Shown here: piece after piece, positions 1-64,000 of the stretch
Numbering within the stretch: position 1 is the first letter of the stretch
Layout of the letters: each line of letters begins with the position of its first letter
Assembly (NCBI GenBank): GCA_015067835.1
Contig: SVLS01000002.1
Span: 1 to 64,000 of the forward strand
Source of the DNA: Oscillospiraceae bacterium
GTDB taxonomy: Bacteria > Bacillota > Clostridia > Oscillospirales > Oscillospiraceae
Reading direction: 5' to 3'
Length of the DNA: 64,000 nt
Position numbers and translations under genes: made by a program
The notes under the pieces: generated by a model
Database searches by the model: none
Seen by the model: the letters and a program-made list of their open reading frames with translations, nothing else
What the model was told of the DNA's origin: nothing

Positions 1-47
1 GTTACCGCCGTGAAAGGGCGGTGTCTTAACCGCTTGACCAACGGGCC
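1..47 (-). tRNA. tRNA-Glu (TTC), partial, truncated by window edge
   Basis: Reverse complement GGCCCGTTGGTCAAGCGGTTAAGACACCGCCCTTTCACGGCGGTAAC; anticodon loop CTTTCAC. Confidence 0.9.
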
Positions 48-123
48 TGGTAGCGGCGACCTGACTTGAACAGGTGACAGACCGGGTATGAACCGGGTAC
101 TCTACCAACTGAGTTACGCCGCC
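48..123 (-). tRNA. tRNA-Met (CAT)
   Basis: Reverse complement GGCGGCGTAACTCAGTTGGTAGAGTACCCGGTTCATACCCGGTCTGTCACCTGTTCAAGTCAGGTCGCCGCTACCA; 76 nt, encoded CCA. Confidence 0.92.
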
Positions 124-237
124 AAATTGGTCCAAATTTCAGCATCGCCGAAATCAGCTTTGTCATTATACAAAAGCTTACCCCTTTTGTCAAGCAAAAA
201 TTCAATTATTTTTGCTTTTGGGGAAAGAATGCTCCAC

Positions 238-1164
238 TTACACCGTCGCCGGTGGCGAATTCTCAAAGGTCAGTCCCTTGGGATAGAAGAAACGCAGCTT
301 TTCCTTGGCGATGGAGATATCCACCACATCGGAAATGCGAAGCTCTCCATCCAGATTGATGGGGGTGGGGCGGTCGCATTTGATGACCAGATGGTCTGTT
401 TTGATATGACGGATCAGCTTCGGCAGCTGCTGATGCAGACCGTTTTTGAATTTTCCAATCACCTGCGCCACCTTCATTCGGGAAACCTTCTTAATCAGCA
501 GGACGTCCAGCAGACCGTCGGTAGGGTCTGCCTCCGGCACGGGATTGAAGCCGCCGCCGTAGTAGCGACCGTTACAGGCGCAAATCAGGGTCTGCTCTGC
601 ATCCACGGTTTCGCCGTTGATTTCCACCACATAATGCTCGGACACGCCCCGGATGACATTGATAATGGTGGATACCGCATAAGCCCGGAAGCCGCTGAGC
701 AGGGGCAGGCGCTTATAATGCGCCACATCAGTACCGATGCGGGCATCCAGTCCCACAGAGCAGATGTTCAGGGAAACATCATCGTTGCAGCGAATCACAT
801 CGAAACGGGTTTCGTCTGCGTCCAAAAGCTGCTCCAGGTCGAAAAAGGCATCGGCATTGTTGAACAGCTTGACAAAATCATTGCCGCTTCCGCCGGAGAA
901 CACCGTGACGGCAACATTATCATAGCCCACCGCGCCGGACACCACTTCGTTCAGCGTGCCGTCGCCGCCGCAGGCGTAAAGCCGGTATTCCTTGCCGGAT
1001 TCGCCGGCTTCCCGGGCAATGCGCCGACATTCGCCGGGAGCAGAGGAAACCTCGATGCGGTAATCCAGATTCCGGGCAGAACAGGCCTTTTTAATGGCGG
1101 CAGTATAGGATTTTGTCTTATCCCGACTGCCGGCAGCCGGATTGATGATGAATAAATGGGTCAT
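238..1164 (-). CDS. YegS/DagK-type diacylglycerol/lipid kinase
   Basis: MTHLFIINPAAGSRDKT, GGDGTLNEVVSG, FSGGSGNDF motifs. Confidence 0.9.
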   Translation of the reverse strand: MTHLFIINPAAGSRDKTKSYTAAIKKACSARNLDYRIEVSSAPGECRRIAREAGESGKEYRLYACGGDGTLNEVVSGAVGYDNVAVTVFSGGSGNDFVKLFNNADAFFDLEQLLDADETRFDVIRCNDDVSLNICSVGLDARIGTDVAHYKRLPLLSGFRAYAVSTIINVIRGVSEHYVVEINGETVDAEQTLICACNGRYYGGGFNPVPEADPTDGLLDVLLIKKVSRMKVAQVIGKFKNGLHQQLPKLIRHIKTDHLVIKCDRPTPINLDGELRISDVVDISIAKEKLRFFYPKGLTFENSPPATV

Positions 1165-1178
1165 ATTTTTCTCTCCCT

Positions 1179-2318
1179 TTATTTTATCTGTGTCTTGCGC
1201 CGACCATCGGTATACATATAGTAATCGCACTTTATCATACCGTTGTACAGCTTCCGCTTTTTGTCCGCCCGCTTGCCGAAATAGTGCTCAAATTCCGGCT
1301 CGGAGGTAATGATATACTTTTTCCAGCCGTCGGCAAACTTCAGGTGCCGACCCAAATCAGCGTACAGCCGCTGGGCGCTTTTTTGCTCCATCATCCGCTG
1401 ACCGTACGGAGGATTGCATATCAAAATGCCGCTGTCCGTAGGCAGGCTCATTTTGGTGGCGTCCCCGTCTTTGAATTCGATGATGCCGGCAACATTGGCT
1501 TTTCTTGCGTTGGCCATTGCCAGAGAGATGCACTTGGGGTCGTTGTCTGAGCCGAGAATGCGGTAATTGCCCTTGAATTCCCGGTCAAAGGCTTCACTGC
1601 GGGCTTCCTGCCAGGTTTTTTCCGTCATCCAGGAAAATTTTTCGGCGGCGAACCGACGATTCAGCCCCGGTGCGCGATTTTTGGCAATCAGCGCCGCCTC
1701 AATGGGGATGGTTCCGCTGCCGCAGAAGGGATCCCAGAGGAATTCTCTGCCCCGGTATTTGGTCAGCATCACCATTGCTGCTGCCAGTGTTTCCCGCAGA
1801 GGGGCGTCATTGCCCACAGCGCGGTAGCCGCGCTTGTGCAGACCTGCACCGGAGGTGTCCAAATACAGCTGAACCCGGTCGTTCATCACAGAGAACTGGA
1901 GCTGATATTTTTCCCCATCCTCCGGGAGCCAGGAAACGCCGTATTTCTCCCCCAAACGCTTGGATGCCGCCTTTTTCACGATGGCCTGACAGTCCGGCAC
2001 ACTCATCAGCTGGCTGTTGAGGCAATGACCTTTCACGGGAAAAATGCCGTTTTTGGGGATATAGTCCTCCAGATTGGTCTGATAGACTCCCTGGAACAGC
2101 TCTTCAAAGGTGGTGGCGCGAAAATCTGCCAGCACCAAAAGAACCCGTTCGCCGGTGCGCAAATTCAAATTTACCCGTGCCAGGGCGCTTTCGTCACCGG
2201 AAAACAGCACCCGGCCGTTTTCCACCCGGACATTTTCTATGTTCAATCGGCGCAGCTCATCGCCTGCAATGCCCTCCAAGCCAAACAAAGTGGGGACAGC
2301 AAATTCAAATTGACTCAT
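1179..2318 (-). CDS. THUMP-domain class I SAM-dependent rRNA methyltransferase (RlmL/YpsC-like)
   Basis: DPFCGSGTIPIEAA and ICNPPYGQR motifs with N-terminal THUMP-like region. Confidence 0.9.
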   Translation of the reverse strand: MSQFEFAVPTLFGLEGIAGDELRRLNIENVRVENGRVLFSGDESALARVNLNLRTGERVLLVLADFRATTFEELFQGVYQTNLEDYIPKNGIFPVKGHCLNSQLMSVPDCQAIVKKAASKRLGEKYGVSWLPEDGEKYQLQFSVMNDRVQLYLDTSGAGLHKRGYRAVGNDAPLRETLAAAMVMLTKYRGREFLWDPFCGSGTIPIEAALIAKNRAPGLNRRFAAEKFSWMTEKTWQEARSEAFDREFKGNYRILGSDNDPKCISLAMANARKANVAGIIEFKDGDATKMSLPTDSGILICNPPYGQRMMEQKSAQRLYADLGRHLKFADGWKKYIITSEPEFEHYFGKRADKKRKLYNGMIKCDYYMYTDGRRKTQIK

Positions 2319-2356
2319 AATTCCTCCGTTATTTACATTTCTGCGCACACATTTTC

Positions 2357-2400
2357 ACGTCATTGCCACGTCACCCCTTCGGGGTTTCTCGCAATGACAG
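2357..2400. repeat. Family A half-unit
   Basis: CATTGCCACGTCACCCCTTCGGGGTTTCTCGCAATGACA. Confidence 0.85.
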
Positions 2401-2407
2401 TATTATT

Positions 2408-2953
2408 TCAAGGGATAATCTTCGTGGGCTTCAGGTACCGCTCCTGCTCAGAAAAGACACAGCCGCAGTATTTCTGCATATAAAAGCCCAGCTCCCGGGC
2501 CTTTTCCTGACCCGCCTTAAAATAGGGGCGAAAATCCCGGTACAGGAAATCAACGCCGTATTCCGCGGCGGCGCGCTCTGCCGTATTGCGCATCAGCTCA
2601 TGATTTTGATAGGGACTGATGAACAGGCTGGAGGTGAAGCTGTCGAAGCCACCCTCTTTTGCCACCCGAGCCGCCTCAAAAAGCCGCATTTCGTAGCATT
2701 TGACACAGCGGTTTTCGATATCCGCCGCAACCTCCCGGATGAAGGGCCGCAGGGCATAATCGTCCTGCTCGATTACGGGAAGGTCAATGGTGGCCGCGTA
2801 CTCCCGCAGGGTGTTGCGCCGGGCGCGATATTCCGTAAAGGGATGGATGTTGGGATTATACCAAAATCCGGTGACTTCATAGTGGTCGCCCCGGAGCACA
2901 TCAATACATTGATTGGCGCAGGGTGCGCAGCAAATATGGAGCAGGGTTTTCAT
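2408..2953 (-). CDS. queH: Epoxyqueuosine reductase QueH
   Basis: LLHICCAPCANQCIDVL, GFWYNPNIHPFTEYRAR, CVKCYEMRL, YCGCVFSEQERY. Confidence 0.9.
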   Translation of the reverse strand: MKTLLHICCAPCANQCIDVLRGDHYEVTGFWYNPNIHPFTEYRARRNTLREYAATIDLPVIEQDDYALRPFIREVAADIENRCVKCYEMRLFEAARVAKEGGFDSFTSSLFISPYQNHELMRNTAERAAAEYGVDFLYRDFRPYFKAGQEKARELGFYMQKYCGCVFSEQERYLKPTKIIP

Positions 2954-3059
2954 AATTTCCTCCCAAAAGACCGGTTTTTTAGATTATAACACGAACAGAA
3001 GCGCTTGACAAGAAAAAAGACGGAAAACGCCGGCACAGATACTGTGCCGGCGGCGAGGA

Positions 3060-3524
3060 TTATTCTACAACTTCCTTGCGGCGGAAACCGTCCTTGTCAA
3101 AGACCACCATCACAACGATGTTGATGGCAAGGCAGGCCAGCGCAACCAGAACAAGCTCCCAAATCAGGCAGATTCCTGCCCGATGGGCCATTTCCATCGG
3201 CTCCACAGCCCGGAAGGTGATGCAGACAATGGCCATTACAATGGTCAAGACAGCGCCCAGACCGGACCAAACCATTCCGGCAATACGCTGGGTGAATTTC
3301 CAGGCATCCAGACTGGCCATTCCCCACCAGCACCGGAAGCCTAAGCCGTAATTGGCTTCCTTGGGAGGGGAAAGCAGATACACCAGACCAAAGCCCAAAA
3401 GCAGCAACGGACCTACCATCACGGCAATCCGCAGCAACAGCTCAATCCAGCCCATAAAGGTGCTGAAATCCGGCAGCAAACTGTCCAAACCCAATTCATT
3501 TGTTGCAGCGGTGAGTGCATTCAT
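3060..3524 (-). CDS. SdpI-like integral membrane protein
   Basis: Multiple TM segments, NYGLGFRCWWGMASLDAWKFTQRIAG motif; SD GGAG upstream of internal ATG. Confidence 0.55.
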   Translation of the reverse strand: MNALTAATNELGLDSLLPDFSTFMGWIELLLRIAVMVGPLLLLGFGLVYLLSPPKEANYGLGFRCWWGMASLDAWKFTQRIAGMVWSGLGAVLTIVMAIVCITFRAVEPMEMAHRAGICLIWELVLVALACLAINIVVMVVFDKDGFRRKEVVE

Positions 3525-3536
3525 AGGCACAGCTCC

Positions 3537-3992
3537 TTACTTTTTCTCCAGAAACTGATTGATTTCCTGAATGAAGCCACCCACATCCTGGAAGCTGCGG
3601 TAAACGGACGCAAAGCGGATATAGGCAACCTCGTCCAGAGGCTTCAGCCGTTCCATTACCAATTCGCCCAGCTTATCCGTACTGACCTCCCGCTCCAGAG
3701 AATTCTGGATGGACTGTTCAATTTCTGTGGTGATTCGCTCCAAATCTGCCAGATCCACCTTCCGCTTGTCGCAGGCGCGAACCATAGAATTGAGAATCTT
3801 ATTCCGGTCAAAGCTTTGCCGTGCGCCATCACGCTTGACCACGATAATGGGCAGACTTTCCACAATTTCATAAGTGGTGAAACGACGCTGGCAGGCGATG
3901 CATTCCCGCCGCCGGCGAATGCTGCCGCCGTCCTCAGACCGGCGGGAATCTACGACCTTACTTTCCAGGTCACCGCAAAAGGGACATCTCAT
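3537..3992 (-). CDS. nrdR: Transcriptional repressor NrdR
   Basis: MRCPFCGDLESKVVDSR, RRRECIACQRRFTTYE, ATP-cone. Confidence 0.97.
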   Translation of the reverse strand: MRCPFCGDLESKVVDSRRSEDGGSIRRRRECIACQRRFTTYEIVESLPIIVVKRDGARQSFDRNKILNSMVRACDKRKVDLADLERITTEIEQSIQNSLEREVSTDKLGELVMERLKPLDEVAYIRFASVYRSFQDVGGFIQEINQFLEKK

Positions 3993-4124
3993 CGCAATTA
4001 CTCCCCTCATTCTTTGATGCCTTGATTATAGCAAACTCTGCGTGCCCTTTCAAGTATTTTTTCTTGACAAGCCTTGATTCCTGGGGCAAAATAAGGGTAG
4101 GTTCGTTGATAAAGGAGTGTTGAA

Positions 4125-4535
4125 ATGACAAAAGCGGGAAGAATTTGGCTCATTTGGGGCGTCTTATACCTGATTTGCACGGCGTGCGGCTTTGTGCCCA
4201 ATCCCCAGGGAGGCTGGTACGGCCTGTTTGTCCTGCTGAGCATTGCATTTTTTATTCCTCCCGGGTGGCTGCTTTATAAGGCGGTTCAGTGGAGAAGCAT
4301 CAAAATAATGAAGCAGGTGCGCCTGGTGAGCATCCTTTCCCTGAGCCTGAGCTTTGTGATGATTCTTGTGAATCTGCTGGCGATTCACGCTTCTGAAGCG
4401 TGGGGCACAGCCCTTTACTGGATACTGATTGTGGTGTCTGCGCCTATGGTCTGCGGTCAGGCGTGGGTGATTGGTTTGTTTGGCTGGGCTTGTCTGCTGA
4501 TGGCGTCCATTATGTTTGCACCGAAGAAAAAATAA
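4125..4535 (+). CDS. Hypothetical 4-TM membrane protein
   Basis: 136 aa ORF, hydrophobic segments, RBS AAGGAG upstream. Confidence 0.6.
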   Translation: MTKAGRIWLIWGVLYLICTACGFVPNPQGGWYGLFVLLSIAFFIPPGWLLYKAVQWRSIKIMKQVRLVSILSLSLSFVMILVNLLAIHASEAWGTALYWILIVVSAPMVCGQAWVIGLFGWACLLMASIMFAPKKK

Positions 4536-4542
4536 CCATAAC

Positions 4543-4655
4543 ATCATTGCGAGGAACCCCGCAGGGGTGACGTGGCAATCTACTCCGCCACGTCATTGCG
4601 AGGAGCGAAGCGACGTGGGAAGAGGTGTACCTCTCCCGACCTCGCAATGACGTGA
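4543..4655. repeat. Family A repeat (coreless, several half-units)
   Basis: TCATTGCGAGGAACCCCGCAGGGGTGACGTGGCAATCT... Confidence 0.85.
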
Positions 4656-4710
4656 CTATTTATGACATAAAAACAACCTGTGGCTTAGAAAACCACAGGT
4701 TGCTCTTTTT

Positions 4711-5475
4711 TTACTTAATGCCGGGGCACTTTGCAAGAAAATCCACGCCGCTGGCGCTGCGCTTTACTTGCTCGTCGCTGATTTCCTTCATCTCGAAGTG
4801 CATCAGGCTGCTCTTCAGGCACAGAATGCCGGACATAGAGCCGTACACCAGCCGGGTGCAGGCTGTTTCGCCCAATTCCTCCAAGGGGAAGGAGTAATGC
4901 CGCAGACCGCTGGGATCAAAGAAGGCTGCAGGATGGTTGATAATGTTTTCCTTCAGCGTCTCCACATCATTGATATGGCCGCCGCAGAACAGAACCGTCA
5001 AATCCTGATGGTTATGCAGCCACTTTTTGATATTCTCGTGGGGCACGGGCTTGGGAACCAGCAGGTAGGTATTACGCACATCCTCCAGATTGATGGTGAA
5101 GAACAGGGGCAGACCCGCTTCCTTCAGCAGGCAGCACAGCTTCTCCAGCTGAGGATCGTCCAGACCGTAGCCGTGGTAGGAAGGTGCAATGCGCACGCCG
5201 GCAATGTTCCAATTTTCAATGCCGTGACGGACGATGTCCAAACAGGCAGGGAACTGGGGATTGACGGTCATAACCTGCCGGTAATTCGTTCCCTTGACGG
5301 TCTCGTACAGCTCTTCCTCGGAATAGAAATAATCCCGGTAGAACAGGGACTTGATGCTGGAAACAAATCCGCCGGTAATGCCGTTTTTCTTGTGCAGCTC
5401 CTGAAGCTCCTCAAAGGTCTCCACCGCCAGAGGATGGAAGGGCCAGGCGCCTACATAACAGTTAAAGTCAAGCAT
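4711..5475 (-). CDS. Amidohydrolase-family metal-dependent hydrolase
   Basis: TIM-barrel hydrolase-like ORF MLDFNCYVGAWPF, contiguous with the next gene. Confidence 0.65.
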   Translation of the reverse strand: MLDFNCYVGAWPFHPLAVETFEELQELHKKNGITGGFVSSIKSLFYRDYFYSEEELYETVKGTNYRQVMTVNPQFPACLDIVRHGIENWNIAGVRIAPSYHGYGLDDPQLEKLCCLLKEAGLPLFFTINLEDVRNTYLLVPKPVPHENIKKWLHNHQDLTVLFCGGHINDVETLKENIINHPAAFFDPSGLRHYSFPLEELGETACTRLVYGSMSGILCLKSSLMHFEMKEISDEQVKRSASGVDFLAKCPGIK

Positions 5476-6234
5476 TTAGAAACCCTCCCCAAACAGCTCC
5501 GCTGTATTTTTCCACGCAATTTTCTCCCGCTCTTCCGCGGTCAGGTTTGCTTCGTAAAGCTGACCGTAGGAGCTGGCAAATGCGATGGGCATATCCGTGC
5601 CGAACAGCACACGGTCAGCACCCACCAAACGAACGGTGTGGTTCAAATCCTCGCTGCCCACCAGCGTGCCGCTGTGGTCAATCCAAACATTCTTATACTT
5701 GGCAACGGGACGGATGCCGTGGAAGGCTTCACCGCCCAGGTGTGCCATAATCAGCTTCGCCTCGGGATACCGCTCTGCCAGATTGGCAACGTGGTAGGAG
5801 GTGGTTTCGTGCTCCAGCTGACCCACTGCCTTGACGAAGGTGTGAATCAGAATGGGCTTATTGTACTCGATCATCTTTTCCACAACGGGGTAGGTGAGGG
5901 GGTCATCGCAATGGGTAGCAACCCACAGCTTCAGACCGGACATTCCTCTGTCCTCGATGCCCTGACGCAGAACCTGCATTGCATTTGCATTTCTGGGGTT
6001 GACATAGACATAGCCCTTGATCAGATCCGGCTCGTCCTTCATAAAGGCATAGGTTGCATTGTTATCCATATCGATGAAGTCCTCATCGGGATAGCAGTGG
6101 TTGCCATCGATGGTGGAGATGTAATAGCGGGAGCAACCGTACCGCTCAGCAGTCTGAATCAGGTTTTTCCGGTTGTTCTCCACATTGCCCAGCATCAGGT
6201 GGGCGTGAACATCGGTCAAATGTGCCAAATTCAT
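5476..6234 (-). CDS. Amidohydrolase family protein
   Basis: LTDVHAHLML, KLIMAHLGGEAFHG, RVLFGTDMPIA motifs. Confidence 0.85.
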   Translation of the reverse strand: MNLAHLTDVHAHLMLGNVENNRKNLIQTAERYGCSRYYISTIDGNHCYPDEDFIDMDNNATYAFMKDEPDLIKGYVYVNPRNANAMQVLRQGIEDRGMSGLKLWVATHCDDPLTYPVVEKMIEYNKPILIHTFVKAVGQLEHETTSYHVANLAERYPEAKLIMAHLGGEAFHGIRPVAKYKNVWIDHSGTLVGSEDLNHTVRLVGADRVLFGTDMPIAFASSYGQLYEANLTAEEREKIAWKNTAELFGEGF

Positions 6235-6241
6235 CTACAAC

Positions 6242-7486
6242 TCATCCTTTCGTAAAGTAATTGGTTACTTTGGTAATGATAGCGATGATGTCCTTCATAT
6301 CCTGCTCAGAGTAGAACTCTGTGAAGGTAAACTTAATAGCCTCATCCAGCACCTGCTCGGCCACCGGGCACAGTCCCTTGGGATAGGAGACCTCACGGCC
6401 GTAGTAATGAGAATCGAAGGGGGCGTGGGTTCCCAGATAAGCGGTCTTGTTCTGGAACAGACCGTAGGCGTAAACAGGAGCGTGAATGTAGCCCTTCTGC
6501 GCAGGCAGACCTTCTGCTCTCAGCGCATCCACATAGGTCTGCAGATCCACCTTCAGGGTCTTGGGGTCAACACGGTACATATAGAACCAGTAGGAGGACT
6601 TGTTGCCTTCCCGAACCAGGTGAGGAGTCACGCCGGGCAGATCCTTAATGCCGTCGCTGAGCATTTCGCCCCAACGGTTTCTGGTGCCGCAGATGAAGTC
6701 CAGACGATCCAGCTGTGCAATACCCACAGCACCCACCAGCTCGCTCATCCGGTAGTTGGGCGCAATATGCTCAATGGAGCGGATTTCTTCGGTGGTCTTG
6801 CCCATCCGGTTATAGTTCTTGTCTGCAAAGCGGAAAGCAATCTTGTAAAGCTCCTCGTCCTTCATAATCAGCATACCGCCATCGCCGGCAGAAATGTGCT
6901 TAAAGTCGTTCAGGGAGAAGCAGCCCACATCGCCGATGGTGCCGCAAAGACGGCCCTTATAATAGGTCAGGTAAGCCTGTGCACAGTCCTCAATGACCTT
7001 AATGTTGTGCTTCTTGGCGATCTCCATAATGGCATCCATATCCGCAGGGTTGCCTGCCAGATGTACCACCAGGATGGCCTTGGTCTTGTCAGTAATCCGC
7101 TCTTCAATGGATTCCGGTGTGATATTGTATGTATTGGGATCCACATCTGCAAAAATCGGCACGGCGTTCTGGTACAGAATACCAATCACACTGCCCATAT
7201 CCGTAATGGGAGAGGTGATAACCTCATCACCCTCGGTCACACCGCAGGCACCCAATGCAACGTGAATCGCAGCGGTACCGGAAGATGCAGCCACGCAGTA
7301 AGGAACACCGTACATGTCCGCAAATTTCTTATTGAATTCCTTGACCTTGCTGCCGAACCAATAAAAGAGCGTATTCTGCTCCAACGCCTGGCGCACCTGC
7401 TCCAGTTCGGGCTCTCCAAAACGCTTGCCGGTGGAAAACGGAGTCGTTTTGACCTTCGGGCCGCCGTATAAAGCCAGTTCTTCCAT
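6242..7486 (-). CDS. DegT/DnrJ/EryC1/StrS aminotransferase
   Basis: VAASSGTAAIHVAL, VIEDCAQA, FSLNDFKHISAGDGGM (PLP Lys context). Confidence 0.93.
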   Translation of the reverse strand: MEELALYGGPKVKTTPFSTGKRFGEPELEQVRQALEQNTLFYWFGSKVKEFNKKFADMYGVPYCVAASSGTAAIHVALGACGVTEGDEVITSPITDMGSVIGILYQNAVPIFADVDPNTYNITPESIEERITDKTKAILVVHLAGNPADMDAIMEIAKKHNIKVIEDCAQAYLTYYKGRLCGTIGDVGCFSLNDFKHISAGDGGMLIMKDEELYKIAFRFADKNYNRMGKTTEEIRSIEHIAPNYRMSELVGAVGIAQLDRLDFICGTRNRWGEMLSDGIKDLPGVTPHLVREGNKSSYWFYMYRVDPKTLKVDLQTYVDALRAEGLPAQKGYIHAPVYAYGLFQNKTAYLGTHAPFDSHYYGREVSYPKGLCPVAEQVLDEAIKFTFTEFYSEQDMKDIIAIITKVTNYFTKG

Positions 7487-7582
7487 TTTGTCATTCCTCC
7501 ATTATGATAATCATAGTTGCAGAGCAGAGTTTCCACTCTTTCCTCATTTTAATTATAGCCTCCTTTTTCTAATTGTCAACCC

Positions 7583-7611
7583 TTGACTTTTCTCCCTTTT
7601 TTGCTTAAGAT
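7583..7611 (+). promoter_or_regulatory. sigma-A-like promoter TTGACT-N17-TAAGAT
   Basis: Upstream of 7650 ORF. Confidence 0.6.
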
Positions 7612-7649
7612 AGGACTGCTATTTGTAATAAAAAACAAGGAGACCTATT

Positions 7650-8219
7650 ATGAACATTTCCTTCGCAAAAGACGGAAATTGGAAGGAACAGCTGCTCCAG
7701 TGCTATACTTTCCGAATGAGCGAAACACCGGATTTTACCCAGCGGGAAAAATGCATCGCCGGCATTGCCAATCCCACCCACAAGGAGGGTTTTGACAATA
7801 TCAGCCTGATTTCCAAAGAGAAGTACGGTGTAGGTGTTACCGCTACACTCCATTGTAGCTTCGTGGGCGACGGCTGTCCTGAAATTATTCTGGTAGAGCA
7901 GCCCAGAACCGATCCCGACGGCGCAGTGCGCTACGACCATTGCTTTGAAGTCGTTTTGTGGCAAAACGGCATCAATGTTTGGCGTTACCACCCAGTGGAC
8001 GGAAAATGTGTCTGCCACCAGCGGCTGGGGCTGACCTATTCTGTGCCGCAAAATACGGTTCACGAGCTGACAGTTACAGTGAAAGAGGATCAGCTTCTCA
8101 TCAATCTGAACGGGCAAAAGACTCTTCTGCGCACCGAAGATCTGCCGGAAAAGTTCTACATAGGCGTCACTGCCTGTGAGGGCGAAGTGGAGCTGTACGA
8201 CTTTACTGTGCGCGAATAA
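7650..8219 (+). CDS. Hypothetical protein, possible concanavalin/lectin-like beta-sandwich
   Basis: 189 aa ORF with promoter and RBS (AAGGAG); fold assignment is a guess from beta-rich pattern. Confidence 0.6.
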   Translation: MNISFAKDGNWKEQLLQCYTFRMSETPDFTQREKCIAGIANPTHKEGFDNISLISKEKYGVGVTATLHCSFVGDGCPEIILVEQPRTDPDGAVRYDHCFEVVLWQNGINVWRYHPVDGKCVCHQRLGLTYSVPQNTVHELTVTVKEDQLLINLNGQKTLLRTEDLPEKFYIGVTACEGEVELYDFTVRE

Positions 8220-8234
8220 TCTGAAACTTATAGT

Positions 8235-8360
8235 ATGTCATTCCGAGGGAGCGCAGCGACCGTGGGAATCTCCCGGTATGCAGTTTGTTACTGCGAAATG
8301 TGTCGGTAGATGTTACCGGGAGATTGCCACGTCGGGCATTCGCCCTCCTCGCAATGACAT
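8235..8360. repeat. Family A complete unit
   Basis: ATGTCATTCCGAGGGAGCGCAGCGACCGTGGGAATCTCCCGG-core-CCGGGAGATTGCCACG...CTCGCAATGACA. Confidence 0.9.
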
Positions 8361-8412
8361 AGGAAAAACCGGGTGGCTGATTGCCACCCGGTTTCTTTAT
8401 AAATTTCAAGGC

Positions 8413-8805
8413 TTAAAGCGAAAAGCTGTCCGGCAGCAGCTGTGCCAGCGTGCGTTCTTCGTAGCCGGTGGGCGTTACCATATAAATACGGAAATCCTCT
8501 TCACAGAATTCCCGCATCACCTGCCGGCATACGCCGCAGGGCGGAAACAGCCCGGAAACCACGCCGTCCTTGCCGCCGCAGATGGCAATGGCGGTAAAAT
8601 CCCGATGCCCATCATAAATTGCCTTGAAAAAGGCGGTGCGCTCGGCGCAGTTGGTGGGACTGAAGGACGCATTTTCAATGTTGCAGCCCTGATAAACCGT
8701 GCCATCGCCGCACAGCAGAGCTGCACCCACCTTATAGCCGGAATAGGGGGCATAGGCGTGGGTCATCGCTTCCCTTGCCAATGCTGCCAATTTTTCAGGA
8801 GTCAT
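8413..8805 (-). CDS. cdd: Cytidine deaminase
   Basis: PYSGYKVGAALL, GCNIENASFSPTNCAERTA, PPCGVCRQVM. Confidence 0.97.
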   Translation of the reverse strand: MTPEKLAALAREAMTHAYAPYSGYKVGAALLCGDGTVYQGCNIENASFSPTNCAERTAFFKAIYDGHRDFTAIAICGGKDGVVSGLFPPCGVCRQVMREFCEEDFRIYMVTPTGYEERTLAQLLPDSFSL

Positions 8806-9965
8806 AAAATCTCCTCCATAAAGCTCTTGCCCGGGGTATCCAGCTCCACATCCAGCATCTGCGCCACTGTCGCAGCAATGTCCGCAAAGCTGGCCCGTGT
8901 ACCCAGATTGACAGGCTTGACACCCTGACCCATAATCAACAGCGGAACATATTCCCGGGTATGGTCGGTGGTGGCGGTATAGGCCGGGTCACAGCCGTGA
9001 TCGGCAGTAATCATCACCACATCCTCCGGTCCCAGCTTTTCCAGCAGGCTGGGAAGCCAGCGGTCGAATTCTGTCAGCGCATTGGCGTAGCCGTCGATAT
9101 CCCGGCGGTGACCGAAATTCATATCAAAGTCCACCAGATTGACGAAGCAAAGACCTTCAAAATCCTGCTGGGCATAGTGCAGCGCGTGCTCCATACCGTT
9201 GGCGTTGGACTGATTGTAAACATGCTCCGTGGTGCCCCGTCCGGCAAAAATATCGTAGATTTTTCCCACGCCGATGGAGGCTTTTCCTGCCTTTTTCAGC
9301 ACATCCAGCAAGGTGTCCTGGGGTGGCTCAAGGGAGAAATCGTGACGGTTTGCTGTGCGCTTGAAGCTGCCCGGTGTACCGATAAAGGGGCGGGCAATCA
9401 CGCGGCCGACGCCGTGCTTGCCCTGCAAAAGCTTTCGGGCAATGCGGCAGTATTCGTACAGCTTTTCCGGGGGAACAATGTCCTCGTGGGCGGCAATTTG
9501 GAACACAGAGTCGGCGGAGGTATAGACAATCAATGCACCGGTTTCCATGTGCTCCTGACCGTACTTTTCAATGACCTCTGTACCGGACCAGGGGGCGTTG
9601 GCCAGAATCTCACATCCGGTTTGCGCCCGGAAAGGCGCCAGAATTTCTTCCGGGAAGCCGTCAGGATAGGTGGGCAGCGGATGGTCGGAGACGATGCCGC
9701 CGATTTCCCAGTGACCGATGGTGGTGTCCTTGCCCATGGATGCTTCCTGCAGACGGGCATAAGCGCCGGTGGGCTTTTCCGCCTTCGGCAGGCAGGAAAC
9801 GCCATCGATATTGCCAAGACCCGCTGCAATCAGATTGGGAATGCAGAGCTTTTCAGAGGTGGCGCAGGCCGCCAGGGTGTTGACACCCACATCTCCAAAA
9901 GAGGGGCTGTCCGGCATTGCTCCGATTCCAAAGGAGTCCAGAACAATTAAAAATACTCGTTTCAT
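8802..9965 (-). CDS. deoB: Phosphopentomutase
   Basis: RVFLIVLDSFGIGAMPD, DTTIGHWEIGG, TADHGCDP. Confidence 0.97.
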   Translation of the reverse strand: MKRVFLIVLDSFGIGAMPDSPSFGDVGVNTLAACATSEKLCIPNLIAAGLGNIDGVSCLPKAEKPTGAYARLQEASMGKDTTIGHWEIGGIVSDHPLPTYPDGFPEEILAPFRAQTGCEILANAPWSGTEVIEKYGQEHMETGALIVYTSADSVFQIAAHEDIVPPEKLYEYCRIARKLLQGKHGVGRVIARPFIGTPGSFKRTANRHDFSLEPPQDTLLDVLKKAGKASIGVGKIYDIFAGRGTTEHVYNQSNANGMEHALHYAQQDFEGLCFVNLVDFDMNFGHRRDIDGYANALTEFDRWLPSLLEKLGPEDVVMITADHGCDPAYTATTDHTREYVPLLIMGQGVKPVNLGTRASFADIAATVAQMLDVELDTPGKSFMEEIL

Positions 9966-10026
9966 AGGATTTACCTCAAAAAATGTTGTTGCGTACTTGC
10001 TGTGTCATTTCGCAATGACAGATGAT

Positions 10027-10773
10027 TTACTTATTCTCCATTGCCACGGCGGTGTCCAATGCCACCTTCATCATGGTGGTAAAGGCATTCTGCCGTTCCT
10101 CAGAGGAAGTCACCTCGCCGGTGAGGATGTGGTCAGAAATGGTGCAGATGCACAGCGCACGCTTGCCGTAACGGGCGGCGTTCATATACAGGGCGGCAGC
10201 TTCCATTTCCAGAGCCATCACGCCCATCTTCTTCTGGTTGTACAGCGTGTCCAGACCGGCAGGAACTTCTGCGTGGTCGCCATAGAACACATCGGAGGAG
10301 TTCACATTGCCAACGTGGTAGGGTGTGCCGCAGTTTTTGGCAGCTTCCACAGCCGCACTCAGCAGCTCAAAGTCAGCGATGGGGGCAAAGGTGCCGGGGA
10401 AATGGAACTGGTGGGCAAAGTTCGAGTCGGTGCAGGCACCCTGCGCCAGCACCAGGTCATACAGATGAATATGCTCCTGGATTGCACCGGCAGAGCCCAC
10501 GCGGATGATGTTTTCCACGCCGTAGCCATTGTACAGCTCGTGGGAATAGATGCCGATGGCAGGCATACCCATACCGGAGGCCATCACAGAGACCTTGACA
10601 CCCTTATAGGTGCCGGTATAGCCGTGGACGCCGCGGACATTGTTCACAAGAACGGGATTTTCCAGGAAATTTTCTGCAATAAACTTACTGCGCAGCGGAT
10701 CGCCGGGCATCAGAACGGTTTTGCCGAAGTCGCCGGGGGCGGCGGCAATATGAGGGGTAGGTGTAGTTAACAT
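10027..10773 (-). CDS. deoD: Purine-nucleoside phosphorylase DeoD-type
   Basis: MLTTPTPHIAAAPGDFGKTVLMPGDPLRSKFIA, RVGSAGAI, EMEAAALY. Confidence 0.97.
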   Translation of the reverse strand: MLTTPTPHIAAAPGDFGKTVLMPGDPLRSKFIAENFLENPVLVNNVRGVHGYTGTYKGVKVSVMASGMGMPAIGIYSHELYNGYGVENIIRVGSAGAIQEHIHLYDLVLAQGACTDSNFAHQFHFPGTFAPIADFELLSAAVEAAKNCGTPYHVGNVNSSDVFYGDHAEVPAGLDTLYNQKKMGVMALEMEAAALYMNAARYGKRALCICTISDHILTGEVTSSEERQNAFTTMMKVALDTAVAMENK

Positions 10774-10829
10774 AACATCATTCTCCTTTTCAATACTCGA
10801 TGTCATCTGGCTCGCAATGACAGTAATTT

Positions 10830-11498
10830 TTAGTAAGTGCCGTCGTTTTTAAGACCCTTTGCAATTTTTACAATGCGGCTGGTGCCCAAACGCTCTGCAC
10901 CCAAAGCGATGAACTTTTCCGCATCTTCAATGCTGGAAATGCCGCCGGCGGCTTTGATTTTTACATGGGGCGCCACATGCTTGGCAAACAGCTCCACATC
11001 TGCGAAGGTTGCACCTGCGGTGGAGAAGCCGGTGGAGGTCTTGATATAGTCTGCTCCGGAGTCGGAAACACATTTGCACAGCGCAATTTTTTCTTCATCG
11101 GTGAGCAGGCAGGTCTCGATGATGACCTTCAGAAGCTTGCCGTTGCAGGCTTTCTTGATGGCGGCGATTTCAGCAGTGATTTCTTCCCATTTGCCCTCCT
11201 TCGCCCAGCCAATGTTGATGACCATATCCACCTCGTCTGCGCCGTTTGCAACGGCATCAGCGGCCATAAAGCACTTGCTGGCGGTGGTGGCGTAGCCATT
11301 GGGGAAGCCGATGACGGTGCAAATCGCCAGCTTGTCGCCCACATAGTCCTTGGCCTGCTTTACGAAAGAGGCAGGAATACAGACAGAAGCGGTCTGAAAT
11401 TTCATACCGTCGTCGCAGATGCCCTTGATGTCTGCCCAGGTAGATGCCTGACCCAGCAGGGTGTGGTCGCATTTGGCGAGAATTTCTTGAATGTTCAT
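10830..11498 (-). CDS. deoC: Deoxyribose-phosphate aldolase
   Basis: [42 protein letters not shown]. Confidence 0.97.
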
Positions 11499-11544
11499 AG
11501 TATAACAGTCCTTCCTTATTTATTATGATATTGGTAACGGAGAT

Positions 11545-12150
11545 TTATTTTTGTCCGTGGAGCTTAATTTTTTTATGTTCCTCGATGCCGTTGATATAGC
11601 ATTTGTGGCACATGGCGATATAGCTGTCATTACCGCCCAAAACCACCTGCGCACCCTGGGTGACGATGTATCCGTCGCTGTCAATACGGGCGTTGATGGT
11701 GGCTTTTGCGCCGCAGTCGCACATGGTTTTGATTTCCTCAATCACATCTGCCAGCTCCATCAGTCGCATAGAGCCGGGGAACAGCTTGGTTTGGAAATCC
11801 GTGCGAAGTCCGAAGCAAAGCACCGGCACTTCGTATTCGTTTACGATTTTTCGAAGCTGGTCAATGTGTTCGGGACTCATAAACTGACATTCGTCCACGA
11901 TAATGACATGACAGTTGCCGGCACAGGATTGGGAAAAGCGTTGAAAAATGTCGGTGTCCGGGCGGATGATTTCCGCTTTTGCCCACAGGCCGATGCGGCT
12001 GCGGAGAATATCTGCACCGTCCCGGGTGTCTGCGCTGGGCTTAATCAGCCAGACGGACATTCCGTTTTCCTCGTAATTGTATTTAGTAATCAGGGCTTGG
12101 GCACTTTTGCTGGAGCCCATTGCGCCATATTTGAAGTATAACTTGGCCAT
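11545..12150 (-). CDS. tdk: Thymidine kinase
   Basis: YGAMGSSKSAQAL, IIVDECQFM, zinc-binding Cys pairs. Confidence 0.96.
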   Translation of the reverse strand: MAKLYFKYGAMGSSKSAQALITKYNYEENGMSVWLIKPSADTRDGADILRSRIGLWAKAEIIRPDTDIFQRFSQSCAGNCHVIIVDECQFMSPEHIDQLRKIVNEYEVPVLCFGLRTDFQTKLFPGSMRLMELADVIEEIKTMCDCGAKATINARIDSDGYIVTQGAQVVLGGNDSYIAMCHKCYINGIEEHKKIKLHGQK

Positions 12151-12315
12151 TTTTCTCTTTCTCCTTTTCCCTGTTTGGGACTTTGTATTATACCAAAAAA
12201 GAGGCCATATTGCAAGAAATTTTTACGCAGATTGTCCAAAGAAGATGCGTGCCAACCGGCACGCATCTCCTGTCATTGCACAAAGCCCTCCCCTTTGGGG
12301 AGAGCATTTCCCCCA

Positions 12316-12441
12316 CGTCATTGCGAGGAGCATCGACAGATGCGACGTGGCAATCTCCTGGTACGATCCATCGACACATTTTGCAGTAACAAACTGCGCG
12401 CCGGGAGATTCCCACGGTCGCTACGCTCCCTCGGAATGACA
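12316..12441. repeat. Family A complete unit flanked by family-B-like hairpins
   Basis: CGTCATTGCGAGGAGCATCGACAGATGCGACGTGGCAATCTCC...GGAATGACA. Confidence 0.9.
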
Positions 12442-12495
12442 TACAAATAAATACATCAAGCAAAGCCTCCCTCGTCAGAGGGAGGCTTTTTTAGG

Positions 12496-12963
12496 TTAAA
12501 TTTCCTTTCCGGGCAGGCTTTCCTCGGCCAAATGGATATAATGCCGGGCACTTGCCTCCAAATCGGCAATTTGCTCCGCCGATAGCGCCTTGACCACCTT
12601 TGCCGGGCTTCCCAGAAGCATAGAGCCGTCAGGCGCGTTGGTTTTTCCTGTTACCAATGCACCGGCGCCGATGATGCAGTTGCTTCCGATGACCGCGCCG
12701 TTGAGGACAATGGCACCCATTCCCACAGTGGTGTTATCGCCGACGGTACAGCCGTGGACGATGGCACCGTGACCCACGGTGCAGTTTTTGCCCAGGACAG
12801 TTTCCTCGTGGAGAATACACCTGTCCTGAATGTTGGTACCCTCTCCAACGGTAATGGCACCGCTGTCGCCACGGAGAACTGCACCGTACCAGACATTGAC
12901 ATTCTTTTCAAGGCGGACATCGCCGGTAATCACCGCATCCGGTGCAATGTAAATCTTATCCAT
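12496..12963 (-). CDS. Gamma carbonic anhydrase family protein
   Basis: Left-handed beta-helix hexapeptide repeats, NVWYGAVLRGDSG, VGHGAIVHG. Confidence 0.93.
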   Translation of the reverse strand: MDKIYIAPDAVITGDVRLEKNVNVWYGAVLRGDSGAITVGEGTNIQDRCILHEETVLGKNCTVGHGAIVHGCTVGDNTTVGMGAIVLNGAVIGSNCIIGAGALVTGKTNAPDGSMLLGSPAKVVKALSAEQIADLEASARHYIHLAEESLPGKEI

Positions 12964-13019
12964 GGTAAAGCTCCTTGTTTTTTCTACATTATAACCGATA
13001 ATCCTGCCGGTTGCAACCC

Positions 13020-13937
13020 TCAGCCCACCGCGGCTGTCACCAGAATGCCCAAATTGTCCCGATAAATCTCCTCAAATTGGGAGATGGGCAGCGGATTTTC
13101 TCCTGCACCTACCTCAATGGTGTAGCCGGGACGTCGGAAATACTTGATAAACCAGTCCTTGTAGCCGGCAAAGGCGGACTGGAAAGGCGTTTCCTCCAGA
13201 GAATAGCCGCTGACGGCGGCAAAACGCTCTCCCAGCTCCCGGGCTCCGGGCACAACATAATTTTCAAATTGCCAGTAAATTACCTTTCCCTGGGTGTGAT
13301 AGGCCAGCACCAGCTCCGGGTTAACCGCTTCCGTATATCCGGCAAGGGCGATGGTTTCTGCCTGATTCAGGGGCGCACGCCCCACATAATCCCGGGGCGC
13401 AGGTCGATTGAAGCCCTGAAGGAATTTGTTTTCCCGCGCCTGAAGCCAGCCTGCCGGATAGTTCAGGTTCAAATCCGTACCCAGAAGATTGGCTTTCCAG
13501 CCGCTGGGGAAAGGAATGTCCGGGAAAGAATCGGCAATGGTTTTTGCCACCCGATATTGTCCCTGAGAGGGCTGAATTTCTCCCGTGACCAGCGCCACAC
13601 CGTCCGGATCCACCATAGGAACGGTGTAAATGGTTGCCTTTTGTGCCAGCTCCAGGGCATCTACTCCGGCAATTTCACCGCCGTCTTCCAGAGCCTGGGC
13701 GAAATCCTCCACAAATTTCAGCAAAACCGGGGTGGTAATCCATTCATTTGCGTGATGGGAAGCGGAATACAGCACCTTGCGCGGACCGTTTCCGATGACC
13801 AGTGTGACAATGGGTCTGCCGAAGGCGGTCTGGGTCAGGGTTTCACTGCGGCAAAAGGGATAGCGTCGGGTCAGCTCCGCAACTGTTTGCAGGCACAGAC
13901 TGGGCGTCATTGGTACATTGGTGGGAACAATTGGCAT
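13020..13937 (-). CDS. M14 family zinc carboxypeptidase / gamma-glutamyl-diamino-acid endopeptidase-like
   Basis: SASHHANEWITTPVLLKF, GTDLNLNYPAGW, YTIEVGAGENP. Confidence 0.88.
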   Translation of the reverse strand: MPIVPTNVPMTPSLCLQTVAELTRRYPFCRSETLTQTAFGRPIVTLVIGNGPRKVLYSASHHANEWITTPVLLKFVEDFAQALEDGGEIAGVDALELAQKATIYTVPMVDPDGVALVTGEIQPSQGQYRVAKTIADSFPDIPFPSGWKANLLGTDLNLNYPAGWLQARENKFLQGFNRPAPRDYVGRAPLNQAETIALAGYTEAVNPELVLAYHTQGKVIYWQFENYVVPGARELGERFAAVSGYSLEETPFQSAFAGYKDWFIKYFRRPGYTIEVGAGENPLPISQFEEIYRDNLGILVTAAVG

Positions 13938-14007
13938 AATTTATTCACCTCAACCCATAATATATGCGAAAAGAAAAGGATATGTTCCAATGTTTTGCAC
14001 CTCACCT

Positions 14008-14266
14008 CGTCATTGCGAGGAGCGCAGCGACGCGGCAATCACCCCACCACGTCATTGCGAGGAGGGCGTAAGCCCGACGTGGCAATCTCCTGGCACCATC
14101 TATCGACACATTTCGCAGTAACAAACTGCGCACCGGGAGATTCCCACGGTCGCTGCGCTCCCTCGGAATGACATAAAAAGTCGTGTCATTGCGAGGCACG
14201 AAGTGCCGTGGCAATCCCCCCACCACGTCATTGCGAGGAGGGCGTAAGCCCGACGTGGCAATCTCC
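14008..14266. repeat. Family A cluster
   Basis: Several half-units and one complete unit. Confidence 0.9.
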
Positions 14267-14287
14267 GGCAATATAGCAGAAGTAAAA

Positions 14288-14400
14288 GGCCCCCTTGTGT
14301 AAAGGGGGCTGGCAAAAATCTGTGATTTTTGACTGGGGGATTGTCACAACCCCTCCGTCACGGTATGCACCGTGACACCTCCCCTTACACAGGGGAGGCT
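14288..14400. repeat. Family B short element (gene-less)
   Basis: GGCCCCCTTGTGTAAAGGGGGC...GGGGGATTGT/ACAACCCCTCCG...CCTTACACAGGGGAGGC. Confidence 0.9.
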
Positions 14401-14459
14401 TTCGGGACGGATGACGAACCAACTTTTAAAATGTTCAAAAATAATTCAAAATCAACCCC

Positions 14460-14488
14460 TTGACATTTTTAGCACTCTGGTGTATAGT
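14460..14488 (+). promoter_or_regulatory. sigma-A promoter TTGACA-N17-TATAGT of hrcA operon
   Basis: Consensus boxes with 17-nt spacing. Confidence 0.85.
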
Positions 14489-14492
14489 GTGC

Positions 14493-14519
14493 TTAGCACT
14501 CAGGAAGACGGAGTGCTAA
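14493..14519 (+). promoter_or_regulatory. CIRCE operator (HrcA binding site)
   Basis: TTAGCACTC-N9-GAGTGCTAA perfect. Confidence 0.98.
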
Positions 14520-14536
14520 ACCGAAAGGAGGAGCCT

Positions 14537-15604
14537 ATGGAGCTGACCGAAAGAAAGAAGAAGGTACTGCGTACCATCGTGGATTTGTATATCCGCACAG
14601 CCGAGCCCGTGGGCTCAAAAGTAATTGCTGAATTGCCGGATATGAATTTCTCCTCTGCCACCATCCGCAACGATATGGCAGACCTGACGGCTATGGGCTA
14701 TCTGGAGCAGCCCCACACCTCTGCCGGGCGAATCCCGTCGGCGGCAGGTTATCGGCTGTATGTGGATGAGCTGATGGCATCCTATCGCCTGAGTCTGGAC
14801 GAAGCCAACACCATCAACACCGCCATTGAGGAAAAGATGCAGCGTGTGGATAAGCTGATGGAAAAGGTGGCCAAGCTGGTATCCCAGGCAACGGATTTGC
14901 CGGCCATTTCGGTGGCAAGCCGCGCCGGCTCTGCCGTGGTGAAGCGGTTTGATTTGATTCTGGCCGGAAGCGGAAGCTTCATTTTGGTGATGATGCTTTC
15001 CAACGACCAGGTGGTCAACAAGCTGATTAAGCTTCCTCTGGATGTGGGCGAAAACGACCTGAAGCTTCTGTCTGCGGTGCTCAATGCGACCATGGTTCAG
15101 CTTCCTGCAGAGGAGTTTACTCCGGGCTTGATGGAGCGGCTGATCAATTCCGCCGGTGCGGCTTCCAGTCTGGTGCCGATCATTGTGGATTTCACCGCGG
15201 AAACTTTGCGCAGTCAGAACAGCACCAATATGGCGGTGGCCGGTCAGGCAAGACTGCTGCAGCATCCGGAATATCACGATGTGCAGAAGGCACAGCGGAT
15301 GCTTACCTCTCTTGACGAGGACACCCTCTCCACATTGCCGGCGGTGATGCAGGGCAGCAACGGCACAAAGGTGCTGGTGGGTCCGGAAAATGTGGCCGAG
15401 GAGCTGAAGGACACCTCCGTGGTTATGACGAAGTTCGACATCGGCGACGGTCTGCAGGGGATGATTGGTGTGGTCGGTCCTACCAGAATGGACTATGCCA
15501 AGGTTACTGCCCGGCTGAGCTATTTTGCAGAGAGCCTGAGCAAGATGTTTGCCAAGCCTGAGCAGCCCCAGCTGCCGGAAGCACCAAAAGATGAGGAGGC
15601 CTAA
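14537..15604 (+). CDS. hrcA: Heat-inducible transcription repressor HrcA
   Basis: MELTERKKKVLRTIVDLYIRTAEPVGSK; downstream of CIRCE. Confidence 0.97.
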   Translation: MELTERKKKVLRTIVDLYIRTAEPVGSKVIAELPDMNFSSATIRNDMADLTAMGYLEQPHTSAGRIPSAAGYRLYVDELMASYRLSLDEANTINTAIEEKMQRVDKLMEKVAKLVSQATDLPAISVASRAGSAVVKRFDLILAGSGSFILVMMLSNDQVVNKLIKLPLDVGENDLKLLSAVLNATMVQLPAEEFTPGLMERLINSAGAASSLVPIIVDFTAETLRSQNSTNMAVAGQARLLQHPEYHDVQKAQRMLTSLDEDTLSTLPAVMQGSNGTKVLVGPENVAEELKDTSVVMTKFDIGDGLQGMIGVVGPTRMDYAKVTARLSYFAESLSKMFAKPEQPQLPEAPKDEEA

Positions 15605-15606
15605 CC

Positions 15607-16113
15607 GTGGCAAAGAAGGAAAAGAAAGAAACAAAGCCGGCGGAGGAAGCCGTAGAAAGTACGGTTGCTCCGGAAGAGACGGTCAATCCTTTCGAGGAAA
15701 AATACAACGCCGAGCACGATGCATATTTGCGTCTGGCGGCAGAATATGACAATTTCCGCAAGCGCACCATCAAGGAAAAGGAAAACTCCTATGCCAACGG
15801 CAAGGCGGATGCGGTGGAAAAGCTGCTTCCGGTGTATGACAATCTTTCCCGGGCGTTGAATCAGGAAACGGCTGACGCCGCTTATAAAAAGGGCGTGGAA
15901 ATGACAATGAACGAGCTGGTTAAGATTTTAAGCGGCTTGGGCGTGGAAATTTTCGGTGCTGTGGGCGAGGAATTTGACCCCAATATCCACAATGCCGTGA
16001 TGCATACCGAGGATGACAGCGTTGGAGAGAACATCATCACACAGGTGTTCCAGCAGGGCTTCAAAATCGGGGAAAAAATTGTCCGCTTTGCAATGGTGCA
16101 GGTGGCAAACTAA
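15607..16113 (+). CDS. grpE: Nucleotide exchange factor GrpE
   Basis: [19 protein letters not shown], operon position. Confidence 0.97.
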
Positions 16114-16154
16114 AAGGTAAACAAATTAACTTTTCATATAGGAGGAAAATTATT

Positions 16155-17963
16155 ATGGGTAAAATTATTGGTATTGACTTGGGTACAACCAACTCTTGCG
16201 TGGCAGTTCTGGAAGGCGGCGAGCCCGTCGTTATCGCCAATGCAGAGGGCGGCAGAACCACCCCTTCCGTGGTGGGCTTCTCCAAGACCGGTGAGCGTCT
16301 GGTGGGTCAGGTAGCAAAGCGTCAGGCTGTTACCAACGCGACCCGCACCGTCTCTTCCATCAAGCGCCACATGGGCGAAAACTACAAGGTTGACATTGAC
16401 GGCAAGGCCTATACTCCCCAGGAAATCTCTGCAATGGTGCTGCAGAAGCTGAAGGCCGATGCAGAGGCATATCTGGGTCAGCCTGTTACCGAGGCAGTTA
16501 TCACCGTTCCTGCTTACTTCTCTGATGCACAGCGTCAGGCCACCAAGGATGCAGGCAAGATTGCCTGTCTGGATGTGAAGAGAATCGTCAACGAGCCCAC
16601 CGCAGCGGCTCTGGCTTACGGCCTGGATAAGGAAAATGAGCAGACCATTATGGTCTACGACCTGGGCGGCGGCACCTTCGACGTTTCCATTCTGGAAATC
16701 GGCGACGGCCTGGTAGAGGTTAAGGCAACTGCCGGCGATACCAAGCTGGGTGGTGACGATTTCGACCAGAGAATTATGGATTATCTGGTGGCAGAATTCA
16801 AAAAGGATGAGGGCATCGACCTGACAAATGACAAGGCAGCAATGCAGCGTCTGAAGGAAGCTGCCGAAAAGGCGAAAATCGAGCTGTCCGGCGTGACCAC
16901 CACCGTTGTAAATCTTCCTTATATCACTGCCAATGCAGAGGGCCCCAAGCACTTGGATGTGACCATCTCCCGTGCAAAGTTCAACGAGCTGACCCACGAT
17001 TTGGTGGAGCGCACCCTGAAGCCTGTTAACCAGGCTCTGTCCGATGCCGGCTTGAAGCCCAGCGACCTGCACAAGGTTCTGCTGGTTGGCGGTTCCACCC
17101 GTATTCCTGCGGTGCAGGAGGCTGTTAAGGGCATCACCGGCAAGGAAGGCTTCAAGGGCATCAACCCCGACGAATGTGTTGCCGTGGGCGCTGCCATCCA
17201 GGGCGGCGTTCTGACCGGCGATGTGCAGGATATTCTGCTGTTGGATGTCACCCCTCTGTCTCTGGGCATTGAGACCATGGGCGGCGTGTTCACCCGTCTG
17301 ATTGACCGCAACACCACCATTCCCACCCGTAAGAGCCAGATTTTCTCCACCGCTGCTGACGGTCAGACCTCCGTTGAGGTTCACGTTCTGCAGGGCGAAC
17401 GGGAAATGGCCGCTTACAACAAGACGCTGGGTCGCTTCCAGCTCAGCGGAATTGCTCCGGCACCCCGTGGCGTTCCCCAGATTGAGGTTACCTTCGACAT
17501 CGATGCCAACGGCATCGTGAAGGTTTCTGCCAAGGATTTGGGCACCGGCAAGGAGCAGAACATCTCCATTACCGCTTCCACCAACCTGTCCCAGGAGGAC
17601 ATCGACAAGGCTGTGAAGGAAGCTGAGCAGTTTGCCGCTGAGGATAAGGCAAAGAAGGAAGAAGTGGACACCCACAATATGGCCGACCAGACCGTTTACC
17701 AGACGGAAAAGGCGTTGGCAGACCTGGGCGACAAGATTTCCGAAGAGGAAAAGACCTCCATTCAGACCGCTGTTGACAAGCTGAAGGAAGCCAACAAGGG
17801 CAGCGATCTGGCTGCCATCAAGGAAGCAACTGAGGAAGTGCAGAAGGCCTTCTATGCTGTGTCCGAGAAGCTGTATCAGCAGGCAAATCCCCAGGGTCAG
17901 CCCGGTGCAGGCGCACCCGGCGATGACGGCGTGGTAGACGCAGACTACGAAACGGTTGACTAA
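16155..17963 (+). CDS. dnaK: Chaperone DnaK
   Basis: [24 protein letters not shown] etc. Confidence 0.99.
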
Positions 17964-18009
17964 ATCATGCAATAAGGGGCGGACGAACCGCCCCTTGTTG
18001 GTGTATAAA

Positions 18010-18107
18010 GCCTCCCTTGTGCAAAGGGAGGTGGCCGAGCGTTAGCGAGGACGGAGGGATTGATAATCCCCCACCGCTACGCGGAGCCCCCTTTACACAA
18101 GGGGGCC
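18010..18107. repeat. Family B short element between dnaK and dnaJ
   Basis: GCCTCCCTTGTGCAAAGGGAGGTGGCCGAGC...CCTTTACACAAGGGGGCC. Confidence 0.9.
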
Positions 18108-18125
18108 TTTAATTGAGGTGAATTT

Positions 18126-19262
18126 ATGGCAGACAAACGAGATTATTATGAGGTGCTGGGTGTCGAAAAGGGCGCCAGCGCCGAGGATATAAAAAAAGCT
18201 TACCGAAAAATGGCGCTGAAATATCACCCCGACCGCAATCCGGACAACAAGGAGGCGGAGGAGAAATTCAAGGAAGCCTCCGAGGCCTACGAGGTTCTGT
18301 CCGATGATGAAAAGCGCTCCCGCTATGACCAGTTCGGTCACGCCGGCGTTGACCCCAATTACGGTGGCGGTCAGGGCGGCTACGGCGGTTTTGGCGGCTT
18401 TGGAGATTTTGGCGATTTGGGAGATATTTTCGGCTCCTTCTTTGGGGGCGGTACATCCCGCAGTGCCCGGCAAAATGCCCCGAGACGGGGCGAAGATGTG
18501 GGCGTACGGTTGGAATTGACCTTTGAGGAAGCCGCTTTCGGCTGCGAAAAAGAGGTCACAGTCACCCGGATTGAAAGCTGCTCCACTTGCCACGGCACTG
18601 GCTCGGCAGACGGCAGTACCGAAACCTGTTCCTACTGCCGCGGCGCAGGACAGGTGCGCTCCACCCAGAATTTCTTCGGAATGAATATTCAGTCCACCGA
18701 GACCTGTCCCCAATGTAACGGCCGGGGCAAAATCATCAAAACACCCTGCTCCACCTGCCGCGGCAAGGCCAAGGTGCGCCGTTCCCAGACAATAAAGGTG
18801 AAAATTCCTGCCGGTGTGGATCACGGTCAAGTGGTACGCGCCAGAGGAGAAGGCTGTGTAGGCAGCAACGGCGGCCCCAACGGTGATGTACTGGTGGATA
18901 TTCTCATTAAGCGCCACTCCATCTTCACACGGGATGGAAGCACCGTCTATTGTGAAGTGCCCATCAGCTTTACGCAGGCGGCACTGGGTGCAGAAATTCA
19001 AGTGCCCACGCTGGACGGCAAGGTGGATTTCGAAATTCCCGAGGGAACGCAGACCGGAACGGTCTTTACCCTTCGCGACAAGGGCATTCCTCAGGTGAAC
19101 AATCCCCGCCGCCGTGGCAATCAGAAGTTCACCGTGGTGGTGGAGACACCCACCCGGCTGAACAAGGAGCAGAAAGAGCTGTTCCGGAAGCTGGATGCCG
19201 TTTTGGATGAGACGCCCAAGCGCAAGAAGTTCTTTGAGACGATTAAGGATTTGTTTGATTAA
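18126..19262 (+). CDS. dnaJ: Chaperone DnaJ
   Basis: J domain HPD, CxxCxGxG zinc repeats. Confidence 0.99.
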
Positions 19263-19268
19263 GAAAAA

Positions 19269-19298
19269 GCCATCCGTTTTGAAACGGATGGCTTTTTG
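19269..19298 (+). terminator. Intrinsic terminator after dnaJ
   Basis: GCCATCCGTTTTGAAACGGATGGCTTTTT. Confidence 0.85.
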
Positions 19299-19325
19299 CT
19301 GCAATGTTTGGAAATTTTAAGTTTG

Positions 19326-19717
19326 TGTCATTGCGAGGAGGGCGAATGCCCGACGTGGCAATCTCCTGGTACTACCCATCGACACATTTCACAGCAACAA
19401 ACATCCCACCGGGAGATTCCCACGGTCGCTGCGCTCCCTCGGAATGACATAAAAAGTCGTGTCATTGCGAGGAGGGCGAATGCCTGACGTGGCAATCTCC
19501 TGGTAACATCTATCGACACATTTTGCAGTAACAAACTGCGCACCGGGAGATTCCCACGGTCGCTGCGCTCCCTCGGAATGACATAAAAAGTCGTGTCATT
19601 GCGAGGAGGGCGAATGCCCGACGTGGCAATCTCCTGGTAACATCTACCGACACATTTTGCAGTAACAAACTGCGCATCGGGAGATTCCCACGGTCGCCTT
19701 GCGACCTCGGAATGACA
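19326..19717. repeat. Family A tandem array, 3 units, exact 134-bp period
   Basis: Unit starts 19326, 19460, 19594. Confidence 0.95.
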
Positions 19718-19788
19718 CAGGGACGGGAAACCCGTCCCCTATATATGCAAAATCGCCCTGCGAAAGCAGGGCGATTCCTTTTTACAAC

Positions 19789-20997
19789 TTATTCCGCCTG
19801 TTTGGGCTTGCGATGGCGGTTGCGGTGATGGCGGCGATTGCCGTTTTTCCGATTTTCTCCCTCCGGTGCGGTCTTGGGCGCTTCTGCCTTGGCTTCTTCC
19901 GGCTTCGGCTCTTGCTCCTTGCGCTCGGAACGGGGTTTGCGATGGCGGTTGCGGCGGGAACGCTTGGTTTTTTCCTCCGCTTCTGCCTGCGGTTCTTCCT
20001 CTGCCGGAGCAGCTGCCTGTGCCGCTGCCATTTCTTCCATACTCTCGATGAACTTCACCGGAGTCAGGAAGGCCGGCTCTACAAACTCCTTCCGCCGGTT
20101 TTTCTTGCCATTTCCGGAAATCGGCGCCAAATCATCGGGGATGGGCGGGTCATTTTTCTTTGCCTTTCCACTGCGCAGAACGGCAATTTCGCTGTTGGCA
20201 CAGGTGACGATGGTCTCCGGCTCATTCTCCAGACGAACCTTGACCCGCTGCCGCAGCAAATCCACCTCCGTAATGGTTCCGCGACCCTCCGGCGTATCTA
20301 CGAAGGATTCCGCCTTGGGCGCAGTACGAAGCAAATCCTCATAAGCATCCTGCTCATACTTCAGGCAGCACATCAGCCGACCGCAGGTGCCGGAAATTTT
20401 CACCGGATTCAGGCTGAGGTTCTGGGTTTTCGCCATTTTGATGGACACCGGCTGGAAATCATCCAAAAAGCTTGCACAGCAGAAGGGTCGGCCGCAAATG
20501 CCCAGACCGCCTACCATTTTTGCCTTGTCCCGGACGCCAATCTGCCGCAGCTCAATCCGTGTATGAAACACGCCGGCCAGATTTTTCACCAATTCCCGGA
20601 AATCCACCCGCTCATCTGCGGTGAAGAAAAAGAGAATTTTGCTGCCGTCAAAGGAGCATTCTGCGCTGACCAGCTGCATATCCAGCCCGTATTCCGCCAC
20701 TTTTTCCAGGCAGACCTCATAGGCCTTTTGCTCTTTTTCCATATTTTTCGCCGCCGTGGCCTCATCCTGCGCATTGGCAATGCGCAGCACCGGACGCAGG
20801 GGGGACACCACATCCCGGGAGGGAATTTTGTGGTTGCCGCCGACACAGGTGCCGAATTCCGGACCGCGGGCGGTATCAATAATCACATGGTCGCCTGCCT
20901 TGCAGGTCAGTCCGTTAGGGTCGAAAAAATAGATTTTCTGACCGGCACGGAACTGGATATCCACGACCTCAACAGTGGTCTGTTTTGTTTCTTCCAT
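19789..20997 (-). CDS. ricT: PSP1-domain protein (YaaT/RicT-like)
   Basis: ICGRPFCCASFLDDF, GTCGRLMCCLKYEQDAY; adjacent to holB. Confidence 0.9.
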   Translation of the reverse strand: MEETKQTTVEVVDIQFRAGQKIYFFDPNGLTCKAGDHVIIDTARGPEFGTCVGGNHKIPSRDVVSPLRPVLRIANAQDEATAAKNMEKEQKAYEVCLEKVAEYGLDMQLVSAECSFDGSKILFFFTADERVDFRELVKNLAGVFHTRIELRQIGVRDKAKMVGGLGICGRPFCCASFLDDFQPVSIKMAKTQNLSLNPVKISGTCGRLMCCLKYEQDAYEDLLRTAPKAESFVDTPEGRGTITEVDLLRQRVKVRLENEPETIVTCANSEIAVLRSGKAKKNDPPIPDDLAPISGNGKKNRRKEFVEPAFLTPVKFIESMEEMAAAQAAAPAEEEPQAEAEEKTKRSRRNRHRKPRSERKEQEPKPEEAKAEAPKTAPEGENRKNGNRRHHRNRHRKPKQAE

Positions 20998-21034
20998 TGG
21001 TTTCTCCTTATCAAACGGCAGACGCCGTAAAATT

Positions 21035-21982
21035 TCATCGTAATTGCCACACCAGATAGCCGCAAACGGCCGCCGGGGAGACATTGCTCCGGGCATAAGT
21101 AACGGTTTTTTGCAGCTGGGTAATGGCCTGCATCAAATCCTGAGGGCTGCGCTGGGCGGAGAGGGCTTTGGTCAGCGGATGAAGCGGACGCATTCCGCTT
21201 CGGCAGGCCAGTGCCTCCTCCAGAAAGGAAATCCAGCTTTCCAGCATCGCAATCAGCTGGTCGCGCTTCCATTTTTCCATGGAAACCAGCACTTTTGTCA
21301 GCTCCAGACTGTTCTTTTCCCCATAGGCACGCAAAAATTGCTCCGTCTGAGGCGGCAGGACGTTTCCCTGCTCCAGAAGCTCTCTTGCCTGTCCCAAATA
21401 ACCGCCGCTGCGCACCGCGGCAGCGGTCAGCGCCTCCTGAGAGGCCTCCGGAAATTCCCGGGACAGTTGGGTCGTCAGCAAGGATTCCGGCAGGCTCTGC
21501 AGCTTCAGCTCCGTACAACGGGAGCGCACCGTCGGCAGTACCTGCTCCGGATTGTTGGTCAGCAGGATGAACACACCGTAAGCAGGCGGCTCTTCCAAAA
21601 TTTTCAGCAGGGCATTTTGCCCCTCCACATTCAATTCCTGAGGGAAAATATAGATTTTCCGTTCGCTTTCGTTGGGACGAATATACACATCCTCCCGATA
21701 TTGCCGCACGATTTTCACCGCCACCGCCTTATGCTCCGGGTCTTCCACGGTAATCACATCCGGGTGGTTGTTTTCCATCACCTTTCTGCATGGCCCACAG
21801 GAAAGACAGGGGCGGTGGTCCTTTTGACACAGGATTGCCGCCGCCAGCAAGCGTGCCAAGGTATGCTTGCCGGATCCGGTGGGACCGGAAAGCAGGTAAA
21901 AGTGAGAATTCCGGCCCTGATTCAGGCTTTTTGTTAAGTTTTCCTTCAGCCGGTCATTTCCCAGCAGGGTCTCAAAGGCCAT
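21035..21982 (-). CDS. holB: DNA polymerase III subunit delta'
   Basis: LSGPTGSGKHTLARLL, LLKILEEPP. Confidence 0.92.
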   Translation of the reverse strand: MAFETLLGNDRLKENLTKSLNQGRNSHFYLLSGPTGSGKHTLARLLAAAILCQKDHRPCLSCGPCRKVMENNHPDVITVEDPEHKAVAVKIVRQYREDVYIRPNESERKIYIFPQELNVEGQNALLKILEEPPAYGVFILLTNNPEQVLPTVRSRCTELKLQSLPESLLTTQLSREFPEASQEALTAAAVRSGGYLGQARELLEQGNVLPPQTEQFLRAYGEKNSLELTKVLVSMEKWKRDQLIAMLESWISFLEEALACRSGMRPLHPLTKALSAQRSPQDLMQAITQLQKTVTYARSNVSPAAVCGYLVWQLR

Positions 21983-22058
21983 GGTTTTCTCCTTTTTGTT
22001 TTTAATATGTCACCGGTGTGGCATTCTCCACCCTACCACGTCATTGTGCGTTTTCCTT

Positions 22059-23672
22059 TTAGCCCCACAAGGCGGAAAGCATGGGAATCACTTGCTTCTT
22101 CCGGCTCATCACCTTAGGCAGGAACAAGGTGTTGTCCTTTGGCATCACATTAAAGGCCTGGTGGATGATTTCATCGTCCCCCAAGTAGATAATTTGCGTG
22201 CCCTCCATCAGCACATCAGTAAGCATCAAAATCATCATAGAGAAGCCCTTTTGCTCTGCCAGAGCCCGCATTTCTGCCAGGAATTCCTCTTTTCGCTCCA
22301 GCATCCTGGGGCTGTCCACGCAGGTGATTTGAGAAACCGCCAGGTCGTGGCCCGCAATGTGGAATTCCTTGTAATCCGACAGCAGTAAATCCTTCACCGT
22401 TTTGGACTCCAGCGAGGCGGAGAAAATTTCCCGTCCCAGCTCATCCAGAGAAATATTGGCAATTCGCGCCATCCGCTCCGCTGTGCGGATGTCCCGCTCC
22501 GTACAGGTGGGGGATTTGAACATAACCGTATCGGACAAAATGGCGGCGGCCATCATTCCCGCCATCTTTTCCGAGGGCATCAAGCCCTTATCCTGGAACA
22601 TTCCGGCGATGATGGTATTGGTAGAGCCCACCGGCTCATTGCGCACATAAATGGGATTGGTGGTCTGAATATCCGCCAGGCGGTGATGGTCGATGATTTC
22701 CAGGATTTCCGCCTCCTCCAGACCGGGAACGGACTGGGCGGCTTCATTGTGGTCCACCAGTACCACTCTTTTGCGGCGGGGACGGAGCAGGTGATACCGG
22801 CTCAAAACGCCCACAACCTTTTCATTTTCGTCCAAAATGGGGTAGCTGGAGAAGCGGTGCTTCAGCATCTTCTCCTTCACATCGTCCACCCGGTCCTCCA
22901 AATGGAAGCAAACCAGATTTTGACCGCCGGAAATGCGCCCGATGGGGATGGACTGGAAAATCAACCGTGCTGCCCGATAAGCATCAAAGGGGGTAGAGAT
23001 GATGCAGGTTTTTGTAGGAAGCTGACGCAGCTCCTCGGAAAGCTCTGCCTGACACAGCACCAGACAATTTACATTCATTTCCAGCGCCCGGCGAATCATA
23101 TCCGGCTGATGACCGCACAAAACCACCGTTTCCCGGCTGTTAAACAGTAAATTTTCCCGGCTCTGGGGCAATGCAATGGTCACATCTCCGGAGATTTCGT
23201 CCGTTAATTCCCCGGCCTCATTGAGAACCTTGCCCTCCAAAACGGAAAGCACATTGAAAAGCGGTACTGCATTCAGCCGACCGGCAGAAACCAGATTCAT
23301 ATTGTAGTCCGCCACATCGGTGCGGGAAAGCATTCCGTACAGTGTACCGTCTTCATTGGCGATGGGAATGGCCTGAATGCCGTCGTAACGTCCCAGCTCC
23401 TCCCAAGCCCGTCCCGTGGTGACAGCGGTGGAAAATACAGGGGGTGTATCAAAATCCAGATCCTTTACCTGGGTGTAAACATTATTTATGCGCTGCGGAG
23501 GCTGAAAGCCAAAGCAATTCAGCACAATCTGGGTCTCGTCTGACACCTGACCCAGGCACGCTGCCTCATATTCCCGGTCGCCCAGCGCATTGCGCAAGGC
23601 GGCATAAGCCATTGCGCCAACGATGGAATCCGTGTCCGGATTGCGGTGACCGATGACATAAATGTTGTCCAT
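22059..23672 (-). CDS. Manganese-dependent inorganic diphosphatase with CBS/DRTGG region
   Basis: VIGHRNPDTDSIVGA, LVDHNEAAQS, IIDHHRL (DHH family). Confidence 0.93.
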   Translation of the reverse strand: MDNIYVIGHRNPDTDSIVGAMAYAALRNALGDREYEAACLGQVSDETQIVLNCFGFQPPQRINNVYTQVKDLDFDTPPVFSTAVTTGRAWEELGRYDGIQAIPIANEDGTLYGMLSRTDVADYNMNLVSAGRLNAVPLFNVLSVLEGKVLNEAGELTDEISGDVTIALPQSRENLLFNSRETVVLCGHQPDMIRRALEMNVNCLVLCQAELSEELRQLPTKTCIISTPFDAYRAARLIFQSIPIGRISGGQNLVCFHLEDRVDDVKEKMLKHRFSSYPILDENEKVVGVLSRYHLLRPRRKRVVLVDHNEAAQSVPGLEEAEILEIIDHHRLADIQTTNPIYVRNEPVGSTNTIIAGMFQDKGLMPSEKMAGMMAAAILSDTVMFKSPTCTERDIRTAERMARIANISLDELGREIFSASLESKTVKDLLLSDYKEFHIAGHDLAVSQITCVDSPRMLERKEEFLAEMRALAEQKGFSMMILMLTDVLMEGTQIIYLGDDEIIHQAFNVMPKDNTLFLPKVMSRKKQVIPMLSALWG

Positions 23673-23795
23673 ATTGGGTTCCTCCTTATAAAGTATACAC
23701 ATTCAAAAACCAAAGAGTAAACCACTCCATATAATATTATACTGTTATTCGTGTAAAATAGCAAGCATAAAACGGAAATGTGTACATCCCACCAC

Positions 23796-23824
23796 TTGCT
23801 TTTTTTAGCGGAATGGATTAAAAT
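23796..23824 (+). promoter_or_regulatory. Putative promoter TTGCTT-N17-TAAAAT of galE
   Basis: Box spacing 17. Confidence 0.5.
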
Positions 23825-23853
23825 GAAAGAAAAAATGATTGTGAGGGAAAGCT

Positions 23854-24870
23854 ATGAATGTTTTAGTTACCGGTGGTGCCGGCTATATCGGTTCTCACAC
23901 CTGCGTGGAGCTGCTGGAAAGCGGCTACGGCGTTGTGGTGGTGGACAATCTGTGCAACTCCAACCCGGAAAGCCTGAAGCGGGTGCAGGAAATCACCGGC
24001 AAGAGCCTGAAATTTTATGAGGGCGATGTCCGGGATGAGTCCCTTCTGCGGAAAATCTTTGCAGAAAATGAAATTGGCTGCGTGATTCACTTTGCCGGCC
24101 TGAAGGCGGTTGGCGAATCCGTGGCTATGCCTTGGGAATACTATGACAATAACCTGAATTCCACCCTGATTCTGACCAAGGTGATGAAGGAAGTGGGTAT
24201 GAAGAATATTATTTTCTCCTCTTCCGCCACTGTCTATACCGCCGACAATGAAATGCCCCTGCGGGAAAATTCCCGTACCGGCAACTGCACCAACCCTTAC
24301 GGCTGGACCAAGTATATGACGGAGCAGATTCTGTCCGGTATGGCACACGCAGACAAGGAATGGGGCATCGTGCTTTTGCGGTACTTCAATCCCATCGGTG
24401 CCCACATCAGCGGCCGTATCGGCGAAGATCCCCGGGGAATTCCCAATAATTTGATGCCCTATATCACACAGGTCGCCGTTGGTCGCCGGGAAAAGCTCAG
24501 CGTCTTCGGCAATGATTACGACACGCCTGACGGCACCGGCGTCCGGGATTACATCCACGTGGTAGATCTGGCGAAGGGCCATGTGGCAGCAGTAAAGTAT
24601 GTGGTGAACAATTCCGGCTGCGAGGTCTTTAACCTGGGAACCGGTACCGGCTATTCCGTGCTGGATATGGTCAACAGCTTCGTGTCTGTGAACAATGTGG
24701 CTGTGCCCTATGTGATTACGGAGCGTCGCCCCGGCGACATCGGCACTTGCTACGCTGACCCTGCCAAGAGCGCAGAAAAGCTGGGCTGGAAAGCAGAAAA
24801 AACTCTGGACGATATGTGCCGGGATTCCTGGAATTGGCAAAAGAATAACCCCATGGGCTACGGTGAATAA
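23854..24870 (+). CDS. galE: UDP-glucose 4-epimerase
   Basis: MNVLVTGGAGYIGSHTCVELL, YGWTKYMTEQIL. Confidence 0.97.
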   Translation: MNVLVTGGAGYIGSHTCVELLESGYGVVVVDNLCNSNPESLKRVQEITGKSLKFYEGDVRDESLLRKIFAENEIGCVIHFAGLKAVGESVAMPWEYYDNNLNSTLILTKVMKEVGMKNIIFSSSATVYTADNEMPLRENSRTGNCTNPYGWTKYMTEQILSGMAHADKEWGIVLLRYFNPIGAHISGRIGEDPRGIPNNLMPYITQVAVGRREKLSVFGNDYDTPDGTGVRDYIHVVDLAKGHVAAVKYVVNNSGCEVFNLGTGTGYSVLDMVNSFVSVNNVAVPYVITERRPGDIGTCYADPAKSAEKLGWKAEKTLDDMCRDSWNWQKNNPMGYGE

Positions 24871-24875
24871 TCCAA

Positions 24876-24903
24876 CGGGCGGCAATTTGCCGCCCGTTTT
24901 TTA
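24876..24903 (+). terminator. Intrinsic terminator after galE
   Basis: ACGGGCGGCAATTTGCCGCCCGTTTTTT. Confidence 0.85.
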
Positions 24904-25212
24904 TGTCATTGCGAGGAGCGAAGCGACGTGGCAATCTCCCGGTACGTAGTTTGTTCCTGCAATACATATCGTCAGATGTTCCCAGGAGATTCCCACGGCC
25001 CGTTGGGCCTCGGAATGACATGCTATATCGTAAAATGTCCCATTTATGTCATTGCGAGGAGCGAAGCGACGTGGCAATTCCCCCACCACGTCATTGCGAG
25101 GAGGGCATAAGCCCGACGTGGCAATCTCCTGGCACCATCTACCGACACATTTCGCAGCAACAAACTACGTACCGGGAGATTCCCACGGTCGCTACGCTCC
25201 CTCGGAATGACA
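24904..25212. repeat. Family A cluster
   Basis: Two complete units plus a half-unit. Confidence 0.9.
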
Positions 25213-25235
25213 TACAAATAAATACATCAAGCAAA

Positions 25236-25343
25236 GCCCTCCCCTTTGGGGAGGGTGGCCGAGCGCCAGCGAGATCGGGGGAGGTACGCCTCTTCCGTCA
25301 TTTGCTCGTCCCTCGCAAATGCCACCTTCCCCAGAGGGGAAGG
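25236..25343. repeat. Family B short element
   Basis: GCCCTCCCCTTTGGGGAGGGTGGCCGAGCGCC...CTTCCCCAGAGGGGAAGGC. Confidence 0.85.
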
Positions 25344-25471
25344 CTTTTTTACGTCGTGGCAATCCAAATCCTTACCTTTTAAAAATCCATCTTTCCTCTT
25401 GTGTTTTCTCCAAAAAAATGGTAGGATAACAACGGAACCGCTCCGGCGGATGTTTTGTAGGAGTTGTAAGA

Positions 25472-26167
25472 ATGAAAACGGTTGTAATCTCAGGAGGTTC
25501 CCGGGGCATTGGCGCTGCTGCCGTGGCGCTGTTTGCGGAAAAGGGCTATCGGGTGTACTTCCTCTATGAAAAGAACCACACTGCCGCCCAGGCTGTTGCA
25601 GAAAAAACCGGCGCAACCGCCATCTGCTGCGATGTGTCCGACGGCGCAGCCGTCAAAAACGCCTTTGCAGGGCTGGATGTGGACATTTTGATTTGTAATG
25701 CCGGCATCTGTTTCTCCGGTCTGATGAGCCAAATGCCCGAAAAAGACTGGGATAGAATCTTCGATGTGAATGTCAAGGGCATTTACAACTGCGTCAATGC
25801 CGCAATGCCTGCCTTTTTGCAGAAGCATTCCGGCTCTGTGGTTACGGTTTCCTCTATGTGGGGTCAAACCGGCGCTTCCTGTGAGGTGGCGTATTCCGCA
25901 ACGAAGGGTGCCGTCATCGCCATGACAAAGGCTCTGGCCCAGGAGCTGGGACCCAGCGGCATTCGGGTCAACTGTGTCGCCCCCGGCGTCATCCTGACGG
26001 ATATGTGTGCCACCGTTTCTCCTGAGATTTTGGAGGAAACGGCCGCAGATACCCCCATCGGACGCAACGGAACCGCCATGGATGTTGCCCTTGCGATGGA
26101 ATATTTGGCAAATGCAGAATTTGTCACCGGGCAGGTTTTGCCTGTAAACGGTGGCTATGTGATTTAG
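25472..26167 (+). CDS. SDR-family oxidoreductase (FabG-like)
   Basis: VVISGGSRGIGAA, AYSATKGAVIAMTKALAQE. Confidence 0.92.
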   Translation: MKTVVISGGSRGIGAAAVALFAEKGYRVYFLYEKNHTAAQAVAEKTGATAICCDVSDGAAVKNAFAGLDVDILICNAGICFSGLMSQMPEKDWDRIFDVNVKGIYNCVNAAMPAFLQKHSGSVVTVSSMWGQTGASCEVAYSATKGAVIAMTKALAQELGPSGIRVNCVAPGVILTDMCATVSPEILEETAADTPIGRNGTAMDVALAMEYLANAEFVTGQVLPVNGGYVI

Positions 26168-26178
26168 GAGGATTGGTT

Positions 26179-26619
26179 ATGAAAATTGCGATTGCTTGTG
26201 ACCACGGCGCGCTGGCGCTGAAGAACAAAATCATTGCCCACTTGGCCAAAAATGGCTATGAGGTGGAGAATTTCGGAACGGATACCCTGGATTCCTGCGA
26301 TTATTCCGATTTTGCAGCACCTGCTGCCCAGGCAGTGGCTGACGGTCGCTGTGACCGGGGCATTGTGCTTTGCACCACCGGAATTGGCGTGTCCATCACT
26401 GCCAATAAAATTCCCGGGATTCGCTGTGCTTTGCTGTCCGATTTGATGAGCGCCCGTATGACCCGGGAGCATAACGACACCAATGTGATGGCAATGGGTG
26501 CCGGCGTGGTGGGTGAAATGCTGGCGCTGGAAATCGTGGACACCTGGCTTAGCACCCCGTTTTCTCAGGCAGAGCGGCATCAGCGGCGAATCGACAAGGT
26601 TATGGCCCTGGAAAAGTAA
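26179..26619 (+). CDS. rpiB: Ribose 5-phosphate isomerase B / RpiB-LacA family
   Basis: MKIAIACDHGALALK, GIVLCTTGIGVSI. Confidence 0.92.
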   Translation: MKIAIACDHGALALKNKIIAHLAKNGYEVENFGTDTLDSCDYSDFAAPAAQAVADGRCDRGIVLCTTGIGVSITANKIPGIRCALLSDLMSARMTREHNDTNVMAMGAGVVGEMLALEIVDTWLSTPFSQAERHQRRIDKVMALEK

Positions 26620-26766
26620 ACCCTTGCATTTTAATGCTCCCCTCTCAGATGAGAGGGGGGCTTTTTCTCTTTACGGGGAAAATGGGCGGAATATCCCTGC
26701 ATTTTCTCCTTTTTCCTCTTTACTGTTGAGACTTTTCGTAGTATAATATCAAAAAGAAATCCGGAG

Positions 26767-27111
26767 GTGACTGAAATGGGTTGTATGAAATGCGGCAAAA
26801 AACTGGTTGATTCCGAAACCTTCTGCCCGGAATGCCTGGAAAAAATGAAAGAGCGCCCGGTAAAACCCGGCACGGTTGTCACACTGCCCAGCCGCCCTGA
26901 CACGCCTGTGGCGAAAAAGCGCACATTTCGTCACCGCTTTATCTGGGATGCAGAGGATCAAATCAGCTATTTGCGCACCAAGGTTCGCTGGCTGACCTTC
27001 CTGCTGATTGTCACGATTCTTTGCCTGCTGGCTTCCGTCGGCGTAATTTTGTGGATGCTGGACCAGATGGGTCGTATTGATCTTCCTCTTCCCGCATTTT
27101 TAGGTGGCTGA
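26767..27111 (+). CDS. Hypothetical zinc-ribbon + single-TM protein
   Basis: CMKCGKKL..CPEC then C-terminal TM segment. Confidence 0.65.
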   Translation: MTEMGCMKCGKKLVDSETFCPECLEKMKERPVKPGTVVTLPSRPDTPVAKKRTFRHRFIWDAEDQISYLRTKVRWLTFLLIVTILCLLASVGVILWMLDQMGRIDLPLPAFLGG

Positions 27112-27121
27112 GCTTCTGGAA

Positions 27122-27137
27122 TGTTTCACGTGAAACA
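27122..27137. promoter_or_regulatory. parS site
   Basis: Perfect TGTTTCACGTGAAACA. Confidence 0.97.
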
Positions 27138-27161
27138 TTCCCTCTAGAATACAGATACCGT

Positions 27162-27177
27162 TGTTTCACGTGAAACA
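27162..27177. promoter_or_regulatory. parS site
   Basis: Perfect TGTTTCACGTGAAACA. Confidence 0.97.
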
Positions 27178-27192
27178 ATGAGGAGGTGCTCT

Positions 27193-27948
27193 ATGGGCAA
27201 AATCATTGCCGTTGTAAATCAAAAAGGCGGCGTCGGTAAAACAACCACCGCCGTCAATCTTACCGCCTGTCTCCACGATTTGGGTTTGAAGGTGTTGCTT
27301 TGCGACTTTGATCCCCAGGCAAATGCCACATCCGGACTGGGTTTGGAAAAGAGGAAGCTGAAACAGACGGTCTATGATGTGATTATCAATGATACCCCTG
27401 CACGGGAGGCCATTAAATCCACGAAATATGGGGATGTTTTGCCCTCTTCGGCGGATTTGGCCGGTGCCGGCGTAGAGCTGTTGTCCGTGGAAAATCCCAA
27501 TTTCCGCCTGCGCAACGCCCTGAATGAGGTAAGGGACGACTACGATTTGATTTTTATCGACTGTCCACCCTCTTTGGAAATGCTGACGCTGAATGCCCTG
27601 GCAGCGGCGGACGGAATCTTTGTTCCCGTGCAGTGCGAATATTTTGCGCTGGAGGGGCTTTCCGATCTGATGACCACCATGCGGATGGTAAAAAAGAAAA
27701 TCAACCCCGAATTGGAGATTTTTGGCGTCGCTTTGACGATGTTCGATGGCCGCACCAATTTTTCCACCCAGGTTGCCCAGGAGGTGCGCCGGCATTTCCC
27801 CGGAAAGGTCTTTGCCACGGTGATTCCCAGAAATGTCCGCCTGGCAGAGGCTCCCAGCCACGGTGTCCCAGTAGCTGCCTACGACAAAAACAGCCGCGGC
27901 TCTCAGGCCTATAAGGCGATGGCCGAGGAATTAAAGAGAAAATTATAA
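27193..27948 (+). CDS. parA: ParA/Soj family ATPase
   Basis: MGKIIAVVNQKGGVGKTTTAVNL. Confidence 0.97.
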   Translation: MGKIIAVVNQKGGVGKTTTAVNLTACLHDLGLKVLLCDFDPQANATSGLGLEKRKLKQTVYDVIINDTPAREAIKSTKYGDVLPSSADLAGAGVELLSVENPNFRLRNALNEVRDDYDLIFIDCPPSLEMLTLNALAAADGIFVPVQCEYFALEGLSDLMTTMRMVKKKINPELEIFGVALTMFDGRTNFSTQVAQEVRRHFPGKVFATVIPRNVRLAEAPSHGVPVAAYDKNSRGSQAYKAMAEELKRKL

Positions 27949-27989
27949 TTTGCATCCCTCTGGGGGCATTTTAAATACGAGGTGATCAA

Positions 27990-28850
27990 ATGGCATCAAA
28001 CAAAGGCTTAGGCAAGGGTCTGGGCGCTCTGCTTGGCAATTTTGAGGAGGAAATTCAGGAGAATTCTCCTTATAAGCTGCTTCCGATTCACAAGGTTGAG
28101 CCCAACAAAAACCAGCCCCGTCAGGATTTTGACGAAGAGGAGCTGCAAAATTTGTCAGAATCTCTGGCAATGCACGGGATGCTTCAGCCGCTGACGGTGC
28201 GGGAGTTGCCCTCCGGTTACTATCAAATCATCGCCGGCGAACGGCGTTGGCGAGCCGCCCGGATGGCGGGCTTTACGGAAGTTCCCGCGGTGATTATTGA
28301 GGCAGATGACAAGAAAACAATGGAGCTTGCCCTGATTGAGAATCTGCAGCGGCAGGATTTGAACGCCATGGAAGAAGCCATGGGTTATCAGGCGTTGATG
28401 CAGGATTTCGGCTTAACCCAGGAGGATACCGCCCAACGGGTGGGAAAATCCCGTCCTGCAGTGGCAAATTCCCTTCGTTTGCTTCAGCTGCCCCAGGCCG
28501 CGCAGGAGAAAATCCGGGATGGCGCCCTTACGGCCGGTCACGCCCGGGCATTGCTCACCATTCCCACGGAAAAGCGTCAACTGGAGGCAATGCAGAAGAT
28601 TATCGCCTTGGGTCTGTCCGTGCGTCAGGCAGAACTCCTGTGCAAAAATATGACCAAATCCCCCTCGCCGGTAAAGCCGGTGACGTTGGCGGTGGATTAT
28701 ATCGGTGAATGTGAAAAATCCCTGTCCAAGCATCTGGGTCGGGGCGTCAAAATCGTCAATGGCAAGCGCAAAGGCCACTTTGAGCTGGAATTTTACGGCG
28801 AGGACGACCTGCAGGTTTTGCTGGACGCCCTGCTGAAATTGAAAAAGTAA
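27990..28850 (+). CDS. parB: ParB/Spo0J family chromosome partition protein
   Basis: KGLGKGLGALLG, GERRWRAARMAG (CTP-binding motif), HTH. Confidence 0.97.
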   Translation: MASNKGLGKGLGALLGNFEEEIQENSPYKLLPIHKVEPNKNQPRQDFDEEELQNLSESLAMHGMLQPLTVRELPSGYYQIIAGERRWRAARMAGFTEVPAVIIEADDKKTMELALIENLQRQDLNAMEEAMGYQALMQDFGLTQEDTAQRVGKSRPAVANSLRLLQLPQAAQEKIRDGALTAGHARALLTIPTEKRQLEAMQKIIALGLSVRQAELLCKNMTKSPSPVKPVTLAVDYIGECEKSLSKHLGRGVKIVNGKRKGHFELEFYGEDDLQVLLDALLKLKK

Positions 28851-28881
28851 ATGACCTTCCGGTAAAAAAGGAGTTAATATT

Positions 28882-30213
28882 ATGCTGGATATTAAGAAAA
28901 TCAAGGAAAATCCCGACGCAGTAAAAGCCGGCCTCCGGGCCAAGGAAGTGGATTGCGACGCCATTATTGACCGCATTCTGGATTTGGATGTGCAGGTGCG
29001 CAGTCTCAAGACCTCCACAGAGACCAAAACTGCCGAGAAAAACAAGCTGAGCAAGGAAAACGGCAAGCTGTTTGGTCAGAAAAAGGGCGCTGAAAGAAAG
29101 GGCGAGGATGTTTCCGCCATTGATGCGCAAATCGCCGCCAATATGGAAGCCTCTGTGAAAATTGATGAGGCAATCGCCGATGATAAGGTGAAGCTGAAGG
29201 AGCTGGACGAGCAGTTCTATGCCGCTATGCTCAGCCTCCCCAATCTCCCTGACGAGGATTTGCTCCCGGGCGGCAAGGAAAATAACCAGCCGCTGCGCTA
29301 TATTGGAGAAAAGCACTCCTTTGATTTTGAGCCAAAGCACCACGTGGATCTGTGCACCGATCTGGGTCTGATTGACTACGAGCGCGGTGTCAAGCTGGCG
29401 GGTGCAGGCAACTGGATGTACACCGGTATGGGTGCCCGGCTGGAATGGGCGCTGCTGAACTATTTCATTGACACTCACACCGCTGACGGCTATGATTTCA
29501 TTCTGCCGCCTCACATGCTGGAATACCAGTGCGGTCTGACCGCCGGCCAGTTCCCCAAGTTTGCGGACGAGGTCTTTAAGATTGCCAACCATCCCACTGA
29601 GGGTGGCACCTTCTATATGCTCCCCACCGCTGAAGCCGCTCTGGCCTCCGTTTACCGGGACGAAATCCTCACTGAAGCGGATTTGCCCAAGAAAATGTTC
29701 GCCTACACCCCCTGTTTCCGCCGGGAAGCAGGCTCTCACCGTGCTGACGAGCGGGGTATGGTACGCGGTCACCAATTCAATAAGGTGGAAATGTTCCAGT
29801 TCACCACGCCTGAAAATTCCGATGCCGCCTTTGACGAGCTGGTGACCAAGGCAGAAAATCTGGTGGCAGGTCTGGGTCTGCACTTCCGTACTGTGAAGCT
29901 GGCCGCAGGCGACTGCTCCGCTTCCATGGCGCGCACCTATGACATTGAAATTCTGATTCCCTCCATGAACGGCTACAAGGAAGTTTCCTCCGTTTCCAAT
30001 GCCCGGGATTACCAGGCACGCCGGGGCAACATCCGCTACCGCCGCGCCGACGGAAAAATCGAATATGTCCACACCCTCAACGGCTCCGGCCTTGCAACCT
30101 CCCGGATTTTCCCGGCAATCGTGGAGCAGAATCAGCGTGCTGACGGCTCTGTGGTGGTGCCGGAATGCCTGAGAAAGTACCTGGGCGGCCTGGAAGTCAT
30201 TGAAAGGAAATAA
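28882..30213 (+). CDS. serS: Seryl-tRNA synthetase
   Basis: MLDIKKIKENPDAVKAGLRAKE, class II motifs. Confidence 0.98.
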   Translation: MLDIKKIKENPDAVKAGLRAKEVDCDAIIDRILDLDVQVRSLKTSTETKTAEKNKLSKENGKLFGQKKGAERKGEDVSAIDAQIAANMEASVKIDEAIADDKVKLKELDEQFYAAMLSLPNLPDEDLLPGGKENNQPLRYIGEKHSFDFEPKHHVDLCTDLGLIDYERGVKLAGAGNWMYTGMGARLEWALLNYFIDTHTADGYDFILPPHMLEYQCGLTAGQFPKFADEVFKIANHPTEGGTFYMLPTAEAALASVYRDEILTEADLPKKMFAYTPCFRREAGSHRADERGMVRGHQFNKVEMFQFTTPENSDAAFDELVTKAENLVAGLGLHFRTVKLAAGDCSASMARTYDIEILIPSMNGYKEVSSVSNARDYQARRGNIRYRRADGKIEYVHTLNGSGLATSRIFPAIVEQNQRADGSVVVPECLRKYLGGLEVIERK

Positions 30214-30216
30214 TCT

Positions 30217-31794
30217 ATGGCCGATATGATGGGCGTAATGCTGGACTGCTCCCGAAACGGAGTATTGCGCCCCCAGCAGGTGAAAAAATACGCAGAGCTG
30301 ATTGCAAAAATGGGCTACAATACCCTGATGCTCTATACCGAGGACACCTACGAGGTGAATAACCAGCCTTACTTCGGCTATCGCCGCGGTCGCTACACCA
30401 AGGAAGAGTTGAAGGAGCTGGATGCCTTCTGCAATTCCATCGGCGTGACGCTGATGCCCTGTATTCAGACGCTGGCGCACCTGAACTGCATTTTCCGCTG
30501 GCAGGGCGTCTACGACGGCGTTCAGGATATTGACGATATTCTGCTTGCCGGTGAGGACGGCACCTATCAGCTGATTGACGATATGTTCGCCACCATTGCA
30601 GAGTGTTTCTCCACAAAGGACATTCACATTGGAATGGACGAAGCCTATCTGGTCGGTCTGGGTGAATATCTCCGTCGCCACGGCCCGCAAAAGCGGTTTG
30701 ATGTTATCAATAATCACTTAAAGAAAGTGTGCGAAATTGCAAGAAAATACGACTTAAAACCGATGATTTGGAGCGATATGTTCTGCAAATTAGCACTAAA
30801 CACAGCAAATTACTACACACAGGCAGATACCGCTGTCATTGCCGAAATGCCGGAGATGCCGGAGAACATTTCCCTGGTCTACTGGGATTACTACTCCAGC
30901 GACTACGACCGTTATGTCCGTATGTTGAAGACAAATCTGATGTTCAACCGTCCGGTTGTATTCGCTGGTGGCGCCTGGACCTGGACTGGATTCGGCCCAA
31001 AAAATCAGTACAGCATCGACAATACTGCCGCTGCACTCCGGGCTTGCCGGGACTGCGGTGTGAAGGATATTTTCATCACCATCTGGGGCGATGACGGCAG
31101 CGAATGCTCCATGTTCGCGGTTCTGCCTGCTCTGCTGTATGCCGCCGAGGCACGCAAGGGCGAAGTGGATATAGACCGGCTGAAGGAAAAATTCCTGGAA
31201 ATCGTGGGCGCGGACTGGGACAGCTTTATGCTCCTGGACAAGATCCAGCTGAATAATCGGTTTGACACCACGCTGCTTTACTCCGATGCCTTCGCCGGTC
31301 TGTCCGATTGGCGTTACGATGGCACAGAGGATGCCTATTTTGCCGCTCTGGCGGACGAAATCGCTGCGCAAAAGCAGGTTGGCAGCTTCTCGTACATGTT
31401 CAAAAAGTACGAAATGCTGTGCCGCGCTCTGGCAATTAAGAGCGATTTGGGCATTCGTACCCGGAAGGCTTATTTGGACGGCGACAAGGCAGCGCTGGAA
31501 AAGCTTGCAAAAGAGGATTATCCCGAGGCAATCTGCCGAATTGAGGCATTTTATCAGGCTCATCGGACAGAATGGCTGACGGAAAAGCGGCCTCAGGGCT
31601 TTGAGGTGCAGGATATTCGTCTGGGCGGTGTGCAGCAACGACTGCGCAGCTGCATTGCAACTCTGCTCAGCTATGTAAGCGGAGAGCTTTCTCAAATTGA
31701 AGAATTGGAAGAACCGGTGCTTCCTTCTGACGGCGGAACCCATTGTTGGCGGAAGCTGGTAACCGCCGGTGTTATTTCCCACAACGTACATTAA
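30217..31794 (+). CDS. GH20-like beta-N-acetylhexosaminidase domain protein, no signal peptide
   Basis: KYAELIAKMGYNTLMLYTEDTYEV, DIHIGMDEAY (GH20 catalytic D-E context). Confidence 0.8.
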   Translation: MADMMGVMLDCSRNGVLRPQQVKKYAELIAKMGYNTLMLYTEDTYEVNNQPYFGYRRGRYTKEELKELDAFCNSIGVTLMPCIQTLAHLNCIFRWQGVYDGVQDIDDILLAGEDGTYQLIDDMFATIAECFSTKDIHIGMDEAYLVGLGEYLRRHGPQKRFDVINNHLKKVCEIARKYDLKPMIWSDMFCKLALNTANYYTQADTAVIAEMPEMPENISLVYWDYYSSDYDRYVRMLKTNLMFNRPVVFAGGAWTWTGFGPKNQYSIDNTAAALRACRDCGVKDIFITIWGDDGSECSMFAVLPALLYAAEARKGEVDIDRLKEKFLEIVGADWDSFMLLDKIQLNNRFDTTLLYSDAFAGLSDWRYDGTEDAYFAALADEIAAQKQVGSFSYMFKKYEMLCRALAIKSDLGIRTRKAYLDGDKAALEKLAKEDYPEAICRIEAFYQAHRTEWLTEKRPQGFEVQDIRLGGVQQRLRSCIATLLSYVSGELSQIEELEEPVLPSDGGTHCWRKLVTAGVISHNVH

Positions 31795-31810
31795 AGAAAA
31801 GGAGAAAAAT

Positions 31811-32305
31811 ATGAGTAAGAAAGTAAAAAAGCCCGGCTGGTGGAGTGAATTTAAGACCTTTGCCATCAAGGGCAACGCAATGGCGCTGGCTGTTGGTACT
31901 ATTATCGGTGCTGCATTCTCCACCATTACCAAAAGCCTGACCGATGACATCATTATGCCCGTCATCAACATTTTCCTGGGCGGCGCTGACTTCAGCGACA
32001 TCAAGATTCAGCTGCCCCGGATGCCTTGGGTAGAGCCTACCTATGAAAAGGTTGTCAATGAGGCCGGTGAAGAAGTCACTCAAATCGTTGAAAACTATAT
32101 GACTGTCGGCAACTTCATTTCCGCTGTCATCAACTTCTTCATCCTGGCTCTGGTGGTATTCTTCCTGGTGAAGGGGCTGAACAAGCTGGTCGAACTGGGC
32201 AAGAAGAAGGAAGAGGAAGTGCCTGCCGCACCTCCTGCACCTCCCGCTCCCTCTGCTGAAGAAGTTTTGCTTACCGAGATCCGTGACCTGCTGAAGGATA
32301 AATAA
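31811..32305 (+). CDS. mscL: Large-conductance mechanosensitive channel
   Basis: FKTFAIKGNAMALAVGTIIGAAFSTITKSLTDDIIMP. Confidence 0.97.
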   Translation: MSKKVKKPGWWSEFKTFAIKGNAMALAVGTIIGAAFSTITKSLTDDIIMPVINIFLGGADFSDIKIQLPRMPWVEPTYEKVVNEAGEEVTQIVENYMTVGNFISAVINFFILALVVFFLVKGLNKLVELGKKKEEEVPAAPPAPPAPSAEEVLLTEIRDLLKDK

Positions 32306-32313
32306 TTGTACAT

Positions 32314-32347
32314 CAAAAAAGTGCGCTGCAAATGCAGCGCACTTTTT
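32314..32347 (+). terminator. Intrinsic terminator after mscL
   Basis: AAGTGCGCTGCAAATGCAGCGCACTTTTT. Confidence 0.85.
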
Positions 32348-32371
32348 GTTCTATCAATTTATAATTCGGTA

Positions 32372-32494
32372 TGTCATTCGGAGGCCCAACGGGCCGTGGG
32401 AATCTCCTGGTACGATCCATCGACACATTTTGCAGTAACATACTGCGCACCGGGGGATTGCCACGTCACCCCTTCGGGGTTCCTCGCAATGACG
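32372..32494. repeat. Family A complete unit
   Basis: TGTCATTCGGAGGCCCAACGGGCCGTGGGAATCTCC...CTCGCAATGACG. Confidence 0.9.
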
Positions 32495-32503
32495 AACTAG
32501 GGC

Positions 32504-32746
32504 TTATTTCAGCCGTTTTTCAAGGGTTTGGGTGTTCAAAGATGTCAAATACAGGCGGCTCATCCCGTATTCTGCCGTCAGCACAAAGGTTTTTGGCAAA
32601 TCGTCACAGGGGACAACCTGACCTTCCTTTTCCGCCGCCGCCAGAAAATCCCGGGTTTTCGGAGAAACAGAGGTATTATCCAAGTCAAATATGCCGATGA
32701 TGGACTGCTCCCGCACCGCCATATCGCCGCCAATGTTCAGGTACAT
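32504..32746 (-). CDS. DUF370 / RemB-like extracellular matrix regulator
   Basis: MYLNIGGDMAVREQSIIGIFDLDNTSVS. Confidence 0.88.
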   Translation of the reverse strand: MYLNIGGDMAVREQSIIGIFDLDNTSVSPKTRDFLAAAEKEGQVVPCDDLPKTFVLTAEYGMSRLYLTSLNTQTLEKRLK

Positions 32747-32805
32747 ATCCCATCCTCCTTTATCTTCGCTGATACTCCCCGCAATGACAGTAACGCTACA
32801 TAGTA

Positions 32806-33084
32806 TGTCATTCCGAGGGAGCGCAGCGACCGTGGGAATCTCCCGGTGCGCAGTTTGTTACTGCAAAATGTGTCGATGGATTGTACCAGGAGATTGCCAC
32901 GTCGCATCTGTCGATGCTCCTCGCAATGACATAAAATGGGAGATTTTACGATTTTGTATGTCATTCCGAGGGAGCGCAGCGACCGTGGGAATCTCCCGGT
33001 GCGCAGTTTGTTACTGCAAAATGTGTCGATGGATCGTACCAGGAGATTGCCACGTCGCATCTGTCGATGCTCCTCGCAATGACA
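32806..33084. repeat. Family A tandem pair, 153-bp period
   Basis: Unit starts 32806 and 32959, nearly identical. Confidence 0.95.
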
Positions 33085-33100
33085 TAAAGGAAAGCCAATA

Positions 33101-33538
33101 CTACTTAAGCAGCTTCCACTGGGCGACAGCCAATTCGTCACAACGGTTGTTTTTCGGATTTTCCGCGTGGCCCTTCACCCAATGATAATGGAGCTCGTGT
33201 TTTATGGTTAATTGTAGCAATATCTCCCATAAATCAGGGTTAAGTGCCGGTTTTTTGTCGGATTTTATCCAGTTTTTCTTCCTCCAGCCCCAAGCCCAGC
33301 CCTTTTCCAGAGCGTCAATGACATACTTGGAATCGGAGTACAACTCCACGATACAAGGCTCTTTCAGTGCCTGAAGTCCCTGAATCACCGCGGTAAGCTC
33401 CATACGGTTGTTGGTGGTGTTTTCTTCACCGCCGGACAATTCCTTTTCCGTGCCGTTGTATTCCAGAATCGCACCCCAACCCCCGGGTCCGGGGTTGCCG
33501 GAGCAAGCCCCGTCCGTATAAAGGGTTACGGTTTTCAT
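33101..33538 (-). CDS. rnhA: Ribonuclease HI
   Basis: [37 protein letters not shown]. Confidence 0.97.
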
Positions 33539-36039
33539 TCTGCGGTCTCCTCTTCTTCCGCTTCCACGCGTTCCATAGAGACCAGCTCATTGCCCTCTTC
33601 CACGCGCATCACGGTAACACCCTGCACATCCCGCTTGTAGATGTTGACAGAGGAAGCAGGAATCCGGATGATGACGCCGCCGCTTTCAATCAGCATCACA
33701 TCATCATTTTCGCTTACCACACGACAGCCGGCAACCTTGCCGGTTTTTTCGGTGATGTTGTAGTTTTTCAGACCCTTGCCGCCACGGCTCTGGGGCATTT
33801 TCTCCCCATTGGGACCGGTACGCAAATATTCAGAAAGCTCGGTACGCTTACCGAAGCCGCGAACGGTGACGGTAAGCAGGGTCTTGCCCTCTTCCGCCTT
33901 TTCTGCGCCGATGACATAGTCGTCGTCCACCAAGGTGATGCCCTTAACGCCCATTGCGTCACGACCCATAGGCCGGACATCATTTTCGTTGAAGCAGATG
34001 GCCATACCGTTGCGGGTCGCCAGAATCATATTGTCGTTGCCGTTGGTCCGCAGGACATTGATCAGGTGATCGCCCTCATCCAGTGTCAGGGCGCGAATAC
34101 CGCCCTTGCGGTTGGTCTTCAGCGCAATGAAGGGAATCCGCTTCACCGTACCCTGACGGGTGACCATCATCAGGAACTCATCCTCGTGGAACTCGCGGGT
34201 TACCACCATTGCAGTGACGCTTTCGCCCTGTTCCAGGGGAAGCACATTGATCATCGCCGTACCACGGGCAGTGCGGCCGGCTTCGGGAATCTGATAGCCC
34301 TTGCGGTGATGCACCCGTCCCAAATCCGTGAAGAACAGGATGTGGTCGTGGGTAGATGCCACATTCAGGCTCTTGACATAGTCCTCTTCCTTCAGGTTTT
34401 GGGCGTTCACGCCACGACCGCCACGACTTTGCGTCCGATAGGTGTCTGCCGGCATCCGCTTGATATAGCCCTGCTTGGACAGCGTAAAGACACAGGTTTC
34501 CTCTTCGATGAGATCCTCGATGTCGATTTCGTCCTCCACATCCTGAATCTCGGTTTTCCGCTCGTCGCCGTACTTGTCCCGGATGGCGGTCAGCTCTTCC
34601 TTCAAAATCGCCTTGACCAGCTCCGGATCCTCCAGCACACGCTGGAAGTAGGCAATCCGCTCCTGCAGCTCCTTGAATTCGTTCTCCAGCTTCTCCCGGT
34701 CAAGCCCTTGCAGCGCCTTCAGACGCATTTCCAGAATTGCCTGTGCCTGAACCTCAGAAAGGCCGAAGCGATTCATCAGGTTTTCCTTGGCGTCGTCATA
34801 GGAAGCGCGGATAATTTTGATAACCTCATCAATATTGTCCTGAGCAATCAGCAGACCTTGGAGCAAATGTGCCCGCTCCTGGGCTTTTTTCAGGTCATAC
34901 CGGGTGCGCCGGACAATGATTTCTTCCTGGAAAATCAGATATTCATCCAGAATTTCCCGCAGTGACAGTACCTTGGGCTGGCTCTGGTTCTTCACCAATG
35001 CCAGCATATTGATGGCGAAGGTGGTTTGCAGAGAGGTCTGAGTAAACAGCTTGTTCAACACAATCTGGGGATTGGCATCCCGCTTCAGCTCAATCACAAT
35101 CCGCATACCGGTGCGGTCGGACTCGTCACGAATGTCAGAAATGCCATCCAGACGCTTCTCGTTCACCTGATCCGCCATGGATTTGATGAGCATCCGCTTG
35201 TTCACCTGATAGGGCAGCTCCGTGATGATGATTCTGGTTCTGTCCTGACCGAATTCCTCGAAATGATGCCGCGCACGCAGGGTCAGACGACCCTTGCCGG
35301 TGGCATAGGCAGCACGGATGCCGCTGCGGCCCATAATGATGGCCTTGGTGGGGAAATCCGGACCGGTGATGTGCTGCATCAAATCTGGGAGCGTTGCCTC
35401 CGGGTCATCCAGTACACAGATGCAGGCGTTGATCACTTCCGTCAGGTTGTGAGGAGGAATGTTGGTGGCCATACCGACGGCGATGCCGGAAGAGCCGTTC
35501 ACCAACAGGTTGGGAAAACGGGACGGCAGAACCCGGGGCTCCTGACGGGTTTCGTCGAAGTTGGGATCCCAGTCAACGGTGTCCTTTTCAATATCCCGCA
35601 GCATTTCTCCTGCCATTTTGGACATTCTGGCTTCCGTGTAACGGTAAGCAGCCGGGGGGTCTCCATCCACAGAGCCGAAGTTGCCGTGACCGTCAACCAG
35701 CATATACCGCATGGAGAAATCCTGTGCCAGACGCACCAATGCATCGTAAACAGAGGCGTCACCGTGGGGATGGTAACGACCCAGCACGTCACCGACGCAG
35801 GTGGCAGACTTGCGGAAGGGACGGTCAGAGGTGAGATTGTCCTCATACATTGCGTAGAGAATTCTACGGTGAACCGGCTTCAAGCCGTCACGCACATCGG
35901 GAAGCGCCCGTCCGACGATAACAGACATGGCGTACTCGATGTAGCTGTTTTTCATTTCCCGAACCAGTTCCGATTCCACGATCGCCTGATCGGGAAACAG
36001 AATGTCTTCGGGTTTATAGTCCTTTTTATGTTGTGCCAA
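33535..36039 (-). CDS. gyrA: DNA gyrase subunit A
   Basis: [31 protein letters not shown]-terminal GyrA-box QSRGGRG. Confidence 0.99.
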
Positions 36040-36076
36040 AAGAAATTCCTCCTTTTGATTGATTACTGCCCCTCTG

Positions 36077-36488
36077 TGTCATTGCGAGGAGCATCGACAG
36101 ATGCGACGTGGCAATCTCCCGGGGAAAACCGATTCTTAACCACGTGTTATTTCGTTGTATAAATCCACCCAACGAGGATTTTTATCCATAATTAAAGAAG
36201 TTTTGCGTTCTCTTTTCCAACTTTTAATTTGCTTTTCCCGCTCTAATGCTGCTTTTACATCTGAAGTTTCTTCAAAATAGACAAGTTTTGTTACATTATA
36301 TTTTGCAGTAAAACTATTTTTGTCCAAATGATTTTTGTGCTCATATATTCGTCGCAATAAATCACTTGTTACACCGGTATACAGCACTGTACAGTGCTTA
36401 TTTGCCAGAATATATACATAGTATTTCATTTCTTTTATCCTACATAATACCGGGAGATTGCCACGTCGCTTACGCTCCTCGCAATGAC
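36077..36488 (-). mobile_element. Putative family-A long element carrying GIY-YIG gene
   Basis: Inverted family-A halves (36077-36120 and 36450-36488) flank the gene in place of the usual core. Confidence 0.7.
36136..36429 (-). CDS. GIY-YIG nuclease-superfamily protein (97 aa) inside a family-A repeat
   Basis: MKYYVYILANKHCTVLYTGVTSDLLRRIYEHK; the ORF-track extension upstream of MKYY is translated repeat sequence. Confidence 0.92.
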   Translation of the reverse strand: MKYYVYILANKHCTVLYTGVTSDLLRRIYEHKNHLDKNSFTAKYNVTKLVYFEETSDVKAALEREKQIKSWKRERKTSLIMDKNPRWVDLYNEITRG

Positions 36489-36489
36489 G

Positions 36490-36963
36490 TGGTGGGGAGA
36501 TTGCCACGTCGCTTCGCTCCTCGCAATGACATAAAATGGGAGATTTTACGATTTTGTATGTCATTCCGAGGCCCAACGGGCCGTGGGAATCTCCTGGTAA
36601 TATCTATCGATACGCACCGCAAAACAAGCATCGTACCGGGAGATTGCCACGTCGCTTCGCTCCTCGCAATGACAAAAAATAGGAGATTTTACGATTTTGT
36701 ATGTCATTCCGAGGCCCAACGGGCCGTGGGAATCTCCTGGGAACATCTGTCGATACGCATTGCAGGAACATACTGCGTACCGGGAGATTGCCACGTCGCT
36801 TCGCTCCTCGCAATGACATAAAATGGGAGATTTTACAATTTTGTATGTCATTCCGAGGCCCAACGGGCCGTGGGAATCCCCTGGTAATATCTATCGATAC
36901 GCATTGCAGGAACATACTGCGTACCGGGAGATTGCCACGTCGCTTACGCTCCTCGCAATGACA
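36490..36963. repeat. Family A array: one half-unit and three units, 143/144-bp period
   Basis: Unit starts 36559, 36702, 36846. Confidence 0.95.
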
Positions 36964-36982
36964 TAGACGGGGTGTTGCCCGT

Positions 36983-38944
<1,962 letters not shown>

Positions 38945-38959
38945 TTATTTGTCCCCAAA

Positions 38960-39419
38960 GGCTCCCTTGTGTAAAGGGAGCTGTCAAAAATCTTCTGATT
39001 TTTGACTGAGGGATTGTCTTACTTTAAGATCGATATACGCACAAACTCCCTGAAAATTTTTAAATATCTCATTATTTGGTATCCGAATAATGCTTAATCC
39101 GTAACCTTCCAAAAAAGCTGTACGAATGGAATCTCTTTCAATGTTTGCATCATCAAAGTGCTGAGAACCATCTAATTCAATGACAATTTTTGCTTCTGCG
39201 CAGTAAAAATCCACAATATACCTTCCAAGAACTTTCTGCCTTGAAAAACGAATCGGATAATTACGCAGAAAATCATACCATAAATGGCGTTCTTCTTTTG
39301 TCATTTTCTCACGCAGCTGCTTCGCAAAAGGGACTAATTGCTTATTGTGTTTAGACTGCATCACAATCCCTCCGTCCGGAATCAAAGATTCCGGCCACCT
39401 CCCTTTACACAAGGGAGGC
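38960..39419 (-). mobile_element. Putative family-B long element carrying DUF559 gene
   Basis: Inverted family-B halves (38960-39017 and 39363-39419) directly bracket the gene. Confidence 0.75.
38984..39361 (-). CDS. DUF559 (Vsr-like PD-(D/E)XK superfamily) endonuclease-domain protein inside a family-B repeat
   Basis: FAKQLREKMTKEERHLWYDFLRNYPIRFSRQKVLGRYIVDFYCAEAKIVIELDGSQH. Confidence 0.92.
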   Translation of the reverse strand: MQSKHNKQLVPFAKQLREKMTKEERHLWYDFLRNYPIRFSRQKVLGRYIVDFYCAEAKIVIELDGSQHFDDANIERDSIRTAFLEGYGLSIIRIPNNEIFKNFQGVCAYIDLKVRQSLSQKSEDF

Positions 39420-39426
39420 TTTTTTG

Positions 39427-40527
39427 CTATGACAATTTTCCTTGTTCGATGTGAATTGTCTTTCCCAATTCCGTAAACTTTCCGGGTTCACAGCAGGTGA
39501 TGAAAACCTGCCCGGTTTTGATTTGATTTAACACAAAATCCTGTCTGGCCGGGTCCAGCTCGGACAAAACATCATCCAGAAGCAGCACCGGCTCTTCTCC
39601 GAATTCCCGTCGATACAGCTCCCGCTGTGCCAATTTCAAGCTGATGGCCGCCGTTCGGGTCTGACCCTGAGAGCCGTAGGCCTTCAGATTGATTCCTGAC
39701 AGGCAGACCTCAAAATCATCTTTATGCGGACCGGTCAGGCACATTCCCGATTCCAGCTCCGCCCGATAATGGCTTTGCAAATGCTCCTGTAACGCCTGTG
39801 TCAGCTCCGATACCGGTGCAAGGGGGTCACGAACGGTGGAAACCGTTTGATATTGGAGAGAGAATTCCTCTGCTCCGCCGGAAAATGCATCGTGAAACTT
39901 TGCCGCTTCCTGCCCCAGGCTCTGATAAAACCGCGCCCGATAGGAAATCAGCAGCGCACCCACCTGACAAAGCCGGGTATTGTACTCCGGCAGAATCTCC
40001 AGCACCGCCGGATTTTCAAAATGGTCCTTCAAAATCCGGCTTTTTTGCTCTAAAATCCGGTTATATTCCGTCAGCGCCGCATCATAATTCGGCCTCAGTC
40101 CGCACAGCGCCATATCGCCCAGCCGTCGGCGGGCGGATGCACCGGATTTTAAGACCATTAAATCCTCCGGGCAGAATAAAACGGTTGACATAACACCGGA
40201 AATATCCGCCACAGTCTTCTTTTTCGCCCCATTGCGCCAAATTTGCCGGGGTCTTTGGCGGTCAAACAGCACCCATCGCAGGGTTTGCAGCCGTCCCTGA
40301 GAGAAAATTTCCCCCTCCAAATCCCCAAAATCCGCCCCAAAGCGAAGCATTTCGCTTTGCTTTTGCGCACGGAAGCTCTTACCGGTGCCAAGATAGGCCA
40401 CCGCCTCCAGCAAATTGGTCTTTCCCTGGGCATTTCGCCCCACAATCAAATTCACGCCGGGGTCAAAATCCAGATTCAGTTCCTCATAATTCCGGAAATT
40501 CCGGAGTTTTAAATTATGAAGCTCCAT
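39427..40527 (-). CDS. recF: DNA replication/repair protein RecF
   Basis: LKLRNFRNYEELNLDFDPGVNLIVGRNAQGKTNLLEA. Confidence 0.98.
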   Translation of the reverse strand: MELHNLKLRNFRNYEELNLDFDPGVNLIVGRNAQGKTNLLEAVAYLGTGKSFRAQKQSEMLRFGADFGDLEGEIFSQGRLQTLRWVLFDRQRPRQIWRNGAKKKTVADISGVMSTVLFCPEDLMVLKSGASARRRLGDMALCGLRPNYDAALTEYNRILEQKSRILKDHFENPAVLEILPEYNTRLCQVGALLISYRARFYQSLGQEAAKFHDAFSGGAEEFSLQYQTVSTVRDPLAPVSELTQALQEHLQSHYRAELESGMCLTGPHKDDFEVCLSGINLKAYGSQGQTRTAAISLKLAQRELYRREFGEEPVLLLDDVLSELDPARQDFVLNQIKTGQVFITCCEPGKFTELGKTIHIEQGKLS

Positions 40528-40762
40528 CGGTAATCACAAATTCTTCCCCTTCATAGCTGAAGCGGTCACCGGGATACAGCTTTTTGCCCCGCATGGTGCA
40601 TACTTCGCCGTTGACAAGGACATAGCCTTCCTGAATTTCCACCTTGGCGCTGCCACCGGATATGACAATATTTGCCAGCTTCATGGCAGATTCCAGCTTG
40701 ATAAACGCGGTGCTGATGGGCACTGCAACGGCATTGTCCTTCTTTTTAACTGTTACTTTCAT
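40514..40762 (-). CDS. S4-domain protein (YaaA/RlbA-like)
   Basis: FIKLESAMKLANIVISGGSAKVEIQEGYVLVNGEVCTMRGKKLYPGD. Confidence 0.92.
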   Translation of the reverse strand: MKVTVKKKDNAVAVPISTAFIKLESAMKLANIVISGGSAKVEIQEGYVLVNGEVCTMRGKKLYPGDRFSYEGEEFVITDGAS

Positions 40763-40836
40763 ATTGCACTCCTACTCTTTGTGCCTTTGCGGACCGTCGA
40801 AGACGCCGGTCCCTACAATAAAAACCAACCATCTTA

Positions 40837-41115
40837 TGTCATTGCGAGGAGCGAAGCGACGTGGCAATCTCCTCCGCCACGTCATTGCGAGGCACGAAGT
40901 GCCGTGGCAATCCCGTGGATAGAGTGGAAACCTAACGAGATCGCCACACCAGTGACATCGGTCACTGGTTCGCGATGACGTACATATTTTAGTGTCATTG
41001 CGAGGAACCCCGAAGGGGTGACGTGGCAATCTCCCGGTACGCAGTTTGTTCCTGCAATGGGTATCGATAGATATTGCCAGGAGATTCCCACGGCCCGTTG
41101 GGCCTCGGAATGACA
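40837..41115. repeat. Family A cluster with two different core types
   Basis: Core GTGGATAGAGTGGAAACCTAACGAG and core GGTACGCAGTTTGTTCCTGCAATG. Confidence 0.9.
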
Positions 41116-41145
41116 TACCAAATCGGAAAATGTCCCGTTATGTCA

Positions 41146-42264
41146 TTAGTTGTTCTTAATTCTTACCGGAAGAACCATATAGGAGAAGTCCCACTTATCA
41201 TCCACCGGAGTCATTACGATGGGGCTCAGACCGTTGGTCAGCTCCAGCGCAACCTCTTCAGAGGGAATCACCCGCAGGGCATCCGCCAGATAACGAACAT
41301 TGAAGCCGATTTCCAGCTCTTTGCCGTCGCCGGCGATGGTGCATCTGTCCTCTGCCGCGCCGATGGTGGTATTGGTGCGCAGCTGCAGTACCTGGTCAGC
41401 AAAGGTGCAGCGAACCGGGCTCTTGTATTTTTCAGAAACAATCAGGCCCACACGCTCCATGGAGCTGGCCAAATCTGCGACATTGGCCACCAGCTTAATG
41501 GGACAGTTCGTGGGAACCACCTTCCGCCAATCCAGGAAGTCGCCCTCCAGCAGGCGGCAAACCAGAGTGGCACTGCCGATATCAAACAAAATGTGCTTGG
41601 GACCCGGGGTGAAGACCACATCTTCTTCAGAATCCGTCAGAATCTTCTCCACTTCCTTCAGGCTTGCAGCAGGAACAACAAAGCTCAGCTCCCGCTCGGT
41701 AGGAACATCCGGGTGATAGGTACGCCGTGCCAGACGGAAGCCATCCACCGCAATGGCGGAGATGCTGTCATTTTCCACCTCGAACTTGACGCCGGTGTGG
41801 ATGGGACGACCCTGATTTTCCGATACTGCAAAAATCGTGCCGGAAATCAATTCCTTCAGCGCACTTTGAGGAATCCGGATACCGCGGCCGGTGTTCACAT
41901 CCGGCAATTCCGGATAATCCTCTGCAGATTCTGCAGAAATTTGGAAGGAAGCATAGCCGGAGCGAATGGAAACCTTATAATTATCATCCACCACAACCGT
42001 AACCGGGCCTTCCGGCAAACGGCGGATAATGTCACCAAACAGACGGGCGGGCAAGATGCAGCTGCCTGCGTCCGTAACCTCTGCTTCCACAGCATAGGTA
42101 ATGGCAGTTTCCATATTGTAGCCGGTGAGACTGACATCCATCCCGGCGCGGCACAAAATGCCTTCAATCACAGAAAGGCTGCTCTTTTGAGCCACCGTAC
42201 GGCCGGCAATATTCAGGCCTTGAACCAGCATACTTTTTTCACAGGTAAAACGCATATCGTTCAT
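41146..42264 (-). CDS. dnaN: DNA polymerase III beta sliding clamp
   Basis: Position after dnaA; MRFTCEKSMLVQGLNIAGRTVAQKSSLSVIEGI; C-term VLPVRI. Confidence 0.98.
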   Translation of the reverse strand: MNDMRFTCEKSMLVQGLNIAGRTVAQKSSLSVIEGILCRAGMDVSLTGYNMETAITYAVEAEVTDAGSCILPARLFGDIIRRLPEGPVTVVVDDNYKVSIRSGYASFQISAESAEDYPELPDVNTGRGIRIPQSALKELISGTIFAVSENQGRPIHTGVKFEVENDSISAIAVDGFRLARRTYHPDVPTERELSFVVPAASLKEVEKILTDSEEDVVFTPGPKHILFDIGSATLVCRLLEGDFLDWRKVVPTNCPIKLVANVADLASSMERVGLIVSEKYKSPVRCTFADQVLQLRTNTTIGAAEDRCTIAGDGKELEIGFNVRYLADALRVIPSEEVALELTNGLSPIVMTPVDDKWDFSYMVLPVRIKNN

Positions 42265-42274
42265 CCTTTCTTGC

Positions 42275-42496
42275 TAGATAATAATATATAATAATATCAG
42301 ATATATATTTGAGTAATAATAGTCGTAGAGGAAAATTATGTGGAAAACCGGTTTTTTCTTTAGAAACACAACGGCTTTTTTTCCACAGGGGGTTTGTGCA
42401 AAAGAATAACTTTTCCACAAGGTCTGTGGGGAAAAGTTTTGACCACTTTTTTCCACAATGCAACTTGTTCTTTTTCCACAGAGACTGTGGATATTT
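42275..42496. other. Putative oriC: AT-rich DUE (about 42275-42330) plus DnaA-box-like cluster
   Basis: TTTTCCACA-type boxes at 42339, 42379, 42411, 42449, 42472 and TGTGGATAT at 42486, in the dnaA-dnaN spacer. Confidence 0.8.
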
Positions 42497-43810
42497 TTAC
42501 AGCTTGGAATTGATGTTTGCGGTGATGTCCCGGATGTTATTTTGCAGGCTGGTATCACCCTTCTTCAGCTCCATTTCCACCTTACGAATGGAGTGCAGAA
42601 CCGTGGTATGATCCTTGCCGAATTCCTGGGCAATGTCCGGCAGACTCAGATTCGTCAGCTTGCGGATGAGGTACATGGCAATCTGCCGCGCCTCTGCCAC
42701 ATTTTTGGTTCTCTGACTGCCCCGCAGGATGATTTCATCCACATTATAGAAGGTACAGACCTGAGAAATAATCAGGCTGGGCGTGGGCAGGGCGTTTCCT
42801 TCTGCCTTGAACATATCTTCAATGGCCCGGGAAATGTTGTTCAAATCCAGAGGCATATTGTTCAGATCCCGGTAGGCCAGAATTTTCTTCACCGTACCTT
42901 CAATCTGACGCACATTGTTGGTGATGTTAATGGCGATGTAATTGCAGACATCGTCATCCAGCTCCAGCCCCAGACTCTTGGATTTATTCTTCAGAATGGC
43001 CATTCTGGTTTCATAATCCGGGGGCTGAATGTCGGCAAGCAAGCCCCATTCAAAGCGGGTTCTCAGCCGATCCTCCAGCGTCAGCATATCGCTGGGCTTC
43101 CGGTCGGAGGTCATTACGATTTGCTTGTGCTCCTCGTAGAGCTTGTTGAAGGTATGGAAGAATTCCTCCTGGGTGGATTCCTTGCCGGCGATAAACTGCA
43201 CATCGTCAATCAGGAACAAATCCGCCTCCCGATATTTGCTGCGGAATTCGATGTTTTTACCGCTTTGAATGGCGGCAATCAGCTCATTGGTGAACTGGTC
43301 ACCTTTGATGTAAACGATGTTGGCATCGGGATTTTGCTTGCGGATGCCGTTGGCGATGGCGTAAAGCAAGTGGGTCTTGCCCACACCGGGAGGTCCGTAC
43401 AGGAACAAGGGGTTATAAACCTGACCCGGCGTTTTGGAAACCGCGATGGCGGCACTGTGTGCAAATCGGTTGGAAGGACCAACCACGAAGTTATCAAAAG
43501 AAAATTGAGGATTAAAATCCATAGAAGTGGGCGTTTTTCCCTTGGAGCGATAAGCTTCCAGCTCATCATCGCCGAAAACAATCAGTTTGGCGTCGGAATT
43601 GAAGATTTCCTTCAGGGCATCCTGAATGTAAATGGCGCAGCGGCGGCTGATAATTTCCCGCCGGAAGTCGGAAGAGGAGTAAATAATCAGGTGTTCCTCT
43701 GTCAATTCCACCACCTCTGCATCGTCAAACCAAGCCGAAACAGTGGTAGAAGTGAGGCGCTCCTCCAGATAGCCCAAAACTTTTGCCCAAACATAGGCAG
43801 ATGCGTACAT
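42497..43810 (-). CDS. dnaA: Chromosomal replication initiator DnaA
   Basis: NPLFLYGPPGVGKTHLLYAI, FGKDHTTVLHSIRKVE. Confidence 0.99.
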   Translation of the reverse strand: MYASAYVWAKVLGYLEERLTSTTVSAWFDDAEVVELTEEHLIIYSSSDFRREIISRRCAIYIQDALKEIFNSDAKLIVFGDDELEAYRSKGKTPTSMDFNPQFSFDNFVVGPSNRFAHSAAIAVSKTPGQVYNPLFLYGPPGVGKTHLLYAIANGIRKQNPDANIVYIKGDQFTNELIAAIQSGKNIEFRSKYREADLFLIDDVQFIAGKESTQEEFFHTFNKLYEEHKQIVMTSDRKPSDMLTLEDRLRTRFEWGLLADIQPPDYETRMAILKNKSKSLGLELDDDVCNYIAINITNNVRQIEGTVKKILAYRDLNNMPLDLNNISRAIEDMFKAEGNALPTPSLIISQVCTFYNVDEIILRGSQRTKNVAEARQIAMYLIRKLTNLSLPDIAQEFGKDHTTVLHSIRKVEMELKKGDTSLQNNIRDITANINSKL

Positions 43811-44050
43811 AATAGGGCTCCTTTCGTAGTGTATTTTCTGCCGTTTTTATTGAAAAACGGGTCAAAATGGCGATATTCTCTCACCGTAAATTTTATCACA
43901 TTTCTGTGTAAAAAACAAGGATTTTTTACAGAAATGCTGTGCAAAAAAGAATTTATTTTCCACGGAAGCGAAAGTAAAAAACAAGCGGCTTCTGTGTTGC
44001 TTTAATCCCTCCTTTTTCAGGGTCATCGCTGACCCGTTTTTTCTGTTTTC

Positions 44051-44090
44051 TGTGGAAAAACCAAAACCTCCTTTCACTTATTGTGGAAAA
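44051..44090. promoter_or_regulatory. Two DnaA-box-like TGTGGAAAA sites upstream of dnaA
   Basis: 44051-44059 and 44082-44090. Confidence 0.5.
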
Positions 44091-44171
44091 GAGGTATCAG
44101 GTTGCACACATTCGTGCAACGATGCGCAATTTTTTTGAAAACTTTTTTCGTTAACGATGCTGTAAAACGCA

Positions 44172-44206
44172 AAAACCCGGTTCGGAAAAACCGAACCGGG
44201 TCTTAT
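44172..44206 (-). terminator. Terminator of decarboxylase operon
   Basis: ACCCGGTTCGG-AAAAA-CCGAACCGGGT inverted repeat. Confidence 0.8.
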
Positions 44207-44217
44207 CAGTAAATTTA

Positions 44218-45444
44218 TCAGCCGAGGGAAGAACAAACGCTGAGCAGGAAGCCGGCAGCGATGGCAGAGCCGATAACGCCTGCCACATTGGGGCCCATTG
44301 CATGCATCAGCAGGAAGTTGGAAGGATTGGCCTTCTGACCCTCTACATTGGCCACACGGGCAGCCATCGGCACAGCGGAAACACCGGCAGAGCCAATCAG
44401 CGGATTGATCTTGCCCTTGCTCAGCCAGCACATTACCAAGCCGCCCAGCAAGCCGCCTGCGGTGGACAAGGCAAAGGAGAAGACGCCAAGAACCACAATC
44501 AGCAGGGTTTGCGCGGTGAGGAAGGTAGAGCCCACCATGGTTGCGCCCACGGCAGTGGACAGCAAAATGGTGACAATATTCATCAGATTATTTTGTACTG
44601 TATCGCTCAGACGGTCGGTGACGCCGGTTTCCTTCAGCAGGTTACCCAACATCAGACAGCCAATCAGCGCCGCTGTACTGGGCAGCAGCAGGGATACAAA
44701 GACAGCAACCAGAATGGGGAAGATAATCTTCTCAGTCTTGGAGACGGTACGGGTCTGCACCATCTTAATCTGGCGCTGCTTGGGAGTGGTCATCAGGCGC
44801 ATAATCGGCGGCTGAATCAGAGGAATCAGCGCCATATAGGAATAAGCTGCCACCGCAATCGCACCCAACAGATGGGGCGCCAGATTCGAGGTCAGGAAAA
44901 TTGCAGTCGGGCCGTCTGCACCGCCGATGATGCCAATGGATGCCGCTTCATTCAAATCGAAGAAGCCGGTGGCAACGGCAAGGAAGAAGGCGGCGAAAAC
45001 GCCAAACTGTGCGGCAGCGCCCAAAAGCAGGCTCTTGGGGTTGGAAAGAAGGGGGCCAAAGTCCGTCATTGCACCCACGCCCAGGAAAATCAGGCAGGGG
45101 TACAGGCCGGTTTTGACACCGATGTAGAAAATATCCAGCAAACCGCCATGGCGCAGAATTTCGCCATAGCTATGATACACCGGGCTGCTGGAATCCATAA
45201 AGGCATCCCACAGCTCCTGATGATACAGCCCTGCACCGGGCAGGTTGGTCAGCAGGCAGCCAAAGGCAATGCCCACCAGCAGAAGGGGCTCAAACTTTTT
45301 TACAATGGCAAGATACAGCAGAACGAAGGAAATGACGAGCATAACCAGGGACTGCCAGCCATTTTGACTGAGGAATCCGGAGAAAATAGTGGCGAAGCCG
45401 CTACTGTTCCACAGATCCAACAGAATTTCACCAATATTGATCAT
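44218..45444 (-). CDS. Na+-translocating decarboxylase beta subunit
   Basis: SIGIIGGADGPTAIFLT, GSAGVSAVPMAARV, NVAGVIGSAIAAG. Confidence 0.96.
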   Translation of the reverse strand: MINIGEILLDLWNSSGFATIFSGFLSQNGWQSLVMLVISFVLLYLAIVKKFEPLLLVGIAFGCLLTNLPGAGLYHQELWDAFMDSSSPVYHSYGEILRHGGLLDIFYIGVKTGLYPCLIFLGVGAMTDFGPLLSNPKSLLLGAAAQFGVFAAFFLAVATGFFDLNEAASIGIIGGADGPTAIFLTSNLAPHLLGAIAVAAYSYMALIPLIQPPIMRLMTTPKQRQIKMVQTRTVSKTEKIIFPILVAVFVSLLLPSTAALIGCLMLGNLLKETGVTDRLSDTVQNNLMNIVTILLSTAVGATMVGSTFLTAQTLLIVVLGVFSFALSTAGGLLGGLVMCWLSKGKINPLIGSAGVSAVPMAARVANVEGQKANPSNFLLMHAMGPNVAGVIGSAIAAGFLLSVCSSLG

Positions 45445-45456
45445 AGCAGGCCCTCT

Positions 45457-45855
45457 TTAGTTCAGAACGACCATTGCGGCGCCGGTATCCACGCTGGAAC
45501 CCTTGGTTACCAGAACCTGAGCCACAGTGCCGGCCTTGGGAGCCATAATTTCGTTTTCCATTTTCATTGCTTCCAGCACCACCAGCACTTCGCCGGACTT
45601 CACAGCCTGACCGGGCTGGACATTCACCTTCAAAATGGTGCCGGGCATAGGAGCAGCGACAACCTCGCCTGCGCCGGGTGCGGCAACAGGAGCGGCAGGA
45701 GCAGCCGGGGCGGTCTCAGCGGCAGGTGCTGCCACAGGAGCAGCAGCCGGAGCGGCAGCAGGTGCAAGGGCTTCATATTCATTCAGGCACATTGCCTTGC
45801 CGGCTTCCACTTCAATTTCATAAGTGCGGCCGTTCAGGGTCACTTTATAAATCAT
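45457..45855 (-). CDS. Biotin carboxyl carrier subunit
   Basis: Ala/Pro linker then VLEAMKMENEI biotinylation motif. Confidence 0.95.
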   Translation of the reverse strand: MIYKVTLNGRTYEIEVEAGKAMCLNEYEALAPAAAPAAAPVAAPAAETAPAAPAAPVAAPGAGEVVAAPMPGTILKVNVQPGQAVKSGEVLVVLEAMKMENEIMAPKAGTVAQVLVTKGSSVDTGAAMVVLN

Positions 45856-45857
45856 AA

Positions 45858-46187
45858 TTATTTGACCTCCTTAATAGAAATGAACCGCAGCTCGTTCAGG
45901 GGCTTGCCCATTTTATCGGCTACGATTGCCATCAGCATGGCAGCAGTCTTCGGGGGCACATCGTGCATTTTCAGCGCACCGGCACTGCCGGGTGCGGCGG
46001 GAATCTCCGCCTGAACCGGTGCTGCCACAGGTGCGATGGCAGGCTCAGCTGCGGATTTTTTGGCCTTCTTCATAGTGAAGCATTTGCCCAGCAGCATAAC
46101 AACCACCATCAAAACAGCCAATCCGGAAAATACAATGCCGTAGCCAAGAACTGCCAGAAGTCCGGCTTCAGGGATACTTACCAGCAT
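45858..46187 (-). CDS. OadG-family decarboxylase gamma subunit
   Basis: Single N-terminal TM, GIVFSGLAVLMVVVMLLGKCF. Confidence 0.85.
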   Translation of the reverse strand: MLVSIPEAGLLAVLGYGIVFSGLAVLMVVVMLLGKCFTMKKAKKSAAEPAIAPVAAPVQAEIPAAPGSAGALKMHDVPPKTAAMLMAIVADKMGKPLNELRFISIKEVK

Positions 46188-46199
46188 AACGCTACCTCC

Positions 46200-47582
46200 T
46201 TAGGCTTCCACGATGGAGTAAGTAACCACGTTTTCCTCTTTGGCCTTGCGTGCTTCAAAGTATTTTTCAGCCAGGTTGGGGAAAGCAATGTAGCTGAGCA
46301 CATCTTCATCGGACTTTGCCAGCTCGCCCAGCTTCTTCCGGGCATCCTCCACCACGGGCTGCAGAGTGTCGGCATAACGACCCTCGATGGGCTTCTCGTC
46401 GCCCAGAATCTGCTTCTGGATTTCCGGGTCAATGGGGGCAGGAGTACGGCCGTATTCGCCACGGCAGTATGCTTTGATTTCCTTGGAAACGGTCTTATAA
46501 CGCTGACCGTCCAGCACATTACGGACAGCCTGCACGCCAACCATCTGGCTGGTGGGAGTGACCAGAGGGGGATAACCCATATCCTTACGCACCTTGGGAG
46601 TCTCTGCCAGAGCTTCGTCGAAGCGGTCCAAAGCGTTCATCTGCTTCAGCTGGCTGAGCAGGTTACTCAGCATACCGCCGGGAACCTGATAGGTCAGACA
46701 CTGGGTATCGGTAGCCATGGACTTGGGCATCATGGTGCCATCTGCCACGAATTCATCCCGAACGCCCTTGAAATAGTCAGCCATGGCAACCAGGCAGTCG
46801 TCATTCAGGTCAACCTGATAGCCCAGCTGGCGCAGAGCGTAGGCCAAAGTCTCCGTAGCAGGCTGAGAAGTGCCGCCGGAGAAGGGAGAAATAGCGGTAT
46901 CAATGATGTCCACGCCGGCTTCAACTGCCTTCAGGTAGGTCATAAAGGCCAGGCCGGTGGTGGAGTGGGTATGCAGGTCGATGGGCAGATCCACAGCGTC
47001 CTTAATGGCGGAAACCATATCGTAAGCTTCCTGGGGACCCATAATACCGGCCATATCCTTAATGCAGATGGTGGAAGCGCCCATTTCCTTCAGCTCCTTG
47101 ACCATCTTCACATAGTTGGCGTGATTGTGGACAGGAGAGGTGGTATAGGAAATAGTGCCGGAGGCGATGGCGCCGGCCTTAACGGTGGCTTCCATTGCAA
47201 CCTTCAGGTTATTCACATCGTTCAGAGCGTCGAAAATACGGATGATGTCCATACCGTTTTCAACAGCCTTCTGCACGAACAGCTTGACAAAATCATCGGG
47301 ATAATGGGAGTAGCCCAGAACATTCTGACCGCGCAGCAGCATCTGCAGCTTGGTGTTGGGCATTTTTTCCCGGATTTTACGCAAACGCTCCCAGGGATCT
47401 TCATTCAGGTAGCGCAGGCAGACATCAAAAGTCGCGCCGCCCCAGCATTCTGCCGCATAATAGCCGGCCTTGTCGATGGTCTCCAGCATCGGGGCAAACT
47501 TCTCGAAGGGCAGACGCGTCGCAATCAAAGATTGGTTAGCATCACGCAACACAGTTTCTACGAATTGAACTTTTTGTGCCAT
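46200..47582 (-). CDS. Oxaloacetate decarboxylase alpha / pyruvate carboxylase subunit B (carboxyltransferase)
   Basis: ETVLRDANQSLIATRL, ECWGGATFDVCLRYLNEDPWERL. Confidence 0.95.
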   Translation of the reverse strand: MAQKVQFVETVLRDANQSLIATRLPFEKFAPMLETIDKAGYYAAECWGGATFDVCLRYLNEDPWERLRKIREKMPNTKLQMLLRGQNVLGYSHYPDDFVKLFVQKAVENGMDIIRIFDALNDVNNLKVAMEATVKAGAIASGTISYTTSPVHNHANYVKMVKELKEMGASTICIKDMAGIMGPQEAYDMVSAIKDAVDLPIDLHTHSTTGLAFMTYLKAVEAGVDIIDTAISPFSGGTSQPATETLAYALRQLGYQVDLNDDCLVAMADYFKGVRDEFVADGTMMPKSMATDTQCLTYQVPGGMLSNLLSQLKQMNALDRFDEALAETPKVRKDMGYPPLVTPTSQMVGVQAVRNVLDGQRYKTVSKEIKAYCRGEYGRTPAPIDPEIQKQILGDEKPIEGRYADTLQPVVEDARKKLGELAKSDEDVLSYIAFPNLAEKYFEARKAKEENVVTYSIVEA

Positions 47583-47686
47583 TTGGTGTAACCTCCAAAA
47601 TAAAAATGTAATAAAAACACTGCTTCACGCACAGTGGAAAGGGTAAAAAAATTTTTGCGCTTTGCACTATGCATCAAACACAGTCA

Positions 47687-47787
47687 CGTCATGGCGAGGA
47701 GCATCGCCAGATGCGACGTGACAAATCCCCATAGATTTCCGGAATCTCCACGAGATTGCCACGGCACTTTGTGCTTCGCAGTGACGT
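47687..47787. repeat. Family A unit, alternative core
   Basis: CGTCATGGCGAGGAGCATCGCCAGATGCGACGTGACAAATCCCCATAGATTTCCGGAATC... Confidence 0.8.
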
Positions 47788-47808
47788 GCGAGATAAGAGG
47801 GTTACCTA

Positions 47809-47842
47809 TCCCCATCCCACCGTCCGGTGGGATGGGGAATAT
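47809..47842 (-). terminator. Terminator downstream of pckA
   Basis: CCCATCCCACCG-TCCGG-TGGGATGGGG. Confidence 0.65.
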
Positions 47843-47850
47843 GATGTTAA

Positions 47851-49455
47851 TTACTCAGCCTTGGGGCCGGCGGCGACCAGAGCCTTGCCTGCGTCATTGC
47901 CGGTGTACTTGACGAAGTTCTTCTGGAAGCGAGCGGCCAGATCCTGTGCCTTTGCATCCCACTCTGCGGGATTTGCATAGGTATCTCTGGGGTCCAGAAT
48001 GCCGCTGTCCACGCCGGGCAGAGCGGTGGGAACTTCCAGACCGAAGTAAGGAATGGTCTTGGTCTCAGCCTTCAGGATGGAGCCATCCAGAATGGCGTCG
48101 ATGATGCCGCGGGTGTCCTTAATGGAGATACGCTTGCCGGTGCCGTTCCAGCCGGTATTGACCAGGTAAGCCTTTGCGCCGGACTTCTCCATCTTCTTAA
48201 CCAGCTCTTCACCGTACTTGGTGGGGTGCAGCTCCAGGAATGCCTGACCGAAGCAAGCGGAGAAGGTGGGAGTGGGCTCAGTGATGCCACGCTCGGTGCC
48301 GGCCAGCTTGGAAGTGAAGCCGGACAGGAAGTAGTACTGCGTCTGCTCAGGAGTCAAAATGGACACGGGAGGCAGAACGCCGAATGCGTCAGCAGACAGG
48401 AAGATGACATTCTTGGCATCAGGACCTGCGGACACGGGGCGGACAATCTTCTCAATGTGGTTGATGGGGTAAGAAACGCGGGTGTTCTCGGTTACGGAGC
48501 CGTCGTTGAAGTCGCACTTGCCGTTTTCATCAACAGTGACATTTTCCAGCAATGCGTTGCGGCGGATAGCGTTGTAAATGTCGGGCTCGGACTCGGCATC
48601 CAGGTTGATAACCTTTGCATAGCAGCCGCCCTCAAAGTTGAACACGCCGTTGTCATCCCAGCCGTGCTCATCATCGCCAATCAGCAGACGCTTGGGGTCG
48701 GTGGACAGAGTGGTCTTGCCGGTGCCGGACAGACCGAAGAACAGAGCGGTATTCTCACCGTTCATATCGGTGTTGGCAGAGCAGTGCATGGAAGCCATAC
48801 CGTTCAGGGGCAGGTAGTAGTTCATCATGGAGAACATACCCTTCTTCATTTCGCCGCCGTACCAGGTGTTCAGGATGACCTGCTCACGGGAGGTGATGTT
48901 GAACAGAACAGCCGTCTCGGAGTTCAGACCCAGCTCCTTGAAGTTTTCAACCTTTGCCTTGGAAGCGTTGTAAACGACAAAGTCGGGGGTGAAGTTTGCC
49001 AGCTCCTCAGCAGAGGGAGCGATGAACATATTCTTGACAAAATGTGCCTGCCAAGCCACTTCCATAATGAAACGGATGGCCATACGGGAGTCGGGGTTGG
49101 TGCCGCAGAATACGTCCATAACGTACAGCTTCTTGTTGGACAGCTCCTTCAGAGCCAGCTCCTTACAAGCGGCCCAAGCTTCCTGAGAAGCGGGCTTGTT
49201 GTCGTTCTTAAATTCATCGGAGGTCCACCAAACGGTGTCCTTGGAGTTATCATCCATAACGATGAATTTATCTTTGGGGGAACGGCCGGTGTAGATACCG
49301 GTCATAACATTAACGGCGCCCAGCTCGGTGAGCTGACCCTTTTCGTAGCCTTCCAGGGTGGGGTCCATTTCCGCTTCAAACAGTTCTTCGTAGCCGGGGT
49401 TATGGACAATTTCGGTAGCGCCGGTAATACCGTACTTTTCGAGAGACAGAGCCAT
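47851..49455 (-). CDS. pckA: Phosphoenolpyruvate carboxykinase (ATP)
   Basis: [35 protein letters not shown]. Confidence 0.98.
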
Positions 49456-49631
49456 AGTTTATTTCCTCCTAAATATGTGCGGATTATCCGCTGATTTTAA
49501 ATATTTTTGTAAAATTGGAAAACCCAATCTTCACCACATACAGTATAGCACAAAGCGCCCAAAATGTCTACTGAATTTCTTTGTTTTTCCGTATATTTTC
49601 CTCCTGCGGATTTACATAAATATCCTAAATA

Positions 49632-49900
49632 TGTCATCACGAGGAGCGAAGCGACGCGGCAATCCCCCCCCACCACGTCATTGCGAGGCACGAAGTGCCG
49701 TGGCAATCCCCTCTTATGTCATTGCGAGGAGCGCAAGCGACGTGGCAATCTCCCGGCACGCAGTATGTTCCTGCAATGCGTATCGACAGATGCTACCAGG
49801 AGATTCCCACGGCCCGTTGGGCCTCGGAATGACATACTAAGTCGTGAAATTTTCCATTTATGTCATTGCGAGGAACCCCGAAGGGGTGACGCGGCAATCC
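49632..49900. repeat. Family A cluster between jag and pckA
   Basis: Half-units plus one complete unit. Confidence 0.9.
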
Positions 49901-49926
49901 CCCCCTAATGCACCCGCCCCCCTATA

Positions 49927-49966
49927 CAAAAAAGCACCCGCGGCAAATGCCGCGGGTGCGATGCTT
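49927..49966 (-). terminator. Terminator downstream of jag
   Basis: GCACCCGCGGC-AAAT-GCCGCGGGTGC. Confidence 0.8.
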
Positions 49967-49974
49967 GAAATCAT

Positions 49975-50820
49975 TCAGCGAACATATTCAATGACAACTC
50001 TGCGGTTGGGTTCGTTGCCTACAGAATGGGTGGTGATGTTCTCGGTATCCTGCAAAGCAGCGTGAATCACGTGACGCTCGTAGGCGTTCATCGGCTCCAG
50101 AGTGGTGCGGCGGCGAGCCTTCAGAACCTGCTGTGCCTTTTTGCAGGCATAGCGGCGCAGGCTGTCCTCCCGCTTTTCGCGGTAGTCCTCCGCATCTACA
50201 TTGATGCGCAGGTGTCCTTCCACACCGCGGTTAATGGTGTAGTTGGTCAGGTGCTGCAAAGCATCCAGTGTGTCTCCCCGGCGACCAATGAGATAGCCCA
50301 AATCCTCACCGGTGAGCTCCACATTGTAAGTATTGCCCTCGCTTTTGACAGCGTGGGGCACGGCCTGAGAGCCCATATGCTCCAGCAGACCCTTCAGGAA
50401 GGTCTCAATTTTCTCCTCTGTTGAGCCGGGCTCAGCAGGAACGTAGACCTTGGGCTGCTTGGGTGCTTTGGGAGCCTCCGCCTTGGGAGCGGCCTTGGGT
50501 GCTTCCTTTTTGACGGGAGCAGCCTTGGGAGCCTCCGTCTTGGGCGCTTCTGCCTTAGGTGCTTCCTTCTTTACGGGAGCAGCCTTGGGCTTGCTGCGGG
50601 AAGCAGAGGACAGAGCGGATTTGGGTGCTTCGGGAACGGGATCAGGTGCTTCGTAAGAAACCTGCACCTTGGCAGGCTGTGCACCGATTCCCAGAAAACC
50701 GGCTTTTTCCTTGGCCAAAACCTGAACGGAAACACTGTCCCGGTCCAGACCGAGCTGCTGCAGTGCCGATTCAATGGCCAAGTCAATGGTTTTGCCGGTG
50801 GCAATCAAGGTTTTTTCCAT
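49975..50820 (-). CDS. jag: RNA-binding protein Jag/KhpB with Lys-Ala-Pro repeat linker
   Basis: Jag_N, KH (GRRGDTLDALQHL) and R3H regions; EAPKAEAPK repeats. Confidence 0.95.
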   Translation of the reverse strand: MEKTLIATGKTIDLAIESALQQLGLDRDSVSVQVLAKEKAGFLGIGAQPAKVQVSYEAPDPVPEAPKSALSSASRSKPKAAPVKKEAPKAEAPKTEAPKAAPVKKEAPKAAPKAEAPKAPKQPKVYVPAEPGSTEEKIETFLKGLLEHMGSQAVPHAVKSEGNTYNVELTGEDLGYLIGRRGDTLDALQHLTNYTINRGVEGHLRINVDAEDYREKREDSLRRYACKKAQQVLKARRRTTLEPMNAYERHVIHAALQDTENITTHSVGNEPNRRVVIEYVR

Positions 50821-52049
50821 TAAGATTCCTCCGTATTGGTGTAGCGGTTGGGGTCGTATGCCCGACCCTTACAGTAGGGACGGTCGGAAATGCCGGACAA
50901 GGTAGTCTTCTTAGGCTCTTCCTCTACGACGACACCCTTCTTGGCGTCATATTCTTTCTTTGCGGCGGCCTTTGCGGCATCTTCCGCCTGTTGCTGCTGC
51001 TTCTGCAGCTTCTTTTTGCTGGTGTTTTCGGAAATTCCGTCGGGATTTGCGGCACGCTTTTCAGCACGCAGCCGCTCCTTTTCAGCCTCAATGGCCTCTT
51101 GTTCCATCGCCTTTTTCAGCCGTTCGGCATCCTCGGCGTCATAGATTTTACGGTATCTCTTGGTCAGAAGAATGTCCTCCACAGTCCGGCAGATACCGCC
51201 GACGAACCAGTAAAGGCTCAGAGCCACGGGAACGGTGAAGCCAATCCACAGGCTGAGTAGGGGCATCATCCACATCATTATATTGGAGGTCTTTGCAGAC
51301 TGAGACTGCTTGGCAGCTTCCTTGTCCTGCACACCCTTTTCGTTGGTGACCAGAGAATCGTTGGCACGACGGGTGATGATGGTCTGCACAATCTGAGAGC
51401 CGGCAGAAAGCAGAGGAATCAGAGCAGCGCCGATGTTGGCCCAGGTCCAGCCTGCGGCAGCGGTAAACACGCCCAACTGCGGCTGTGCGCCCAAGTTGAT
51501 ACCCACAAAGGAGAAGTTGATACCCTCCAGGGTGCGGGCGGAAATCTCCGGAATGGCAGCCTGAATGACATCCTTGTACTGACTGATGTTGCTGGCAGCA
51601 ACGATTTCATCGTAGAAAGCGCCACCGGTAAACATCGAGGGGTCCTGTGCTCTCAAAACTTCAATAATTTTTCCGATATTTTCAGGGGATTCGTGGAGCA
51701 GGTAGGTCAGAGGCTGACGCACCACAGAGTACAGGGGGATCAATATCAGCAGCGGCACAAGGCTCCACAAACAGCCGCCGCAGCCCATAGAGGCACCTTC
51801 CTCTTTCTGGAGCTGCTGGATGGCTTCTTGCTGCTTCTGCTGGTCATTTGCGTATTTTTCTTTGATGGCATTGATGCGGGGTTGCAGCCGCGTCATTTTC
51901 ATCATGCTCTTTTTGGACTTCATGGAGATGGGCAGCATAACAGCCTGCACCAAAACAGCGAAGATCATCAGCGCCACACCGTAGTTGGAGGTCAGCTGAT
52001 ACAAAAAGTCCAAAAGGTAGCCAAAGGGAACGGTAATAATTTTATCCAT
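50820..52049 (-). CDS. yidC: Membrane protein insertase YidC
   Basis: NYGVALMIFAVLVQAVMLPISMKSKKSMMKM. Confidence 0.96.
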   Translation of the reverse strand: MDKIITVPFGYLLDFLYQLTSNYGVALMIFAVLVQAVMLPISMKSKKSMMKMTRLQPRINAIKEKYANDQQKQQEAIQQLQKEEGASMGCGGCLWSLVPLLILIPLYSVVRQPLTYLLHESPENIGKIIEVLRAQDPSMFTGGAFYDEIVAASNISQYKDVIQAAIPEISARTLEGINFSFVGINLGAQPQLGVFTAAAGWTWANIGAALIPLLSAGSQIVQTIITRRANDSLVTNEKGVQDKEAAKQSQSAKTSNIMMWMMPLLSLWIGFTVPVALSLYWFVGGICRTVEDILLTKRYRKIYDAEDAERLKKAMEQEAIEAEKERLRAEKRAANPDGISENTSKKKLQKQQQQAEDAAKAAAKKEYDAKKGVVVEEEPKKTTLSGISDRPYCKGRAYDPNRYTNTEES

Positions 52050-52069
52050 TTACGATACTCCTTATGGAA

Positions 52070-52282
52070 TCAGGGTACGGGGTCGTAAAAATCGCCTTTA
52101 TAAAAGGGATTACAGCGTAAAAACCGGCGCAAAGCCAGCCATCCGCCTTTTAAGGCACCGTATTTTTGAATTGCTTCGTAGGCATACGCCGAGCAGGTTG
52201 GCCGAAAGCGACAGGACGGGGGCGTGTTGGAGGAAATATGCCGCTGGTAAAAGCGGATCAGAGCCAGAAAAATTCGTTTCAT
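52070..52282 (-). CDS. yidD: Membrane protein insertion efficiency factor YidD
   Basis: [31 protein letters not shown]. Confidence 0.96.
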
Positions 52283-52623
52283 AAGGTTTGCTCCTTCAAA
52301 ATACCCGCCTTTTCCCCAAGGGAAAGATAGGCCTTTTCCAGACTTTGGAAGGAGGCATCGACGCAGCGGCTTCTGGCCACCACCACAATGTCCCATCCCG
52401 GGGCGAACATATCTTCGTGGATACGGTAAATCTCCCGCAGACGGCGCCGCACCCGGTTGCGCACCACGGCGTGACCCAGCTTTTTGCTGACGGTGATGCC
52501 GATGCGGTTGCAGTCACTTCGGTTGGGGCGGGCATAAAGCACCAAAAGACTGTTGGCACTGCCGCTGGTGTGATACAGCCGACGAAAGATATGATTCAGT
52601 TTTAAGGCAGACGAATATTTCAT
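52279..52623 (-). CDS. rnpA: Ribonuclease P protein component
   Basis: [28 protein letters not shown]. Confidence 0.97.
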
Positions 52624-52737
52624 AATAGTCCTCAGATTCAATGTTCCCTAATAAACAGGGAGCGGGGCGAATACTCCTTCGCCCCGCTTACAGCTCCCGT
52701 TTTGCACGGAACGATATCCTGCAAACAAGTCCTTCAA

Positions 52738-52872
52738 TCAGGCGGACAGAACCTTGCGGCCCTTTGCACGGCGGCGAGCCAGAACCTTACGGCCGTTGGA
52801 AGTAGCCATTCTCTGACGGAAACCGTGGACCTTGGAACGATGGCGGCGGCTGGGCTGATAGGTACGCTTCAT
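52738..52872 (-). CDS. rpmH: 50S ribosomal protein L34 (44 aa; below ORF-track cutoff)
   Basis: Reverse complement encodes [44 protein letters not shown]. Confidence 0.98.
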
Positions 52873-53046
52873 AAAGTTACACCTCCTATTACATCACAAT
52901 TATGCTCAACAGTCCGCAGACCGTAGCAACACGTATGAAGACCATAATAAGTCATACTACGGTATTATAGCCGAAAAAATCAAGAAGGTCAACCTCTTTT
53001 TTGGATATATTTAATTTTTTATGGAAAAATCCACAAATAAAAGAAT

Positions 53047-53243
53047 GTCATTGCGAACCAGTGACCACAGAATTATGGTATGATTGCCCCGGCAATCATT
53101 TAGATTTTAGATTCGCTGCGCGGAGCACCACTAGTGTGGCGATCTCGTTAGGTTTCCGCTCTCTTCACGGGATTGCCACGTCGCTTCGCTCCTCGCAATG
53201 ACATAAGAGGGGATTGCCACGGCACTTCGTGCCTCGCAATGAC
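53047..53243. repeat. Family A cluster, alternative core
   Basis: GTGTGGCGATCTCGTTAGGTTTCCGCTCTCTTCACGGGATTGCCACG...CTCGCAATGACA. Confidence 0.85.
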
Positions 53244-53262
53244 GTGGTGGGGTGAAAAATTT

Positions 53263-53289
53263 AAACCTCCCTTGTACAAAGGGAGGTTT
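53263..53289. repeat. Family B half hairpin
   Basis: AAACCTCCCTTGTACAAAGGGAGGTTT. Confidence 0.7.
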
Positions 53290-53980
53290 AGAGGGGACTT
53301 TGTTTGATTTTAGCAAATCTTCGGGGATACACGCCGGGGGTGGGAGCGATTTTCCGCAGTACAATCACACAGTGGCGCGCACCGTCAAAGGAAAATTCCT
53401 TCACCTGCTCCAGCTGAAGTCCCAGCTTTTTAATGGCGTTTTTCGCTCCTGCCAATTCTTCTTCTGCGGCAGCGCCCTTCAGCGCAACCACAGCGCCGCC
53501 TACTTTCACATAAGGCGCAGTCAATTCCAGCAGAATATTCAGCTGCGCCACAGCCCGGGAGGTCGCCACATCATAGCGTTCCCGGCGGGTGGCAACGGCT
53601 TCCTCTGCCCGGGCGGTGATACATTCCGCAGAAATGTTCAGTGCGGGCAGCACTTCCTCCAGCCATTTCATCCGCTTTCCCAGACTGTCCAGCAGCGTCA
53701 CTTTCGTATCCGGACAGGCAATGGCAAGGGGTACACCGGGAAATCCGGCGCCGCAGCCCACATCAATCAGGGTTTTACCCCGTAAATCCACGCTGGCGGC
53801 CACCGTCAGGCTGTCCAGCAGATGGAGCTTCGCAACCGGTGCATCTTCCGTAATGCCGGTGAGATTCATCACTTCGTTTTGCTTGACCATCGCCCGGCCA
53901 AAGGCACAAAGCTTTTCCTGCACCGACAGCTCCAGCTCCAGCGCCAGCATCGGCAGACCGGCGGACAGAGTTTCCAGCAT
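53288..53980 (-). CDS. rsmG: 16S rRNA (guanine527-N7)-methyltransferase
   Basis: LIDVGCGAGFPGVPLAIACPDTKVTLLDSLGKRMKWL. Confidence 0.96.
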   Translation of the reverse strand: MLETLSAGLPMLALELELSVQEKLCAFGRAMVKQNEVMNLTGITEDAPVAKLHLLDSLTVAASVDLRGKTLIDVGCGAGFPGVPLAIACPDTKVTLLDSLGKRMKWLEEVLPALNISAECITARAEEAVATRRERYDVATSRAVAQLNILLELTAPYVKVGGAVVALKGAAAEEELAGAKNAIKKLGLQLEQVKEFSFDGARHCVIVLRKIAPTPGVYPRRFAKIKQSPL

Positions 53981-53988
53981 CACATCGT

Positions 53989-55179
53989 TCACGATACCTT
54001 GGCAACCTCCAGTCCTTCCTGATAAACATACTCCTCATCGAAGGGGTCGAAAGCATCCTCTTCTTCCTCGTCATCTGTGTGGTTGGGCTGGTAAATTTCC
54101 TGCCAGTACCAGCTCAGAAGCAGGTCCGTCACCTCTCCGTAGGATTTGATGCCGCTCTTGTCCCCGCTGGCCTGTAAATAGGCATCGTTGACGGAGTTGG
54201 CAAAATCAGAGGCCTGCGGGTCGATGGTGGTGTTGAAATAGTTGCTGTAATCCGCCAAATCCTGCCGCACCTGAGGATTCAAGCCCTCATAGAGTCGCTT
54301 GACAGCGTTGGCAGCGGTGGAGGTAGAGATGGTAGAAAGAGAATTATAGCAGTACTGGAAGGCCATAAAATAGCCGGAATACTGATAAATCGGGTCAGAA
54401 TTTGCGGTGGCAGCCAGAAATGCCGCCATATTGGCATCCCGCTCCTTGGCAATGCACATCCGGTGTGCCATTTCGTGACAGATGGTAAAGGGCAGGGATA
54501 CTGCCGGCAGGTTGGGATTGACTGCGGCTTCGCCGGTCAAGGGCATTGAGACGCCGGTGATGCCCATTGAGGCGTACATATCTGCCCAGCCCAGCTCCTT
54601 GACGGGAGTGGTTGTGCCGGCAAAAACAGACAGATTCTTCTCATACACAAGGGTATGGAAGCCGTCAGCCGCCTGGGCAGCGGTTTTCTGGAAGGCAGGA
54701 GCATCAATGCGCCCATCGCTGTCCCTGGGAACCTGCAGGGCAAGCTCGTTGGTTTTCTCCTGAAAATAGGTGGTTGCGTTAATCAAGGGGGTCGTACTGT
54801 CTCCTACCACATACATATTCAGCCGAATGTCATCCGCAAGAGGACCTGCATATTGATTCAGGCCGTACAGACCGGTATGGGCGCACCACAGCAGACATAC
54901 TGCGGATAAAACCCAGCCCAACCATTGAAAAACATTCCATTTTAGCAGAATCATCACCACGATGGAGGCGATAAACAGCACCACCAGCACCACGGCCAGC
55001 ACCTGCCACAGGCAGAAGGAAGCATTTGCTGTCCAATTTGCCAAGGCATCCTGAATCATCCGCGTGACATAGGGATAGAACATATCCACAAGGTTTTGGT
55101 GCGCAGCGGCAAAATGCATCAAGCCCACGCTCAGCAGGGCGAAAGCCGCAGCCACGATATATCCACGCCAGTATTTCAA
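53989..55179 (-). CDS. DUF3810 domain membrane protein with HExxH-like HEMAH motif
   Basis: TM N-terminus, FTICHEMAHRMCIAKERDANMAAF. Confidence 0.88.
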   Translation of the reverse strand: MKYWRGYIVAAAFALLSVGLMHFAAAHQNLVDMFYPYVTRMIQDALANWTANASFCLWQVLAVVLVVLFIASIVVMILLKWNVFQWLGWVLSAVCLLWCAHTGLYGLNQYAGPLADDIRLNMYVVGDSTTPLINATTYFQEKTNELALQVPRDSDGRIDAPAFQKTAAQAADGFHTLVYEKNLSVFAGTTTPVKELGWADMYASMGITGVSMPLTGEAAVNPNLPAVSLPFTICHEMAHRMCIAKERDANMAAFLAATANSDPIYQYSGYFMAFQYCYNSLSTISTSTAANAVKRLYEGLNPQVRQDLADYSNYFNTTIDPQASDFANSVNDAYLQASGDKSGIKSYGEVTDLLLSWYWQEIYQPNHTDDEEEEDAFDPFDEEYVYQEGLEVAKVS

Positions 55180-55199
55180 AGGAAGAACCTCCTTTCATG

Positions 55200-55247
55200 T
55201 GTCATTGCGAGGCACGAAGTGCCGTGGTAATCCCCGTCACAATGACA
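55200..55247. repeat. Family A half-unit
   Basis: TGTCATTGCGAGGCACGAAGTGCCGTGGTAATCCCC. Confidence 0.85.
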
Positions 55248-55422
55248 GAAAACGTTCAAGTTAAATTTTCACTAACATATAGTATAGCACATTTTCTGCA
55301 ACTTGTCTCCCCCTTTTTTAAAGTTTCTTTTTCAAGGGTTTCAGAGGGGGAAAACAGAATAATCTGAGGTTTACATAAATGTAAAAATAGGGGCATTTGC
55401 GTGGGGTTACGCCGAGGTGAAG

Positions 55423-55515
55423 TTTTCCACATTTTCCACAGGGTTTTCCACACCACTTAGGGAAATTCCCCTGTAAAATCAAGGAATTACAGGGGAATCG
55501 TGCAACTTATTCACA
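55423..55515. other. Ectopic DnaA-box-like cluster with 11-bp inverted repeat
   Basis: TTTTCCACA at 55423, 55432, 55444; TTATTCACA at 55507; TTCCCCTGTAA/TTACAGGGGAA arms 55466-55476 and 55487-55497. Confidence 0.5.
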
Positions 55516-55549
55516 GATGGGGCGTTTCTTCAAAAAGAGCCAAAATGGT

Positions 55550-56305
55550 TTACAGAACAACATTTTCAAAGGACATTCGCGCAGAGAATACGCGGCTGTG
55601 CATCGAAGCTTGATTCTCGTCCGGACGCACCGATTCCACGGTTAAAACCGGACCGTCATTCAGCTCCCAATGCAGCTGCAAATGCTCTGTTTCCCGCACC
55701 TCTGACATATAGCAAAGGGTGAATTCCCGGATTTCGTGGCTCTCGTGGAAGTGGCTGGGGAGCAAATCCGCCACCCAGTCAAGATACCGGCAGTTGTTCA
55801 TGTGTCCGTTCAAATCCAGGTCGGTATAATGTACCTTGCGGCTGTCGCATTGTGCCATTTCCCGGGGAATCATGGAGCTGGGCGCCTGCAATTCACAGCC
55901 GCGAAGCAGACCGCTTACCTCCACACCGCTTTTGCCCGGCAGAACCATTGCCCGGGTCTTGCTGTCCATCAGCACCCACAGGCTGATGGAGCGGAAGCAT
56001 TCCTGCCCCTGCTCATCGTAAGCGATGGTGGAACGGGGATAGGCGGTACGGGTTGTGGGCATCGGCCAGGTTTCTACCCGGATTTTTTCCCCGGAGCCGG
56101 GCAGACGGGAAATCTGCACCCGATGGCGAATCACCGCCCAGAACAGATTTTTCTCCGTCAGCTGATGCTGGGCTGTGCCCAACAGGGCACTATGTTCCCC
56201 GGCAACCTCCTGCAAAAAGGCAAGAAGCTGGCTGGGCTTCAGTCTGCCATAGCGGTCCACCGCCACGGGAGAAACGGTAAATTCCTTTTGATGAAGTAGT
56301 TCCAT
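55550..56305 (-). CDS. Acyl-ACP thioesterase
   Basis: YTDLDLNGHMNNCRYLDWV. Confidence 0.92.
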   Translation of the reverse strand: MELLHQKEFTVSPVAVDRYGRLKPSQLLAFLQEVAGEHSALLGTAQHQLTEKNLFWAVIRHRVQISRLPGSGEKIRVETWPMPTTRTAYPRSTIAYDEQGQECFRSISLWVLMDSKTRAMVLPGKSGVEVSGLLRGCELQAPSSMIPREMAQCDSRKVHYTDLDLNGHMNNCRYLDWVADLLPSHFHESHEIREFTLCYMSEVRETEHLQLHWELNDGPVLTVESVRPDENQASMHSRVFSARMSFENVVL

Positions 56306-56311
56306 AGTCAA

Positions 56312-57541
56312 TTATGTTCCGCTTTCTTTCAAAATAAGAGTGGTGGTGTATTGCTGGGCGTTGCGATAAAGGACAGCGGTAACCTCCGTGCCGGCGTGAT
56401 AAGAATACAGTGCCGCGTCCAGCTCCTCCTGCGTGGTCACCCGCGTTCCGTTGATGGAAAGGAGAATATCCTTTGCTTTGATAGTGGAATGATCTGCCGT
56501 ATCTGTGATATAAAGACCGGCAGGCATCCGGCGGAATTGCTGATTAAACAGGGAGACCCACTCGCCGGAAACCGGCAGAACCGGTCGCCCGGAGACATAG
56601 CCCTGGGTAATCAGCTGATCCACAACCTCTTTTACCGTGGCAGAGGGAATGGCAAAGCCAAGACCTTCCACGCCGGCAGAATCCGCAAAAGTGCCGATTT
56701 TCATCGTATTGATGCCGATAACCTGACCGTGGCAGTTAATCAGCGGACCGCCGGAGTTACCGGAATTCAGCGCCGCATTGGTCTGTACCAGCGTCATAGT
56801 GCGTCCATCGGTTTGCAGACCCCGGTTGATGGCGGAGACGATACCGTCCGTCATCGTGCCGCGCAGAGAAACACCCAGGGGGTCGCCGATGGCAACCACC
56901 GCATCTCCCACCCGAAGCTGGGAGGAATCTCCGAATTCTGCCGGAACCAAATCCTGGGCATCCACATAGAGCACTGCCAAGTCTGACAGGGAATCTGCCC
57001 CCACAATACTGGCCGCCATAGTGCGACCGTCTGTGAGCAGCACCTGGATTTGTGTTGCATCGTCAATGACATGGGCGTTGGTCACCAGATAGCCGTTTTT
57101 CGACAACACCACACCGGTACCGCTGCTTTTTCCGTTAGAAAGGGTGCAGGTGATGGACACCACCGAGGGGATGCATTTATCGTAAATGTCCTGCAGACCC
57201 ATACCCCCGGTCTGGGGAACATTGTCCACCTGCTCCGGCAGCGGCTTCAGCTCCATTTGGGGCTGATCCTCAGATGAGGGAACAGAGGGAGCAGGAAGGC
57301 TGGGGGCAGGTTGAACGGTTCCACCGGCATTGTCAGAATCGGAGAAAATCACCGTGCCGGGAATCCCGATCTGGGGCAAGCTCAGCTTGCCGCTCATTGT
57401 GGCGGTGGAAATAATGCCGCCCACCACAATACACAGACAGATAATCAGCACAATGATGCCGCCACGGTTTTTTGGCGGCTGTGTAGAGCCGTTTTCATAG
57501 GAATGAGACTCTGTATATTGATGGTTGTTGCGTTCGTCCAT
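56312..57541 (-). CDS. HtrA/DegP-like trypsin serine protease with PDZ domain
   Basis: LVTNAHVIDDA, DLAVLYVD, NAALNSGNSGGPLIN. Confidence 0.95.
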   Translation of the reverse strand: MDERNNHQYTESHSYENGSTQPPKNRGGIIVLIICLCIVVGGIISTATMSGKLSLPQIGIPGTVIFSDSDNAGGTVQPAPSLPAPSVPSSEDQPQMELKPLPEQVDNVPQTGGMGLQDIYDKCIPSVVSITCTLSNGKSSGTGVVLSKNGYLVTNAHVIDDATQIQVLLTDGRTMAASIVGADSLSDLAVLYVDAQDLVPAEFGDSSQLRVGDAVVAIGDPLGVSLRGTMTDGIVSAINRGLQTDGRTMTLVQTNAALNSGNSGGPLINCHGQVIGINTMKIGTFADSAGVEGLGFAIPSATVKEVVDQLITQGYVSGRPVLPVSGEWVSLFNQQFRRMPAGLYITDTADHSTIKAKDILLSINGTRVTTQEELDAALYSYHAGTEVTAVLYRNAQQYTTTLILKESGT

Positions 57542-57570
57542 AAATAACCTCAAAAAATAAAAGTGAAAAA

Positions 57571-59001
57571 TCAAAGCACCAGAGGAAGGGTGAAGGAAAA
57601 CTCTGTTTTTCCGCCGTTGCTGCTGACGGAAATATTTTCCCCATGGGAATTGATGATGGTTTTGACAATGTAAAGTCCAAGACCCCAGCTGTCCCGGTTT
57701 TGGGAGCGGCTCTTGTCGATTTTGTGGAAGCGCTCAAACACCAAAGGAAGCTCCTGAGCGGGGATATCCTCTCCCTCATTCCAGATGCACAGGTAAACCT
57801 TCTGCTTGGCTTCCCGGATGGTGATGCCGAAAGCACCCTCCTCCGGGCAGAATTTCACGCCATTGTCCACCAGATTGTACAGCACCTGGATAATGGCATC
57901 CTGATTGGCGAAGGTGTACACACCGTGCTCCGGAATATCCACCTCCACCCGCAGGCGCTTTTCGTTGATTTTCTGCTCAAAGGAAATCAGAACCTGCCCG
58001 GCAGTTTCCACAATGTCGAACCGGCTTTTTTGACTGTCATCCATAACCTGCTGATCCTGCAGGCGGGAAACATCCAGCATACTGCGCACCAAACGGCTGA
58101 GCCGTTTGGCTTCCACAGAGACCATCTGCAGGTAATGCTCACTCTTTTCCGGCGGAATGGTGCCGTCCAAAATGCCGTCCACATAGCCGGAAATGGTGGT
58201 CATAGGCGTTTTCAGCTCGTGGGAAATGTTGGCAACAAATTCCTGACGCTGATATTCGCTTTTTTCCAAAGAGGCGGCCATATTGTTGAAGGCCAGCGCC
58301 AGCTCCTCCACTTCCTGGGGATTGTGTCCGGAGGTTACCACACGGGCATCAAAATCTCCATGGCCGAAGGCACGCGCCGCTTTTGCCATATCCCGCAGAG
58401 GGTTGGCCTGACGGCGAACCACAAAAATCATTACCACCAGGGAAACAACCAGCACGATGATGGCGATAAAAAAGAAGGTACTGGAAACACCCCGCATTGT
58501 GGAAAGGGCGGCGTCCACCGGCGCAGATACCAAAACAATGCCCAGGGGTGTGCCGGACTGGTCGTCGGTCACAGCAACGGAGACCAGATACCGGTTTTCT
58601 TCATAAAGTCCGCGGATAATGCCGGAATCGGTAAATCCACCGGTTTTCCAGATTTGCTTGCGGTAGCCCTCCTCCAGCTGCAGACCGATATGCTCACAGC
58701 CCATGGGAGCGTCAGCGCAGAGCACCAATTTTCCGTCTGCATCGCAAATAATGGCATCGGACTGGGAGACGGAAACCGCCACCGTCAGCGCCATATAAAA
58801 GTCTTGGGAGGAGATGTCCTTGTTCTGATAGCTGGCCTTGTACAGCGAGGCGATGACCTTTGCGTCATTTTCCAGAGAGGAAATGGCCTGACCCACCAAA
58901 TGGCGGTTGGAAAGCCATTGAAAGGACACGCCAATCAGAACCAGACTGGCCAGCAAAACCAGCGTTATCACCGTAAACAATCGACCAAAGGTACTTTTCA
59001 T
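57571..59001 (-). CDS. Sensor histidine kinase (HAMP, HisKA, HATPase)
   Basis: FVANISHELKTPMTTISGYVDGIL, DSWGLGLYIVKTI. Confidence 0.96.
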   Translation of the reverse strand: MKSTFGRLFTVITLVLLASLVLIGVSFQWLSNRHLVGQAISSLENDAKVIASLYKASYQNKDISSQDFYMALTVAVSVSQSDAIICDADGKLVLCADAPMGCEHIGLQLEEGYRKQIWKTGGFTDSGIIRGLYEENRYLVSVAVTDDQSGTPLGIVLVSAPVDAALSTMRGVSSTFFFIAIIVLVVSLVVMIFVVRRQANPLRDMAKAARAFGHGDFDARVVTSGHNPQEVEELALAFNNMAASLEKSEYQRQEFVANISHELKTPMTTISGYVDGILDGTIPPEKSEHYLQMVSVEAKRLSRLVRSMLDVSRLQDQQVMDDSQKSRFDIVETAGQVLISFEQKINEKRLRVEVDIPEHGVYTFANQDAIIQVLYNLVDNGVKFCPEEGAFGITIREAKQKVYLCIWNEGEDIPAQELPLVFERFHKIDKSRSQNRDSWGLGLYIVKTIINSHGENISVSSNGGKTEFSFTLPLVL

Positions 59002-59183
59002 TGGCTGTTTGCCTCAAATTTATAACGCAAACTTTGAACATTAACATACATCATTAGCATAATTTGACCTTATTCTACCTTATTTTCTTTACTCCGTTAC
59101 CGCATTTGACCGCAACTACCACCACGAAAAGGTTTTAACGCCAGTATTGCGGTAGTTTTTGTGGTAGTTTTTTACTGAATGAA

Positions 59184-59364
59184 ATCCTTGCTGGCGCAAG
59201 GATGAAATCGGCTGACGCCGATGAAATCTGCTTTGCAGATGAAATGAAATCCACCCACCGCGAGCCGCGATTTCATCCGACCGCAGGGAGGATTTCATCA
59301 TTGAAGATGATTTATCCCACCCGAAGGGTGGATTTCGTTAAATTCGAAGTTATAAAACTTCGAA
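59184..59364. repeat. Family D hairpin array: GATGAAATC / GATTTCATC-linked hairpins
   Basis: ATCCTTGC-TGGC-GCAAGGAT, ATCGGC-TGAC-GCCGAT, ATCTGC-TTT-GCAGAT, ATCCCACCC-GAA-GGGTGGAT, TTCGAAGTT-ATAA-AACTTCGAA. Confidence 0.85.
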
Positions 59365-60036
59365 CTTATAACCTACGCCCCAAACGGTTTTCAGGCTCCA
59401 TTGCTGGGAAACGCCCTCCAGCTTTTCCCGCAGACGCTTCACATGGACATCCACGGTGCGGCTGTCGCCGAAATAGTCAAAGCCCCACACCTCGTCCAGC
59501 AGCTGATTGCGGGTGTACACCCGGTTGGGAGAGGAAGCCAGATAGAAAAGCAGCTCCATTTCCTTGGGCGGTGTGTCCACCTTTTTACCGTCCACCGTCA
59601 GCTCGAAGGCATCCATATCAATGATCAGCTTATCAAAGCTCAGGCGGCGCGCCTTGGTTTCGTTGCTGCTTCCGCTGCTGCGGCGCAGAACGGCCTCTAC
59701 TCGGGCGAGAACCTCTTTCATTTCAAAGGGCTTGGTAATGTAATCGTCAGCACCGGCCTTTAAGCCGTGAACCTTGTCCGATGTTTCGCCTTTGGCGGTG
59801 AGCATAATAATGGGGGTCTGGGACTCTGCGCGGATGGTCTTGCAAACCGCCCAGCCGTCCATCACCGGCATCATCACATCCAAAAGCACCAAATCCGGCT
59901 GAATGGCACGGAATTTCTCCAGACCGCTGCCGCCGTCGCCGGCAATGGTGACTGCATAGCCTTCTTTTTCCAAATACAGCTGCAAAAGCTCCGCAATGTT
60001 GCGGTCATCTTCTACAATCAAAACCGATGTTGCCAT
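59350..60036 (-). CDS. OmpR/PhoB-family response regulator
   Basis: VLIVEDDRNIAELLQLYL, DLVLLDVMMPVMDG, winged-helix C-terminus. Confidence 0.96.
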   Translation of the reverse strand: MATSVLIVEDDRNIAELLQLYLEKEGYAVTIAGDGGSGLEKFRAIQPDLVLLDVMMPVMDGWAVCKTIRAESQTPIIMLTAKGETSDKVHGLKAGADDYITKPFEMKEVLARVEAVLRRSSGSSNETKARRLSFDKLIIDMDAFELTVDGKKVDTPPKEMELLFYLASSPNRVYTRNQLLDEVWGFDYFGDSRTVDVHVKRLREKLEGVSQQWSLKTVWGVGYKFEVL

Positions 60037-60059
60037 GATATTACCTCCATAAAATACCT

Positions 60060-60157
60060 GTCATCGCGAGGGAGCAAAGCGGCCGTGGCGATCCCCCGAA
60101 GATTTCGGAAACCTATGGGGATTGCCACGCCAGCGTGCGCGCTGACTCGCAATGACA
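60060..60157. repeat. Family A unit, alternative core
   Basis: TGTCATCGCGAGGGAGCAAAGCGGCCGTGGCGATCCCCCGAAGATTTCGGAAACC...CTCGCAATGACA. Confidence 0.85.
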
Positions 60158-60253
60158 TAGATTTGCTTTTCTCATATTATAGCACAGTTTTCCCTCTTTT
60201 CGTGAACTTTTTTTAAAGAGTTTCCCGGCAAAATGTGAACGGACAATTTTTTC

Positions 60254-60282
60254 TTGACTTATATGCGCTTTTGGAGTATGAT
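60254..60282 (+). promoter_or_regulatory. Promoter TTGACT-N17-TATGAT of uppP
   Basis: Box sequences and spacing. Confidence 0.75.
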
Positions 60283-60362
60283 GAAAGAGTACCCACCAGT
60301 GTGTTCACTGGCTCGCAATGACATGGAAATTCAGAAATTGTGCAACTGAAAGGAGTCGTTTT

Positions 60363-61205
60363 ATGCTCGAAATTCTCAAGGCCATACTGTTCGGCATTGT
60401 GGAGGGCATCACGGAGTGGCTGCCCATTTCCTCTACAGGACATTTGATTTTGCTGAATCAATTTGTGAAGCTGGATGTAACACCGGCGTTTTATGAGATG
60501 TTTCAGGTGGTCATTCAGTTGGGCGCGATTTTGGCAGTTATTGTGCTGTTTTTCAAAAAGCTGAATCCCTTTGCTCCGTCTAAAACCAAAAATGAGAAAA
60601 AGCAGACCTGGAGTCTGTGGGCGAAGGTAGCGGTGGCGGTTGTTCCCTCTGCCGTGGTCGGCTTCCTGCTGGACGACTGGATGGATGCACACCTATATAA
60701 TTATGTGGTGGTTGCCGTTATGCTGGTGGTCTACGGCGTGGCGTTTTTGTTTGTGGAAAAATGGAATGCAGAGCGTCAGTTCCGCATCCAGAGCGTTTAC
60801 GAGATTGACTATAAAACAGCCTTGCTGCTGGGCGCATTTCAGTGCCTGAGCCTGATTCCCGGCACATCCCGTTCCGGCGCTACCATTTTAGGCGCGATTA
60901 TTTTGGGCGTCAGCCGCAGCTCCGGTGCGGAATTTTCCTTCTTTATGGCCATTCCCACGATGCTGGGCGCCAGCGGTCTGAAGCTGCTGAAGTACGGTAA
61001 GGACATTTTAGATGGAGCTGCTGACGCGCCGAATCAAACGGAAATCTCCGTACTTTTGGTGGGAAGCGTTGTGGCGTTCGTGGTTTCCCTGCTGGTCATC
61101 AAGGGTCTGATGGAATATGTGCGCAAGCACAATTTCTCCGTATTCGGCATTTACCGCATCGTTCTCGGCGTGGTGGTGCTGGGATATTTCCTGCTCCTGC
61201 ACTAA
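60363..61205 (+). CDS. uppP: Undecaprenyl-diphosphatase UppP/BacA
   Basis: GIVEGITEWLPISSTGHLIL, LIPGTSRSGATI. Confidence 0.97.
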   Translation: MLEILKAILFGIVEGITEWLPISSTGHLILLNQFVKLDVTPAFYEMFQVVIQLGAILAVIVLFFKKLNPFAPSKTKNEKKQTWSLWAKVAVAVVPSAVVGFLLDDWMDAHLYNYVVVAVMLVVYGVAFLFVEKWNAERQFRIQSVYEIDYKTALLLGAFQCLSLIPGTSRSGATILGAIILGVSRSSGAEFSFFMAIPTMLGASGLKLLKYGKDILDGAADAPNQTEISVLLVGSVVAFVVSLLVIKGLMEYVRKHNFSVFGIYRIVLGVVVLGYFLLLH

Positions 61206-61218
61206 AGAATATAAGAAA

Positions 61219-61248
61219 TGCCCCCGGCTCAGCCGGGGGCATTTTGTT
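61219..61248. terminator. Terminator between uppP and the SPFH gene
   Basis: GCCCCCGGCTCAGCCGGGGGCATTTTGTTTTT. Confidence 0.85.
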
Positions 61249-61249
61249 T

Positions 61250-62173
61250 TTACTTTTCCTTGACACCTTCCACAATGCCGTTGGCCAGACCAACAATTCC
61301 CTGCAATTCAGAGGGAATGATGATTTTGGTTGCTTTTCCGTCAGCCACCTTTTGCATGGCTTCGATGGCTTTCAGCTTCAAAACATTGTCGTTGGGCGCT
61401 TTTTCATTCAGCATTGCGATGGAGTCTGCCATGGCGCGCTGAACCTCCAGAATGGCTTCCGCTTCACCGGCCGCCCGCAAAATGGCAGCCTGCTTTTCTG
61501 CTTCTGCCCGTAAAATGGCGGCCTGCTTTTCTGCATCTGCCTTCAAGATGGCGGATTCCCGTTCGCCTTCTGCAATCAAAATGGCAGATTTCTTCTGACC
61601 TTCGGCCTGCAGAATGGCCTGCCGGCGGTCACGCTCGGCCTTCATCTGCTTTTCCATAGAGGACTGAATGTCCGCAGGCGGCAGAATATTTTTCAGCTCC
61701 ACCCGGTTGACCTTGATGCCCCAGGGGTCGGTGGCTTCGTCCAAAATAGCCCGCATTTTGGTGTTGATAATGTCACGGGAGGTCAGCGTCTGATCCAATT
61801 CCAAATCGCCGATGATGTTCCGCAAGGTGGTGGCGGTAAGCGTCTCCATGGCGGCCATGGGATATTCCACACCGTAGGCGTACAGCTTCGGGTCGGTGAT
61901 GGAGTAGTAAACAACGGTATCAATCTGCATGGTAACATTGTCCTTGGTAATGACGGGCTGCGGCGGATAATCCATTACCTGCTCCTTCAGAGAAACCCGG
62001 CGGGCAATGCGGTCGATAAAGGGAATTTTAAAGTGCAGACCCACGCCCCATACAGCGTGGAATGCGCCCAGCCGTTCAATGACATAGGCACGGGACTGCT
62101 GCACCACGGAGATGTTGGAGATAATAATCAGCAACAGCACCGCAACGATTGCGCCAATGATATAAAGTTCCAT
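61250..62173 (-). CDS. SPFH/band 7 (stomatin-like) protein
   Basis: RAYVIERLGAFHAVWGVGLHFKIPFIDRIARRVSLKEQ. Confidence 0.95.
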   Translation of the reverse strand: MELYIIGAIVAVLLLIIISNISVVQQSRAYVIERLGAFHAVWGVGLHFKIPFIDRIARRVSLKEQVMDYPPQPVITKDNVTMQIDTVVYYSITDPKLYAYGVEYPMAAMETLTATTLRNIIGDLELDQTLTSRDIINTKMRAILDEATDPWGIKVNRVELKNILPPADIQSSMEKQMKAERDRRQAILQAEGQKKSAILIAEGERESAILKADAEKQAAILRAEAEKQAAILRAAGEAEAILEVQRAMADSIAMLNEKAPNDNVLKLKAIEAMQKVADGKATKIIIPSELQGIVGLANGIVEGVKEK

Positions 62174-62194
62174 AAAAATGCCTCCTTCAGATTA

Positions 62195-62638
62195 TTAAAC
62201 AGGCTCGTCGACCTTCACCGGCGAGACAAAAACCTTTACACCCTCTACCCGATCCACCTGAATCCGGGTACCGACGGCAATGGGCTCGTCGGAGGTACTG
62301 CGTGCCGACCATTCCATTGCGCCCAGCTTAACCTGCCCGTGGGCAAGAACATTGTCGATTTCCTCGGTCACCAAACCGGTCGAGCCGATGACGCCGTCCA
62401 CATTGGTGCGGGTGAGCCGGGGCGTCAAATATTTTTTAACCAGGGGTCGTAAGCTGCATAGCAGCAGAATGGAAACGGCGAAAAACAGCACAATTTGCAG
62501 CCAAATTTCGCCGCCGCACAAAGCGGCAACCAAGGCGGCCAGCGCGCCAACGGCGAACCACAGAGAAACGACGGAAACGGATGAGGCCTCCACAATTAAA
62601 AATAAAACCATTAAAATAAGCCAGATAAGTTTGTCCAT
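62195..62638 (-). CDS. NfeD-like membrane protein
   Basis: MDKLIWLILMVLFLIVEASSVSVVSLWFAVGALAALV; pairs with SPFH gene. Confidence 0.9.
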   Translation of the reverse strand: MDKLIWLILMVLFLIVEASSVSVVSLWFAVGALAALVAALCGGEIWLQIVLFFAVSILLLCSLRPLVKKYLTPRLTRTNVDGVIGSTGLVTEEIDNVLAHGQVKLGAMEWSARSTSDEPIAVGTRIQVDRVEGVKVFVSPVKVDEPV

Positions 62639-62789
62639 TGGAAACCCTCCTTTCACAGGGTACACCATTATTATAACAGATATTGGGAAAATTTCAATGG
62701 GAACTAATTGGCAAATGTCGACAGGAAAAATATATGGGAATCTCGCGATAACAGGGGGATATCTGGGAGCCTTTTTGTTTCCCAACGAC

Positions 62790-62853
62790 GGAAGAGGCGC
62801 ACCTCTGACGACCTCGCTGACCCTCGGCCACCCTCCCCAAAGGGGAGAGCTTT
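62790..62853. repeat. Family B-like half-unit
   Basis: GAAGAGGCGCACCTC...CTCGGCCACCCTCCCCAAAGGGGAGAGCTTT. Confidence 0.7.
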
Positions 62854-62969
62854 GGTGCTGCTTCACCACCGTGATGTGATAAAAAAAGCAACTAAAAATT
62901 CCTGGTTTACATAACACCAATACAAGAGGTTGCCCCGCCGGAGTGCCCACGGGTTTGCAATGACAGTAA

Positions 62970-62998
62970 AAAACGGGCGGCAATTTGCCGCCCGTCTA
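62970..62998 (-). terminator. Terminator downstream of degV-like gene
   Basis: ACGGGCGGCAATTTGCCGCCCGT. Confidence 0.75.
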
Positions 62999-63006
62999 TT
63001 GATATA

Positions 63007-63864
63007 TTACCGATGCTTGCCCATAAAGAACAGCGCCAATGTGCCGGGACCGGAATGAGAACCGATAACCGCACCGGTGTAGCCGATCAGGACTTCCTTT
63101 GCACCGCATTTTTCCTTGGCCAGCTGAGCCAGATATTCTGCGTCCTCCAGACAGTCACCGTGGCAAATGAACATGGTGCTGTTATCGTAGCCCTCGCCCA
63201 GCTGAACAGCCTTTTCCACCAGCATTTCAATGGAAGCCTTCCGGCCACGCGCTTTTGCGACATTGATCAAATGACCCTCGTTATCTACATGCAGAACGGG
63301 CTTGATTTTCAGCATCGTGCCCACCACAGCGGTGGTTGCGCTGACGCGGCCGCCCCGCTTGAGGAACATCAAATCGTCCACGGTGAACCAGTGACACAGA
63401 TGCAGGCGGTTATTTTCCACCCAAGCGGCCAGCTCATCCAGAGACAAGCCCTCGTCCCGCTTTTTGCAGGCATACCAGACCAGCAAGCCCTGTCCGCGGG
63501 AAGCGGAGAGACCGTCCACCACACGGATTTTCCGCTGGGGATATTCCTCTTGCACCTCGTTGGCGGCAATCACTGCGGACTGATAGGTGGTGGAAAGACC
63601 GGAAGAAAAAGCGATAACCAGCAAATCGTGGCCGTCCTCCAAAATGGAGCGCATCTTTGTTGCCCAGGTATCGGGATTGATGGCAGAGGTGGAGGAAGCT
63701 GCGCCGGCACGCAGGGCGGCATACATTTCCTGAATGCCCTCGTCCACAGAATCTTCGCTGGTCTCACCGCGTAAATTTAAAGAAAGGGGAATCGCCTGTA
63801 CATCCAAATCGGCCAGAACCTGCCGGGAAAGGTCACAGGCGGAGTCAGTAAGAATCTTATACAT
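63007..63864 (-). CDS. DegV family fatty-acid-binding protein
   Basis: YKILTDSACDLSRQVLADLDVQAIPLSLNL. Confidence 0.95.
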   Translation of the reverse strand: MYKILTDSACDLSRQVLADLDVQAIPLSLNLRGETSEDSVDEGIQEMYAALRAGAASSTSAINPDTWATKMRSILEDGHDLLVIAFSSGLSTTYQSAVIAANEVQEEYPQRKIRVVDGLSASRGQGLLVWYACKKRDEGLSLDELAAWVENNRLHLCHWFTVDDLMFLKRGGRVSATTAVVGTMLKIKPVLHVDNEGHLINVAKARGRKASIEMLVEKAVQLGEGYDNSTMFICHGDCLEDAEYLAQLAKEKCGAKEVLIGYTGAVIGSHSGPGTLALFFMGKHR

Positions 63865-64000
63865 GAAAACACACTCCTAAAAAATACTGGACAGCCCACA
63901 TCTCCTGCACTATAATAAGGGAGGTAGGAATGATGCTATTTTATCGGAGCATTGCCGTTTTGTCACGGAAATATCTGAAAATTTCTCTCCCGGAGCGAGA

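Follow-up and report, generated by a model that had tools for sequence, protein, structure and literature searches.

The spacer between recF and gyrB in an Oscillospiraceae genome (1.73 Mb in 34 contigs) holds a small nuclease gene enclosed by hairpin-rich repeat halves, which raises the question of whether gene and repeats form one element and, if so, what moves it. The window analyzed here is a stretch of 64,000 nucleotides, contig 16 of that genome.

The element between recF and gyrB

The spacer, bounded by recF (39427-40527, minus strand) and gyrB (36983-38911, minus strand), is occupied by a DUF559 open reading frame. The features of this element and of the related gene-less copies in the window are as follows:

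38957-39017, minus strand: b-half on the 3' side of the gene, with outer hairpin GCTCCCTTGTGTAAAGGGAGC, inner hairpin TCAAAAATCTTCTGATTTTTGA and core TGAGGGATTGT
38984-39361, minus strand: CDS of the predicted DUF559 nuclease, 125 aa, likely start ATG at 39361
39363-39422, minus strand: a-half on the 5' side of the gene, with outer hairpin CCTCCCTTGTGTAAAGGGAGG, inner hairpin CCGGAATC/GATTCCGG and core CGGAGGGATTGT
14288-14400, minus strand: gene-less family-B element, a-half right and b-half left
18009-18108, plus strand: gene-less family-B element in the dnaK-dnaJ spacer

The encoded protein matches PF04480 with E=6.8e-29 (100.4 bits vs a curated Pfam cut-off of 20.6) and is homologous to the solved structure 3HRL (E=3.5e-14). 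The residues invariant in DUF559 (Q42, D51, E62, D64 and H68) include the acidic/histidine site, which is kept. Judged by these features, the gene product is a DUF559 protein, a predicted nuclease of the Vsr-like PD-(D/E)XK type. A longer TTG-started frame, reaching up to 39412, is also open for this gene, and no second DUF559 copy was found in the 1.73-Mb genome.

The first-pass annotation had described the gene as bracketed by inverted halves of a repeat termed family B, and both sequences and coordinates agree with this: an inverted-repeat search found the arms 38957-38994/39385-39422 to be 84% complementary and a second pair, 38996-39017/39363-39384, to be 82% complementary. The interval 38960-39419 given there for the gene holds as the extent of the whole element (approximately 460 bp), but the CDS itself is confined to 38984-39361. 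The repeat halves reach into the functional parts of the gene, as its Shine-Dalgarno-like GGAGGG lies within the core of the a-half (GGAGGGATTGTGATG) and its last codons (..RQSLSQKSEDF*) are encoded by the b-half. The two gene-less copies at 14288-14400 and 18009-18108 do join the same halves, with only 1-2 nt separating the cores. Overall, the genome has five clear family-B elements, including two further gene-less ones on contig C5, and a degenerate pair on contig C11; the family-B pattern occurs 12 times, compared with a single occurrence of the reversed-pattern control. No Rfam family reached its gathering threshold over window positions 14000-39600. A lone family-B-like outer hairpin at 53265-53287 (ACCTCCCTTGTACAAAGGGAGG), having neither core nor partner half, is a relic or a terminator.

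Each half combines, in this order, an outer hairpin whose pyrimidine and purine arms lie 3-5 nt apart, the dinucleotide TG, an inner hairpin that varies, and a purine core ending in GGGATTGT. The a-half (5') follows the scheme GCCTCCC..GGGAGG-TG-hairpin-CGGAGGGATTGT, marked by TG..CGG, and the b-half (3') the scheme GGCTCCC..GGGAGCC-TG-hairpin-CTGAGGGATTGT, marked by TG..CTG. This difference between the halves is fixed (of the 40 distinct inner hairpins, 20 follow one scheme and 19 the other, and one deviates), the DUF559 gene is always oriented from a to b, and gene-less copies, also in other genomes, have the same polarity. Interiors of the gene-less copies in other genomes are short and mostly A/T-rich or lineage-specific. 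The inner hairpins covary: 92.5% of the 40 distinct sequences have a stem of 4 bp or more vs 12.8% after shuffling. Moreover, the core is a mirror image of the outer purine arm (in family B, CCTCCC / GGGAGG / GGAGGG), and arm and third block change jointly in 39 of 40 cases (33 CTCC/GAGG and 6 CCCC/GGGG, with 1 mixed). Mirror symmetry of the third block (at least 7/8 match) reached 0.43 in the order vs 0.05 in shuffles and 0.24 for a direct-repeat reading, and 0.36 vs 0.34 for the direct-repeat reading in the named set; it is thus clear against shuffles and only moderately distinct from a direct repeat. Some inner hairpins (e.g., TCAGCGAAGCTG and GCACGGCGTAAGCCGTG) are letter-identical across the outer families B, C, D and E (L014, L015, L026, L105 and others), as if modules of the element had been exchanged between outer-hairpin families.

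In gene-less copies, the joint GGGATTG..CAATCCC is uninterrupted (e.g., GGGATTGACAATCCC), and in the full form this joint is occupied by the DUF559 gene; as with homing endonucleases, the gene interrupts a site that exists uninterrupted elsewhere. The unit of about 460 bp is probably a full-length mobile element that has a nuclease as its only gene and, as its ends, inverted, asymmetric hairpin/triplex-type repeats resembling BoxC/PIT/TMECO; the gene-less copies would be its non-autonomous form.

Association and co-inheritance of hairpins and DUF559

Hairpins (8-bp perfect pyrimidine:purine, counted within 230 nt of the gene) were present on both sides of 46 of the 56 DUF559 loci in the order and of 15 of 26 loci in Pseudomonadota/Chloroflexota. 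Bracketing is not universal, with 37 of the 79 named GTDB loci having hairpins on both sides, and the DUF559 domain is also found within long ORFs. Counted by flank, 100/112 in the order, 107/158 in named GTDB species and 38/52 in Pseudomonadota/Chloroflexota were positive, compared with 6 of 400 neighbouring windows and none of 332 shuffled flanks; as a negative control, hairpins on both sides were seen at 0 of 30 GIY-YIG loci of the genus. Inverted-repeat scores averaged 25.9 for a gene's own flanks, against 10.3 when flanks were mismatched and 8.1 in shuffles. DUF559 genes are bracketed by such ends far above chance in several phyla.

The enrichment anticipated for family B itself was recovered, its halves surrounding DUF559 genes in at least 10 of the order's families. 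DUF559 was present in 17 of 40 relatives, nearly all copies lying between inverted hairpins of several sequence families. Among 247 genomes, family-B hairpins occurred in 56 and DUF559 in 76, with an overlap of 37 (OR 7.6, p=4e-10); the gene was found in 37/56 genomes with family B vs 39/191 without it, so an independent distribution of the two is not borne out. Where at least five family-B hairpins were present, 21 of 26 genomes carried DUF559. Inward-facing hairpin pairs, as read from the listed places, were spaced either by 75-134 nt, the gene-less class, or by 393-545 nt, where most carry a gene; a few pairs in other orientations lay outside both classes. Family-B hairpins had no detected DUF559 partner in 19 of the 56 genomes, one of them with 36 hairpins. 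These could be orphaned copies, incomplete MAGs or assembly gaps (many of the surveyed genomes are incomplete MAGs), or the work of another driver. Five such genomes (G232, G158, G163, G186 and G188) have 5-36 family-B hairpins each.

A maximum likelihood tree of the DUF559 domain was built with the repeat-encoded residues left out to avoid circularity. The outer-hairpin family required 8 changes for its 8 states (minimum 7; 28.4 with shuffled labels, lowest 24), whereby the B labels rest partly on flank sequences read directly, because the B pattern often matched one flank only. In comparison, the host family required 26 changes (28.3 when shuffled, lowest 26). With the repeat label near its minimum and the host family near random, nuclease and repeat move together and horizontally; for example, the nucleases of L028 and L150 share 92% amino acid identity in different host families. 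A nuclease clade is thus inherited together with its repeat sequence, and both pass between host families. The pairing of family B with DUF559 proposed in the first-pass annotation is therefore supported, albeit narrower than what was found: the outer hairpin has at least eight variants, of which family B is one, and each is linked to its own DUF559 clade.

A host function would make DUF559 an enzyme of Vsr-type very-short-patch repair or a restriction-type nuclease, around which ordinary terminators or regulatory/instability elements have collected by chance; this is very improbable. Such a role would agree with the Caulobacter DUF559 protein VsrA, which is functionally tied to a cytosine methyltransferase and required for the SOS response of mutants in the methyltransferase gene scmA (PMC12907096), and with the weak similarity to a methyl-directed REase and to DpdF reported by PADLOC. 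However, terminators leave the bilateral hairpins, the fixed a/b polarity and the per-clade sequence identity unexplained, nor do they account for multicopy gene-less pairs, scattered loci and a phylogeny independent of the host.

It is also unlikely, though clearly less so, that DUF559 is purely a homing endonuclease gene which invaded older repeats containing its recognition site, the repeats having been amplified independently, for instance when triplex-forming DNA is replicated or repaired. The gene's place at the joint, the absence of a clear nuclease remnant from the gene-less B copies and the presence of repeats in genomes lacking the gene all fit this scenario, and Vsr-like (EDxHD) homing endonucleases are known (PMC3943268). 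What argues against it is the almost perfect co-inheritance of repeat family and nuclease clade across host families, which suggests that the spread of the repeat depends on the nuclease.

Dispersal, landing sites and the proposed mode of movement

Near-identical gene-less copies have been dispersed into unrelated flanks. In the genome G244, two of them (L329 and L330) are 98% identical, their right flanks being only 49% alike, approximately as unrelated sequences are, and two further copies share the interior, giving four with a related interior in that genome. The same genome contains a composite element (L333, contig C141), in which a DUF559 gene ending in a b-half is immediately preceded by a complete gene-less copy.

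The comparison of recF-gyrB spacers suggested in the first-pass annotation revealed both filled and empty states with varied occupants: across the genus, the spacer holds family A with a GIY-YIG gene, DUF559 with family B, C or D, gene-less A, C or D, or nothing. The dnaK-dnaJ spacer carries gene-less B in the window, a DUF559-bearing C element in two relatives, gene-less elements in others and no element in the closest relative tested (G070). Elements sit at different places in a spacer from one species to another and so resemble independent insertions. No target-site duplications were recognized by eye in the dnaK-dnaJ, recF-gyrB and L329/L330-type comparisons, and no clean filled/empty pair was found in near-identical strains.

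At 36078-36962, the window also contains a GIY-YIG gene (36136-36576, minus strand) beside several family-A copies (GTCATTGCGAGG..TGGCAATCTC), a parallel nuclease-repeat pair with a different fold; the A + GIY-YIG unit occupies the recF-gyrB spacer of at least seven relatives. The occurrence of two such pairs within 3 kb, initially judged unlikely to be trivial, is less remarkable than claimed, because, within the genus, elements land repeatedly in the recF-gyrB and dnaK-dnaJ spacers. Family A was found on both sides in 4 of 30 cases in the GIY-YIG search of the genus, and this set served only as a negative control, since most of its genes were without family A.

Dispersal of this kind might also be ascribed to a transposase-like activity, by which DUF559 would excise or copy the whole unit at both hairpin ends, with the ends rather than the centre as the substrate, and the gene-less copies would be MITE-like deletion derivatives moved in trans, comparable to Y1 enzymes in RAYT/REPIN and IS200/IS605. 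The conserved inverted ends with their fixed polarity, the common interior of gene-less copies in new flanks, the family-by-family pairing of ends and nuclease and the strong covariation of the inner hairpins are consistent with it. We nevertheless consider it rather unlikely: the comparisons revealed neither a target-site duplication nor a defined target, the gene splits the symmetric centre in the manner of a homing endonuclease gene, and a single small PD-(D/E)XK domain is not known to perform strand transfer of its own.

For the nuclease-only element favored here, we infer movement driven by the nuclease. DUF559 would recognize its own repeat, through the hairpin/triplex structure and/or the GGGATTGT..ACAATCCC centre, and cut there, and the break would be repaired by copying from another copy of the element. 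Such repair may carry the gene into gene-less copies in a homing-like manner and spread the repeat, with the gene-less copies being served by the nuclease in trans. The location of the gene at the symmetric joint favors the homing-like step, and the dispersal of the gene-less copies requires a step acting at new sites as well. Published support comes from the in vivo role of the DUF559 protein VsrA in the SOS response of Caulobacter (PMC12907096) and from Legionella, where copies of DUF559 and of GIY-YIG are suspected, though unconfirmed experimentally, to be hotspots of recombination (PMC12308824). No report joining DUF559 with repeats was found in open papers.

Triplex-type repeats in other phyla and known systems

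BoxC, PIT and other triplex repeats have been known since the 1990s, Hoyne and Maher being named beside Holder et al. The BoxC/PIT/TMECO motifs form intrastrand triplexes in vitro, with CD/NMR evidence for TMECO oligos only, and are linked to genome instability; paired TMECOs in E. coli always consist of one type A and one type B motif (section 18), and the survey's authors found no mobility gene near triplex motifs (Holder et al., 2015, PMC4666352).

Repeats of the CCCTCTCCC..GGGAGAGGGTTGGGGTGAGGG type flank DUF559 genes in Pseudomonadota. Near-perfect inverted repeats surround the genes of Deinococcus (approximately 55 nt, within a cluster of paa genes) and Pseudanabaena (approximately 89 nt), and similar hairpins accompany those of Picosynechococcus and Neisseria. 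Related repeats are thus carried at the DUF559 genes of four groups (Pseudomonadota, Cyanobacteriota, Deinococcota and Neisseria), and they belong to BoxC/PIT/TMECO or are close to them; those of Pseudomonadota match the published motif. The TMECO consensus (at most 3 substitutions, within 300 nt) was present at 10 of 26 Pseudomonadota/Chloroflexota DUF559 loci vs 1 of 146 control windows. In one E. coli strain (L268), an exact consensus match lies directly 3' of the DUF559 gene, and the published TMECO no. 9 is located downstream of ycjD in strain DH1. The initial reading of family B thus stands as to the association, with the addition that such repeats, at least in Pseudomonadota, also fall within a known class. 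Family B of the window has a different arm sequence from the E. coli TMECO consensus, and its second loop, a hairpin of more than 6 nt, exceeds the 1-6 nt of the ITxF rule; on both grounds, it is an architectural relative rather than a TMECO.

With the E. coli ycjD gene as query, 3364 of 5426 genomes had a place that covered 80% of it or more. At the sapF-fabI locus (L268, L275), ycjD alternates with the eef efflux operon (PMC12817139). The gene was considered for a filled/empty comparison and rejected: the inspected strains without ycjD carry this unrelated operon at the spot, hence no clean empty site.

Tentatively, DUF559 elements may constitute a transposase-free mobile class spanning several phyla, whose nuclease recognizes triplex/hairpin ends; BoxC/PIT/TMECO of E. 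coli, cyanobacteria and Neisseria would be its gene-less remains, and GIY-YIG with family A a parallel invention. If true, the 30-year-old puzzle of BoxC and "triplex" repeats would be answered as the ends and empty copies of a DUF559-driven mobile element, and a common nuclease family, almost unstudied in the open literature (15 of 5.4 million open papers name DUF559 or PF04480), would gain a role. Since ycjD of E. coli K-12 adjoins its own triplex motifs, both questions are testable in laboratory strains.

Compared with the published BoxC/PIT/TMECO, the repeats described here share the pyrimidine arm, the complementary purine arm and a second, mirror-like purine block in the order Y - R - mirror R, as well as the intergenic, multicopy occurrence, often in inverted pairs, in which types A and B resemble the a- and b-halves. 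They differ in bracketing a nuclease gene and, in clostridia, in having a covarying hairpin of 8-32 nt as the second loop instead of 3 nt. MITEs are likewise short, gene-less, intergenic and dispersed inverted-repeat units, but here neither a transposase partner nor a target-site duplication was seen, and the ends are long hairpins with a fixed a/b asymmetry. With REPIN/RAYT, the elements have in common paired palindromic non-autonomous units and a single-domain nuclease gene bracketed by, and co-inherited with, the same repeat. RAYTs, however, are Y1 HUH transposases with GTAG-type REPs, whereas the gene here is a PD-(D/E)XK DUF559, with no RAYT involved, and the ends are not GTAG-tagged. Finally, as in Vsr-like (EDxHD) and free-standing homing endonuclease genes, a small nuclease gene, itself related to Vsr, lies within a symmetric site; but known homing endonuclease genes occupy introns, inteins or single genes, whereas DUF559 sits in an intergenic repeat that is present in many copies and itself makes up the ends of the element.

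Follow-up and report, generated by a model that had tools for sequence, protein, structure and literature searches.

Two kinds of intergenic repeats come closest to the element analyzed here. In RAYT-REP/REPIN systems, one gene encoding an IS200/IS605-like Y1 (HUH) transposase, present in low copy number, lies between two inverted palindromic repeats, often of two different types and carrying a GT(A/G)G head, while many gene-free inverted doublets with a short hinge are also found (PMC2817692, PMC3116915). BoxC/PIT/intrastrand triplex motifs (TM), known since the 1990s, consist of a pyrimidine strand, a complementary purine strand and a purine third strand that mirrors it; they are intergenic and widespread, and their loci are hypervariable and unstable, but the paper describing them, whose finder allowed loops of 1–6 nt, reported no mobility gene near its motifs and offers no dissemination enzyme (PMC4666352). 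More generally, the literature searched reports no mobility gene for triplex repeats, and among the papers searched we found none linking DUF559 to inverted repeats or GIY-YIG nucleases to REP sequences. Here, we examine a gene of the DUF559 family, small bacterial proteins of unknown function, that sits exactly between two mirror-type repeats of an Oscillospiraceae bacterium. The DNA analyzed, referred to as the window, is a stretch of 64,000 nucleotides (GCA_015067835.1, contig SVLS01000002.1, positions 1 to 64,000).

Architecture of the DUF559 locus

A preliminary description of this locus, made from the sequence alone, had proposed that the terminal repeats supply both the ribosome-binding site and the stop codon of the DUF559 gene, and our analysis confirms this observation. 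The gene, which lies between recF and gyrB, is preceded on the minus strand by ...GGACGGAGGGATTGTG immediately before the ATG; the left arm ends with GGAGGGATTGT, followed by a single G and the initiation codon, so that the GGAGGG motif is located 6 nt from the ATG. At the other end, the reading frame terminates with RQSLSQKSEDF and a TGA codon lying inside the right arm. Since in-frame GTG and TTG codons are also present, the ATG is the likely but unproven start. The two arms are inverted with respect to each other and are 84% and 82% complementary in two blocks. The encoded protein matches PF04480 with a score of 100.9 bits, well above the cut-off of 20.6. A search of the window for RNA families returned only a tRNA, the arms reaching the threshold of no described RNA family.

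Table 1. Coordinates of the features discussed in the text (window numbering, unless a contig of the same genome is indicated)
Position	Strand	Feature	Details
38984..39361	-	DUF559 (PD-(D/E)XK, Vsr-like) endonuclease gene, in the hinge between the two arms	125 aa; PF04480 E=4.5e-29
39359..39361	-	ATG	
39364	-	in-frame GTG	
39412	-	in-frame TTG	
39363..39422	-	left (G-type) arm	hairpin 1 CCTCCCTT..AAGGGAGG, hairpin 2 (variable), third strand GGAGGGA, then TTGT
38957..39017	+	right (C-type) arm	hairpin 1 GCTCCCTT..AAGGGAGC, hairpin 2 (AAAAATCTTCTGATTTTT), third strand TGAGGGA, then TTGT; overlaps the last 34 nt of the gene
39368..39373	-	GGAGGG	Shine-Dalgarno of the gene and part of the purine third strand of the left arm
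38984..38986	-	TGA stop codon	inside hairpin 2 of the right arm, abutting hairpin 1
14285..14402	+	gene-free pair of the same family	C-type arm, hinge of a few nt, G-type arm
18007..18111	+	gene-free pair between dnaK and dnaJ	G-type arm and C-type-like arm
25195..25342		pair of triplex-type motifs of different sequence, head to head	CCCTCCCC.. and CTTCCCC..
36136..36429	-	GIY-YIG nuclease gene	between inverted GTCATTGCGAG...GGCAATCTCC repeats
contig C5, 21697..21990		Y1_Tnp (RAYT-like) gene (locus L283)	flanked and interrupted by a third repeat family
contig C21, 563		Y1_Tnp gene	

Conservation of the gene–arm interlock

The arrangement is not due to chance. Within the window, the hairpin pattern gives five matches, against none in 100 shuffles. 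We then collected homologues from 300 genomes of the family and from named genomes. When each upstream flank was aligned with its own downstream flank, the average score was 18.4, compared to 12.2 against the flanks of other elements and 7.3 after shuffling. Across the 56 homologues with long flanks, 57% display strong arm-to-arm inverted matches, whereas only 0.3% of 336 windows shifted along the same loci do so.

The preliminary description had proposed to check whether DUF559 homologues in other genomes share the C-terminal tail and the start context, homologues with the same flanks that start and stop at unrelated positions relative to the repeat counting against it. Of 35 homologues bearing this repeat type (the B arms) on both sides, 28 start 0–3 nt after the repeat tag and end at hairpin 1; the seven others (loci L023, L090, L094, L104, L105, L137 and L149) start and/or stop elsewhere relative to the repeat, so that the condition set for rejecting the proposal is fulfilled only in part. 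Likewise, of 35 homologues with a QSLSQ tail, 31 have a GGAGG motif 7–8 nt from the start, all stop with TGA, and in 33 the stop abuts hairpin 1 exactly. The arrangement is conserved over many genera at 55–76% protein identity.

The interpretation given in the preliminary description is only partly supported. It held that the reading frame and its terminal repeats are interlocked, suggesting co-evolution as one unit, and this is borne out, as the gene and its arms travel together. It also held that the interlock, with its ribosome-binding site, explains the conservation of GGAGGGATTGT, and this is not supported: the same tag is kept in gene-free arms, with for instance 34 GAGGGATTGT among the C-type arms and 28 GAGGGRTTGT among the G-type arms of four genomes, and the C-type arm, which never serves as a ribosome-binding site, keeps it too. 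Similarly, the QSLSQ tail is not kept as protein. Its codons barely vary at synonymous sites (CAA 35/35, TCC 35/35, CTC 34/35 and AGT 35/35), whereas invariant residues in the body of the protein use several synonymous codons. The tail is therefore kept as repeat DNA.

Mirror covariation within the arms

Comparison of 162 distinct arms shows what constrains the tag. Each variable base of the purine strand of hairpin 1 reappears in mirror order in the tag, with 112 A/A and 50 G/G and no mixed case at the inner position, 146 A/A, 8 G/G and 3 mixed cases at the outer position, and G with G (77) or C with T (83) at the flanking position; altogether, 154 of the 162 arms match in mirror order at both variable positions. 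Because related arms are not independent, the p-values of this comparison are descriptive. The two arms of one element can differ (GGGG tag in one, GGGA in the other), so each tag follows its own hairpin. Mirror symmetry is not Watson–Crick pairing but is the pattern expected of the third strand of a purine-motif intrastrand triplex; a structural constraint thus explains the tag better, the ribosome-binding site being a secondary use of a purine-rich strand. Triplex formation is nevertheless inferred from covariation, and in vivo footprinting of BoxC motifs did not support stable triplexes (PMC4666352). Between hairpin 1 and the third strand lies a second loop of about 15–25 nt containing its own, freely varying hairpin (168 distinct segments, mean folding z of -3.1). 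A direct scan of the window for pyrimidine–purine–mirror motifs gave 17 raw hits, against none in ten block shuffles.

Gene-free pairs and distribution of the arms

Arms of the same family also occur without the gene, both in the window (Table 1) and on contig C5 of the same genome, as well as in related genomes. They form inverted pairs of one G-type and one C-type arm in 17 of 18 gene-free pairs, the same combination as that found around the gene in 30 of 34 cases, where the gene always runs from the G-type to the C-type arm. The hinges are short and often shared within a genome. All 13 genomes with a close DUF559 gene carry arms, against 49 of 287 others. Genome G001 of the family has 60 B arms. 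This association is partly due to shared ancestry: a within-genus permutation gives p=0.13 with strict labels, and 0.03 and 0.005 only after one genome with a truncated DUF559 gene was relabeled post hoc. Furthermore, some genomes have many arms but no DUF559 gene was found in them (genomes G097, G107 and G153, with 32, 12 and 11 arms, respectively), although most of these are incomplete assemblies and relics may persist. In G097, which is 88% complete, many C-type arms (loci L215–L224) are paired with a different partner arm (CCTCCCCTTGG..) across a similar hinge.

The recF–gyrB gap itself is a hotspot. None of 29 congeners carries the present element there; they carry instead different repeat families, GIY-YIG genes, another DUF559 gene (locus L054) or almost nothing (loci L046–L075), the gap being too diverged to define a base-exact empty site. 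The GIY-YIG gene lies between inverted GTCATTGCGAG...GGCAATCTCC repeats in the window and, in the recF–gyrB gap, in five congeners (loci L051, L055, L058, L059 and L061; one frameshifted), which constitutes a second nuclease–repeat pairing. As the Y1_Tnp gene of contig C5 is flanked and even interrupted by yet another family (TAGGGAACGACCTGTGTGTCGTTCCCTA; TAGGGAACGACCTGTGTGTCGTTCCCTACGG), three repeat families are each linked to a different nuclease in one genome.

DUF559 genes and triplex motifs in other phyla

DUF559 genes from Deinococcus, Sinorhizobium, Sphingomonas, Sphingobium and Pseudanabaena lie between strongly inverted (near-perfect) arms of unrelated sequence, which often overlap the stop codon. 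The scan for triplex motifs detected one beside 82 of 92 DUF559 genes in the Clostridia set (57 of 60 family-B genes and 25 of 32 others) and 17 of 21 loci on plasmid-collection records, against 13 of 338 shifted windows, 2 of 40 far-side windows and none of 92 shuffles, so that such motifs flank DUF559 genes in Bacillota, Deinococcota, Cyanobacteriota and Pseudomonadota. Note that the cross-phylum sample comes from plasmid-collection records, some of them chromosome-sized, that some DUF559 genes have arms on one side only, and that neither a Neisseria DUF559 gene (locus L254) nor most of the remote DUF559-domain proteins of the phylum-wide search have detectable arms. In Escherichia coli, including K-12, the stop of the DUF559 gene ycjD (sapF–ycjD–fabI; loci L260 and L289) lies in a degenerate BoxC-like repeat, with a full BoxC-type triplex motif downstream; this region matches at 80% coverage or more in 3361 of 5426 genomes.

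Two inter-species empty sites show that the gene plus its arms is an insertion, one between paaD and paaZ in Deinococcus (Deinococcus sp. QL22) and one at a gene junction in Sinorhizobium/Shinella. No clear target-site duplication, as left by a MITE or insertion sequence, was seen at these two junctions, which are too diverged to exclude one. A clean strain-level empty site was not found: the Sinorhizobium meliloti locus was absent from the plasmids searched, and the E. coli strains without ycjD that we viewed have an efflux operon at this position. DUF559 genes also sit inside operons (loci L256, L258, L268 and L269), between paaD and paaZ in Deinococcus and beside sufB/sufC, NAD(P) transhydrogenase and yqeY/dnaG genes on Sphingomonas plasmids.

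Predicted fold of the DUF559 protein

The DUF559 protein is under purifying selection, with a median dN/dS of 0.07 in its clade. Its structural model (pLDDT 88) matches Neisseria NGO0050 (PDB code: 3hrl; Z 14.9), the closest solved DUF559 structure (E=3.8e-19), as well as the homing endonuclease I-Bth0305I (Z 12.4) and Vsr (Z 10.5), and the alignments show that D51, E62, D64 and H68 of the predicted active-site region are conserved. Searches with PADLOC, NCBIfam and PHROGs gave only weak matches, to restriction, homing and HNH nucleases, and no defence assignment.

Discussion

We favor, with moderate confidence, the view that the locus is a small composite unit of the mobile type, a RAYT/REPIN-like selfish unit composed of two inverted, structured arms and a Vsr-fold endonuclease gene in their hinge. 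In this view, each arm is a potential intrastrand DNA triplex, the third strand of the G-type arm doubles as the ribosome-binding site and the second hairpin of the C-type arm supplies the stop, so that the gene would need nothing from the insertion site except transcription, and the gene-free pairs would be the non-autonomous copies. The architecture, the interlock, the covariation, the association across phyla, the two empty sites, the purifying selection and the predicted fold are established by our analysis. By contrast, we only infer that the protein is an active nuclease, that the arms fold as triplexes, that DUF559 recognizes the folded arms, probably when single-stranded at replication forks, that it nicks or cuts them, and that repair of the breaks copies arm pairs to new intergenic sites and homogenizes them; the only traces of movement are the inter-species empty sites.

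Other explanations seem less likely. DUF559 could be an ordinary host gene caught between repeats that spread by another route, as such repeats are common in the intergenic DNA of these genomes, but this is difficult to reconcile with the exact interlock at both ends, the constant direction of the gene, the near absence of inverted arms in shifted windows and the recurrence of the association with unrelated repeat sequences in other phyla. Mobilization of the arms by a RAYT, with DUF559 as a passenger, is equally unlikely: although the genome has Y1_Tnp genes and paired inverted repeats are the REPIN layout (PMC3116915), no B arm was found within the flanks examined of any of eight Y1_Tnp loci, the Y1_Tnp gene of contig C5 is associated with its own repeat family, and Y1_Tnp was not found in 9 of 21 genomes searched, including the arm-rich genomes G294 (33 arms, 95% complete) and G216 (25 arms, 96% complete). 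That the arms mainly act on the mRNA, setting the translation and stability of a conserved nuclease gene, is the least likely possibility; the Shine-Dalgarno and the stop do lie in structured RNA, but the same arms are conserved in gene-free pairs, which, as the pooled arms indicate, keep the same mirror covariation, even though purine-motif triplexes do not form in RNA (PMC4666352).

A somewhat less improbable, though still doubtful, alternative is that DUF559 is a domesticated repair, defence or homing-type nuclease that acts at triplex- or hairpin-induced lesions and is kept near the repeats because it limits their instability or homes into them, without dispersing them. The Vsr and I-Bth0305I folds, the low dN/dS, the hypervariability of BoxC/TM loci in E. 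coli (PMC4666352) and the presence of a DUF559 domain in Caulobacter VsrA, which is linked to DNA damage (PMC12907096), are consistent with this idea. However, it explains neither why gene-free miniature pairs have the same two-type end structure as the gene-bearing unit nor the precise insertions seen against empty sites.

Taken together, the recurrent pairing of this family with such repeats in very distant bacteria suggests that the enzyme is the missing partner of a widespread, unexplained class of genome repeats, giving the repeats a candidate enzyme and the enzyme a candidate substrate. A broader and more tentative reading, possible but less likely than not, is that DUF559 is the general mobility (or maintenance) enzyme of intrastrand-triplex repeats across bacteria, i.e. 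of a class of selfish elements whose ends are DNA triplexes and whose enzyme is a Vsr/homing-type nuclease. A parallel class would use GIY-YIG nucleases with GTCATTGCGAG repeats, so that nuclease-linked palindromic repeats would have arisen several times besides RAYT/REP.

Compared to homing endonucleases with the Vsr fold (I-Bth0305I) and to Vsr, the DUF559 protein shares the predicted fold and the conserved D / ExDG..H region, but no intron or intein is involved and the gene lies in repeat pairs in intergenic DNA; Neisseria NGO0050 is the closest solved structure, yet the Neisseria DUF559 gene examined lacks detectable arms. The arms resemble BoxC/PIT/TM motifs in the order of their pyrimidine, purine and mirror purine strands and in being intergenic, widespread, hypervariable loci, and the Sinorhizobium and E. 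coli copies near DUF559 look like the BoxC motif; they differ in that the second loop exceeds the 1–6 nt of the published search and holds a variable hairpin, and in that a nuclease gene is linked to the motif. Finally, the layout is that of RAYT-flanking REPs and REPINs, with one enzyme gene between two inverted repeats of two types, many gene-free inverted doublets with a short hinge and a low enzyme copy number, but the enzyme is a predicted Vsr-fold nuclease instead of a HUH transposase, the arms have a hairpin with a mirror third strand and end in GAGGGRTTGT instead of bearing a GTAG-type head, and the start and stop lie inside or against the arms, so that the element would work like a RAYT/REPIN pair without being one.
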